From positions 1 through 36,654 of the forward strand of contig JAJYTC010000026.1 of NCBI GenBank assembly GCA_021793275.1: DNA of 36,654 nucleotides, in the 5' to 3' direction. Positions 1 to 36,654 of this stretch are shown piece after piece. A model generated the notes under the pieces. The model was not told where the DNA came from. It searched no databases and was given only the letters and a program-made list of their open reading frames with translations. Position 1 is the first letter of the stretch. The number at the start of each line of letters is the position of its first letter. Source of the DNA: Deltaproteobacteria bacterium. Its GTDB lineage: Bacteria > Desulfobacterota > Syntrophobacteria > Syntrophobacterales > Syntrophobacteraceae. The position numbers were made by a program, and so were the translations under genes.

Positions 1-16
1 ACCTTTCTTTGCCCCG

Positions 17-1288
17 TTGCGGATAATCGCAGGATCTCCTGATTTTCGGGTTGAAGGCCCTTCCGTGCTCATATGGGTGTTTGTGTGCGCCGGGGCGTGG
101 GGAATGTTTACCGAACTGCGCAAGCGGAAGAAAAAAGGGGCCCTGCGGGTCGCGCTTGCTGGAATCGGAAGCGCTTTTATCGCCACATCGTCTTTGATGC
201 TTCTCCTGTTCCTGTTCGTAATCGCGCGCGTTCCGGGCTGGCGGCTGGTAGTAAAAGATCCGAACGTGATCGTGGCCGATCTTCACACCCACACGGTAAT
301 ATCGCATGACGGCCTGGTGTCGATGCTGACCAACCTCAAGTGGCACGCATCCTGTGGATACGACATGGTGGCCCTGACAGAACACAACAACCTGGTCGCC
401 CACCAGGTACACGGATTGAAGCCTTCGCAGCTTGACCGCCTGCCGGCGTTCGTCTCGGGCATCGAGGTCCATGCGGGACCCGGGGCCATGGCCCTGGGCG
501 TTTGCCGCAACACCGGTATCCAGCTCGGATCGACCTCGGACACGGCGTCGTTTGTGAAAAAGATTCACCAGGGTTGCGGAGGCGCCGTCTTTATCCTTCC
601 TCTGAAAAACCTCACAGCGGCTAACGTTACAAGACTTGTGGACGACGGCGTCGATGGTTTCGAAATCGCAAATTGCGGCCATCCGGGCCTGCCGCCGGAT
701 CTCAGGCGTGAGGTCCTTGCCGCCTCCCGCTCCCGGGGGCTCGTCCTGCTGGCCGATACGGACTGGCACGGATGGACCGGGCTTACGAGAACGTGGAACG
801 TCATAAAGGCGCCCGGGGCATCCGGTCTTTCGCGTTCCCGGAGGGCGGATGTGGTGCTCGATAAGCTGAGGGAGCACGACCGCGCCGACTTCATTCCGGT
901 AGTTGCCGGATATATGGGGCGGCCTTCGCTCGCCCGCATCATTTTTGCACCGATTGTCGAAACGATAAGATACTCAATGGAACTTTCTCCCGCACGGGTG
1001 ATTTCCTGGTGGACATGGGCCTGGGCGGTTTTTGTGCTGTGGATAGTGATCGAGAGGAAGGGGTTTGGCGCCGGCGACATCCTTCTGGCCGTGCTCGTCT
1101 GGATTACGAGCGTGTGCCTTATCGTGGCCGGGATTTTGCAATCAATGCAGGGAATGGGAACCACCGCCTTCGGGTTTCATGTCGGGCTGATCGCGATTGG
1201 CGTGGGTTTGCTCGCTCTTGTAATAGCCACTGTTCGCGGGGTGGGGTTTCTAAGAAGAACTGATGCCGATCATCGAAAACGCGGATAA
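17..1288 (+). CDS. Membrane-anchored PHP-domain metal-dependent hydrolase (5' end may lie outside window)
   Basis: The protein is a PHP-family metallohydrolase embedded between membrane segments. Two hydrophobic helices lie near residues 15-30 and 48-70. The PHP domain follows, with the metal-binding DLHTHT motif (His90, His92), TEHNN (Glu122-His123), a GIEVHAG motif and a late DTDWHG motif. Three further hydrophobic helices occupy the C-terminus. PHP domains are phosphoesterases, and membrane-bound forms of this type are mostly uncharacterised, so the substrate is unknown. The first possible start here is TTG at 17, but the frame stays open to the window edge, so the true start may be upstream. 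The stop is 6 nt before the next gene, a GT39-type glycosyltransferase, so the two are probably co-transcribed and may both act at the envelope. Confidence 0.8.
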   Translation: MRIIAGSPDFRVEGPSVLIWVFVCAGAWGMFTELRKRKKKGALRVALAGIGSAFIATSSLMLLLFLFVIARVPGWRLVVKDPNVIVADLHTHTVISHDGLVSMLTNLKWHASCGYDMVALTEHNNLVAHQVHGLKPSQLDRLPAFVSGIEVHAGPGAMALGVCRNTGIQLGSTSDTASFVKKIHQGCGGAVFILPLKNLTAANVTRLVDDGVDGFEIANCGHPGLPPDLRREVLAASRSRGLVLLADTDWHGWTGLTRTWNVIKAPGASGLSRSRRADVVLDKLREHDRADFIPVVAGYMGRPSLARIIFAPIVETIRYSMELSPARVISWWTWAWAVFVLWIVIERKGFGAGDILLAVLVWITSVCLIVAGILQSMQGMGTTAFGFHVGLIAIGVGLLALVIATVRGVGFLRRTDADHRKRG

Positions 1289-1294
1289 GGTCTT

Positions 1295-2836
1295 ATGTCG
1301 CTGAATTCTTACTTCTCTTCGAATTCGCCGGGGGAGATCGACTGGAACAACCGTTTTTTAATTCTTCTCTGCCTTGTGACCCTGTTTCGCCTCGTCTACC
1401 TGGTGGTGTCACCGCTCAATCTCGCCGCTGATGAAGCCTACTATTGGGACTGGTCTCGCCGGCTTGCCTGGGGCTATTACAGCAAACCCCCGATGGTTGC
1501 CTGGCTCATTGCCCTGTTTACCCGCATGTTCGGTTCGAGCACGACAATCGTGCGACTGCCGTCGGTCTTGCTCGCAACGATTTCCTCTGTGGCCGTATTC
1601 CTTCTTGCAAGAAGGATGTACGACCCGCGAACGGCTTTCTGGGCGGCCGTCGTCGGGATGGCTTCCCCCGGTGCGGCGGCCCTTGGCTACATCATGACAA
1701 TCGACCCGCCTCTAGTATGTTTCTGGTCACTCGGTCTCTATTTTCTTTGGGCCGGACTCGAAAAATTGGAAAAAAAGGAAGGCGGCTTCCCCTATTGGGT
1801 GGGCCTGACGGCGGTCATAGGCCTTGGGCTTTTGAGTAAGCAGGTGATGGCCGGCTTCATCGTCCTCATGTTTGTATTTGCTGCAATAAGCAAAGACGAC
1901 AGGCGCCTTCTCAAATCGCCCCGCCTCTACCTGGTTTCCCTTCTTGGCCTTGCCGCCCTGATTCCTACTCTTCTTTGGAACGCCCGCCACGGCTGGGTCT
2001 TGATGCACAACACCACGTGTCATTTCGTGGGAATCCGCTCCTTTTTTTTATATACCTTTTCCCAGTTCATCGGAGGGCAAATCGGGGTCGTTTCGCCGAT
2101 AACCTGGCTCCTGCTCGTTATCCTCGCGGGGATGCTGCTTGCGCGTTTCAAGTCCCTGGACAGGCGCTCGCTCTATCTGCTGACGTTCAGCATTGTTCCG
2201 CTGGCCGGCATCGCCGCCCTCAGTATGCGCCAGAAAATTCAGCCAAACTGGCCCGCTCCGGTCTATACGGCCGGAATGGTCCTTTTGGCGGCCTGGGGCT
2301 GTGAGAATATCTCGGCCGGCTCGAGATTCGATCGCTGGAGGCCCTATTTCAAAAAGGGTATAATCGTTGGGGCGGTAATGGCTCTTTTTACTTACGGACT
2401 GCCGTTCTGGGCCATGGCCGTGCCCGGCCGCCTGGCCGACAAGGTGGTTTTCAGGGTGGAGGGCTGGAAACATTTCGGAACGCAGGCTGGCCGCGCGTTG
2501 GGCGATGTGCCCCGCCCGCATGACACCTTCATGTTGACCTTCGACCGCAAGCTTGCTTCGGAACTCGCCTTCTATACCCCCGGGCGCCCGAAGGTTTGTG
2601 TTTGGCACGCTCCAGGTGCGCCGCCCAATAGCGAGTATGATCTGTGGGCCGGGCCGAAAACGGGCATGGACGCTCTCATTATCTGCCCGAAAAGCGACGT
2701 GCGTTTCGACATCCCCGCCGTTTCCGGCTATTTCCAGGAGATAAAGCCCCTTCAAGGCTTCTTGGGGGGAAAGGATCACCGGGAATATGTGCTCTTCCTG
2801 GGAAACCGCTTCAAAAAATGGCCGGGGACGCACTGA
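1295..2836 (+). CDS. GT39/ArnT-like polyprenyl-phosphate sugar glycosyltransferase
   Basis: A 513-residue polytopic membrane protein of the PMT/ArnT (GT39/GT83) superfamily. The diagnostic N-terminal periplasmic loop is present: an acidic NLAADEAYYWDW segment around residue 44, followed by SKPPMVAW, then about ten hydrophobic helices and a soluble C-terminal domain of roughly 120 residues. Family members move a sugar from a polyprenyl-phosphate donor onto lipid A, lipid-linked glycans or proteins at the periplasmic face. It starts 6 nt after the PHP-domain gene, which suggests an operon. A second, only distantly similar member lies at 13923-15623. The acceptor and sugar cannot be told from sequence. 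Confidence 0.85.
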   Translation: MSLNSYFSSNSPGEIDWNNRFLILLCLVTLFRLVYLVVSPLNLAADEAYYWDWSRRLAWGYYSKPPMVAWLIALFTRMFGSSTTIVRLPSVLLATISSVAVFLLARRMYDPRTAFWAAVVGMASPGAAALGYIMTIDPPLVCFWSLGLYFLWAGLEKLEKKEGGFPYWVGLTAVIGLGLLSKQVMAGFIVLMFVFAAISKDDRRLLKSPRLYLVSLLGLAALIPTLLWNARHGWVLMHNTTCHFVGIRSFFLYTFSQFIGGQIGVVSPITWLLLVILAGMLLARFKSLDRRSLYLLTFSIVPLAGIAALSMRQKIQPNWPAPVYTAGMVLLAAWGCENISAGSRFDRWRPYFKKGIIVGAVMALFTYGLPFWAMAVPGRLADKVVFRVEGWKHFGTQAGRALGDVPRPHDTFMLTFDRKLASELAFYTPGRPKVCVWHAPGAPPNSEYDLWAGPKTGMDALIICPKSDVRFDIPAVSGYFQEIKPLQGFLGGKDHREYVLFLGNRFKKWPGTH

Positions 2837-3191
2837 CCGAAGCACTCCATTTCGAGGCCTGGTTCTGAACCCAAAATCCACCGCAGTTCGTCACGTCCCT
2901 TGCGGAACACCCGGAAACCTCGAAAAGTATGATGCCCTCCGCGGCTCTGCGTCTCTGCGTGAGGCAACTTTTCGAAGGAGATTGTTTAACTGCCCTCTCA
3001 GCCCTCTCGGCGGCCTGCGATTTGAGTTTGCGAGTACGCGCCGGGTCCCGCGTTTCCCTCGATCAACCCTGGTTCCCTCGCCTTGTCTGTTATTTCCGCC
3101 TCGCTTTTCTCCGCGAACACCGCGCCTGTGCGGTGGATTTGAGCACACATCCGAAGGTGCGGCAGATCCGTTTTACAGCGGGATCGCGAAA

Positions 3192-3236
3192 GGACAAAAC
3201 AGTCCCGTCGAGGCCTGGAAGTGACTTGTTTTGTCC
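3192..3236. promoter_or_regulatory. Perfect 10-bp inverted repeat overlapping the toxin-antitoxin promoter
   Basis: Left arm ggacaaaaca at 3192-3201 and right arm tgttttgtcc at 3227-3236 are perfect reverse complements separated by 25 bases. The right arm overlaps the proposed -35 box (3226-3231) of the toxin-antitoxin promoter. Ribbon-helix-helix antitoxins normally repress their own promoters by binding repeats of this kind, so this is probably the autoregulatory operator. That role is inferred. Confidence 0.55.
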
Positions 3237-3254
3237 GGCGGCCGGTGCGATAAT
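3226..3254 (+). promoter_or_regulatory. Putative sigma70 promoter of the toxin-antitoxin operon
   Basis: TTGTTT at 3226-3231 and GATAAT at 3249-3254 are separated by 17 bases. The start codon of the antitoxin lies 42 bases after the -10 box, leaving room for a short leader and the GGAGG ribosome site at 3285-3289. Confidence 0.55.
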
Positions 3255-3295
3255 TGGTTAAATTCTCAGCAAGCGCTTCACCATGGAGGCCTGCA

Positions 3296-3535
3296 ATGAG
3301 TGAGTCGGTAGAGGTAACAGCCAGGATCTCCGCCCAAGACAAGGAGTTGTTGGACAAGCTTGCAACCTCTACAGGGCGTAGCAAAGACTATTTGATATCG
3401 AGAGCCATCCGGGAATATCTGCAAAATCAGACTTGGCAAATAGAAGAAACCAAAAGAGCGATAGAAGAAGCTGACGCTGGAGAGTTTGCCGGCGAAGAGG
3501 AGGTGGAGGCGTTTTTTGCCAAGTGGCGAGCTTAA
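3296..3535 (+). CDS. Ribbon-helix-helix (CopG/ParD-type) antitoxin
   Basis: A 79-residue protein with a typical RHH N-terminus: a short beta strand (VEVTARIS) followed by two helices (DKELLDKLATSTG and KDYLISRAIREYLQNQ). An acidic C-terminal tail is expected to wrap the toxin. The RHH dimer binds operator DNA and represses the operon, and the tail neutralises the ParE-like toxin encoded next. I chose the ATG at 3296 because GGAGG lies 6 bases upstream. The frame also opens at a GTG at 3254, but that would overlap the -10 box. The gene overlaps the toxin by 20 bases, which is usual for type II modules. Confidence 0.85.
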   Translation: MSESVEVTARISAQDKELLDKLATSTGRSKDYLISRAIREYLQNQTWQIEETKRAIEEADAGEFAGEEEVEAFFAKWRA

Positions 3536-3815
3536 AGTCAGGTGGCTTAAGGCGGCCATAAAAAGTCTTGAGATCGAGGCGGATTATATCGCCCGGGATG
3601 ACCCGAGGGCGGCGGCTGAGGTGGTGAGGAAAGTTTACGAGGCTACAAAAAGGCTTGAGCAATATCCCGCCTCGGGGCGTGCCGGCCGGGTCCCGGAGAC
3701 AAGGGAGCTGATAATTCCCGGGACCCCTTATCTTGTGCCTTACCGAATCAAGGGTAAGCGCATTGAAATACTGCGAGTGTTTCATGGCGCCAGGCGGTGG
3801 CCAACGGATTTTTGA
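3516..3815 (+). CDS. RelE/ParE-family toxin
   Basis: A 99-residue toxin of the RelE/ParE superfamily. It begins with a helical segment containing LEIEADYIARDDP, has the usual ...LEQYPASGRAGRVPETRELI... core, and ends in ILRVFHGARRWP, the family's C-terminal signature. ParE members poison DNA gyrase whereas RelE members cleave mRNA; the IADYIA-like N-terminus and RHH partner favour the ParE side. The likely start is TTG at 3516, with a GGAGG site at 3505-3509 six bases upstream. A further TTG at 3486 would add ten basic residues unlike the family. The 3' end converges on the CBS-protein gene with only 12 bases between them. Confidence 0.85.
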   Translation: MPSGELKVRWLKAAIKSLEIEADYIARDDPRAAAEVVRKVYEATKRLEQYPASGRAGRVPETRELIIPGTPYLVPYRIKGKRIEILRVFHGARRWPTDF

Positions 3816-3827
3816 GCCGGCTGTTTC

Positions 3828-4325
3828 TTAAGACCCTTCCGGCAAAGCGCCGCCGCGGGTACACTGCGCTTTATCCGAGGGCACAAGGGTCCGCAGGACG
3901 TCTTCCTTGCCGATGATTCCTACGAGTTTTTCGCCTTCCACAACCGGAATAGTATGGAAGCCGCGGTTTACCATTATCTCGGCCACCTCGTCTATCCCGG
4001 CTTCGGGTCCAACCGTCACCGGGTTGGGCGTCATCGCTTCGCTGGCCTTTATTGCCGCGATTTTATGAACTTCCTTGTCCATTTTGCCAAGCGAACGAAT
4101 CGGGATGAACGAATCGAGTATTGTGAAAACAGAAGGAAGCGGGAGTTTTTTCTGTTCGGCGATCAGGTCGCTTTGGCAAATTATGCCGACCAGGCGACCG
4201 GCGCCGTCAATGACCGGAACGCCGTTAAAATGCCTTTCGAGCAGCAGTTTGGCTATTTCATTCACTTCCATATCCGGGGTAACGGTGACGACGTCCCTGG
4301 TCATTACATCTTTGGCCTTTATCAT
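3828..4325 (-). CDS. Tandem CBS-domain protein
   Basis: A 165-residue protein consisting of little more than two CBS domains. Domain 1 starts IKAKDVMTRDVVTVTPD and contains ...HFNGVPVIDGAGRLVGI; domain 2 starts IKASEAMTPNPVTVGPE and contains ...HTIPVVEGEKLVGIIGKEDVL. Such stand-alone CBS pairs bind adenosyl ligands (AMP, ATP, SAM) and act as energy or SAM sensors, but the partner here is unknown. I place the start at the ATG at 4325 (GGAG seven bases upstream) because the 25 residues available upstream do not resemble the family. The gene lies immediately downstream of, and on the same strand as, the double deaminase (72 bases), so co-transcription is possible. Confidence 0.8.
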   Translation of the reverse strand: MIKAKDVMTRDVVTVTPDMEVNEIAKLLLERHFNGVPVIDGAGRLVGIICQSDLIAEQKKLPLPSVFTILDSFIPIRSLGKMDKEVHKIAAIKASEAMTPNPVTVGPEAGIDEVAEIMVNRGFHTIPVVEGEKLVGIIGKEDVLRTLVPSDKAQCTRGGALPEGS

Positions 4326-4396
4326 TTGAAATCTCCGTGCGGTTGCCGAAATAGTGCGTGTAAATACATTAATGTTTGCCAGCGGCATCGTAAACG

Positions 4397-7174
4397 TCAA
4401 AGGCGGGATTTAAAACCTGAAATTTTGTTTCCCATCCGCTTTGCCTCGGAAAGGATTTCGGCTTCATTGACCGTGAGGAGCCGTCGATCCTTTACGACCA
4501 TCCTGCCGTCCACCCAGACGAATCTCACATCGCTTCCCCGAGCCGCGTAGACGATATGGCTGACGGGGTCGTAGAGGGGAGTGAGATGAGGTTGATCGAG
4601 GTCGAGCGCAACGAGGTCGGCCTTCTTGCCCGGTTCGATGCTGCCGATCTCATCCTGGAGCCCGAGCGCGCAAGCCCCGCCCGTTGTGGCCATCCGGAGC
4701 GCCGTTTCAGCAGGGCAGGCGAGGGCGTCTTTTCTGAAAACCTTGTGTAACCTCGCTGCAGAGCCGGCCTCGGAAAAAAGGTCGAGGTCGTTATTGCTTG
4801 CGCATCCATCGGTTCCAAGCCCGATCTTTACTCCGAAAGAGGCCAAATCCGGGATCGGAGCAGTTCCCGCGCCGAGCTTCATTGCGGATTCCGGACAGTG
4901 GGAGATCGAGGCGCCGCTGTTTGCAAGGAGCCGGATTTCATCGGCGGAGAGCCAGATCGCGTGAGCGCAAAGCGTGAGTTCGTCGAGCACTCCGAGGGCA
5001 TCGAGGTGCATCGCCGGCCTCAGGCCGTATTCCTTCATTATTGCGGCGACCTCTTCCCTCGTTTCGGAAAGATGGGTCTGAAAGAGGATTTTATTGCTGC
5101 GGCAAAGCTCCTTCGTTTTCTTGAGCGTCTGCGGGGAGCATGTGTAAGGGGCGTGGCAGAAAAGGGAAGGGCGGATGCGGCCGTTTCCGGATGGGAACTC
5201 GCGCAGGAAGGCTTCGGCGCGCGCCATGGAAGCCGCCGGATCGGGGGCATCGGGGGTTGGAAAATCGAGAATTCCCTGGCCCAAAACCCCTCGAATGCCG
5301 GTTTTAACGCAGGCCCTTGCCGCCGAATCCTCGAAAAAGTAGCCGTCGCAAAAGCACGTCGTGCCGCTCTTTAGCATCTCCACCATCGAAAGCAGGGTGC
5401 CCAGGTAGACGCTCTCAGGGCTAACGAAAGCATTTTCCAGCGGAAAGATATTTTCCTCGAGCCACTCTTTAAGGGGCAGGTCGTCTGCCAGGCCGCGAAA
5501 AAGACTCATAGCACCGTGCGTATGGGTGTTTATCAAGCCGGGCATGAGAAGGCATCCCGAAAGGTCGATTTCTTCTCGCCCGCGGAATAGATTGCGAAGT
5601 TCATCTGTGGGGCCGACGGCGGCTATTCGGTCGCCTTTGATCGCAACGGCCCATCGGCGACAGCGTCTCATAGCCGGATCGCAGGCGACCAGCCAGTCGG
5701 CGTTTAAAAGGAGCCGGTCGACTTCTCTCACCCCGGGCGCCATCGAACAGGCGGCGGGGAGCGGGGCGCTGGAAGCAGCCTCCCGTGGTCGACCACTGCT
5801 TCTCGTTTCACGCTTCTCGCTTCCTGCTCCGATCTTTTCGGCGAATTCCCGGACATGGCCGAAGATTTCCTCGAGGTCCAGTGTAAGCAGGGCGCGGTCC
5901 TTCATAACGAACCGTCCGTCGATGATAGTGTGGAGGACGTCCGCGGCGTCCGCCGCATAAACCAGGTGGCTTACCGGGTTATAGACGGGCGTAAGGTTGG
6001 GTTTTCTGAAATCTACGACGATCAGGTCGGCCTGCATGCCCCGGGCGATTTGCCCGGTCTTTTCCTCCCGGCCAAGGGCCGCCGCGCCCGACACGGTGGC
6101 CATCCGGAGCGCCGTTTCGGCGGAAAGGACCGTCGGGTCGAGCGCCTCGGCCTTGTGGAGCTTGGCGCACGTATCCATTTCTCCGAACATATCCAGGTTA
6201 TTGTTGCTCGCGCAGCCGTCGGTGCCGAGCGCCACGGTCACGCCGGCTTCAATCAGGCGCGGGACCGGGGCGATTCCGGAGGCGAGCTTCATATTGCTTT
6301 CCGGATTATGGACTACCTTTACCCGGTTTTGAGCGAGCAGACGTATATCGTTATCGTCCAGGGCCACACAATGGTCGGCTATAAGGCGCGGATCGAGCAT
6401 GCCGATCGCATCGAGGTGCGCCACAGGCCGCCTTCCGTATGACGACATGACCTGTTTTACTTCGGCCTCGTTCTCGGACAGGTGGACAACGAGCGGCACA
6501 TCGTGATCTGCCGCCATCCGGCTGCACTTTTTCAATAGATCCGGCGAGCAGGTGTAGAGCGAGTGAGGTTCGACGGCTATGCTGACAAGAGGGTCTCCGC
6601 GCCATTTCTCGATGAGCAGTTCGGTATGTTTTAGACCGTTTTCGACCGGCCCGTAGCAGGGAGACGGGAAATCGTAGAGGACCTCGCCCACCAGGGCCCG
6701 AACGCCGGCTTTTTTCGCGGCCTCGGCCACCTTATGCTCGAACAGGTACATATCGCAAAAAGCGGTCGTCCCGGAGCGGATCATCTCCGCGCAGGCAAGC
6801 ATTGTGCCCCAGTAAACCCATTCCTCGGTAAGCTGCTTTTCAGCCGGGAAAATGTGGCTCTGCAACCAGTCCATGAGGGGAAGATCGTCTGCAAGGCCGC
6901 GGAAAAGGGTCATGGCCGCGTGCGTATGGGAGTTTATCAGCCCCGGAAGGGCCACGCACCCGGAAATGTCGAGGGTCTCGCTTGATTCGAAAGCCGATTG
7001 AATCAGCTCCGAGGGGCCGACGGACACGATCTTTCCCGAGCGAACGGCTATCCCGCCCGGATCGTATATTGTCGAAGCCGGGTCCATGGTCAAAACGAGC
7101 CCGTTTAAAAGAAGAATATCGACCTTTTCTTTTTTCCCGCTGATTGCCTCTTTCGGTTGCGTTATCCGGTGCAA
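4397..7174 (-). CDS. Fused tandem MTA/SAH deaminase-type amidohydrolase (two complete domains)
   Basis: A 925-residue protein made of two full MtaD-type (5'-methylthioadenosine/S-adenosylhomocysteine deaminase, amidohydrolase superfamily) units; the normal length is about 430-450. Unit 1 (about residues 18-450) has HTHAAM (His83, His85), HLSENEAEV (His231), DHCVAL (His268) and LGTDGCASNN (Asp319). Unit 2 (about 483-925) repeats these as HTHGAM (551, 553), HLSETREEV (701), AHAIWL (738) and LGTDGCASNN (789). All metal ligands are therefore present twice. The family deaminates the adenine of SAH, MTA or 5'-deoxyadenosine to the inosine form. A Ser/Ala/Arg-rich linker near 451-482 joins the units. 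The start is probably TTG at 7174, which directly follows an in-frame stop; it has no strong ribosome site, so it is uncertain. Which nucleoside each half uses is unknown. Confidence 0.85.
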   Translation of the reverse strand: MHRITQPKEAISGKKEKVDILLLNGLVLTMDPASTIYDPGGIAVRSGKIVSVGPSELIQSAFESSETLDISGCVALPGLINSHTHAAMTLFRGLADDLPLMDWLQSHIFPAEKQLTEEWVYWGTMLACAEMIRSGTTAFCDMYLFEHKVAEAAKKAGVRALVGEVLYDFPSPCYGPVENGLKHTELLIEKWRGDPLVSIAVEPHSLYTCSPDLLKKCSRMAADHDVPLVVHLSENEAEVKQVMSSYGRRPVAHLDAIGMLDPRLIADHCVALDDNDIRLLAQNRVKVVHNPESNMKLASGIAPVPRLIEAGVTVALGTDGCASNNNLDMFGEMDTCAKLHKAEALDPTVLSAETALRMATVSGAAALGREEKTGQIARGMQADLIVVDFRKPNLTPVYNPVSHLVYAADAADVLHTIIDGRFVMKDRALLTLDLEEIFGHVREFAEKIGAGSEKRETRSSGRPREAASSAPLPAACSMAPGVREVDRLLLNADWLVACDPAMRRCRRWAVAIKGDRIAAVGPTDELRNLFRGREEIDLSGCLLMPGLINTHTHGAMSLFRGLADDLPLKEWLEENIFPLENAFVSPESVYLGTLLSMVEMLKSGTTCFCDGYFFEDSAARACVKTGIRGVLGQGILDFPTPDAPDPAASMARAEAFLREFPSGNGRIRPSLFCHAPYTCSPQTLKKTKELCRSNKILFQTHLSETREEVAAIMKEYGLRPAMHLDALGVLDELTLCAHAIWLSADEIRLLANSGASISHCPESAMKLGAGTAPIPDLASFGVKIGLGTDGCASNNDLDLFSEAGSAARLHKVFRKDALACPAETALRMATTGGACALGLQDEIGSIEPGKKADLVALDLDQPHLTPLYDPVSHIVYAARGSDVRFVWVDGRMVVKDRRLLTVNEAEILSEAKRMGNKISGFKSRL

Positions 7175-7288
7175 ATTACTTCATCCAATCAATTTAGAGT
7201 TTGAAATTTCAGATTTTAAGCCTAAAATTCTGCCTGTGTATTGGTCTATTTCAGTTTTCCTGTATATAGGACTTGAATCTCAAAGCCC

Positions 7289-7948
7289 ATGAAAATAACC
7301 GACGGTCTCCACGCTTTCCTCTGGACTTCGATGTCCGCCAACAACTGCAATACCTATCTCATAGACGGTCCGGCGAAAATTCTGATCGACCCGGGGCACT
7401 TGAATTTTTTCCATCACGTCGAAGACCGGTTAAACGCGCTCGGAATAGAGATTTGCGATATAGACCTGGTCCTCGCGACCCACGCGCACCCCGATCATTT
7501 CGAAGCGGCGAAGCTTTTCAAAAATCAGCCCGCTCTTTTCGCCATGGGTCTTGAAGACTGGCGTCTGGTCCAACGAATGCGCGAACAGGCGGGTCCCCCT
7601 TCCGGCCTCGAGGATTTCACTCCCGATTTTTTCCTGGGACCGGGAAGCCTCAACGTAAAGGGAATCGAGCTTACAATCGTGCCCTCCCCGGGGCATTCCC
7701 CCGGGTCGGTAGCGTTGTACTGGCCCGAGCGCAAGGCCCTCTTTCCAGGCGATGTGATCTTCCGGGACGGCCTCGGTCGTACCGATCTTCCCGGAGGAAA
7801 CGGCGCCGTGCTAAAAGAGAGCATCCGCCACCTCGCATCGCTCGACTCGGAACTTCTCCTGCCGGGGCATGGAGCAATTATCCGGGGAAGCGCAGAGGTC
7901 CGCTCTAACTTTAAACGGGTCGAAGCATACTGGTTCAACTACATTTAA
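7289..7948 (+). CDS. Metallo-beta-lactamase-fold hydrolase (glyoxalase II-like)
   Basis: A 219-residue MBL-fold protein. The zinc-binding motif THAHPDH occupies residues 64-70, followed by a PSPGHSPGS histidine loop, a FPGDVIFRDGLGRTDLPGG metal-bridging aspartate segment and a C-terminal LLPGHG histidine. Together these give the complete two-metal site. The layout resembles small hydroxyacylglutathione-hydrolase-like proteins, but the substrate cannot be assigned. It is divergent from the double deaminase, sharing a 114-base AT-rich intergenic region. Confidence 0.8.
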   Translation: MKITDGLHAFLWTSMSANNCNTYLIDGPAKILIDPGHLNFFHHVEDRLNALGIEICDIDLVLATHAHPDHFEAAKLFKNQPALFAMGLEDWRLVQRMREQAGPPSGLEDFTPDFFLGPGSLNVKGIELTIVPSPGHSPGSVALYWPERKALFPGDVIFRDGLGRTDLPGGNGAVLKESIRHLASLDSELLLPGHGAIIRGSAEVRSNFKRVEAYWFNYI

Positions 7949-7969
7949 AGAAAACCCGCTTGCCGCGGA

Positions 7970-8308
7970 TCAGTGAGCCTCGGTTCTCCCTGTCCCGCCG
8001 CGCTCTTTTTCCAGCTCGCTCAATCGCTGTTCGAGGGTTTCAACTCTTGCGAGAAGCTCCGTAAACTCCTTTTTTCGAACCACTTCCAGGCTTTCGGAAA
8101 CCCTTTTAAAAGATGAGTGGAGCTTGGAGCCTGCTTCTTCCCATTCCCGCTCGCCGCTCCTGATCAGCTCTTCGGTCAGGGTTTCCGCCTCATCGGTCGA
8201 CATCTTTCCCTCTTCGACCAGCTTCCGGGTGGCTTCCCGGATCTTGTCGCGAGTCACCACGACAGCGCCTAGTCCGGCAAACATGCTTTTTTTCAGCAGC
8301 TCAAGCAT
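7970..8308 (-). CDS. Phasin-like / PhaF-type coiled-coil protein
   Basis: A 112-residue, highly charged helical protein. The N-terminus (LELLKKSMFAGLGAVVVTRDKI) and the segment TRKLVEEGKMSTDEAETL match the small phasin-superfamily proteins often annotated as polyhydroxyalkanoate synthesis regulators. The C-terminal half (about residues 70-105) is a predicted coiled coil with heptad leucines. Phasins coat polyester granules, but many homologues occur without PHA genes and their role is unclear. A GGAG ribosome site lies five bases before the ATG. It converges on the MBL-fold gene with 21 bases between them. Confidence 0.7.
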   Translation of the reverse strand: MLELLKKSMFAGLGAVVVTRDKIREATRKLVEEGKMSTDEAETLTEELIRSGEREWEEAGSKLHSSFKRVSESLEVVRKKEFTELLARVETLEQRLSELEKERGGTGRTEAH

Positions 8309-8412
8309 TTTGGCTCCTTTCTACAATGGCTTCGAAATGGCTGTCCCCGCTCAGTATGCAACCACCCCCTCTATCCCCTTTTATTGTAACGTATCTCGCA
8401 GAGGTAGGCCTG

Positions 8413-9123
8413 TCAAGGGATCGATCGATGCAAGGATCGGTCTGCGCAGCCCCTCGATCTTTTACCCCTTCCGGCCCGCTGCCTTGAGTTCGGATTCGTC
8501 TTCGACGGAGTGAACCGTTTTACCTCGCCCGGAAAGTCCGGTGGTGGGCACAATCCCCACCGTGCCCACGCTGTCCACTCCCCGAACCGGTTACCAGCCT
8601 CCTCGTCGATCACTCCGCCCCGGTATTCAGGGTAAGCGCCGGATTTAACGTAACGATGAAAAGTTGAATACGGCCAGTCAAGGGCCCTGCCGACATACCC
8701 ATGCTTTACCGGATTGTAATGAATGTAGTCAATATATGCTCTGTATTCTTCGTCATTGCGAATCTGATGTTCCCAGAATCGTCTCTGCCAGACAGTAGAC
8801 TCTCTATGCTTGAGTTTTGAGTCATTCATCTATCCCTCGACATGGACCAGCCCTCTTGTCGGCTTGGGAAAGCCGGACTTAATCAAGTTCCAGCGCAAAG
8901 AGAAGTCCGAGACACGCCAGGGCAAAGTCCATACAATATGAATACGTTCGGGCAGCAGAACCCATGCATCGACAGAAAAGGGACGCTGCTGTCGAACGAT
9001 GTCGATAGCTTCCCGCAGCGCCCGCCTGCTCCTTGGGCGATCAATGAAGGGCCTTCGCCGGTAGGTGATCACCGTGAAGAAATACGTTCCTCCGGACGCC
9101 GAAGCACGGCGGTAATTCGCCAT
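8413..9123 (-). pseudogene. REP-associated tyrosine transposase (RAYT, Y1/IS200-like), nonsense-interrupted
   Basis: One reading frame encodes a RAYT-family protein: MANYRRASASGGTYFFTV at the N-terminus, AWVLLPERIHIVWTLP in the middle, then WQRRFWEHQIRNDEEYRAYIDYIHYNPVKHG, the tyrosine-helix region. An in-frame TAG at 8830-8832 (codon 98) breaks the frame just before the WQRRFWEH motif, immediately followed by an ATG. The HUH metal motif, normally His-x-His, reads Arg60-Ile-His62 (codon CGT where CAT is expected). Both lesions argue that this copy is inactive. The start is ATG at 9123 with GGAGG six bases upstream. RAYTs are domesticated single-strand DNA transposases linked to REP hairpins; such hairpins occur within and beside this gene. 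Confidence 0.85.
8544..8569. repeat. REP-like hairpin inside the 3' part of the RAYT pseudogene
   Basis: Arms gtgggcac (8544-8551) and gtgcccac (8562-8569) are perfect reverse complements with a 10-base loop. RAYT genes are typically flanked by or end in short GTGGGCAC-type palindromes that the transposase recognises. Confidence 0.5.
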
Positions 9124-9197
9124 CCCCCACCCTCCTACCACATGTCATTAAATTCCAGTGCTCATTTGCTATCTCAAAAGCAGGCGTAGTGAATACG

Positions 9198-9218
9198 GTA
9201 GGGCTGTGCTTACCCTAC
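9198..9218. repeat. REP-like palindrome upstream of the RAYT pseudogene
   Basis: Arms gtaggg (9198-9203) and ccctac (9213-9218) flank a 9-base loop about 75 bases upstream of the transposase start. GTAGGG...CCCTAC palindromes are a common form of RAYT-linked repeat. Together with 8544-8569 it could bound the original element, although the two hairpins differ in sequence. Confidence 0.4.
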
Positions 9219-9750
9219 ATCAATCTCCACCTTCTTCGTATGGCCGATACTCTTGGAACGGGCAGGTTCCAATCTTAAGAAAGACAGCTAACGAGCTTGT
9301 GGGTATAGATAGATCTTGCTACTATTTCGACCCGTCGACTCATCAACATGCCGGCACCGTGTTTGGCAGAACATCGAGAACAGATGATTCTGCTGCAGAA
9401 CACCTCAGAGGGGCGCCGGTTGGATGAATGTACAGATTGCCCCGGAAAGAGCTGACTTCCTTGAGCCCGACTTCCAGATCTTTCGGCCAACGATCAGACG
9501 CTCAATTTCACCTTGAGTCTCTGCGCCGGGAGCGCGTACCTCGCCGCCCCGGGACGAATTCTCGGACAACGCAGCGCTTAGGCTGCCACAACCTCTCGCC
9601 GGCCGAAGAAAAGATTTTCCTGGCGACCGAAGAACCCCTCCTCGCTCCGATCGATGGAGGAACGGCACCCGGATTTTCCGCATGCAAAAGCCGGCGAAAC
9701 GATTTATATCGCTAAGATTACAGCCCCGGAATGAAAAAAAACTTGACTAA

Positions 9751-9761
9751 ATGGTTAAGTA
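9751..9761 (+). promoter_or_regulatory. Candidate MarR operator half (left copy)
   Basis: ATGGTTAAGTA at 9751-9761 sits just after a -35-like TTGACT. A near-identical copy (ATGGTTAGGTA, 10 of 11 bases) occurs in inverse orientation at 10425-10435, just after the MarR gene and before metK. The paired placement around a MarR gene suggests a binding motif; this is inference. Confidence 0.35.
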
Positions 9762-9925
9762 GCTGTACCAAAAAGCCTCCCTGATGTTTCATTCCGTTCG
9801 GTGAAAAGGGCACTTGCTCAGGATCCGCACGATCTTGTGTGGACTGAGTTTTGCCTTTTGCCAGATACAGGTGAGGGGCATGGAATGTCGGGCGGTTTTT
9901 ATTGGCAAGCGTTGGATTCGAGGGT

Positions 9926-10402
9926 ATGGGAAATAAGGAAGAAATTATCAAGGATACAATACGCGATGTTTTGCGTATTGCCGGGAAGTACTCCCGTATC
10001 GAGCGATTGCCGATCTCAGTCGATAAGAGCCTGGTGGTCTCAACTGCGGAGATCCACACGCTTCAGGCCATTGCTGAAAGCGAGCGGATGCGGGTCATTG
10101 ACGTTGCCGCCTGCTTCGGCATCAGCAAGAGCGCGGCTTGCCAGATGGTGGCCAAATTGATCGGAAAGGGCTTGCTGGACAAGAAGCGGTCTCCATACAA
10201 CAACAAGGAGTTTCAATTATCGCTGACCGAGTTGGGATGGCGGGCATTTGAGGCTCACGAGCGGCTTCACGGCAAAAATCTGACCGATCTTGTCAATCGC
10301 TTGAGCGCATTTTCTTCTTCACAGATCGCCACTATATCATTCTTCCTGGAAGCTATCGGAAGCGCTATGGACGAAAGACTGTCGGGGCAGGGCGAAAAAT
10401 AA
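9926..10402 (+). CDS. MarR-family winged-helix transcriptional regulator
   Basis: A 158-residue MarR-type protein: an N-terminal dimerisation helix, then STAEIHTLQAIAESE, a recognition helix region (VIDVAACFGISKSAACQMVAKLIGKGLLDKKRS), a wing, the LTELGWRAFEAHERLH segment typical of the family, and a C-terminal helix. MarR dimers usually repress neighbouring genes until a small ligand binds. The ATG at 9926 is my preferred start; a GAGGG run lies unusually close, so a start at the TTG at 9902 is possible. It precedes metK-ahcY by about 210 bases on the same strand, so control of the SAM-cycle genes is plausible but unproven. Confidence 0.8.
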   Translation: MGNKEEIIKDTIRDVLRIAGKYSRIERLPISVDKSLVVSTAEIHTLQAIAESERMRVIDVAACFGISKSAACQMVAKLIGKGLLDKKRSPYNNKEFQLSLTELGWRAFEAHERLHGKNLTDLVNRLSAFSSSQIATISFFLEAIGSAMDERLSGQGEK

Positions 10403-10424
10403 TTTTTCCCCTCGTTAAGCTGAT

Positions 10425-10435
10425 TACCTAACCAT
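10425..10435 (-). promoter_or_regulatory. Candidate MarR operator half (right copy, inverted)
   Basis: Read on the minus strand, this is ATGGTTAGGTA, matching 10 of 11 bases of the copy at 9751-9761. It lies 22 bases after the MarR stop and about 175 bases before metK, so it could serve metK control. Confidence 0.35.
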
Positions 10436-10447
10436 CTGAAGATGTTA

Positions 10448-10585
10448 ATGTCGAAACCAAAGAACGAGATCATCGAATATGGGCGCAAATCGGCGATGTC
10501 CCACCTCGGCCGCGTTTTGGCACGGGAGACTGGAACGGCGGCGGAATGCGTCCATGATCATTGGATCTTATCTGCAACTTATTGA
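10448..10585 (+). CDS. Possible 45-residue leader ORF upstream of metK
   Basis: An ATG-initiated frame of 45 codons fills most of the MarR-metK gap and ends 26 bases before metK. It contains no homology signal that I recognise. Composition is protein-like, but the ribosome site is weak (gaag before the ATG). It could be a leader peptide, a gene remnant or chance. Confidence 0.2.
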   Translation: MSKPKNEIIEYGRKSAMSHLGRVLARETGTAAECVHDHWILSATY

Positions 10586-10611
10586 AAACCAAACGCTAAG
10601 GGGCTGTGAGA

Positions 10612-11811
10612 ATGAGTAAAATCTATGCAGATCACGTGTTTACTTCGGAATCGGTAAGCAGCGGTCATCCGGATAAAATTTGCGACCAGATTTCCGATGC
10701 CGTTCTGGATGCATGCCTTGCCGTCGATCCAGCGAGCCGGGTGGCTTGTGAAACCATGGCCGGCTACAACCTGGTCGTCAATGTTGGGGAAATCACGTGC
10801 AGCGGATGGAACACCATTGACACGGAAGCCATCGCGCGTTCGGTGATCCGCGAAATAGGCTACAACAAGCCGGAGCTAAAATTCTGGCACGAGTCTTTCG
10901 AGTATGTAAGCCGCCTGCATGGTCAGTCACCGGATATCAGTCAAGGGGTGACTGCCGGCGAGGGGTTATACCAGGAACAAGGCGCGGGAGATCAGGGGAT
11001 GATGTTCGGTTATGCTACAAATGAAACTTCCGAATGTATGCCCGCGCCCGTGGCGTTCAGTCACCGCCTTCTTCGTGAATTGGAACGGCGCCGGAAAACC
11101 GGTGCGATACCCTACCTCCGACCCGACTCCAAATCTCAGGTTTCCGTTCGCTATGTGAAGGGAAAGCCGAAACGCATCACAAGCGTGGTCATCAGCCATC
11201 AGACTGATGAGGTTTCTCTGGAACAAATCCGCAGGGACCTGATCCACGCGGCCCGGGAGGTTCTCGACCCCACAGGGATGCTCGACAGCGATACGGAATT
11301 TTTTATCAATCCAACCGGTTCTTTTGTGCTTGGAGGGCCTTATGCCGACTCCGGCCTCACAGGACGCAAAATCATAGTAGACACTTACGGGGGCGTGGGC
11401 AGTCACGGAGGAGGGGCCTTCTCCGGTAAGGATCCTTCTAAAGTGGATCGCAGCGCCGCCTATTATGCCCGTTATGCGGCCAAGAATATAGTCGCAGCCG
11501 GCCTCGCCGGAAAATGTGAAATTCAGGTTGCCTACGCAATCGGGGTTGCCCGGCCGGTGAGCATCAATGTCGATACATATGGGACCGGAATTATCGGTGA
11601 ATTGGAATTGCAGGAGATCCTGGAAAAAAGCGGCATCTTCGATTTTCGTCCTGCTGCCGTAATCGATGCTTTGAAGCTTCTCAAGCCATCCGGCTGGTCT
11701 TACCGGCAAAGCGCTGCCTACGGCCACTTCGGCCGCGACGGGTTTCCCTGGGAAAAAACGGACAAGGTCGTGGAGTTGCAGAAGATTGCCGGAATCAGGG
11801 CAGTAGCGTAA
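10612..11811 (+). CDS. metK: S-adenosylmethionine synthetase
   Basis: Makes S-adenosylmethionine from methionine and ATP, releasing phosphate and pyrophosphate, in the cytoplasm. The 399-residue product has the full bacterial MetK layout: [18 protein letters not shown] at residues 15-32 (ATP-site His and metal Asp), [16 protein letters not shown], and the P-loop-like [25 protein letters not shown]. The ATG at 10612 has aagggg eight bases upstream; a GTG at 10606 is the only close alternative. It is followed 20 bases later by ahcY, forming a SAM synthesis-and-recycling pair. Confidence 0.97.
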
Positions 11812-11831
11812 ACGATGTTCAGGAGAAGAAG

Positions 11832-13274
11832 ATGAAAGCAGTTGCAGCGGAAAAACTCGATAACAATATGCCTGATACCTGTGATTTCAAGGTCAAGGAC
11901 CCGGCCCTGGCCGGCTTCGGGCGTCGGGAAATAGAGATTGCCGAATATGAGATGCCCGGACTCATGGCTACCCGCGAAAAATATGGTCCGAAACGCCCCC
12001 TTGCAGGCGCCCGGATTGCCGGAAGCCTCCACATGACGATCCAGACCGCCGTTCTCATAGAGACCCTCAAAACACTCGGGGCTGATGTCAGGTGGGCGTC
12101 GTGCAACATCTTTTCCACCCAGGACCATGCAGCCGCGGCCATCGCCCAAACCGGCACGCCCGTTTTCGCCTGGAAGGGCGAAACCCTCGAAGAATACTGG
12201 TGGTGCACGAAGATGGCCCTGACCTGGCCCGACGGGCGCGGTCCCAATCTGGTCGTAGACGATGGCGGCGACGCAACCTTGCTCATCCACAAGGGATATG
12301 AGGCGGAAGAAAATCCGGCCCTGCTCGATGAACCCACCGATAACAAGGAACTTCGGATTGTAAACGATTTATTGAAGAAGACCTTGAAGGAAGACCCGCA
12401 ATTCTGGCATCGTGTGGTGCGCGAATGGCGGGGTGTTTCCGAAGAAACCACCACGGGTGTTCATCGCCTCTACCAGATGGCCGAAGAAGGCAAGCTGCTC
12501 GTCCCGGCCATAAACGTCAACGACTCGGTGACCAAAAGCAAATTCGACAACATCTACGGCTGCCGGGAGTCTCTGGTGGACGGCATAAAGCGGGCCACCG
12601 ACGTCATGATCGCAGGAAAAACCGCAGTCGTGTGCGGCTTCGGGGACGTGGGCAAGGGCTCCTCTCAGGCTCTCGCCGCCCATAAGGCCCAGGTTATCGT
12701 TACCGAAATAGATCCTATCTGCGCCCTGCAGGCCCTCATGGCCGGCTACAAAGTTATGACCGTGGAAGACGCCCTCCCGCTGGGAGATATCTTCGTCACC
12801 GCTACGGGAAACCGGGACATCATTACCGCCGAGCACATGAGCAAAATGAAGGACCAGGCGATTGTGTGCAACATCGGTCACTTCGATAATGAAATACAGG
12901 TCGACAAACTGAACGCAATCCCGGGGGTAAAGAAAATCAATATTAAGCCCCAATTGGACAAATATCTTTTTCCCGATGGGCACGCAGTTTATATCCTGGC
13001 GGAGGGACGCCTTGTTAACCTTGGCTGCGCCACCGGACATCCAAGCTTTGTCATGTCCAACTCTTTTACGAATCAGACCTTGGCCCAGATCGACCTTTGG
13101 ACCAACAAACGAGAAGTCGGGGTCTACCTCCTGCCAAAAGAACTCGACGAAGAAGTGGCCAGGCTTCACCTCGAAAAGCTTGGCGCGAAGCTCACAATAC
13201 TCACCCCCGAACAGGCCGCCTATATCGGGGTCCCGGCCAATGGCCCTTTTAAAAAGGAGCACTACCGATACTGA
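11832..13274 (+). CDS. ahcY: Adenosylhomocysteinase (SAH hydrolase)
   Basis: Reversibly splits S-adenosylhomocysteine, the product of methyltransferases, into adenosine and homocysteine, using tightly bound NAD. The 480-residue length matches long bacterial AhcY. Visible motifs are [16 protein letters not shown] (residues 64-79), [11 protein letters not shown], the NAD-binding GFGDVGKGS (269-277), [21 protein letters not shown] and the C-terminal KKEHYRY. A GGAG site precedes the ATG. It sits between metK and a SAM methyltransferase gene. The same window also encodes a double MTA/SAH deaminase, an alternative route for SAH removal. Confidence 0.97.
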
Positions 13275-13319
13275 TTTGCTAACGTAAGCGATTGCCGGTG
13301 AGGTTGCGAGGACCATAAA

Positions 13320-13895
13320 ATGGACGTAAAGAAAATCAGCGAAATCATGGGCCCGTTTTTCGAAACATTGGCCCGCGACGTTGCCGCGGTTATTCAAAAG
13401 CTTGGGCTACCCCCTGCCGCCGATATTCTCGATGTCGGAACGGGGGATGGATATTCTGCAATTATTCTGGCCGCGAGCGGCTATAGGGTCCTGACCGGCG
13501 AACCGGCAACAGACGATTCGCGCTATGCCGGCAAGAATTGGCAGGAGCGGGCTGAAAAAGTTGGCGTGCTGGATAGAATCCGGTCTATGCCCTTTGTCGC
13601 CGAAGACATGCCGTTCCCCGACGGCTCCTTTGACGCCGTTTTTTTCTTCGGGGTGCTGCACCATATCGAGGAGTCTCTAAGAAGGGAGACTTTTCGCGAA
13701 GCAATGCGTGTAACCAAAGATAAGGGGACAGTGGTTTTTTTTGAACCGACTAAGGAAATGCTTCCCAAAATCCTGCTCAAAGACCCTGAGCACCCTGCTG
13801 CAGCCTGTCCTGCAGACTATGCATCGGAGTTCAAAAAATGTGAGGCGAGACTGCCGGGAACGTTTATGGACGCCTTTATCTTTACCAAAAGCTGA
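13320..13895 (+). CDS. Class I SAM-dependent methyltransferase
   Basis: A 191-residue Rossmann-fold methyltransferase. Motif I is ILDVGTGDGYSAI (residues 36-48), followed by an acidic residue after the second strand, DMPFPDGSFDAVFFFGVLHHIEE (motifs II/III, about 97-119), and VFFEPTKE. The arrangement is that of ubiquinone/menaquinone-type or small-molecule methyltransferases; the substrate is unknown. It starts 45 bases after ahcY, with gagg eight bases before the ATG. The gene is probably part of the metK-ahcY transcription unit, where AhcY would clear its SAH product. Confidence 0.8.
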   Translation: MDVKKISEIMGPFFETLARDVAAVIQKLGLPPAADILDVGTGDGYSAIILAASGYRVLTGEPATDDSRYAGKNWQERAEKVGVLDRIRSMPFVAEDMPFPDGSFDAVFFFGVLHHIEESLRRETFREAMRVTKDKGTVVFFEPTKEMLPKILLKDPEHPAAACPADYASEFKKCEARLPGTFMDAFIFTKS

Positions 13896-13922
13896 GCCGG
13901 AAAGCATCGGGAGGGACGCCGG

Positions 13923-15623
13923 TTAACGTTTACCGGACGCCCCTTTGCCCGAGTCGGCCTCAGTGGCGTACAACCGCAGCAGCATATGTCTGCCCTTCGA
14001 ATAATTGATGCCCGAAAATGCGTCCACCTGCTGCAGGTGCAAGCCCAGATTATCGGCCAGCCTTAGGAAGCTGCCATCCTGCCTGCGGTCCACCAGGGCG
14101 AGTCCGCCGGGGTTTTTGCGCAGAAAACGGGCGGCGCCCTCCGCAGAAGTGAGAAGGGTCTTCGTGCCGGCCAGAAAAATCAGGCTGGGTTCGTAGTAGC
14201 CTACCGAACAGAGCTTGACGTTTTTACCGCCGATTTTTATGGCTGCCTCGCTCACGCTTCTGCTAAGCCAGATGGGGGTGAGCCCCGGCATTATCCACTG
14301 CAGGGCCGGCCCCAAGGTTAGAACGGTCGCCGTGATCGCTATCGCGGTGGCGCGCAGGTAGCGGCGCCTGAAATAGTAACGGGTGGAAAAGAACGCGCCC
14401 CCTGCGGCGGCGGCTGCGGGCGCCAGGGCGAGGGGGACGAATCTGTGCTCCAAAAACCATGGCAGGACAAGACACACGGAACCAAGCAGCAGAATCACGA
14501 GCTGGCATGCAACATACCCGGTTCGAACGAGCTTCGAGTCAAGCTCGGGGGCCTTGCCCTCTTCGCCGGAAATTATGATGTGGGCGATCAAAAAACACAG
14601 TGCCGGATAGAGCGGTAAGACATATTCGGGGAGCTTGGTTGGAACCAGTTCGAAAACGACCCATGCAGGCAAAATCCAGGCGAGGCAAAATCTTAATGCG
14701 GCAGCGGATCGCGACTTCCATGCCCGATAAACGGCCGCCCCCGCAAGTGAGGATGCGGGCCAGAGAGTGAGGGGCAAAATGGCCAGGTAGAAGCCTGGTG
14801 GAAAGCCGTGGGATTCCTGTCCCGAAACGACCTTGGAAAGAAAATCCCCCAGCAGCGATCGGCGGAAGAAAGCGCCCTTGGTGTCGATGCCTATGGCGAT
14901 CATCCACGGGCTTACAAGAATAGCCAAAAGCGCCAGGCCGTAAAGCGGTCTGAGGCCTTTAAGCCATTGTGTATCCCTGTCAACCGCGGTAAGACAGACG
15001 ATTGTGAGCAGGCCGATCGCCGGAGTGACCGGTCCTTTGACAAGAATCCCGGCTGCCTGTGCCAGCCAGAAGGCTAGAAAAGGGCCGATCCCTGCAGGTT
15101 TGCTTTTGTCCTCCCGGAGATAAAACCTGCTCAGGGCGAACTGGGAGGTCATGATAGTGACAAGCAGCACGGCGTCGGTTGTCGCAATGTGCGCCTCGAC
15201 CACCAGCAGGAACGAGCTTGATAAAAGAATAGCCGCGAGAAAACCGGTCCTTTCTCCAAACAGCCGCTTGCCCATCGCAAAGGTGAGAAGAACGGCAAAA
15301 AGCGCGCCCAGAAGCGAGGGAATCCGGTAGGGCCAGATTTTTCGAGTCCCTGCGGTGCCCGAAAGCTCAACGCTCGCCGTCTGCAGCCAGTAGATGCCGA
15401 TCGGTTTCTTGTCGCGGGGCTTTTTCTGGAAACTGATCCGGACGTAGTCGTGACTTTGGACCATTTGTTTGGACGCCTGGGCAAACCGGGCTTCGTCGCG
15501 ATCCATGGGCGGAATGGTGAAAAGCCCGGGGATATAGAAAAGGAGGCAAATCAGGATAAGAAAGAAATACTTCGGGAGCGAAGAGCCTGAAGCGGAAGCA
15601 TGAGGCGGTTCGTTTTGTAGCAT
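13923..15623 (-). CDS. GT39/ArnT-like membrane glycosyltransferase
   Basis: A 566-residue polytopic protein of the PMT_2/ArnT superfamily. After the first helix comes the signature loop PPMDRDEARFAQASKQM (an Asp-Glu pair near residue 41), followed by KKPRDKKPIGIYWLQ, about eleven further helices and a small C-terminal soluble domain. Family members use polyprenyl-phosphate sugars to modify lipid A or other envelope glycans; L-aminoarabinose transfer is known for ArnT itself but cannot be assumed here. The start is 4 bases downstream of the aminotransferase stop, at the end of the argC-truA-aminotransferase run, so it is probably co-transcribed with these. Confidence 0.85.
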   Translation of the reverse strand: MLQNEPPHASASGSSLPKYFFLILICLLFYIPGLFTIPPMDRDEARFAQASKQMVQSHDYVRISFQKKPRDKKPIGIYWLQTASVELSGTAGTRKIWPYRIPSLLGALFAVLLTFAMGKRLFGERTGFLAAILLSSSFLLVVEAHIATTDAVLLVTIMTSQFALSRFYLREDKSKPAGIGPFLAFWLAQAAGILVKGPVTPAIGLLTIVCLTAVDRDTQWLKGLRPLYGLALLAILVSPWMIAIGIDTKGAFFRRSLLGDFLSKVVSGQESHGFPPGFYLAILPLTLWPASSLAGAAVYRAWKSRSAAALRFCLAWILPAWVVFELVPTKLPEYVLPLYPALCFLIAHIIISGEEGKAPELDSKLVRTGYVACQLVILLLGSVCLVLPWFLEHRFVPLALAPAAAAAGGAFFSTRYYFRRRYLRATAIAITATVLTLGPALQWIMPGLTPIWLSRSVSEAAIKIGGKNVKLCSVGYYEPSLIFLAGTKTLLTSAEGAARFLRKNPGGLALVDRRQDGSFLRLADNLGLHLQQVDAFSGINYSKGRHMLLRLYATEADSGKGASGKR

Positions 15624-15627
15624 GATC

Positions 15628-16824
15628 TTAGCTCAGTTTTTCCAGTGCCCTTTTTACAGCATCGAACCCCTGCTCGATTTCCTCGTCCGAAAGAGCATAG
15701 GAGAACCGGATGCAGTTGTCCTCGCCGAAGGCTTCTCCGGGAACTACGGCCACGTGGCCCTCCTCCATGAGAAAATCGGCAAGATCGAGAGAGCCGTTTA
15801 TCGTGCGCGCTCCGAATTTTCTCCCGAAATAGGCGCTGAAATTGGGGAAAACGTAAAAAGCCCCATCGGGCGGCGCGCAGGTAACATCGGGCAGGCCGGC
15901 AATGATTTCCATCACCCGAGTGCACCGTACCTCAAATATTTGCGCCATTTCCATGGCCGGCTTCTGGTCGCCGGACAGCGCCTCGACGCTCGCCCACTGC
16001 GAAATGGATGCGGCGTTGCTCGTTACCTGGCTCTGAAAGTCGGTGGCAGCCTTTATGACCGCCGGGTCTCCTATGAGAAACCCGATTCGCCAGCCGGTCA
16101 TGCAATAACTCTTACTGACGCCGTTTATTGTAAAGATGCGATCGCGCAGTCTTTCCTCGACCATGCCGAGGCTGACCCATTTGCGTCCGCCAAAAAGTAT
16201 GCGGTAGTAAATGTCGTCGCTCGCGACCAAAACGTTTTCATGGCGCAAAAGCACCTCGGCGAGGGCCTTGAGTTCAGCGTGCCCGTAGTACTTGCCGGTC
16301 GGATTGGACGGGCTGTTGAGGATCAAAAGCCTCGTCTTCGGCGTGATGGCCTTTTCAAGAGCCTCCGGCCGAAGTATGAAGCCGTCCTTTTCCGAACAGG
16401 GAACCACGACCGGCTTGGCGTTGGCCAGATTGATCATGTCCGGATAACTCACCCAGTAGGGCGAGGGGACAATCACCTCATCTCCGGGGTCGAGCAGGGT
16501 CATGAACAGATTATAGAGGGCGTGTTTGCCGCCGCAGGAAATCAAAACGTTTTCCCGCCCGCAGGGCAGACCATAATCGGCCCTTATCGTGGAGCATACG
16601 GCGTCCTTCAATTCGTTTATTCCGCCTACCGCCGTATAGCGGGTCAGCCCCCTGCTGATGCTTTCCATTCCGGCGTTTCGAATATTTTGAGGAGTATCGA
16701 AATCGGGCTCGCCAACGCCGAAATTGATTATCCTCACACCGTTTCGCTTCAGCTCGTTCGCCTTGGCGTTGATCGCCAGAGTGGCTGAGGGTTTGATCCT
16801 GCCGATCCTTCCAGATAACTTCAT
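15628..16824 (-). CDS. PLP-dependent class I aminotransferase (aspartate aminotransferase type)
   Basis: A 398-residue fold-type I aminotransferase of the AspC-1b/AAT group. Visible are GVGEPDFDTP (residues 36-45), SPSNPTGK (171-178), the D-x-Y cofactor segment ASDDIYYRILF, the Schiff-base lysine Lys238 in NGVSKSYCMTGWRIGF, and the conserved C-terminal IRFSYALS arginine that binds the substrate carboxylate. It most likely exchanges amino groups between aspartate and 2-oxoglutarate, though prephenate and other substrates are known in this group. Its ATG overlaps the truA stop by four bases, indicating translational coupling. Confidence 0.9.
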   Translation of the reverse strand: MKLSGRIGRIKPSATLAINAKANELKRNGVRIINFGVGEPDFDTPQNIRNAGMESISRGLTRYTAVGGINELKDAVCSTIRADYGLPCGRENVLISCGGKHALYNLFMTLLDPGDEVIVPSPYWVSYPDMINLANAKPVVVPCSEKDGFILRPEALEKAITPKTRLLILNSPSNPTGKYYGHAELKALAEVLLRHENVLVASDDIYYRILFGGRKWVSLGMVEERLRDRIFTINGVSKSYCMTGWRIGFLIGDPAVIKAATDFQSQVTSNAASISQWASVEALSGDQKPAMEMAQIFEVRCTRVMEIIAGLPDVTCAPPDGAFYVFPNFSAYFGRKFGARTINGSLDLADFLMEEGHVAVVPGEAFGEDNCIRFSYALSDEEIEQGFDAVKRALEKLS

Positions 16825-17636
16825 TTCGTCCCTCCGGTGGACAGTCGACCGTTTTGCCCGTAATTGACTGAAATCAGATAAAGACCGCGTCCCGGCGCGG
16901 TCATGCCGGCCTGCCTGCGGTCACCGCTTCGGATTATCCGCTCGAAGTCTTCGGTCGTCCTCTTTCCCTTTCCCACCTCAACTATCGTGCCCGTCAGGTT
17001 TCTCACCATGTGCCGCAAAAAGCCGTCCGCCTCGTAAGTGAACTTCAACCTGTCGGGCCTTATTTGTTCGAGTTCCGCCCTGAACATGTTCCGCGAGGTC
17101 GATGAGACCTCGGAACCGGAGGCCATAAAGGCCGAAAAGTCGTTTTGGCCGCAAATCCTTCTCAGGCATTCCTCCATTGGCGCCGGCGCAAGAGTGGTGC
17201 GTACATGCCACGTGTAATTGCGCAAAAGAGCCGAGGCGACGGGGCGGTTCAGTATATGGTACTCGTACACCTTGCTCAGGGCTGAAAAGCGCGCATGAAA
17301 AGAATGATCGGCCTCCTCCGCTTCAAGGACCACTATATCATGCGGAAGAAGGCTGTTCAGTCCTTTAAGGATTTCCTCGGTAGCAAGCTTTGTACGCGCG
17401 CGAAAGTTGACAACCTGCCCTTTTGCATGCACCCCCGCATCGGTTCGTCCCGATGCGTTGATACTGACCCTTTGCCCGAGCATCACTCCAAGCCGCGACT
17501 CGATTACTTCCTGGATGGAAAGCGACCCGGCCTGGCGCTGCCACCCATGGTATCCGCAGCCGTCGTATTCGAGAATGAGCTTAATGTTGCGCTCGACTGG
17601 ACAAACACGGCCGTCGTCTTCTTTCAGGGCTGCCAT
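16821..17636 (-). CDS. truA: tRNA pseudouridine(38-40) synthase
   Basis: Converts uridines 38-40 in the anticodon arm of many tRNAs to pseudouridine. The 271-residue protein carries the catalytic aspartate motif GRTDAGVHAKGQV (Asp66), the N-terminal LEYDGCGYHGWQRQ, the FHARFSALSKVYEYHI segment and the C-terminal FLRHMVRNLTGT region. I place the start at ATG 17636, with agagg four bases before it; this overlaps the argC end by 13 bases. A longer frame beginning at 17675 would add 13 basic residues unlike the family. The stop overlaps the aminotransferase start by four bases. Confidence 0.95.
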   Translation of the reverse strand: MAALKEDDGRVCPVERNIKLILEYDGCGYHGWQRQAGSLSIQEVIESRLGVMLGQRVSINASGRTDAGVHAKGQVVNFRARTKLATEEILKGLNSLLPHDIVVLEAEEADHSFHARFSALSKVYEYHILNRPVASALLRNYTWHVRTTLAPAPMEECLRRICGQNDFSAFMASGSEVSSTSRNMFRAELEQIRPDRLKFTYEADGFLRHMVRNLTGTIVEVGKGKRTTEDFERIIRSGDRRQAGMTAPGRGLYLISVNYGQNGRLSTGGTK

Positions 17637-18658
17637 GGCGCCTCTTTGAGTCCGCTGTCTTCGGGCAACCCGCACATGATGTTCATATTGCAGACGGCCT
17701 GTCCGGAGGCGCCCCGGGTGAGATTATCGATAACCGAGACCACGATGCACCGCCTCGTGCGTCCGTCGACCTTCCAGCCCAGATCGCAGTAATTGCTGCC
17801 CCTCACCTGAAGGGTGACGGGGAGATTATCCCCGCCGAGCCGGACGAAATGCTCGTCCCTGTAGTAATCTCGAAAAGCCTCGTCGATGTCGGCCTTTTCC
17901 ACCCCCGGCTTCAAATTCGAATAAACCGTGCTGAGAATGCCGCGCGTCATGGGGACAAGATGAGGGGTGAAGTTGATCGTGACGTCCACACCGGCGAGAC
18001 CGCTCAGTTCCTGTTCGATTTCGGGCGTATGGCGGTGTTCGGCGACCTTGTATGCCTTAAATCCCTCGTTTACCTCGCAATAGTGCAAACCCTGGGCTAC
18101 GCCCCTGCCGGCCCCCGAGACACCCGATTTGGAATCGGCGATTATCGTCGCGGGATCGACCAGTCCGCGTGAAAGCAGAGGCGCCATGGCCAAAATGACG
18201 CTTGTCGGGTAGCAGCCCGGATTGGCGACAAGTCGGGCTGTGCGGATCTTTTCCCGATAGAGTTCGGGAAGGCCGTAAACAGCCTCGCGCAAAAGCTCCG
18301 GGGTCTTATGATCCGAATACCACTCCCGGTAGACCTCCGGGTCCCGCAGCCGGTAGTCCGCGCTCAGGTCCACGACCTTAACCCCTCGATCGAGCAGGGC
18401 CGGAATTATCTCCATGGACGCCTGGTGCGGCATCGCCGTAAAGACCAGTTCGGCTGAGGAAGCGAGCTTTTCGGGGTCGGTGTCTTCGAATATCAGGCCG
18501 TAATGGCGCTTGAAAGCGGGATAGAAGTCGTCAAGCCGCACGCCTTTTTGTTGTCTCGATGTAATCGTGGAGACCCTGACGGACGGATGGGTGCACAGGA
18601 TGCGCAACAGCTCGAAACCTGTGTAACCGGAAGCGCCGGCAATGCCAACCTTTATCAT
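17624..18658 (-). CDS. argC: N-acetyl-gamma-glutamyl-phosphate reductase
   Basis: Third step of arginine biosynthesis: NADPH-dependent reduction of N-acetylglutamyl phosphate to the semialdehyde. The 344-residue product shows the nucleotide-binding GIAGASGYTGFELLR at the N-terminus, FTAMPHQASME, the catalytic cysteine Cys149 in ANPGCYPT, SGVSGAGRG and the histidine region AEHRHTPEIEQE. It begins just downstream of the rpsI terminator and overlaps truA at its 3' end. It heads the argC-truA-aminotransferase-GT39 run, so its own promoter should lie in the 140-base gap upstream, although no strong one is visible. Confidence 0.96.
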   Translation of the reverse strand: MIKVGIAGASGYTGFELLRILCTHPSVRVSTITSRQQKGVRLDDFYPAFKRHYGLIFEDTDPEKLASSAELVFTAMPHQASMEIIPALLDRGVKVVDLSADYRLRDPEVYREWYSDHKTPELLREAVYGLPELYREKIRTARLVANPGCYPTSVILAMAPLLSRGLVDPATIIADSKSGVSGAGRGVAQGLHYCEVNEGFKAYKVAEHRHTPEIEQELSGLAGVDVTINFTPHLVPMTRGILSTVYSNLKPGVEKADIDEAFRDYYRDEHFVRLGGDNLPVTLQVRGSNYCDLGWKVDGRTRRCIVVSVIDNLTRGASGQAVCNMNIMCGLPEDSGLKEAPWQP

Positions 18659-18671
18659 GACGCTGCCCCCC

Positions 18672-18710
18672 GATAAAAATCAAGGGCGCCTGCACGCTAA
18701 TGCAGCGCCC
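18672..18710 (-). terminator. Rho-independent terminator of rplM-rpsI
   Basis: Arms gggcgcctgca (18684-18694) and tgcagcgccc (18701-18710) form a 10-bp stem with one bulged base and a 6-base loop. On the minus strand the stem is followed by ttgatttttatcg, a T-rich tail. It lies about 90 bases after the rpsI stop and just before argC. Confidence 0.75.
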
Positions 18711-18715
18711 CGAAG

Positions 18716-18797
18716 AGTGATGTGTGAAAAGTGACGTGTGAAGAGTGAATAATGGATGCTTTTTCTAATCACCGATCACTGCTCACTGCCCACTGCT
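18716..18797. repeat. Degenerate GTGA/TCACTG repeat tract
   Basis: Between rpsI and argC the sequence repeats agtgatgtgtga, agtgacgtgtga and agagtgaa, then mirrors as atcactgctcactgcccactgc. It looks like a low-complexity extragenic repeat of a kind often scattered through deltaproteobacterial genomes. A similar gagaagc-type tract is embedded in the deaminase linker. Confidence 0.45.
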
Positions 18798-18800
18798 TTT

Positions 18801-19193
18801 CTAACGCTTCGAATACTGGAACCGCGCCCTGGCGCTCTTGCGGCCGTACTTCTTGCGTTCCTTGACTCGCGAGTCGCGGGTAAGGAAACCGGCCCGCTTC
18901 AACACCTCCCTGTATTCAGGGTTGAGTTCGAGCAACGCCTTGGAAATCCCGTGTCGAATTGCTCCGGCCTGGCCGGAAATCCCGCCGCCAAGCACATTGA
19001 CCGAAACGTCGAGTTTGCCGAGGGTGCCGGTAAGCGTAAGCGGCTGAGCGATCACCATCTTGCTCGTTTCTCTGTCCAGGTACTCATCGGCAGGTTTCTT
19101 GTTTATGACAATCCGGCCCGTTCCGGGCTGAAGCCATACCCGGGCGATCGATGTCTTCCTTTTTCCTGTCGCATAAAACCGTTGTTCGGGCAT
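18801..19193 (-). CDS. rpsI: 30S ribosomal protein S9 (uS9)
   Basis: Ribosomal small-subunit protein at the P-site side of the head. The 130-residue length is normal. Visible motifs are [15 protein letters not shown] near the N-terminus, [19 protein letters not shown] in the middle and the basic tail [17 protein letters not shown], whose final Lys-Arg contacts P-site tRNA. An AGGAG site lies seven bases before the ATG. It follows rplM by 11 bases in the standard rplM-rpsI operon. Confidence 0.98.
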
Positions 19194-19204
19194 TTAAAGA
19201 GCTC

Positions 19205-19648
19205 CTAGCTATATTTCTCGATGAGCTTGAAAACCTCGGGCTGCTGGGCCTCGTGAGGATGTTCGGGACCGGTGTAAACCTTAAGCTTCTTTATAAGCTT
19301 GCGGCCCAGGCGATTTTTGGGCAACATTCCCCACACCGCCAGACGTATCATCCGCTCGGGGTGCTCCTGGTTGAGCTTGCGGGCAGAGGTTTCCTTCACT
19401 CCACCCATGTAGCCGCTGTAGCGATAGTAGGTCTTTTTGTCCCACTTGTCCCCGGTAAGCTTGACCTTTCCGGCGTTTACCACAACGACGAAGTCGCCAA
19501 GGTCCACGTGGGGAGTGAATGTCGGCAGGTGCTTGCCGCGAATGCGGACCGCGATTTGACTTGCGAGCCGACCCAGTGCCTGGTTCTCGGCATCAACCAC
19601 TATCCATTTGCGCTTTTGCGGTTCGAACTTGGCGCTTTCTGTTTTCAT
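19205..19648 (-). CDS. rplM: 50S ribosomal protein L13 (uL13)
   Basis: Early-assembling large-subunit protein. The 147-residue product contains KWIVVDAENQALGRLAS at the N-terminus, VVVVNAGKVKLTGDKW, the YYRYSGYMGGVKE segment and the C-terminal AVWGMLPKNRLGRK, all diagnostic. I start at the ATG at 19648, with GGAG nine bases upstream; a longer frame beginning at 19720 would start inside the promoter. It is the first gene of the rplM-rpsI unit and is driven by the promoter at 19688-19716. Confidence 0.98.
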   Translation of the reverse strand: MKTESAKFEPQKRKWIVVDAENQALGRLASQIAVRIRGKHLPTFTPHVDLGDFVVVVNAGKVKLTGDKWDKKTYYRYSGYMGGVKETSARKLNQEHPERMIRLAVWGMLPKNRLGRKLIKKLKVYTGPEHPHEAQQPEVFKLIEKYS

Positions 19649-19687
19649 CGTCGAATACTCCGATGGGAAAATTAGCTTAAGCATCAA

Positions 19688-19716
19688 ATCATACCGATCC
19701 TGCGCCGGCTTGTCAA
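19688..19716 (-). promoter_or_regulatory. Strong sigma70-type promoter of rplM-rpsI
   Basis: On the minus strand a perfect -35 TTGACA (19711-19716) and a near-perfect -10 TATGAT (19688-19693) are separated by exactly 17 bases. The rplM start codon follows 40 bases after the -10 box. This is the best promoter match seen in the window, as expected for ribosomal genes. Confidence 0.85.
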
Positions 19717-19900
19717 ACAAAAAAGCGCCGCCCGTGAGCGCGCCGTTACCCTCCGCCTTTGCAGTCTTTTCGCTCTTAATTATCCCAAAGCTTGCCGCGC
19801 TGCAACTTTAAACCGATTCTCGCTCAAAAGTTTCATCCCGGCAGGACCAGGAAACCTCGATGTCGCCCGGGGCCGAGCGGAGCCTGATGTAAAAGGTTTC

Positions 19901-20317
19901 TCAGGCGCTTGTATTCACCACGGAGCCCGAGGAAATATTCGTCGGGCTGGTGTAATTCTGAAGCAGCGCTTGGGCGAGTGATGTATTGTTCGTTAATGTC
20001 CCGCTGGCCGAAAGACTCTGCATGAGTTGCATCGAGTAGGCAAGCGAGACGAGAGAGGATTGGGGCAGGGGGGCCGAATTGCCGCCGACCTGCGGCAGCG
20101 TCGCGATGGCCTGTGAACTCGGTACGAGCTGCGGCGAGGAGGTCTGTTGAGAGATCGTCTGGGCAAGGCTCGGGTCCATCGCAAGAATTGTCTGGTCTTG
20201 CGCCGCCTGCTCGATGTTTGTCACGTAGTCCGCATTCGTGCCCGACGTGCCGAGCGTCGAGGTGAGGCCGCTGTAGTATTGGTTTGTATCGGTCGAGTTG
20301 ATGGATGAAATACTCAT
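19901..20317 (-). CDS. Small Ser/Thr/Gln-rich protein of unknown function
   Basis: A 138-residue acidic, low-complexity protein I do not recognise. It starts MSISSINSTDTNQYYSG and is rich in Ser, Thr, Gln, Asn, Ala and Leu, with almost no Lys, Arg, Cys, His or Trp. It has no clear signal peptide or membrane segment. The central part (TISQQTSSPQLVPSSQAIATLPQ) looks disordered, and the C-terminal half has helical Leu/Ala stretches (LVSLAYSMQLMQSLSASG, LAQALLQN). The composition recalls secreted flagellar hook- or rod-associated proteins, but that is only a resemblance. The ribosome site is excellent (GGAGG seven bases before the ATG), which supports a real gene. No flagellar genes are nearby. 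Confidence 0.65.
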   Translation of the reverse strand: MSISSINSTDTNQYYSGLTSTLGTSGTNADYVTNIEQAAQDQTILAMDPSLAQTISQQTSSPQLVPSSQAIATLPQVGGNSAPLPQSSLVSLAYSMQLMQSLSASGTLTNNTSLAQALLQNYTSPTNISSGSVVNTSA

Positions 20318-20472
20318 AATAATTCCTCCGTTCCTCTCTGATCGGCAACCGATAAAAAAACTTGAGAGAAATTTTAGCCGCTAAGTGCCGCAAAACTGCT
20401 TGAGCCATTCGGGCTATATTTGTCCACGTTTGCGCTTGAAGCAAAAGCCCTTGGATCGCGGCCCGACTATAA

Positions 20473-21288
20473 TCAGGCCGCTTGCCCGCGCCGCGCCAAA
20501 AGCATCTCGGAAATAGCCGAGTTCCGATGAATCGGAGAGCGTTGAATGGCGAAGCCCATCTCCGAAAGGTATCCTTTAAGGGAATTGATATTATTGCGCC
20601 CCGGCACGTTATGGACTTCCAGGACAATGTTTCCGATACGATCCATGATCTCACGAGGGCAATTGTATAATATTTCGTATTCGGCCCCCTCACAGTCCAT
20701 TTTTAGAAGATCGCATCGTTCCAAACCGTTTTCCTCGAATACATCCGGCAGTGAAACGGCCGCGACGGTGATCGTCTCCGTATTCCCTTTCTTGTCCCGA
20801 TGGATTGAAGCGGTCGTGGTGTACTCGTTACGTGAATCGTAATGCAGGTTGAGGTCCCCCGAGCGCCCGGCCACCGCTTTTTGAAAACAGGTGACGTGAT
20901 ACCCAGAATTGATCTGAAGATTTCTCTCCAGTTGACGGAAATTTGCCGCAAGGGGTTCGTAGCAAATGACCCTCGCCCCCTGCAGCCTCGAAAGAATATA
21001 AAGAGTGAAAAATCCTACATTGGCTCCGATATCCAGCACCACGGGGTTTTCTCCAAGCGTAAACGCCATACCCCGCCTGTAGCTCTCGGACATGAAGATT
21101 TCCCTGAAGTCCACTAAAAGCTCGCGCGGGGCCTCGATTAAAATGCCCCGCCGAGTCCTGAATAAGACCGGCTCAGCCGCAGTGAGGCCGAATTTTATCC
21201 CCAGATGAACCCACCAATTCGACAGAATCCTTACAAGACTGAAATAGCGCAATACATTCTTTTTAATATTTTTATAGAACTTATTCAT
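20473..21288 (-). CDS. FkbM-family SAM methyltransferase
   Basis: A 271-residue protein of the FkbM methyltransferase family. The SAM motif LDIGANVGFFTLYI spans residues 85-98, then CYEPLAANFRQLERNL (the acidic residue binding the ribose), DLLKMDCEGAEYEIL (about 192-206) and a C-terminal LEVHNV segment. FkbM proteins O-methylate hydroxyls, often on sugars of polysaccharides or natural products. The acceptor is unknown. It stands alone, with about 150 bases to the downstream gene and about 90 bases to the upstream one. Confidence 0.85.
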   Translation of the reverse strand: MNKFYKNIKKNVLRYFSLVRILSNWWVHLGIKFGLTAAEPVLFRTRRGILIEAPRELLVDFREIFMSESYRRGMAFTLGENPVVLDIGANVGFFTLYILSRLQGARVICYEPLAANFRQLERNLQINSGYHVTCFQKAVAGRSGDLNLHYDSRNEYTTTASIHRDKKGNTETITVAAVSLPDVFEENGLERCDLLKMDCEGAEYEILYNCPREIMDRIGNIVLEVHNVPGRNNINSLKGYLSEMGFAIQRSPIHRNSAISEMLLARRGQAA

Positions 21289-21376
21289 TTGCTTTCCAGG
21301 TTAACATAAAATCACACAGCGGACCCGATCGCTGCTCCCGCTCCGCGGCGCGGTTTCGCCGTGCACCCGGCCAGGT

Positions 21377-22576
21377 TCAGTGAATTCCTCGTTGCAATTT
21401 CCATAGCGGTGAGGGAAGCGTGATGCTGCCGGCGGTTTGTAGTGGAATGCACGTCGTCTGAGCGCCTGTACTGACGCTCAGTTGCCCTATCACGGTGTTT
21501 GCATTCACAGTCCGGCCGAGTGGTTTTGTCTTGATCGATTCTTTGATCGATAGCCCGGGCCAGACAATTTCAGACAGGCTCTTCGTCGCATCGACCGGGT
21601 CTGACTGCCCCCAGGCCGAAGACACTATGGCGGCCTGTGAGCCGGCCTTGACCACCGCGACCTGCTCAATGTTCTCGGATGCCTGCTGAGCAAGAGACAA
21701 ACCCTCGTTAAGCGCATTCATCAGGGGTTTCAGTCCCTGCTGAGCCATGACACAGCCAATTATCAGAACCTTCTGTCCGTTCACCCAGGGTTGGATCGCA
21801 AACACGAAGTTCCCGCCCGCCTCAGGCATGCTCCCCGTCTTGATACCGATGATGCCGCCGTGGCCCAGAACGTAGTCGGTGTTGTAAACTACGGGTCCAA
21901 CCGGGAGGGTGGCCTGTGGCATTCTCACAATATGCCGGAATGCCGGAATTGCCATGTCTGCCTGTGCGATTTTTAACTGGTCCAGCGCGCTACCTACCGT
22001 GGCAAGGTTCACGCCGGCGGGATCGGCATAATGGGTATGCGTCATGCCCAACTTCCTGGCTGTCTGGTTCATGTCCTGCACGAACTGACTCACGCTTCCA
22101 TCATCCCACTTCGCCAACAGGGTGGCGATGTTGTCCCCGGAAGGGATGAGCAACGCTTCAAGCAGTTGCCGCTCTGTGATGTGTTCTCCAAGCGCCACTT
22201 GGGCGACCGAATTTTGCTGTGCACAGTCCGCTCGATAGGTCGCCACATCATCGGCCGTAATAGTAAGGGTCGGGCCGGTCTCACCTATCCCCAGCGGGTG
22301 TTTCTGGAGCGTCAGATAGGCGGTCATGAGCTTGGCCACGCTCGCAAGGGGCTGTGGCTGATTGGCGTTCCACGAGCCCATAAGACCAACCCCGGCCACC
22401 TCGATGGCCGCTGAGCCCTGGGCCGGCCACTGAATGTTCAACGTTCCCGGTACGCGGTAATCCGTTCGCACCATGGGTTTTACTCGCAGAGCAGGCAGCG
22501 GTCGAAGGACCTGGCAGACTGCGGCGATCAGAATTAAGATGACAAGGGACACGGTTACAGTGACGGTTTTGCGCAT
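21377..22576 (-). CDS. Serine-type D-Ala-D-Ala carboxypeptidase (S11, PBP5/6-like)
   Basis: Trims the terminal D-alanine from peptidoglycan stem peptides in the periplasm. The 399-residue product has an N-terminal hydrophobic anchor/signal (about residues 5-25) and all three penicillin-binding motifs: SVAK (Ser79, Lys82), SGDN (146-149) and KTGS (246-249). A C-terminal beta-rich domain follows. PBP5-type proteins usually end in an amphipathic helix; here the tail is short (LWKLQRGIH), so anchoring probably relies on the N-terminus. I start at ATG 22576, with AGGAGG six bases upstream. A frame beginning at 22624 would run through an inverted repeat. Confidence 0.9.
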   Translation of the reverse strand: MRKTVTVTVSLVILILIAAVCQVLRPLPALRVKPMVRTDYRVPGTLNIQWPAQGSAAIEVAGVGLMGSWNANQPQPLASVAKLMTAYLTLQKHPLGIGETGPTLTITADDVATYRADCAQQNSVAQVALGEHITERQLLEALLIPSGDNIATLLAKWDDGSVSQFVQDMNQTARKLGMTHTHYADPAGVNLATVGSALDQLKIAQADMAIPAFRHIVRMPQATLPVGPVVYNTDYVLGHGGIIGIKTGSMPEAGGNFVFAIQPWVNGQKVLIIGCVMAQQGLKPLMNALNEGLSLAQQASENIEQVAVVKAGSQAAIVSSAWGQSDPVDATKSLSEIVWPGLSIKESIKTKPLGRTVNANTVIGQLSVSTGAQTTCIPLQTAGSITLPSPLWKLQRGIH

Positions 22577-22604
22577 GCTGTACCTCCTGATGACGGCTGG
22601 CGCG

Positions 22605-22626
22605 GGGTGAGAAAATATCTTCACCC
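22605..22626. repeat. Short inverted repeat upstream of the carboxypeptidase gene
   Basis: gggtga (22605-22610) and tcaccc (22621-22626) flank a 10-base AT-rich centre, about 30 bases before the ATG on the minus strand. It could be an operator or a leader hairpin; nothing else supports a role. Confidence 0.25.
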
Positions 22627-22848
22627 TATTACCAATAAACTGGTGTTTCTACTGTTTCGTTTTACCCAAACCTAGCCTGTTTGAAGTTTCCCTTCGAGCC
22701 GCAGGGCCGGCTGCGTTTGGAACATATCACACTCTGCTTTTCTTATCTGCACAACATTTCAAGTCTGGCCGGGTTTGCCTCCGCATAAATGAAAATATGC
22801 CGGATGCCCCGCGCCTTAAATGGTCCGGGATAAACCGTGAGAGAATGT

Positions 22849-25164
22849 CTATCGATTTAAAATCCACGTCTCGGGGTGTTGATAGCCGGGGAAGGCCTCC
22901 CCGAACTGGGGCAGTCCGAAGAAGGTGGCCTGGTTGCCCACACTGCCGATCCCCATCAGATCCACTGTAAAAAGAAATGAGGTATTGGGGCCCGTCTGTT
23001 CGATCCCCGCGCCCAGTCCCCAGCACCCCATCACATACCTGATCCCGTATCCCTGCGTAAAGAACAGACCGCCTAGAAAGGAGTAATTGTGGTATGTGCT
23101 CAGATAAAAGTTGCCATAGAGATGAAAGTAAGTTGTAAGCGAGATTTCATTTACATCCAGAGTCGGAATCTGCTCGTAGTCGACCATGAGAAAATTTCCC
23201 CGGCCGCCGGTGTACGTACCCACAAGGCTCTGCGCCTGTACCTTTTGCGACGATCCGAAGTCCCAATCCAGATCGTAGGAAAAATTCCAGGACTGGACGG
23301 GCATGAGGTCCAACCTGACGCCGAGGGGCGAAAAGCCGTTGGGCATGAGAGCGGTCGAATCGAACAGCGGACTGGGTATGGAAGGCGCCTGGATATTGAA
23401 GAACTGGAAAACGCGCAACCGGGCTATTTCTCGGTATGTAACCGTAGGCGTCCCGGAGTCGTTCAAAGTTATCTGCTTTCCGGTAAGAAAGGTCGTAAAA
23501 CCGTAGCGAATGCCGTTTCTGCCCTGATACAGATCCAGTCGGTCAAGCTGGGGGAGTACGCTGCTCGTGGTCTGCGTTGCATATTCATAGGAGATTTCGG
23601 GTTCGATGGAGTGCTGAATGGCGGTATAGCCCAAAAAGTTGACCGGGTACACCTTGTTCAGGCGCGAACTCATTACGACATTGACGTCGGGTACTTCGCG
23701 CCCCGCGTAGTTGTTGCCGGAATTGGGCTGCGCCCACTGGATCGAGTAGGCGTCGTTTCGCAAACCCACCGAAGGTTCGATGTTGATGTAGTTGCCCCAT
23801 TGCATCGGGTCGAAGAGTTGCGGAAAAACGTCCACGCGCTGTTCGTCGGTGCCCTTCGGACTCCAGTAGTTTACCGCCGAACTGTTAAGGGAGTAATAGA
23901 AGGGCGTGCCGTTTATCGAACTGGGAAGCACGCTATAGTAAAAGGCCGGCAGTTGCTGTGTCGTTGTGTCGTTCATCACGGTCTGCAGGTTTTCCCAGTA
24001 TCGGAAGTCCAGGCTGAAAAGGTCCGATTCGCCCCTTTTTTCCAGATAAATGGTGGATTCGCGCACAAGAGAGTTGGGGTCGTACAAAATACCCTGGTTG
24101 AAATAAGACAGGAATTGCTGGTCGGACATAAAATAAGAACTCGATCCGCTTGCGAATTCCTGGAGAAAGTTGCGGTCGCTCACGTAGTCGAGCAATATCT
24201 TGGCGCTTATGTTGTCGGGCAGTTGGACCTGCTGATAGCCTCGGAGCCAGTACCTGTCTCTGGTCTGAAAAGGATATCCCTCGGAGGCTAGAAAGGACTT
24301 GCTCGCCTGGTCCTGAAGGTAGTTGAACATCCAGATGCCTTCGCCAAATTTTGTGTTGTTTATGCGGTACTGGAGGCCTCCCATGAACCCGCGATTTTGC
24401 AGGTATTGGCCGAAAAAGGTAGCGTCCATGTCCTGTCGAATGGCCCAGTAGTAGGGGACTTCGAAATGAAAACCGTTGAGGGTGGAGGCGCCCATATACG
24501 GCATCAGAAACCCCGACTGACGTTGCGTTTCAAGGGGTAATTCCATCAACGGCCAATAAGCGAGCTGGTATTTGTTCGCCCAAAAGGAAGAGTCCGTTAT
24601 CCAGCCGGCCCCTCCAACGTTTATCTGCAACTTCTTGAATTGGACTTTCCACGAGGGGGCGGCCGGATTGCAACTTGTGATAAATCCAGGCCCGACTTCG
24701 AACTGGGTGGGGCCGGTTTTGGATATCGAAGAGCCCTGAACGAAGAAATTGTTCTTCGCGAAATACATTACCCCGCTGCTTATCGTTCCGGTTTCAGTGT
24801 CAAGGTTCCAGACTATATCGTCGCCTTTGAGCCAGTTTCTGCCGTACTCCACCGTGACGTTGCCATGCAGATCGGCCTGGCGAGTCTTGTTGTCTATGGA
24901 GGCATAGTCGGCCTCTATCAACCTGCCGGGGGCGCTGATCTTCACGTGTCCTTTGGCTTCATAGGTGTGTTTGGCTGCGTCATATACCAGTTTGTCCGCA
25001 TGGATTGTCCAGGGGACCTTCGTCTGAACGACGGCTGTGGCTGCGGAAAGAGGCGAGGTGGGCTGGGTCGCGCAGGCATTGCCGCAAATGGCGGTCCCAA
25101 GGGCCAGAGCGCAAAAAAAAACGCTCGATCTTAAAAAAATACGCTTCCCAAAGACTTTCCTCAC
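22849..25164 (-). CDS. lptD: LPS-assembly outer-membrane protein LptD
   Basis: Outer-membrane beta-barrel that, with LptE, inserts lipopolysaccharide into the outer leaflet. The 771-residue protein has a signal peptide (KRIFLRSSVFFCALALG...), an N-terminal OstA/LptA-like jellyroll (WTIHADKLVYDAAKHTYEAKGHVKI) and then a long barrel domain rich in alternating aromatic strands. A Cys in FITSCNPAAPSWKV and one in VMGCWGLG sit near positions where E. coli LptD forms disulfides. Its start overlaps the folC stop by four bases. No lptE-like gene is in the window. Its presence shows an LPS-bearing, diderm cell. Confidence 0.93.
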   Translation of the reverse strand: MRKVFGKRIFLRSSVFFCALALGTAICGNACATQPTSPLSAATAVVQTKVPWTIHADKLVYDAAKHTYEAKGHVKISAPGRLIEADYASIDNKTRQADLHGNVTVEYGRNWLKGDDIVWNLDTETGTISSGVMYFAKNNFFVQGSSISKTGPTQFEVGPGFITSCNPAAPSWKVQFKKLQINVGGAGWITDSSFWANKYQLAYWPLMELPLETQRQSGFLMPYMGASTLNGFHFEVPYYWAIRQDMDATFFGQYLQNRGFMGGLQYRINNTKFGEGIWMFNYLQDQASKSFLASEGYPFQTRDRYWLRGYQQVQLPDNISAKILLDYVSDRNFLQEFASGSSSYFMSDQQFLSYFNQGILYDPNSLVRESTIYLEKRGESDLFSLDFRYWENLQTVMNDTTTQQLPAFYYSVLPSSINGTPFYYSLNSSAVNYWSPKGTDEQRVDVFPQLFDPMQWGNYINIEPSVGLRNDAYSIQWAQPNSGNNYAGREVPDVNVVMSSRLNKVYPVNFLGYTAIQHSIEPEISYEYATQTTSSVLPQLDRLDLYQGRNGIRYGFTTFLTGKQITLNDSGTPTVTYREIARLRVFQFFNIQAPSIPSPLFDSTALMPNGFSPLGVRLDLMPVQSWNFSYDLDWDFGSSQKVQAQSLVGTYTGGRGNFLMVDYEQIPTLDVNEISLTTYFHLYGNFYLSTYHNYSFLGGLFFTQGYGIRYVMGCWGLGAGIEQTGPNTSFLFTVDLMGIGSVGNQATFFGLPQFGEAFPGYQHPETWILNR

Positions 25165-26438
25165 AAGGCAGGCTCCCCGAAAAGCTGTTTAACTTCACCG
25201 GCAAAATAGAGTGAGCCGGTTATACAGATGAGGTCGTCCGGGCCGGCCAGGTTTTTTGCCTCCTGGATAGCGGAACCCGGATCGGAGATGACGTAGCATT
25301 TCTGTATGTAAGGCCTGGCCATCTTGCGGATTTCATCGGGACTTGCGGCCCTGGCGTATTCGGGCTTGGTGAAAATAGCGGTTTCGGCCAGGGGGAGAAG
25401 ACGCCTCAGAATTCCCAAAATATCCTTATCTGCCATGACACCGATGACAAGATGAAGATTTTTGTAGGAAAAGACTTCCCTCAGGGCGTCTCGAAGCGAC
25501 TCTGCGCCCTGCGGATTGTGTGCCCCGTCAAGCAGGATTGTCGGATTTGTCTGCAAGACCTCAAGGCGCGCCGGCCACCGCACCTCCTGCAGTGCGCTGC
25601 CGATAAGCTCCGGCCGCAGCTCCACGAGATGTTTTCCCTCCAGCACCTCGAGGGCGGTCAGCGCCAGCGCCGCGTTGCCCAGTTGGTGATGTCCCCTCAG
25701 ATTGAGCCTCAAAGACGGCAAATTGATCCCGATGCCCCTGTATTGAAATGAGCCTTTGGAATTTCGCCTCACTCGAAAATCGGACTTGAAGCGGTAGAGG
25801 GGCGCGGATTTATTCATGCACGCAGTCTTAATGATACCCTGCGCCACGGGCTGCAACGCCCCGGTTACTACGGGCACCCCCTGCTTGATGATTCCCGCCT
25901 TTTCCCTGGCAATCGAAGAAAGGGTGGCGCCCAGGTACTCCTGGTGGTCGAAGCCGACATTGGTAATCAGGCAGACTTCGGGGGTGATAACGTTTGTGGC
26001 GTCGAGGCGGCCTCCCATGCCCGTTTCCGCGATTACGAAGTCAACCTGTTCCTCCGCGAAGTAAAGAAAGGCCATCGCGGTGACCATTTCGAAAAAAGTC
26101 GGAGGCTGGCTTTCATCCAGGGTTGCCCGGATTTTTTCGAAAACCCCCAATATTTTCTCGGCGCACACTTCTTCGTCATTTATGCGGAAGCGCTCGGTAA
26201 AGCGCACAAGGTGTGGAGAGGTATACAGGCCGACCCTGATTCCATGTCTTAAAAGGATGCGGGAAAGAATGGCTGCCGTGGAACCCTTGCCGTTTGTCCC
26301 GGCGATATGGATGAAGCGGAGTTTTCGGTGCGGGTTGCCCACCCGCGCAAGAAGATTTTCCGTGCAGTTCAATCCGAACTTTATTCCGAACTTCTGAAGT
26401 CCATAAAGGTAGTCGAGAGATTGCTGAAAGTCCGACAC
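25161..26438 (-). CDS. folC: Folylpolyglutamate synthase / dihydrofolate synthase
   Basis: Adds glutamate to dihydropteroate and to folates, using ATP. The 425-residue product contains the ATP-binding loop AGTNGKGS (residues 46-53), TSPHLVRFTERFRIN, the ETGMGGRLDATNV segment, ITNVGFDHQEYLG with its Mg-binding His, REKAGIIK with the lysine carbamylated in Mur ligases, and the DGAHNPQ motif. It starts with GTG at 26438. The four-base overlap with lptD indicates co-translation. Confidence 0.95.
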   Translation of the reverse strand: MSDFQQSLDYLYGLQKFGIKFGLNCTENLLARVGNPHRKLRFIHIAGTNGKGSTAAILSRILLRHGIRVGLYTSPHLVRFTERFRINDEEVCAEKILGVFEKIRATLDESQPPTFFEMVTAMAFLYFAEEQVDFVIAETGMGGRLDATNVITPEVCLITNVGFDHQEYLGATLSSIAREKAGIIKQGVPVVTGALQPVAQGIIKTACMNKSAPLYRFKSDFRVRRNSKGSFQYRGIGINLPSLRLNLRGHHQLGNAALALTALEVLEGKHLVELRPELIGSALQEVRWPARLEVLQTNPTILLDGAHNPQGAESLRDALREVFSYKNLHLVIGVMADKDILGILRRLLPLAETAIFTKPEYARAASPDEIRKMARPYIQKCYVISDPGSAIQEAKNLAGPDDLICITGSLYFAGEVKQLFGEPAL

Positions 26439-26798
26439 TCGCCTTTTACCTTTCCTTTAGAGGCCCGTCAGGGGCAAAAACCCTACCCTTCCACTCTGAA
26501 GAGATGGCAAAAAAAGAACTGATTGCGGCTGGTCACTTTTTGATCTTCTAATACCACACTTTGCGGTCATTAAAAATAATTGATTCCAGGAGCCGACGAT
26601 TCTTTACGAACAGCCGCCACGCCTTGACAAATCATGATGGCAAGGCTCTGCCCAGTGAAATTCTTGACTTTATCCGGCAACCATTTTAGATTTCACGGGT
26701 TCAGCGCAAAACGCCCTGATATTTGAGCCCGGGGCGGTGTCGAAGACCCCGGTCGATATCGATAGTGAAGGCGAGCGGCCTTCGCGGAAAGGATTTCT
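26439..26798. other. Divergent intergenic region between folC and hflK
   Basis: 360 bases without a credible gene, with divergent genes on either side. It holds the hflK promoter at 26664-26692 and presumably a folC promoter, which I could not place with confidence. Confidence 0.5.
26664..26692 (+). promoter_or_regulatory. Putative sigma70 promoter of hflK operon
   Basis: TTGACT (26664-26669) and TAGATT (26687-26692) are separated by exactly 17 bases, about 105 bases before the hflK start. It would drive hflK-hflC-glycosyltransferase-response regulator. Confidence 0.55.
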
Positions 26799-27881
26799 AT
26801 GAATTGGGAAAGGCCGCCTGAGAGACGGGCGCCGGGGAGGGGCGGTCCGCCGATGGATTTTGAAGATGTCTTGAGGCGGCTTTCCGAGCATTTCAAAATG
26901 TCGCCCCGCTCCTGTCTTCGCTGGATTTTCACGATTGTAGGGCTCGCTCTCCTTGTTCTGGTTGTTCTCAATTCCTATTACACGGTTCAACCTCAGCAAA
27001 CGGCCGTAATCCAAAGATTCGGCAAGTTCATAGGCACTGCCGGCTCGGGTCTGCATTTCAAAATTCCTTTCGGAATCGATACCGTGACCAAGGTAGTGAC
27101 CGGTCGGGTGCTCCAGCGCGAATACGGATACCGCACGACGCGGGCGGGCATACGTTCCCGGTTCCAGGAAACGGGGTATGAAAATGAATCGCTCATGCTT
27201 AGCGGCGACCTCGACGTTGTGGATGTCCATTGGACGGTCCAATACATGATAAGAAACCCTGTAAAATATCTCTTCGACGTCAAAGGGGTCACAGCCACCC
27301 TGGACGATATCTCCCAGGCCGTGATGCGCCAGATCGTCGGAAATCACTATGCCGACGATGTATTGACTACCGGCAGGGCAACGATAGCCAACGAGTGTCA
27401 GAAGCAAATCCAGCACATCATGGACACCTATGGGACCGGCCTTCAGATAGTTGCGGTAAAACTCCAGGATGTAAATCCCCCGGGTCCGGTCCAGCCGGCG
27501 TTCAATGAGGTCAATGAAGCCAAGCAGGACAAGGCGCGCACGATAAACGAGGCCGAGCAGATCTACAACGAGAAAATCCCCGAAGCCGTCGGACAAGCCA
27601 AGGAGACCGTTGCCAAGGCCCAGGCCTATGCGACCGCGCAGGTCAACCGTGCCGAGGGAAAGGCTCAGCGGTTCCTCGATATTCTCGCCCAATATCAAAA
27701 GGCTCCCGCCATTACCCGCAGCAGGATGTATCTCAACTCGTTCGGAGGTATAATGGAGAGGGCCGGTCATCTTTACGTTGTTGACAGTACGCAGAAAAAT
27801 ATTCTGCCGCTGCTCGACCTGGGAAAACTCGGGGGGCGAAATGGAAAAGCGCAGCATTCCGGGTCGTCCGGCAATCAATAA
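26799..27881 (+). CDS. hflK: SPFH-domain membrane protease regulator HflK
   Basis: With HflC it forms a membrane cage around the FtsH protease and modulates its access to membrane substrates. The 360-residue protein has a short Pro/Gly/Arg-rich cytoplasmic N-terminus, one membrane helix (about residues 42-59), the band-7/SPFH entry YYTVQPQQTAVIQRFGKF, the LQDVNPPGPVQPAFNEVNEAKQD segment diagnostic of HflK, and a long helical Ala/Glu/Lys-rich stretch. An AAGGA site lies five bases before the ATG. The next gene, hflC, starts 30 bases later. Confidence 0.94.
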   Translation: MNWERPPERRAPGRGGPPMDFEDVLRRLSEHFKMSPRSCLRWIFTIVGLALLVLVVLNSYYTVQPQQTAVIQRFGKFIGTAGSGLHFKIPFGIDTVTKVVTGRVLQREYGYRTTRAGIRSRFQETGYENESLMLSGDLDVVDVHWTVQYMIRNPVKYLFDVKGVTATLDDISQAVMRQIVGNHYADDVLTTGRATIANECQKQIQHIMDTYGTGLQIVAVKLQDVNPPGPVQPAFNEVNEAKQDKARTINEAEQIYNEKIPEAVGQAKETVAKAQAYATAQVNRAEGKAQRFLDILAQYQKAPAITRSRMYLNSFGGIMERAGHLYVVDSTQKNILPLLDLGKLGGRNGKAQHSGSSGNQ

Positions 27882-27911
27882 GGGCGAAAGGGATAGGGGA
27901 AGGGAAACGAT

Positions 27912-28913
27912 ATGATTCCAAGCTGGGTAAAGACAGCCGTACCGGTGGTCGTCGTTCTGGCGGCTGTTGCCTGGTCCTCCCTGTTCGTAGTGACCGAAAC
28001 GCAGCAGGTGGTCATCACGCAGTTTGGCCGACCCGTTGGCAAGCCCATCACCCGGGCCGGTCTGCATTTCAAGCTCCCGTTTATTCAGACGGCTAACTAT
28101 TTCGAAAAACGCATAATGGCTTGGGACGGTCGTCCCGACCAGATTGCGACCAGGGACAAAAAATATATCTGGGTGGATACGATGGCTCGCTGGAAAATAT
28201 CCAACCCGCTGCTCTTTATGGAGCGGGTGGGAACGTTCCAGATCGCCCAGAGCCGATTGGATGGTATAATAGACTCGGTTGTCCGCGATAATATCTCGGA
28301 CAACGACCTGGTGGAGATAGTGCGAAGCAAGGGCTGGGAGAAGGCCAAAAAGCAGTTTCTTCAGTCGGGCGTTCCCGAGCCTATGGTGTCCGGGCCGGGA
28401 TATGAGAATCCCTCGGCCAACTATAAGCTCTTAAAAGGCCGCGAGAAAATTACCCGCGATATGGTCGCCGACGCTTCCAAGCTCATTTCTGAATTCGGCA
28501 TGAAACTGATCGATATCCGTATAACGCGCATCAACTACGTCGAGTCGGTGCGCAAGTCGGTTTACCAGCGGATGATTTCCGAACGAAAGCGGATTGCCGC
28601 CGAGTACAGGTCCGAAGGGCAGGGAGAGAAGGCTGCGATCCTTGGCCAGATGGATCTGGAATTGGCCAGGATAAGGTCTCAGGCTTACAGGAAATCGCAG
28701 GAAATAAGGGGTAAAGCCGACGCCCGGGTGACCAGTATATTTGCTCAGGCCTACGGCAAAGACCCCGGGTTTTATTCCCTGTATAAAACTTTGAATTTAT
28801 ACCGCGATTTCAATGCTAACAGCTCATTGTTGCTCAGTACGAACTCAGAGGTTTTTAAATATCTTAAGGGTGCAGGCAAGCCGGCATCTGCAAATACGCT
28901 GAGCGCGAGGTAA
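27912..28913 (+). CDS. hflC: SPFH-domain membrane protease regulator HflC
   Basis: Partner of HflK. The 333-residue length matches E. coli HflC. An N-terminal membrane helix (about residues 5-26) leads into VVTETQQVVITQFGRPVGKPI, then FEKRIMAWDGRPDQIATRDKKYIWVDTMARWKI, the DIRITRINYVESVRKSVYQRMISERKRIAAEYRSEGQGE coiled stretch typical of HflC, and a helical C-terminal domain with DPGFYSLYKTLNLYRD. The stop is three bases before the following glycosyltransferase gene, so the two are translationally linked. Confidence 0.94.
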   Translation: MIPSWVKTAVPVVVVLAAVAWSSLFVVTETQQVVITQFGRPVGKPITRAGLHFKLPFIQTANYFEKRIMAWDGRPDQIATRDKKYIWVDTMARWKISNPLLFMERVGTFQIAQSRLDGIIDSVVRDNISDNDLVEIVRSKGWEKAKKQFLQSGVPEPMVSGPGYENPSANYKLLKGREKITRDMVADASKLISEFGMKLIDIRITRINYVESVRKSVYQRMISERKRIAAEYRSEGQGEKAAILGQMDLELARIRSQAYRKSQEIRGKADARVTSIFAQAYGKDPGFYSLYKTLNLYRDFNANSSLLLSTNSEVFKYLKGAGKPASANTLSAR

Positions 28914-28916
28914 TCT

Positions 28917-30146
28917 ATGGCCTTTTATGAAGAAAATCCGGGGCAAATCGCCCGGGCCGACATTGTGGTGGGTATACCCTCGGTAAATGAGGCGGGAAAC
29001 ATAGCCGGGACTGTCGCTCGGGTGGACAAAGGCCTGAGCGAGTATTTCCCGGACATGCGGTGCGCCATCATCAATTGCGACAATCACTCCTCGGACGGCA
29101 CACGGGAAGCTTTTTTCTCGGTGCCCGGCAAGGCGGCCAAGCTCTATATTTCCACGGAACCGGGGGTCGGCGGGAAAGGAAGAAATATTCGCAACTTCTT
29201 TGAAAAGGCCCGCCAGCTCGATCCGAAAGCCCTGATGATCATTGAAGCCGATATCAGGAACGTATCGCCCGTGTGGGTTCGAAACCTTCTCGCACCGGTA
29301 TTGAAGGGCGCCGGATTTGTTTGTCCGCTCTATGAACGTCATAAGTACGAAACCTTTCTTTCGAACGCGATCGTCTATCCCCTGTTCCGTTCTCTTTACG
29401 GCCGGCGTGTGCGGCAGTGCAACACGGGCGATTATGGTTTCAGCCCCAAACTCCTTGACTTTTACCTGAACCCGCCCTTTCGAAGCGAGATGGTCGATAA
29501 TTCCGGGATCGACATCTGGATGGCCAATATTGCGCTCGCCTCGCGGCTCCCCATTGCCCAGGCCATCATGGGAGCGCCCAAATTGCACCGGGTGAGGGGC
29601 CGTTTTGCCGACCTGCCTGCCCTTTTCGCCGAAGCGGTCAGCACCATTTTCGACCTTGTGCAGGTCTATGAAAACTATTGGCTGCAGGTCAAATGGAGCA
29701 AGCCCACGGCCCTTTTTGGCACTGACTTGCAGGAGGTGGAAACACCGCTTCCGGTAGAAGTCAATCCGGAGCGGTTGCACGAGAAGTTCATTGAAGATTT
29801 CGACAAATACTTCATGCTCTGGGAGCACGTTTACGGACCCATTACGGCCCGCAAGCTCCAGGAAATAAGGTCGATCGGGTTCCAACATTTTTCATTCCCG
29901 ACACAGACCTGGATGACCATTCTTTTCGACTCCGCCGTTGCCTACCGCGCGATGTCCCTTTCCGAGAAAAAGGACCTGGTCGATGGGCTGCTGCCTCTTT
30001 ATGTCGGAAAAGTCCTTTCATACATAAAGAAAACCTGGAGAATGTCGCTTCAGCAGGCAGAGGAGTACATCGAAAACGAATGCATGACGTTTGAGGAAAA
30101 TAAACCTTATATTATAAAAATGTGGACAAAGGGAGAAAGGGGCTGA
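28917..30146 (+). CDS. GT-A glycosyltransferase, GT81-like (glucosylglycerate-synthase type)
   Basis: A 409-residue GT-A-fold enzyme without membrane helices. The N-terminal nucleotide-sugar strand reads ADIVVGIPSVNEAGNI (residues 14-29), then CDNHSSDGT (54-62), a GVGGKGRN loop (83-90) and the acidic metal site EADIRN (110-115) followed by SPVWV. A conserved-looking RQCNTGDYGFSP follows (166-177). These resemble GT81 enzymes that make glucosylglycerate or glucosyl-3-phosphoglycerate, compatible solutes or precursors. The assignment is from memory of motifs and is moderate. The gene starts 3 bases after hflC and ends 3 bases before a response-regulator gene, so it is part of that operon. Confidence 0.7.
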   Translation: MAFYEENPGQIARADIVVGIPSVNEAGNIAGTVARVDKGLSEYFPDMRCAIINCDNHSSDGTREAFFSVPGKAAKLYISTEPGVGGKGRNIRNFFEKARQLDPKALMIIEADIRNVSPVWVRNLLAPVLKGAGFVCPLYERHKYETFLSNAIVYPLFRSLYGRRVRQCNTGDYGFSPKLLDFYLNPPFRSEMVDNSGIDIWMANIALASRLPIAQAIMGAPKLHRVRGRFADLPALFAEAVSTIFDLVQVYENYWLQVKWSKPTALFGTDLQEVETPLPVEVNPERLHEKFIEDFDKYFMLWEHVYGPITARKLQEIRSIGFQHFSFPTQTWMTILFDSAVAYRAMSLSEKKDLVDGLLPLYVGKVLSYIKKTWRMSLQQAEEYIENECMTFEENKPYIIKMWTKGERG

Positions 30147-30149
30147 ACG

Positions 30150-30515
30150 ATGTCGAAGATCCTTGTTGTTGATGATGAGGAACATATCAGGCTCCTGTAT
30201 TCGGAAGAACTCAAGGAAGCCGGCTATGAGGTCATTACGGCGGAAAGCGGTTACAAGCTTCTTGAGAAAATCGAAGAAGAAAAACCGGACTTGGTGGTTC
30301 TGGACATAAAGATGGTTGATTACAACGGCTTGGATATCCTTCAGGACATCCGAAATCAATTCTATGACCTGCCGGTCATACTATCGACTGCCTATGACAC
30401 CTTTAAGGAAGACATGAAGTCGATTGCCGCCGATTTTTACGTCGTTAAAAGTTTTGACTTGACCGAGTTGAAGAATAAAATCGCTATGGCTCTCGAAGCC
30501 AGGCTTCCTGATTGA
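30150..30515 (+). CDS. Single-domain (CheY-like) response regulator
   Basis: A 121-residue receiver domain with no output domain. The acidic pair Asp8-Asp9 in VVDDEEHIR, the phosphoacceptor Asp52 in VVLDIKM, and Ser79-Thr80 in ILSTAYD are all present. The conserved Lys100 is there, but the usual following Pro is Ser (VVKSFD). It starts 3 bases after the glycosyltransferase gene and is the last gene of the hflK operon. No sensor kinase is in the window, so its signal is unknown. Its output must be through protein contact. Confidence 0.9.
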   Translation: MSKILVVDDEEHIRLLYSEELKEAGYEVITAESGYKLLEKIEEEKPDLVVLDIKMVDYNGLDILQDIRNQFYDLPVILSTAYDTFKEDMKSIAADFYVVKSFDLTELKNKIAMALEARLPD

Positions 30516-30702
30516 TCATCCTGGAAAACACGGGCCTGGCGCCGAGCCAAAGAACGCCCTGCCGGATCTCCGCATGGAAACTGGTTAATCCGATGATCTG
30601 CCGCTTTTTACTCCGTATTCAGTCAAAAACGGCGTATTTTGCTAAAATCTAAAGGCCGCTCGGGTGGTAACCGCCGCGGCCCTGGAAGGACTTCTATACA
30701 CC

Positions 30703-32376
30703 ATGGGCACCGTCCGCAACCGCCTCAAGTCCATAATAGCCCGGTCCGCGCAGTCTGTTGCCGGGTATCGGGACTTGGAGACGCAGCTAAGCATAGAACT
30801 TGAGATACCCAGAAACCCGGGGCACGGAGATTATGCTTCGAATTTCGCGTTCGCTCTTGCTAAGCGTCTGAAGCAAAATCCCCGGCAAGTCGCTTCCGAA
30901 ATTGTCGCCAACCTCGACGATTCCCACGGCCTGCTCGAAAAGGTCGAAATAGCGGGGCCGGGTTTTATCAACTTTTTCATCAACCCCTCAGCCTGGCATG
31001 GAATCCTCCGTGAGGTCCTGAGCGATCCGCTCAACTATGGCCGGCTCGAAGCCGGAGAAGGTCCGATGGTGCAGGTCGAGTTTGTCAGCGCCAATCCCAC
31101 CGGGCCGCTCCATATAGGTCACGGCAGGGGCGCCGCCATAGGAGACGTGCTCGCCAATCTGCTCAAAGCCCGCGGCTGCCGGGTCCAGCGCGAGTACTAC
31201 ATAAACGATGCCGGAAACCAGATGGATACCCTGGGGCGCAGCCTCTATTATCGCTATCTCCAGGAGCTTGGCGAAAATGTCGAATTTCCCGATAACCACT
31301 ATCGGGGTGAATACATGCGCGAACTTGCCAGGGAGTTCATCGGCCAAAGGGGCGATTCTTTCCGCAATGCGTCCCTGGAAGAGTCGCTTCCGGTTTTTAC
31401 CGAGTACGCCTCCAGGCGCATCTTCGATGGAATCAAAGAAGACCTGGACGTTTTCGGCGTTCGGTTCGACAACTGGTTCAGCGAGCGCGAACTCCACGAC
31501 CGGGGTTTGATTCAAAAAACGATCGAATACCTGCGGGACCGCGGATTTATCTACGAAAAGGATGGGGCGGTCTGGTTCAGAAGCACCGCATTCGGTGACG
31601 AAAAGGACCGCGTCGTGGTGCGGGCAAACGGGGCAAGCACCTATTTTGCCGCTGACCTGGCGTACCACCGGAACAAATTCGAACGGGGTCTCGAGTCTGT
31701 TATAGACATATGGGGCGCCGATCACCACGGATACGTCGATAGAATGCTTGCCGGCGTTGAGGCGATGGGAGTGAAAAGGGATGCGGTGCGAATCGTCCTG
31801 GTGCAGTTGGTAAACCTCTTGCGTGGCGGCCAGCCCGTGGCGATGAGCACTCGCGGAGGAGAGTTCGTGACCTTGCGGGAGGTTCTTGACGAGGTGGGAA
31901 AGGACGCAACACGCTTCATTTTTCTTACGCGCCGCACCGACAGCCCTCTGGATTTCGACCTCGAAGTGGCAAAAGCCCGCAGCAACGACAACCCGGTCTT
32001 TTACGTCCAGTATGCGCATGCGCGCCTTTGCAGCGTCTTCGAAGTCGCGCGCGAGCGGGGATTGCAATTCGACTGGCGCCGGGCATCCGATCAATCGCTC
32101 CATCTCTTGCAGGTTCGGGAAGAATTTGAAATAATGAAGCTCCTCGGAGAGTATCCCGAGGTGGTCGGCGAGTGCGTCAGATCGCTCGAACCGCACTATA
32201 TTCCGTACTATCTGCATCAACTGGTGTCGCTTTTCCACGGTTACTACCATGACAACCGCATCCTGAGCGAGGATGCCGAACTGACCAAGGCGCGGCTTTG
32301 TCTGGCTTTGGCGATAAAAGAAGTTATAGGAAACGCACTGTCGCTCCTGGGGGTTACGGCGCCTGAAAAAATGTAG
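30703..32376 (+). CDS. argS: Arginyl-tRNA synthetase
   Basis: Charges tRNA-Arg. The 557-residue class I synthetase has the N-terminal tRNA-binding domain, FVSANPTGPLHIGHGRG containing the HIGH signature (137-140), YYINDAGNQMD, the DLAYHRNKFERG segment, and MSTRGGEFVTL in place of KMSKS, a normal variant for many bacterial ArgRS. The C-terminal anticodon-binding domain contains FYVQYAHARLCSV and ends ALSLLGVTAPEKM. I prefer the ATG at 30703 over a GTG at 30664. It is followed by a SPOR-domain gene. Confidence 0.97.
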   Translation: MGTVRNRLKSIIARSAQSVAGYRDLETQLSIELEIPRNPGHGDYASNFAFALAKRLKQNPRQVASEIVANLDDSHGLLEKVEIAGPGFINFFINPSAWHGILREVLSDPLNYGRLEAGEGPMVQVEFVSANPTGPLHIGHGRGAAIGDVLANLLKARGCRVQREYYINDAGNQMDTLGRSLYYRYLQELGENVEFPDNHYRGEYMRELAREFIGQRGDSFRNASLEESLPVFTEYASRRIFDGIKEDLDVFGVRFDNWFSERELHDRGLIQKTIEYLRDRGFIYEKDGAVWFRSTAFGDEKDRVVVRANGASTYFAADLAYHRNKFERGLESVIDIWGADHHGYVDRMLAGVEAMGVKRDAVRIVLVQLVNLLRGGQPVAMSTRGGEFVTLREVLDEVGKDATRFIFLTRRTDSPLDFDLEVAKARSNDNPVFYVQYAHARLCSVFEVARERGLQFDWRRASDQSLHLLQVREEFEIMKLLGEYPEVVGECVRSLEPHYIPYYLHQLVSLFHGYYHDNRILSEDAELTKARLCLALAIKEVIGNALSLLGVTAPEKM

Positions 32377-32477
32377 CCGGATTTGCGAAGGGACAGCCGG
32401 AACAGCACTCTGAGGCAGGGAGGCCTCGGGCATGAAGGCCGGCGGCCCCACCGCCTCGTGTGGAGGGTACGGGACAA

Positions 32478-33221
32478 ATGATTCGTCCGAAGCTTGTCGT
32501 CGTCAATAATGACCGGGACGAACAGTCTCGATCTATTCGGGACGGCAAAGGATTTCGCTTCGAGCTGAGCAGAAACAGGCTCATTGTCTATGCTCTTAGC
32601 CTCGTCCTGTCGCTTTGCTTCATGTTCACTCTCGGGGTCTTCGTGGGCAGGGGCAGGGCAGTGGTTAAGCCGGACGATGTTTCCTTGAAGGGCAGGTTCC
32701 TGCGGTTTTTGGGTCTCGACCTGCAGACGGGGGCGCCGGCGCCCGGGGCTTCGGTAACTTGGGAAAGTCCCAAGAAAATGATCCAATCCCTCCACTACTA
32801 CCAGGATTTGACCAGAAACACCCTGCCTCCCCTCGGCACGTCCCGGCAGCCGGCCGAACATCCTCCCGCCGCTCCTCCCACCCAACCCGTAAAAGAAGTA
32901 AAGGCCGCCAGCGCACCGAAACCGCCGGCCAGGCAAGTCTCCGCTGCGCCACAGCCCCCTGAAGCGGTTAAGACGCCTCCGCCCGCCGGCCGTTACACGC
33001 TCCTCGTAGCCTCGCTTAAAGCGCCTGAGGCCCGGGCGCTGATCGATAAGCTTAAAGCTGCGGGATATTCGCCCTTTGTCGAATCGCTCGAATTCGGTTC
33101 CACGAAATGGAGCCGGATTCTGCTGGGCTCTTTTGCCACCCGCCGGGCTGCAATAGATTTTGCCGACAAGTTCAACCGCAAGGAAAAAACGGAGGCGATG
33201 GTCATAACCGGCTCGCAGTAA
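32478..33221 (+). CDS. Membrane-anchored SPOR-domain protein
   Basis: A 247-residue type II membrane protein. A short cytoplasmic N-terminus (about 35 residues) precedes one transmembrane helix (LIVYALSLVLSLCFMFTLGVF), then a Pro/Ala-rich periplasmic linker (about residues 115-165) and a C-terminal SPOR domain (YTLLVASLKAPEARALIDKLK ... RILLGSFATRRAAIDFADKF). SPOR domains bind peptidoglycan stripped of stem peptides at the division septum, as in FtsN or DedD. The ATG at 32478 has a GGAGGG site ten bases upstream. It probably lies in one transcript with argS and converges on the MerB-like gene. Confidence 0.88.
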   Translation: MIRPKLVVVNNDRDEQSRSIRDGKGFRFELSRNRLIVYALSLVLSLCFMFTLGVFVGRGRAVVKPDDVSLKGRFLRFLGLDLQTGAPAPGASVTWESPKKMIQSLHYYQDLTRNTLPPLGTSRQPAEHPPAAPPTQPVKEVKAASAPKPPARQVSAAPQPPEAVKTPPPAGRYTLLVASLKAPEARALIDKLKAAGYSPFVESLEFGSTKWSRILLGSFATRRAAIDFADKFNRKEKTEAMVITGSQ

Positions 33222-33265
33222 TTGCTTTGCCGGGGCGGTGGCAGCCTGCTCCATGCGTTTGAATC

Positions 33266-33976
33266 TTATTGCGGGCTCCAGAAGGGGCCCGCCTTCCCCA
33301 GCCTTTTTAACGATAAGAACAATTCATCACCGTATTCTTTTACTCGCGCGAGGTAGTCCGGATCCAGCCGTCTTTTCATCAGAGGGCCGCTGAATACGAG
33401 TGCCCAATCAGCCAGCGCCATGATCGACTCGGCTGAGACGGGATCATAGACAGGCCAGTTTTTAACGTGTTCTTCCGACCGGAAGAGATTCATGCGGGCT
33501 CAAGCCTTCCCCCAGGAAACTTCTCCCGTCAAAGCCTTGGCTAACGGGATATTCATGTGCCCTACGGTCGTGGTCGGGTTGATTTCGAGGATGTCCTCAT
33601 CACGCATCCGGACATGGATGGGTTGCCCACAATCCAGGCATTGAGCCTCGATTCGGATTTCACTGCCGGGGAAGAGCCAGCGCACGGCCAGCACCTCGAT
33701 ACCTCATTGTCCGTACCATTTTTGTTTTCCGTCGACAGTCACCCGATAATGGGTAGGCACATTAGAAAACGGCGCCCAGGACTCCACGTAATCTGTGTCT
33801 TTGACAAACCAGCAGGCAAGGGAAGATTCGGCTGCCTTATGCTGTACCTGCCTTGCTTCTTCCGGGGGAAGGCCGAGAATTGCCGAAAGTTCGGTATAGT
33901 GCGGCGCTCGCCCGGTCTTCACAAAATGCTCGACAACAGCGGTGTAAGCTCGTTGTACCAGATCGGAATCATGCAT
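33266..33976 (-). CDS. MerB-like (organomercurial lyase family) protein with two candidate selenocysteines
   Basis: One frame of 236 codons, broken only by two TGA codons at 33704-33706 (codon 91) and 33500-33502 (codon 159). Read through as Sec, it gives a full MerB-type protein: an N-terminal winged-helix-like domain (LVQRAYTAVVEHFVKTGRAPHYTELSAILGL, residues 6-36), PTHYRVTVDGKQKWYGQ-U91-GIEVLAVRWLFPG, AQC113LDC116GQPI, then GKA-U159-ARMNLFRSEEHVKNW and SGPLMKRRLDPDYLARVKEYG. In E. coli plasmid MerB the residues at these places are Cys96, Asp99 (here Glu94), Cys117 and Cys159; the Trp 15 residues after Cys159 is also kept. MerB cleaves carbon-mercury bonds with those two cysteines. Start: ATG with GGAGG seven bases upstream. 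Both TGAs have SECIS-like hairpins. The real substrate is unknown; no merA or merR is nearby. Confidence 0.8.
33471..33486 (-). promoter_or_regulatory. Strong bacterial SECIS-like hairpin for the second TGA (codon 159)
   Basis: UCUUCC (+14 to +19 after the UGA) pairs perfectly with GGAAGA (+24 to +29), closing a four-base loop GGUC at +20 to +23. The E. coli fdhF SECIS presents the same GGUC loop to SelB at a similar distance. The hairpin lies inside coding sequence, as bacterial SECIS elements do. Confidence 0.8.
33671..33697 (-). promoter_or_regulatory. Candidate bacterial SECIS for the first TGA (codon 91)
   Basis: In the mRNA, positions +7 to +33 after the UGA can fold: GAGG (+7 to +10) with CUUC (+30 to +33), and GGCC (+15 to +18) with GGCU (+26 to +29), leaving a 7-base apical loop GUGCGCU from +19. 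The loop begins with G-U at a distance usual for bacterial SECIS elements. The lower stem is offset by a 4-base bulge, so it is weaker than the second element. Confidence 0.5.
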
Positions 33977-34053
33977 AGCGTTGCCTCCAATGCCGGTAGG
34001 ATAGTGTTGGATTCAATGCAGGAGACTTCGATCAGCTTCAGTTCGCTGCGGGA

Positions 34054-34082
34054 AAAGTAAGAGCATAGGAGGATAGGGTCAA
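34054..34082 (-). promoter_or_regulatory. Weak candidate promoter of the MerB-like gene
   Basis: On the minus strand TTGACC (34077-34082) and TACTTT (34054-34059) are 17 bases apart, about 78 bases before the ATG at 33976. The -10 box is a poor match. Confidence 0.3.
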
Positions 34083-34218
34083 TCGGGAAGGCCGCCGTTC
34101 CATGCAACCCTTAATAAGAGCCGCAGACTCGGCCGCTTTGAATTTTCAGCTCGGCGCTTTCCTTCAGGCCCGCTCTTCGAGGGGCGCCTGCGAAACCGGT
34201 TGGGCCTTATCTTCAGAG

Positions 34219-34248
34219 TTGACTGCACGATAGGATTACGGCTACATT
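34219..34248 (+). promoter_or_regulatory. Candidate promoter of the BamB-like gene
   Basis: TTGACT (34219-34224) and TACATT (34243-34248) are 18 bases apart. The BamB-like start lies about 115 bases further on. Confidence 0.4.
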
Positions 34249-34364
34249 ATAGCTGTCGTTAATTTCCATAACTGCCAACTTCCAGCACGTTGTCGACGGG
34301 CCGGCTTTACTCTTTACCCGGCTTCATCTCGTGGCAGGAACCCGGCACACAACAGGTTGAGATG

Positions 34365-36332
34365 ATGAGATACGCAGAGACAGGGTATAATCTGGAAATC
34401 GATTTGGCTACGGGGCACATCGAACGGGTAGAAACCGACCCGAAATTGATGGAATTGCATCTCGGAGGTCTTGGCACGGACGTTAAATTAATGTGGGACA
34501 GGGTTCCACCCGAGACTCATGCATTCGACCCCGAGAACCTGCTGATATTCAGCAGCGGTCTTTTATGCGGCACCCCCGCTTATAGCGCCAACAGGACTAC
34601 CGTTACCACTATTTCTCCCCAGACGGGCTTGATGGCATACCCGATGATGGGAGGGTTCTGGTCGCCGGAATTGAAGTACGCCGGCTATGACAAGGTGGTC
34701 ATCCGCAACAAGTCTCCCAAGCTTGTCTACATCTGGATCCACAATGACAAAGTGGAGATACGCGACGCTTCCCATTTGAAAGGCAAAGGCGCTGTTGAAA
34801 CCCAGGAACTCATAAGAGCGGAACTCAATCAGCCCAAAGCCCAGGTTTCCGCCATCGGCCTGGCCGGTGAGAACCGTGTCTTCTTTGCATCCATCGAACA
34901 GTCAAGGGCCAGCGCCAGCAGGCTTGGGTCCGGTGGGGTCATGGGAGATAAGGGGCTAAAAGCGATAGCCGTTCGCGGAACTAAGGATGTCCAGCTTGCC
35001 CATGGCGCCGAATTTATGTCTCATTGGAAGCAGTTGGATGCATTTGTAAGACACCGGAATGCAAATCCCCTGCCCAAAAAACTCATCATGGATATTCACA
35101 CCGGTGTCGGCTCGCCTCAGGCCATGAAGCATGTTAATGAGAAATGGCATACCGAGGGGTTCTCCTGGGGAAATGCCCGGTACCGAAGAAAGGACTTTTG
35201 GACCGAGGAGATCGAGAGCAGTTGGACAAAGACCCAGGCAAAAGCCATAAAGCGGTTCATAAGCTGCTTTAATTGTCCGCAGCAGTGCGGCGCATTGATT
35301 TCCTACGAGGATGTCCCTCCTTACATGGCCAAATGCTATTCCAAGCTCTCCTATCTCATCGGGGCCGGTGTTGACGACCAGGCCTTTACGTGGAGAATCC
35401 TTGAGCGCGCTTTTGAATATGGCCTGGACTCCTTTTCGACCCCTCAGGTATTGGCCTTCGCGGTAGAACTCCATGAGGCCGGCATTTTGACCGACAAGGA
35501 TTTTGAAGGTTGTCCGACCGATAAGGAAGGAAGGTTCTTCTGGCTGCTGGATCGAATTGCGCGACGGGAAGGAATCGGGGATATCCTGGCCGAAGGCGCC
35601 TATTGGGCTGCCAGAAAAATTGGCAATGGCGCGGAGAAATTCGACCACAACACCATAAAAAAACATGAACAGATGAATGTGAAGCTGGGCATGCTCGATC
35701 CTCTTTACTTCCTGATGTTTTCAACAAACGAGAAGGTGAGCATTACGCAAATCGAAGGCAATTGGCCCCAGTCGCCGTTTGCCTCCAGAGAGGACCGGGA
35801 AGAATGGGTCAAAGACTGGATTCAGCTTCCGGATGAAAAGTTCAAACAATACTTCCTTGACTGGGAACCGCGCGGAGAAAAAAGCTTTCCATACTATCCC
35901 ACCCCGGAAATCGCCTCGGAAATCGTCGATTGGATGGAGATGCTGCACAATATCGATGACGCTCTTGGTTTGTGCGCCGGCATGGGATCGTTTTGCTTGA
36001 AACCCGCCTATCACATTCACAACTATCCCGGATTTATTTCAGCCGCGACCGGGATGGATCTGGATGAAGACGGATTAAAGAAGATAGTCAACCGCAACCG
36101 GAACCTGCATAGGGCCTTCAATAACAGAAGAGGCATGACCAGGGCGGATGAAAAGCCCCCTGAAGATCATTGGAGGCACAGATTCCCCGAACTCGAAGAA
36201 AAGCTCCTGTCCACCTACTATGAGTTCAAGGGATGGAACCATGACGGCGTGCCCACTCGCAAACGGCTGGAGGAGCTCGATTTAGCTTACGTGGCCGACG
36301 ACCTGGAGAAAAGAGGCGTGCTCAAAGATTAA
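34365..36332 (+). CDS. BamB-like tungsten oxidoreductase (aldehyde:ferredoxin oxidoreductase family)
   Basis: A 655-residue member of the AOR family, close in length and N-terminus (MRYAETGYNLEIDLATG) to BamB, the tungsten-pterin catalytic subunit of class II benzoyl-CoA reductase. The AOR N-domain spans about residues 1-205 (LHLGGLGTDVKLMWDR, TISPQTGLMAYPMMGGFW, SRLGSGGVMGDKGLKAIAVRG). The iron-sulfur ligands begin with CFNCPQQC (Cys301, 304, 308), and a late DDALGLC supplies the likely fourth. Such enzymes bind a W-bis-pterin and one 4Fe-4S cluster and do low-potential two-electron chemistry in anaerobes. No other bam subunit is in the window, so benzoyl-CoA as substrate is unproven; other acyl-CoAs or aldehydes are possible. 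Start: ATG at 34365, with ATG at 34362 as the alternative. Confidence 0.85.
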   Translation: MRYAETGYNLEIDLATGHIERVETDPKLMELHLGGLGTDVKLMWDRVPPETHAFDPENLLIFSSGLLCGTPAYSANRTTVTTISPQTGLMAYPMMGGFWSPELKYAGYDKVVIRNKSPKLVYIWIHNDKVEIRDASHLKGKGAVETQELIRAELNQPKAQVSAIGLAGENRVFFASIEQSRASASRLGSGGVMGDKGLKAIAVRGTKDVQLAHGAEFMSHWKQLDAFVRHRNANPLPKKLIMDIHTGVGSPQAMKHVNEKWHTEGFSWGNARYRRKDFWTEEIESSWTKTQAKAIKRFISCFNCPQQCGALISYEDVPPYMAKCYSKLSYLIGAGVDDQAFTWRILERAFEYGLDSFSTPQVLAFAVELHEAGILTDKDFEGCPTDKEGRFFWLLDRIARREGIGDILAEGAYWAARKIGNGAEKFDHNTIKKHEQMNVKLGMLDPLYFLMFSTNEKVSITQIEGNWPQSPFASREDREEWVKDWIQLPDEKFKQYFLDWEPRGEKSFPYYPTPEIASEIVDWMEMLHNIDDALGLCAGMGSFCLKPAYHIHNYPGFISAATGMDLDEDGLKKIVNRNRNLHRAFNNRRGMTRADEKPPEDHWRHRFPELEEKLLSTYYEFKGWNHDGVPTRKRLEELDLAYVADDLEKRGVLKD

Positions 36333-36362
36333 GGTTATCCTCTTAAAAAACGAAGGGCAAAA

Positions 36363-36389
36363 GCGCGGGGAGCCACTCGCTCCCCGCGC
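36363..36389. terminator. GC-rich hairpin after the BamB-like gene, possible terminator
   Basis: Perfect 10-bp arms gcgcggggag (36363-36372) and ctccccgcgc (36380-36389) with a 7-base loop, starting 30 bases after the stop. There is no T-run on the plus side; on the minus strand the stem is followed by TTTT. It could end transcription from either side or stabilise the mRNA 3' end. Confidence 0.5.
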
Positions 36390-36654
36390 CCCCACGCATT
36401 GCCTCCTGCTCAAACAAGTTCCGGACCCTCATTACGGTTTCGTTTTGCCCAACCACGTGGCCGGGCTGCTCCCATGGGAACAGAGCAAGGCCTTTTGATC
36501 TTCCTTCGTGCTCTGGTTTATTGCATCCGAGATTTTTTGTAGATGAACACAACCGGGGGGCCGAGTGCCCGGGGTGGCCCGGACACCGGGTGTCCGGGGG
36601 CGCGAAGCGCCAAGAGGGTTCGGCCGGGCCTTTTCAAATCACTCCTCACCCTGG
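36390..36654. other. Right-edge region without a supported gene, palindrome-rich
   Basis: No credible coding sequence after the BamB-like gene; a 69-codon minus-strand frame here lacks family signals. Near 36578-36611 the sequence becomes extremely GC-rich with two consecutive perfect palindromes, described separately. Confidence 0.45.
36578..36611. repeat. Two adjacent perfect GC-rich palindromes (REP-like)
   Basis: cccggacac (36578-36586) and gtgtccggg (36590-36598) form a 9-bp stem with a 3-base loop. Immediately after, ggcgc (36599-36603) and gcgcc (36607-36611) form a 5-bp stem with loop gaa. Back-to-back hairpins of this kind look like a REP/BIME-type extragenic element. Confidence 0.5.

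Follow-up and report, generated by a model that had tools for sequence, protein, structure and literature searches.

A reading frame interrupted by two in-frame UGA codons

The window analysed here, that is the whole 36,654 nucleotide stretch of contig JAJYTC010000026.1 from a Deltaproteobacteria bacterium of the family Syntrophobacteraceae, contains on its minus strand a region in which three short frames follow one another. An earlier note made from the letters alone had proposed that these frames are a single gene split by two TGA codons, and read-through translation bore this out. With TGA read as selenocysteine (Sec) one frame of 236 amino acids runs from ATG to TAA (33976-33266, minus strand) and its sole internal stops are the TGAs at codon 91 (33706-33704) and codon 159 (33502-33500). 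We agree with the same note that standard annotation would give three fragments, as gene callers would split the gene at the UGAs. The features of the locus are as follows.

33266..33976, minus strand: coding sequence of a putative double-selenoprotein, 236 amino acids plus TAA, with Sec91 and Sec159 (translation, MerB Pfam match, relatives and dN/dS)
33984..33988, minus strand: Shine-Dalgarno sequence GGAGG, 7 nt 5' of the ATG (direct sequence reading)
33704..33706, minus strand: first in-frame UGA, predicted Sec91, corresponding to MerB Cys96 (translation and alignment)
33695..33697, minus strand: Glu94 codon, corresponding to MerB Asp99, the proposed proton donor (alignment)
33676..33692, minus strand: SECIS-like hairpin 1 (GCUGGC, loop CGUGC, GCUGGC), at nt 15-31 counted from the first UGA, with a lower stem at nt 10-12/34-36 (covariation, synonymous constraint and consensus fold)
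33500..33502, minus strand: second in-frame UGA, predicted Sec159, corresponding to MerB Cys159 (translation and alignment)
33471..33486, minus strand: SECIS-like hairpin 2 (UCUUCC, loop GGUC, GGAAGA), at nt 17-32 counted from the second UGA (covariation, synonymous constraint and consensus fold)

A scan for promoters and terminators around the gene returned nothing above chance. Its downstream neighbour encodes a SPOR-domain protein, and an aldehyde:ferredoxin oxidoreductase (AFOR) gene with AFOR_N and AFOR_C domains (34365-36332, plus strand) lies divergently about 390 bases from its start. The AFOR gene is not conserved beside the double-UGA gene at other loci and we judged both neighbours to be unrelated to it. 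A comparison of the neighbours at 16 loci for an operon clue found nothing in common except the double-UGA gene itself, and its conservation is therefore not due to a conserved neighbourhood.

Conservation of both UGA codons and purifying selection

A sequence search of the source genome and its relatives returned 13 full-length copies, and a profile built mostly from these found approximately 28 copies among 395 genomes spread over the phylum. Further relatives are present in Desulforhabdus sp. TSK, whose gene is 83% identical, in a Desulfarculales MAG and in a MAG labelled Nitrospirae. Within the full-length members collected from many assemblies both columns are UGA in 37/37 and Cys in 0/37. 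The source genome itself carries a paralogue on a different contig that is 41% identical and likewise has two TGAs. The full-length double-UGA members group together in the tree as a single clade (SH-aLRT 99), in separate parts of which the window's gene and its own-genome paralogue are found. Two or three double-UGA paralogues, often of different subclades, occur in each of six genomes (G136, G130, G191, G003, G004 and G000). No relative of the gene was found on viral contigs, and plasmids yielded distant ordinary MerB only.

Compared with close relatives, all three segments (codons 1-90, 92-158 and 160 to the end) have a dN/dS of approximately 0.07-0.2, from which it follows that the segments after both UGAs are translated and under selection. 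Same-clade copies that do not have both TGAs are all truncated, frameshifted or fragmentary (L020, L022, L026, L034, L082, L083 and L116). Four of these, L022 (G009), L026 (G007), L082 (G414) and L083 (G427), are decayed or frameshifted remnants that contrast with the intact copies.

The view that the locus is a pseudogene, an assembly error or a chance arrangement in which the UGAs are true stops can draw on the three fragments seen by standard annotation and on the true remnants of the clade in those four genomes. We regard it as very improbable, since the same UGA positions recur in 37 sequences and the own-genome paralogue, purifying selection extends downstream of both, and hairpins with synonymous constraint (described below) accompany them; the remnants for their part have lost their integrity through truncation and frameshift rather than solely through stops at codons 91 and 159. 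The earlier note had argued that two such TGAs are very unlikely to stem from random decay. This is upheld by pieces that are conserved together at loci sharing no other gene, as well as by the invariant UGA pair, and a sequencing error, which the note had raised, is excluded by the identical UGAs in many assemblies and in the own-genome paralogue. What looks like a broken gene is in fact intact, a bacterial gene that is widely conserved.

SECIS-like hairpins downstream of both UGA codons

Downstream of each UGA a conserved hairpin lies at the distance expected of a SECIS. Single-sequence folding z-scores of the two hairpins were not significant and for that reason we used comparative evidence only; a search of Rfam gave no match for either. 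Across the clade hairpin 1 has the loops GGUCU (17 sequences), CGUGC (8, the window's gene among them), AGUCU (4) or similar, and its GGUCU loop and spacing resemble those of the E. coli fdhF SECIS. Hairpin 2 has the clade-wide form CUCUUCC-GGUC-GGAAGAG with the loop GGUC in 31/33. For hairpin 1 pairing is maintained in 100% of cells, with double compensatory changes at one pair, and for hairpin 2 in 97.7%, with double compensatory changes at three pairs. Sliding the partner strand as a control destroyed the pairing in both, and consensus folding without a given structure also predicted both.

Synonymous codon identity exceeds expectation by 0.45 and 0.52 at the hairpin codons as against 0.05 elsewhere, and none of approximately 200 other blocks exceeds 0.29. 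Hairpin 2 is the site of the strongest synonymous constraint in the gene, and a peak lies at hairpin 1 too. The Arg at +7 from the second UGA is encoded by CGG in 31/31. The comparative case for hairpin 2 as a SECIS-like element is strong. For hairpin 1 covariation alone makes a modest case, coming from one pair, and the synonymous constraint bears more of the weight.

Selenocysteine machinery and decoding

Of the genes whose presence the earlier note had suggested checking, selA, selB and selC are in the source genome. SelA scores 618 bits and the tRNA-Sec scores 74 bits with the covariance model and has the anticodon UCA according to ARAGORN. SelB is found in two parts, with the N-terminal portion at one contig's end (C166) and the C-terminal portion at the beginning of another (C90), which we take as one gene broken by the assembly. 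The carriers examined also have selA.

A genome-wide reassignment of UGA, for instance to Trp, in place of local recoding would equally leave the frame open with UGA as a residue, which is the only support for it. The selA and tRNA-Sec genes speak against it, as do the paralogue (L002) and two further members (L013 and L018) that terminate at UGA and the relatives in which both positions are Cys and not Trp; we consider the probability of reassignment to be negligible. The search for homologues with U or Cys at positions 91 and 159 gave UGA at both codons within the clade and Cys in more distant MerB relatives. The double-selenocysteine reading of the earlier note is thus supported by the UGA pair in 37/37, the hairpins, the selection and the presence of selA, selB and selC, about as firmly as sequence data by themselves permit, and on this comparative evidence both UGAs are almost certainly decoded as selenocysteine.

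Homology to MerB and the predicted active site

The translated protein matches the Pfam MerB family (PF03243) with 71.3 bits and an E-value of 9.5e-20 against a curated cut-off of 27. The HMMER profile alignment places Sec91 on Cys96, Glu94 on Asp99 and Sec159 on Cys159 of MerB, confirming a register that had been drawn by eye (codon 91 as Cys96 with an acidic residue at +3, codon 159 as Cys159). Glu94 is invariant in the clade alignment (A1). Glu at the Asp99 place is also seen in Cys/Cys relatives (L085, L087, L088, L030 and others) and in the Cys/Sec protein L086, and so marks a broader group. The models for canonical MerB, NF033555 and NF009710, score 28-32 bits, well below their cut-offs of 200 and 193.

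An AlphaFold model with Sec modelled as Cys has a mean pLDDT of 88.9 and the MerB fold. Its only strong matches in the PDB are MerB and MerB2 (Foldseek E-values down to 4e-9), with a VIA Z of 16.3 against MerB2 and 15.3 against MerB. As judged from the alignment, the clade keeps the active-site arrangement of MerB with a predicted Sec, Glu, Sec.

Association with hgcA and near absence of MerA

In order to place the gene in its genomic setting we looked at hgcA, the mercury-methylation gene. It is above the cut-off in 17/23 genomes with a full-length copy and in 97/372 others (odds ratio 8, p 5e-6), and in 19/26 carriers when genomes with fragmentary copies are included. Stratifying by family, a test that covered only genomes appearing in the search listing, gave p 0.014, or 0.005 with broken hgcA genes counted. 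Six of the 23 carriers lack hgcA above the cut-off, and in two of the six it is present but broken across contigs. Within the window's genus hgcA occurs in 5/5 carriers vs 4/6 others, which is not significant alone, and one carrier of another family (G047) has no hgcA. With selA found in 355/395 genomes of the phylum, and so nearly universal, a capacity for Sec use does not account for the association; some of it may reflect relatedness and lifestyle.

The double-UGA gene and hgcA do not lie next to each other; in G327 they are approximately 3.5 Mb apart on one contig. Among the HgcA frames of carriers none of the intact ones that we read ended in CU, giving no sign of Sec there, and in some HgcA loci the read-through translation continued beyond what is probably a normal UGA stop.

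MerA is over the cut-off in 2/29 carriers, the source genome not being one of them. Some MerB genomes without MerA have been described, and the same large survey of mer genes saw no HgcAB in genomes encoding only MerB (PMC8261052); in light of the latter the association with hgcA would be new.

Proposed function and mechanism

We consider it likely from homology that the protein cleaves a carbon-metal bond, and reasonably probable that it is a double-Sec organomercurial lyase, probably for methylmercury, in anaerobes that are often mercury methylators. A lyase of this kind would plausibly protect anaerobes from methylmercury. That methylmercury is the natural substrate is a reasoned guess to which we would give somewhat less than an even chance. 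More tentatively still, the Sec/Sec lineage might represent an anaerobic methylmercury demethylase in methylators that undoes the product of HgcAB independently of MerA and has been missed by annotation and surveys.

In MerB either cysteine binds mercury while the other gives a proton to Asp99, which protonates the leaving carbon (PMC4525700). In the proposed protein SelB and tRNA-Sec would insert Sec at each UGA, which has its own SECIS hairpin; Sec91 and Sec159 would take the place of the mercury-binding Cys96 and Cys159, and Glu94 that of Asp99. By analogy with MerB, one selenolate would most likely capture R-Hg+ and the other would hand a proton to Glu94, which would protonate the carbon with release of R-H (methane in the case of methylmercury). 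Hg(II) would then be held on the Se/Se pair until a thiol, sulfide or selenide takes it off.

A number of points weigh against a lyase. Binding of Hg(II) by two Se ligands may be so tight as to stall turnover. Asp99 is replaced by Glu, and we found no test of Glu at this place in the literature. There is no conserved operon, 27/29 carriers are missing a MerA to take the Hg(II), and hgcA is below its cut-off or lacking in 6/23 carriers.

In a non-enzymatic role the MerB fold would serve as a selenium trap or chaperone for a soft metal such as Hg(II) or for methylmercury. A Se/Se site is expected to bind mercury extremely tightly, as is established chemistry, and with MerA missing there is no dedicated partner for unloading. 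An invariant acidic residue at the proton-donor place (Glu94) would however be superfluous for a mere trap, as would two costly Sec residues fixed in 37/37, and we regard this role as improbable.

A double-Sec lyase of MerB fold could alternatively act on another carbon-metal(loid) bond (As, Sn, Pb, Se or Te), as has been proposed for SaoL. The replacement of Asp99 by Glu would fit such a role, as would the lack of a mer operon context and the best NCBIfam similarity, which is to the proposed organometallic lyase SaoL (NF040728). The two or three paralogues in several genomes suggest specialised substrates, more than one in number, which also fits. The enrichment in hgcA genomes on the other hand points to mercury, and all of the solved structures that the model resembles are mercury lyases; we therefore hold another metal to be rather unlikely and retain the organomercurial lyase as the preferred reading.

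Novelty and significance

A review published in 2026 covers 119 families or subfamilies of prokaryotic selenoproteins, and SaoL, with its single Sec, is the sole MerB relative among them (PMC13188914). A Sec/Sec MerB is not in this inventory; an unlisted mention in two primary papers of 2023 and 2025 is possible. In NCBIfam as of June 2026 no model claims the double-UGA proteins. Within the inventory and NCBIfam the double-Sec clade is an undescribed selenium version of MerB, in which selenium is predicted to replace sulfur at the two mercury ligands of an established detoxification enzyme. To our knowledge a swap of sulfur for selenium at both ligands of one active site is rare.

The clade also illustrates a blind spot, in that gene callers would cut the gene into pieces and residue filters can discard homologues. 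At least one mercury survey drops merB homologues without Cys96, Asp99, Cys117 and Cys159, and as its filter demands these residues the double-Sec clade would be excluded even if not truncated (PMC12874090). With the gene recognised, the handling of methylmercury by methylating anaerobes becomes directly testable.

Comparison with known systems

The double-Sec clade resembles MerB (PF03243; PDB 1s6l, 3f0o and 3f2f; MerB2 5c17) in fold, in sequence profile and in having two chalcogen-ligand positions and an acidic position. Canonical MerB has the residues Cys96, Asp99 and Cys159 (and Cys117) (PMC8261052), and the clade also has Cys at the Cys117 place. It differs from MerB in its predicted Sec for Cys at both catalytic positions, its Glu for Asp99, its Ser or Ala at the Cys160 place, its low identity to the solved MerB structures (14-21%) and the absence of a MerA partner in 27/29 carriers.

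SaoL is likewise a MerB-superfamily selenoprotein with Sec at the Cys159 place and is present in the same bacterial family (L023-L025). Membership in SaoL was considered for the double-UGA protein and ruled out by score, motif and genome context. Four clade members score 48, 36, 43 and 41 bits with NF040728, for which the equivalog cut-off is 140, whereas the SaoL-type proteins L023 and L024 score 181 and 155 bits. SaoL retains Cys96 and Asp99, with a single Sec in the motif CU, while the clade has the motif AU, SU or TU plus a second Sec at position 91. SaoB, the marker of the SAO system, is found in 0/29 clade carriers vs 3/3 SaoL genomes. A further MerB-like protein, L027 (G090:C171), has Cys96 and Asp99 with UGA at the Cys159 place in the motif TU and not CU.

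The nearest relatives outside the double-Sec clade are the MerB-like proteins L085, L087, L088, L030 and L086, which share Glu at the Asp99 place and differ in having a longer C-terminal region and a Cys pair at the catalytic positions, or in L086 a Cys with Sec at 159. Two of them, from the sister group, are near-identical, with UGA in L086 (G397:C171) vs Cys in L088 (G363:C306) at the 159 place, and by their sequences represent what appears to be a fresh Sec/Cys exchange at this position. Lastly, a distant MerB-like frame, L115 (G390:C61, approximately 32.8-33.3 kb, minus strand), has UGA at both catalytic positions, the second followed by the same hairpin as in the clade (UUCUUCC-GGUC-GGAAGAA). 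Unlike the clade it keeps Asp99 and lies outside it on a long branch, and it possibly represents a separate origin of the Sec/Sec pair.

Follow-up and report, generated by a model that had tools for sequence, protein, structure and literature searches.

MerB-type proteins and bacterial SECIS elements

MerB (PF03243; PDB 3f0o, 5c17) carries a catalytic triad of Cys96, Asp99 and Cys159 (PMC4525700, PMC8261052), in which one cysteine binds mercury while the other hands a proton to Asp99, which in turn protonates the leaving carbon (PMC4525700). SaoL (NF040728) is a MerB-like selenoprotein with a single selenocysteine (Sec) in a CU motif (PMC13188914; Haft and Gwadz, 2023, as related in PMC13188914), and this single-Sec protein is the only MerB-type selenoprotein that we found in the 2026 review (PMC13188914). 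Bacterial SECIS elements are described by the bSECIS model, which specifies an apical loop of 3–9 nt on an upper stem of 4–16 bp, a G at loop position 1 or 2 (usually G[G/U]), 16–37 nt between the UGA and the apical loop, and a minimum free energy of −7.5 kcal/mol or less (PMC13188914). In E. coli fdhF, the SECIS is a hairpin with a GGUC tetraloop, located in the coding sequence right after the UGA; its sequence (41 bases from the UGA onwards) was verified in 5368 of 5426 genomes.

A MerB-fold gene with two in-frame TGA codons

The window, i.e. the whole analysed stretch of 36,654 nucleotides, contains on its minus strand a gene of 236 codons (33269–33976), which runs from an ATG start at 33976–33974 to a TAA stop at 33268–33266. 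Direct reading places a Shine-Dalgarno-like GGAGG (33984–33988, minus strand) seven bases 5′ of the ATG. With TGA read as a residue, the frame 33976–33269 is open, and TGA occurs only at codons 91 (33704–33706) and 159 (33500–33502). Translated with TGA as U, the predicted product is a double-selenocysteine protein of the MerB fold. It matches Pfam MerB (PF03243) with an E-value of 9.5e-20 and 71.3 bits (gathering cut-off 27), a search of the PDB with a profile of its family hits MerB2 and MerB, and the best PDB match of its AlphaFold2 model (pLDDT 95.3) is MerB2 (5c17), with a Z-score of 17.2 over 193 residues.

The protein shares with MerB the fold, the two cysteine positions, to which codon 91 (Cys96) and codon 159 (Cys159) align, and an acidic residue three past the first of them. 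It differs in the predicted Sec for both Cys, in Glu94 for Asp99 (Ser in MerB2), in a longer C-terminus and in the lack of a mer operon. The positions of the MerB triad are hence kept with other residues (Sec91, Glu94, Sec159, the two Sec as predicted), and both catalytic positions and the acidic residue are invariant in the family. The NCBIfam MerB models give the protein 32 bits, against a cut-off of 193.

Homologues were gathered by genome searches and a related-locus search. The 103 distinct genes obtained comprise 85 double-TGA genes, 14 in which Cys at site 1 is combined with TGA at site 2 (three of them SaoL-like, one a divergent paralogue from Acidimicrobiia), and four remote MerB relatives with Cys at both. 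Comparisons at site 2 use the 96 distinct genes with TGA at that site, SaoL excluded. TGA stands at the second site in all 96 of these family members; at the first site it stands in 85 homologues, with Cys in others.

SaoL resembles the window protein in its MerB fold and in Sec at the Cys159 position, and its genus and family also harbour true SaoL genes (L018–L020). However, SaoL has one Sec only, with Cys at the first site, whereas the window protein is predicted to have Sec at both; a very long branch separates SaoL from the double-Sec family, and the SAO operon genes (ABC transporter, SaoC, SaoT) are absent beside the window gene. With NF040728 the window protein scores 48 bits, below the equivalog cut-off of 140, and four other family members score 32–37, as compared to 194.6 for a true SaoL (L019). 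No model among those scanned in NCBIfam (June 2026) covers the double-Sec branch, and no mention of a double-Sec MerB was found in the literature searched, a scope outside which Haft and Gwadz (2023) and Haft and Tolstoy (2025) lie. The predicted double-Sec branch appears to be a new form of MerB-type selenoproteins.

The hairpin after the second TGA

On the minus strand, the second TGA (33502–33500) is followed by GCCCGCATGAATC and then by TCTTCC (33486–33481), GGTC (33480–33477) and GGAAGA (33476–33471), as direct reading shows. The resulting hairpin UCUUCC-GGUC-GGAAGA (33471–33486) spans +14 to +29 from the UGA, with its loop at +20 to +23, exactly as the sequence-only reading had placed it. 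It is the minimum-free-energy fold at −7.5 kcal/mol, a value that lies exactly at the limit of the bSECIS model (PMC13188914). Its loop of 4 nt, its stem of 6 bp and the 19 nt between UGA and loop fall within the ranges of that model, and the loop starts with G (GGUC in 91 of 96 family members). Within the same ranges fall the loop (5 nt), stem (6 bp), spacing (17 nt) and energy (−12.6 kcal/mol) of the hairpin after the first TGA.

A match to the fdhF SECIS had also been claimed. It holds for the GGUC loop and for the distance, the fdhF loop at +19 to +22 being one base nearer the UGA, but not for the rest of the stem: fdhF has a bulge and a longer, interrupted lower stem, where the present hairpin has an uninterrupted stem of 6 bp. 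As a SECIS, the element is ordinary in kind. None of the 4227 Rfam models reaches its gathering score in the window, and no SECIS match was obtained over 33380–33760 at E-values up to 10; RF00031 also failed to match any control genome, and its silence therefore carries no information for bacteria.

Taken alone, the single-sequence evidence for this hairpin is modest. When the same 15 residues were recoded at random by the codon usage of the gene, 5.4% of the draws (p = 0.054) had a GU-loop hairpin at least as good, as compared to 2.8% at the first TGA. At site 2, complementarity comes easily, since the conserved peptide LFRSEE brings Phe TTC codons opposite Glu GAA codons. Nevertheless, none of the 202 other codon positions tested along the gene ranks as high, and over 99 genes the median p of synonymous recoding is 0.004. 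The fold is no lower than that of dinucleotide shuffles (z −0.06 to −0.24), and these z-scores of about zero, being uninformative, were dropped as support.

Comparison of homologues is more telling. Each of the six pairs from +14/29 to +19/24 is formed in 96 of the 96 distinct site-2 homologues, in most of which the stem extends to 7 bp, as compared to 6 bp here; a TGA-bearing gene without the hairpin, which the sequence-only reading had named as a refutation, did not turn up in the family. The loop is GGUC in 91 of these genes, NGUC in two, and GGGA, GGGC and GUGC in one each. Relative to usage elsewhere in the same genes, which serves as background, the synonymous codons of the hairpin are nearly or fully fixed: Leu is CTC in 74/74 (background 0.23), Phe TTC in 96/96 (0.55), Arg CGG in 93/94 (0.27) and Ser TCG in 91/93 (0.20), and Glu is GAA in 87/96 (0.50). 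From +31, past the hairpin end, codon constraint is back at or near background. A scan of 194 codon columns along the 85 double-TGA genes puts hairpin codons in the first seven places of constraint, namely 95, 96 and 99 at site 1 and 164–167 at site 2.

Compensatory changes in the stem, which the sequence-only reading had named as a check, are seen at two pairs. The loop-closing C-G has become G-C at +19/24 in two genes (L016, L024), and the outer U-A has become G-C at +14/29 in L086, L091 and the divergent L044 paralogue. In L086 and L091 this turned MNLFRSEEH into MNCFRSEAH (L to C, E to A), so that the pair was preserved at the expense of two residues. Covariation at +13/+30 (Fisher p 3e-7) is not independent of phylogeny and is not claimed. 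Neither chance nor constraint on the protein explains pairing in 96 of 96 genes together with 98–100% fixation of four hairpin codons. The hairpin had been offered as support independent of the protein alignment; this does not fully apply to the stem, as the F-R-S-E codons are partly self-complementary, but it does apply to the synonymous-codon fixation and the compensatory changes.

The hairpin after the first TGA

The first TGA is followed by the hairpin GCUGGC-CGUGC-GCUGGC (33676–33692, minus strand), which spans +12 to +28 with its loop at +18 to +22. In the family form GCUGGC-NGUNN-GCUGGC, each pair is formed in 84–85 of the 85 genes, TCG is used in 60/61 and CTG in 78/85, and six genes show an exchange from G-C to C-G at +12/+28. 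In genes with Cys at site 1, the six positions are paired in 9–15 of 18, and a GU-loop hairpin is found in 5 of 18 genes, as compared to 85 of 88 otherwise. One gene (L098) has Cys at site 1 and an intact hairpin, which looks like a recent change from Sec to Cys. The best tree requires at least seven Sec/Cys switches at site 1, and four are required on its starred branches alone. Such switching beside a constant Sec at site 2 would amount to a natural experiment on the part of selenium in carbon-metal cleavage, and the SECIS pair provides a compact case of two putative recoding signals within one short message.

Selenocysteine machinery

The genome contains tRNA-Sec (tca), SelA (618 bits) and SelD (379 bits). 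The SelD gene (L142, G000:C115:14356-15276) has one in-frame TGA itself, and SelD is probably a selenoprotein, too. SelB is represented by a C-terminal fragment near a contig start (L140, G000:C90:37-480), presumably due to a gap in the assembly (MAG); the other gene-carrying genomes have a SelB match above cut-off in 12 of 12 cases. Further selB matches on contigs C166, C226 and C235 were rejected as EF-Tu. SelA is present in 29/29 double-TGA genomes and in 21/23 others, which discriminates little because SelA is so common in these phyla (base rates 91% and 81%); its co-occurrence was dropped as support.

Alternative explanations

Judged by pairing and codon usage, the hairpin is very probably a bacterial SECIS within the coding sequence of a MerB-fold selenoprotein whose UGAs are read as Sec. 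The evidence strongly favours SelB-mediated insertion of Sec at both UGAs, which we infer to be highly probable; the earlier proposal of a SelB-type SECIS in support of Sec at the second TGA withstands both of the refuting conditions that it had set. A hairpin without any decoding role might arise as a by-product of the peptide LFRSEE (TTC facing GAA), in line with the 5.4% of synonymous recodings that do equally well, and remote Cys homologues with FFSSEE are weakly complementary at this place, with a GU loop in two of four. However, there is no close Cys form at site 2, and these four Cys/Cys relatives of MerB lack both the GGUC loop and the fixed codons. Preference for CGG (93/94) and TCG (91/93) over backgrounds of 27% and 20%, a median synonymous p of 0.004 over 99 genes, and compensatory changes that alter amino acids make a by-product very improbable. 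The TGAs could also be true stops or errors, of a pseudogene or of a gene for a truncated product of 90 residues, as in-frame stops would suggest and as is the case for broken copies in relatives (L126, L127). Yet the same two TGAs recur in 85 distinct homologues across phyla, the frame stays open to codon 236, the fold is modelled at a pLDDT of 95, and the dN/dS of 0.13 past the second TGA is the same as that of the preceding parts (in comparisons with two close relatives), which leaves this explanation next to no credit. Readthrough of TGA alone cannot tell which residue is inserted, and a change of the code or a suppressor inserting Cys or Trp would account for it equally; such decoding appears hardly credible given that the TGAs fall exactly on the two catalytic Cys positions, that site 1 alternates with Cys codons, that tRNA-Sec, SelA and SelD are present, and that a SECIS follows each TGA.

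Sec might likewise be inserted into a protein that is not a lyase, such as a Sec-based scavenger of organometals or metals, or a metal-responsive regulator acting via a helix-turn-helix N-terminus. The replacement of MerB Asp99 by Glu may hint at this, as may the N-terminal ~65 residues, which resemble the winged-helix regulators LexA and MntR (Z 5–6); no mer operon, mer genes or MerA-like partner were found beside the selenoprotein gene. On the other hand, the N-terminus of MerB itself is folded in this way, the alignment with MerB2 covers 193 residues at Z 17.2, and both catalytic positions as well as the acidic residue are invariant. A role other than that of a lyase therefore appears rather unlikely, although it deserves consideration.

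Proposed mechanism and significance

For a lyase made with two Sec residues, the reading that we prefer, the following mechanism may be proposed. SelB with Sec-tRNA(Sec) would bind the GGUC loop, upon which the UGA of codon 159 would be decoded as selenocysteine, and the second SECIS, past codon 91, would bring about Sec insertion there likewise. The product would have Sec at both organomercury-binding and -cleaving positions of MerB (Cys96, Cys159), and Glu94 in place of Asp99. Two selenolates would then bind the metal, with Glu94 as proton donor, and the carbon-metal bond (of methylmercury or another soft organometal) would most likely be cleaved by selenolate ligation followed by protonolysis. 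By analogy to MerB, we consider this lyase role reasonably probable. Selenium binds mercury more strongly than sulfur, and stronger Se–Hg binding would favour capture while making product release harder.

In the 85 distinct double-TGA genes, most of which come from metagenome-assembled Thermodesulfobacteriota/'Deltaproteobacteria', Sec appears to replace both mercury-binding cysteines of MerB. This lineage includes mercury methylators. A standard gene finder would end the protein at residue 90; hence surveys of mercury demethylation based on merB likely miss double-Sec genes. We tentatively raise the idea, which may well prove wrong, of a widespread family of double-Sec lyases that serves as demethylase of organometals (methylmercury or other) in anaerobic Desulfobacterota and some Chloroflexota/Actinomycetota, and that has escaped notice because two stop codons make its genes appear disrupted.

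Further copies and gene neighbourhood

The same genome carries a second double-TGA copy (L023, G000:C270:5948-6646), which is ~41% identical, has the same fixed CTTCCGGTCGGAAG hairpin and sits in the other main branch of the family. The paralogue from Acidimicrobiia, a second gene at L044 (minus strand), is very divergent; its site 1 is Cys (WWANCGWDAF) and its site 2 TGA (IGFTURTIRC), and its hairpin GUUUCC-GGUC-GGAAGC is kept via changed pairs. Broken copies split across frames occur in G413 and G426 (L126, L127), and remnants in G044 and G048 (L017, L021). In the broken copy L126, changes in the site-2 hairpin (TCTTTCGGTCAGAAGA) break a pair.

The window gene is flanked by argS, a SPOR-domain gene and an aldehyde ferredoxin oxidoreductase gene; the latter (34365–36332, plus strand; AFOR_N and AFOR_C) is oriented divergently from the selenoprotein gene. 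Among 81 loci compared, no neighbour of the gene recurs, which leaves a mercury substrate without backing from gene context, and the large neighbourhood clusters of this comparison appear to be pieces of the MerB-like gene itself, on either strand. At one locus (L024, G040), a small open reading frame lies directly upstream, which by eye resembles carboxymuconolactone decarboxylase/AhpD and ends in ESCCA.
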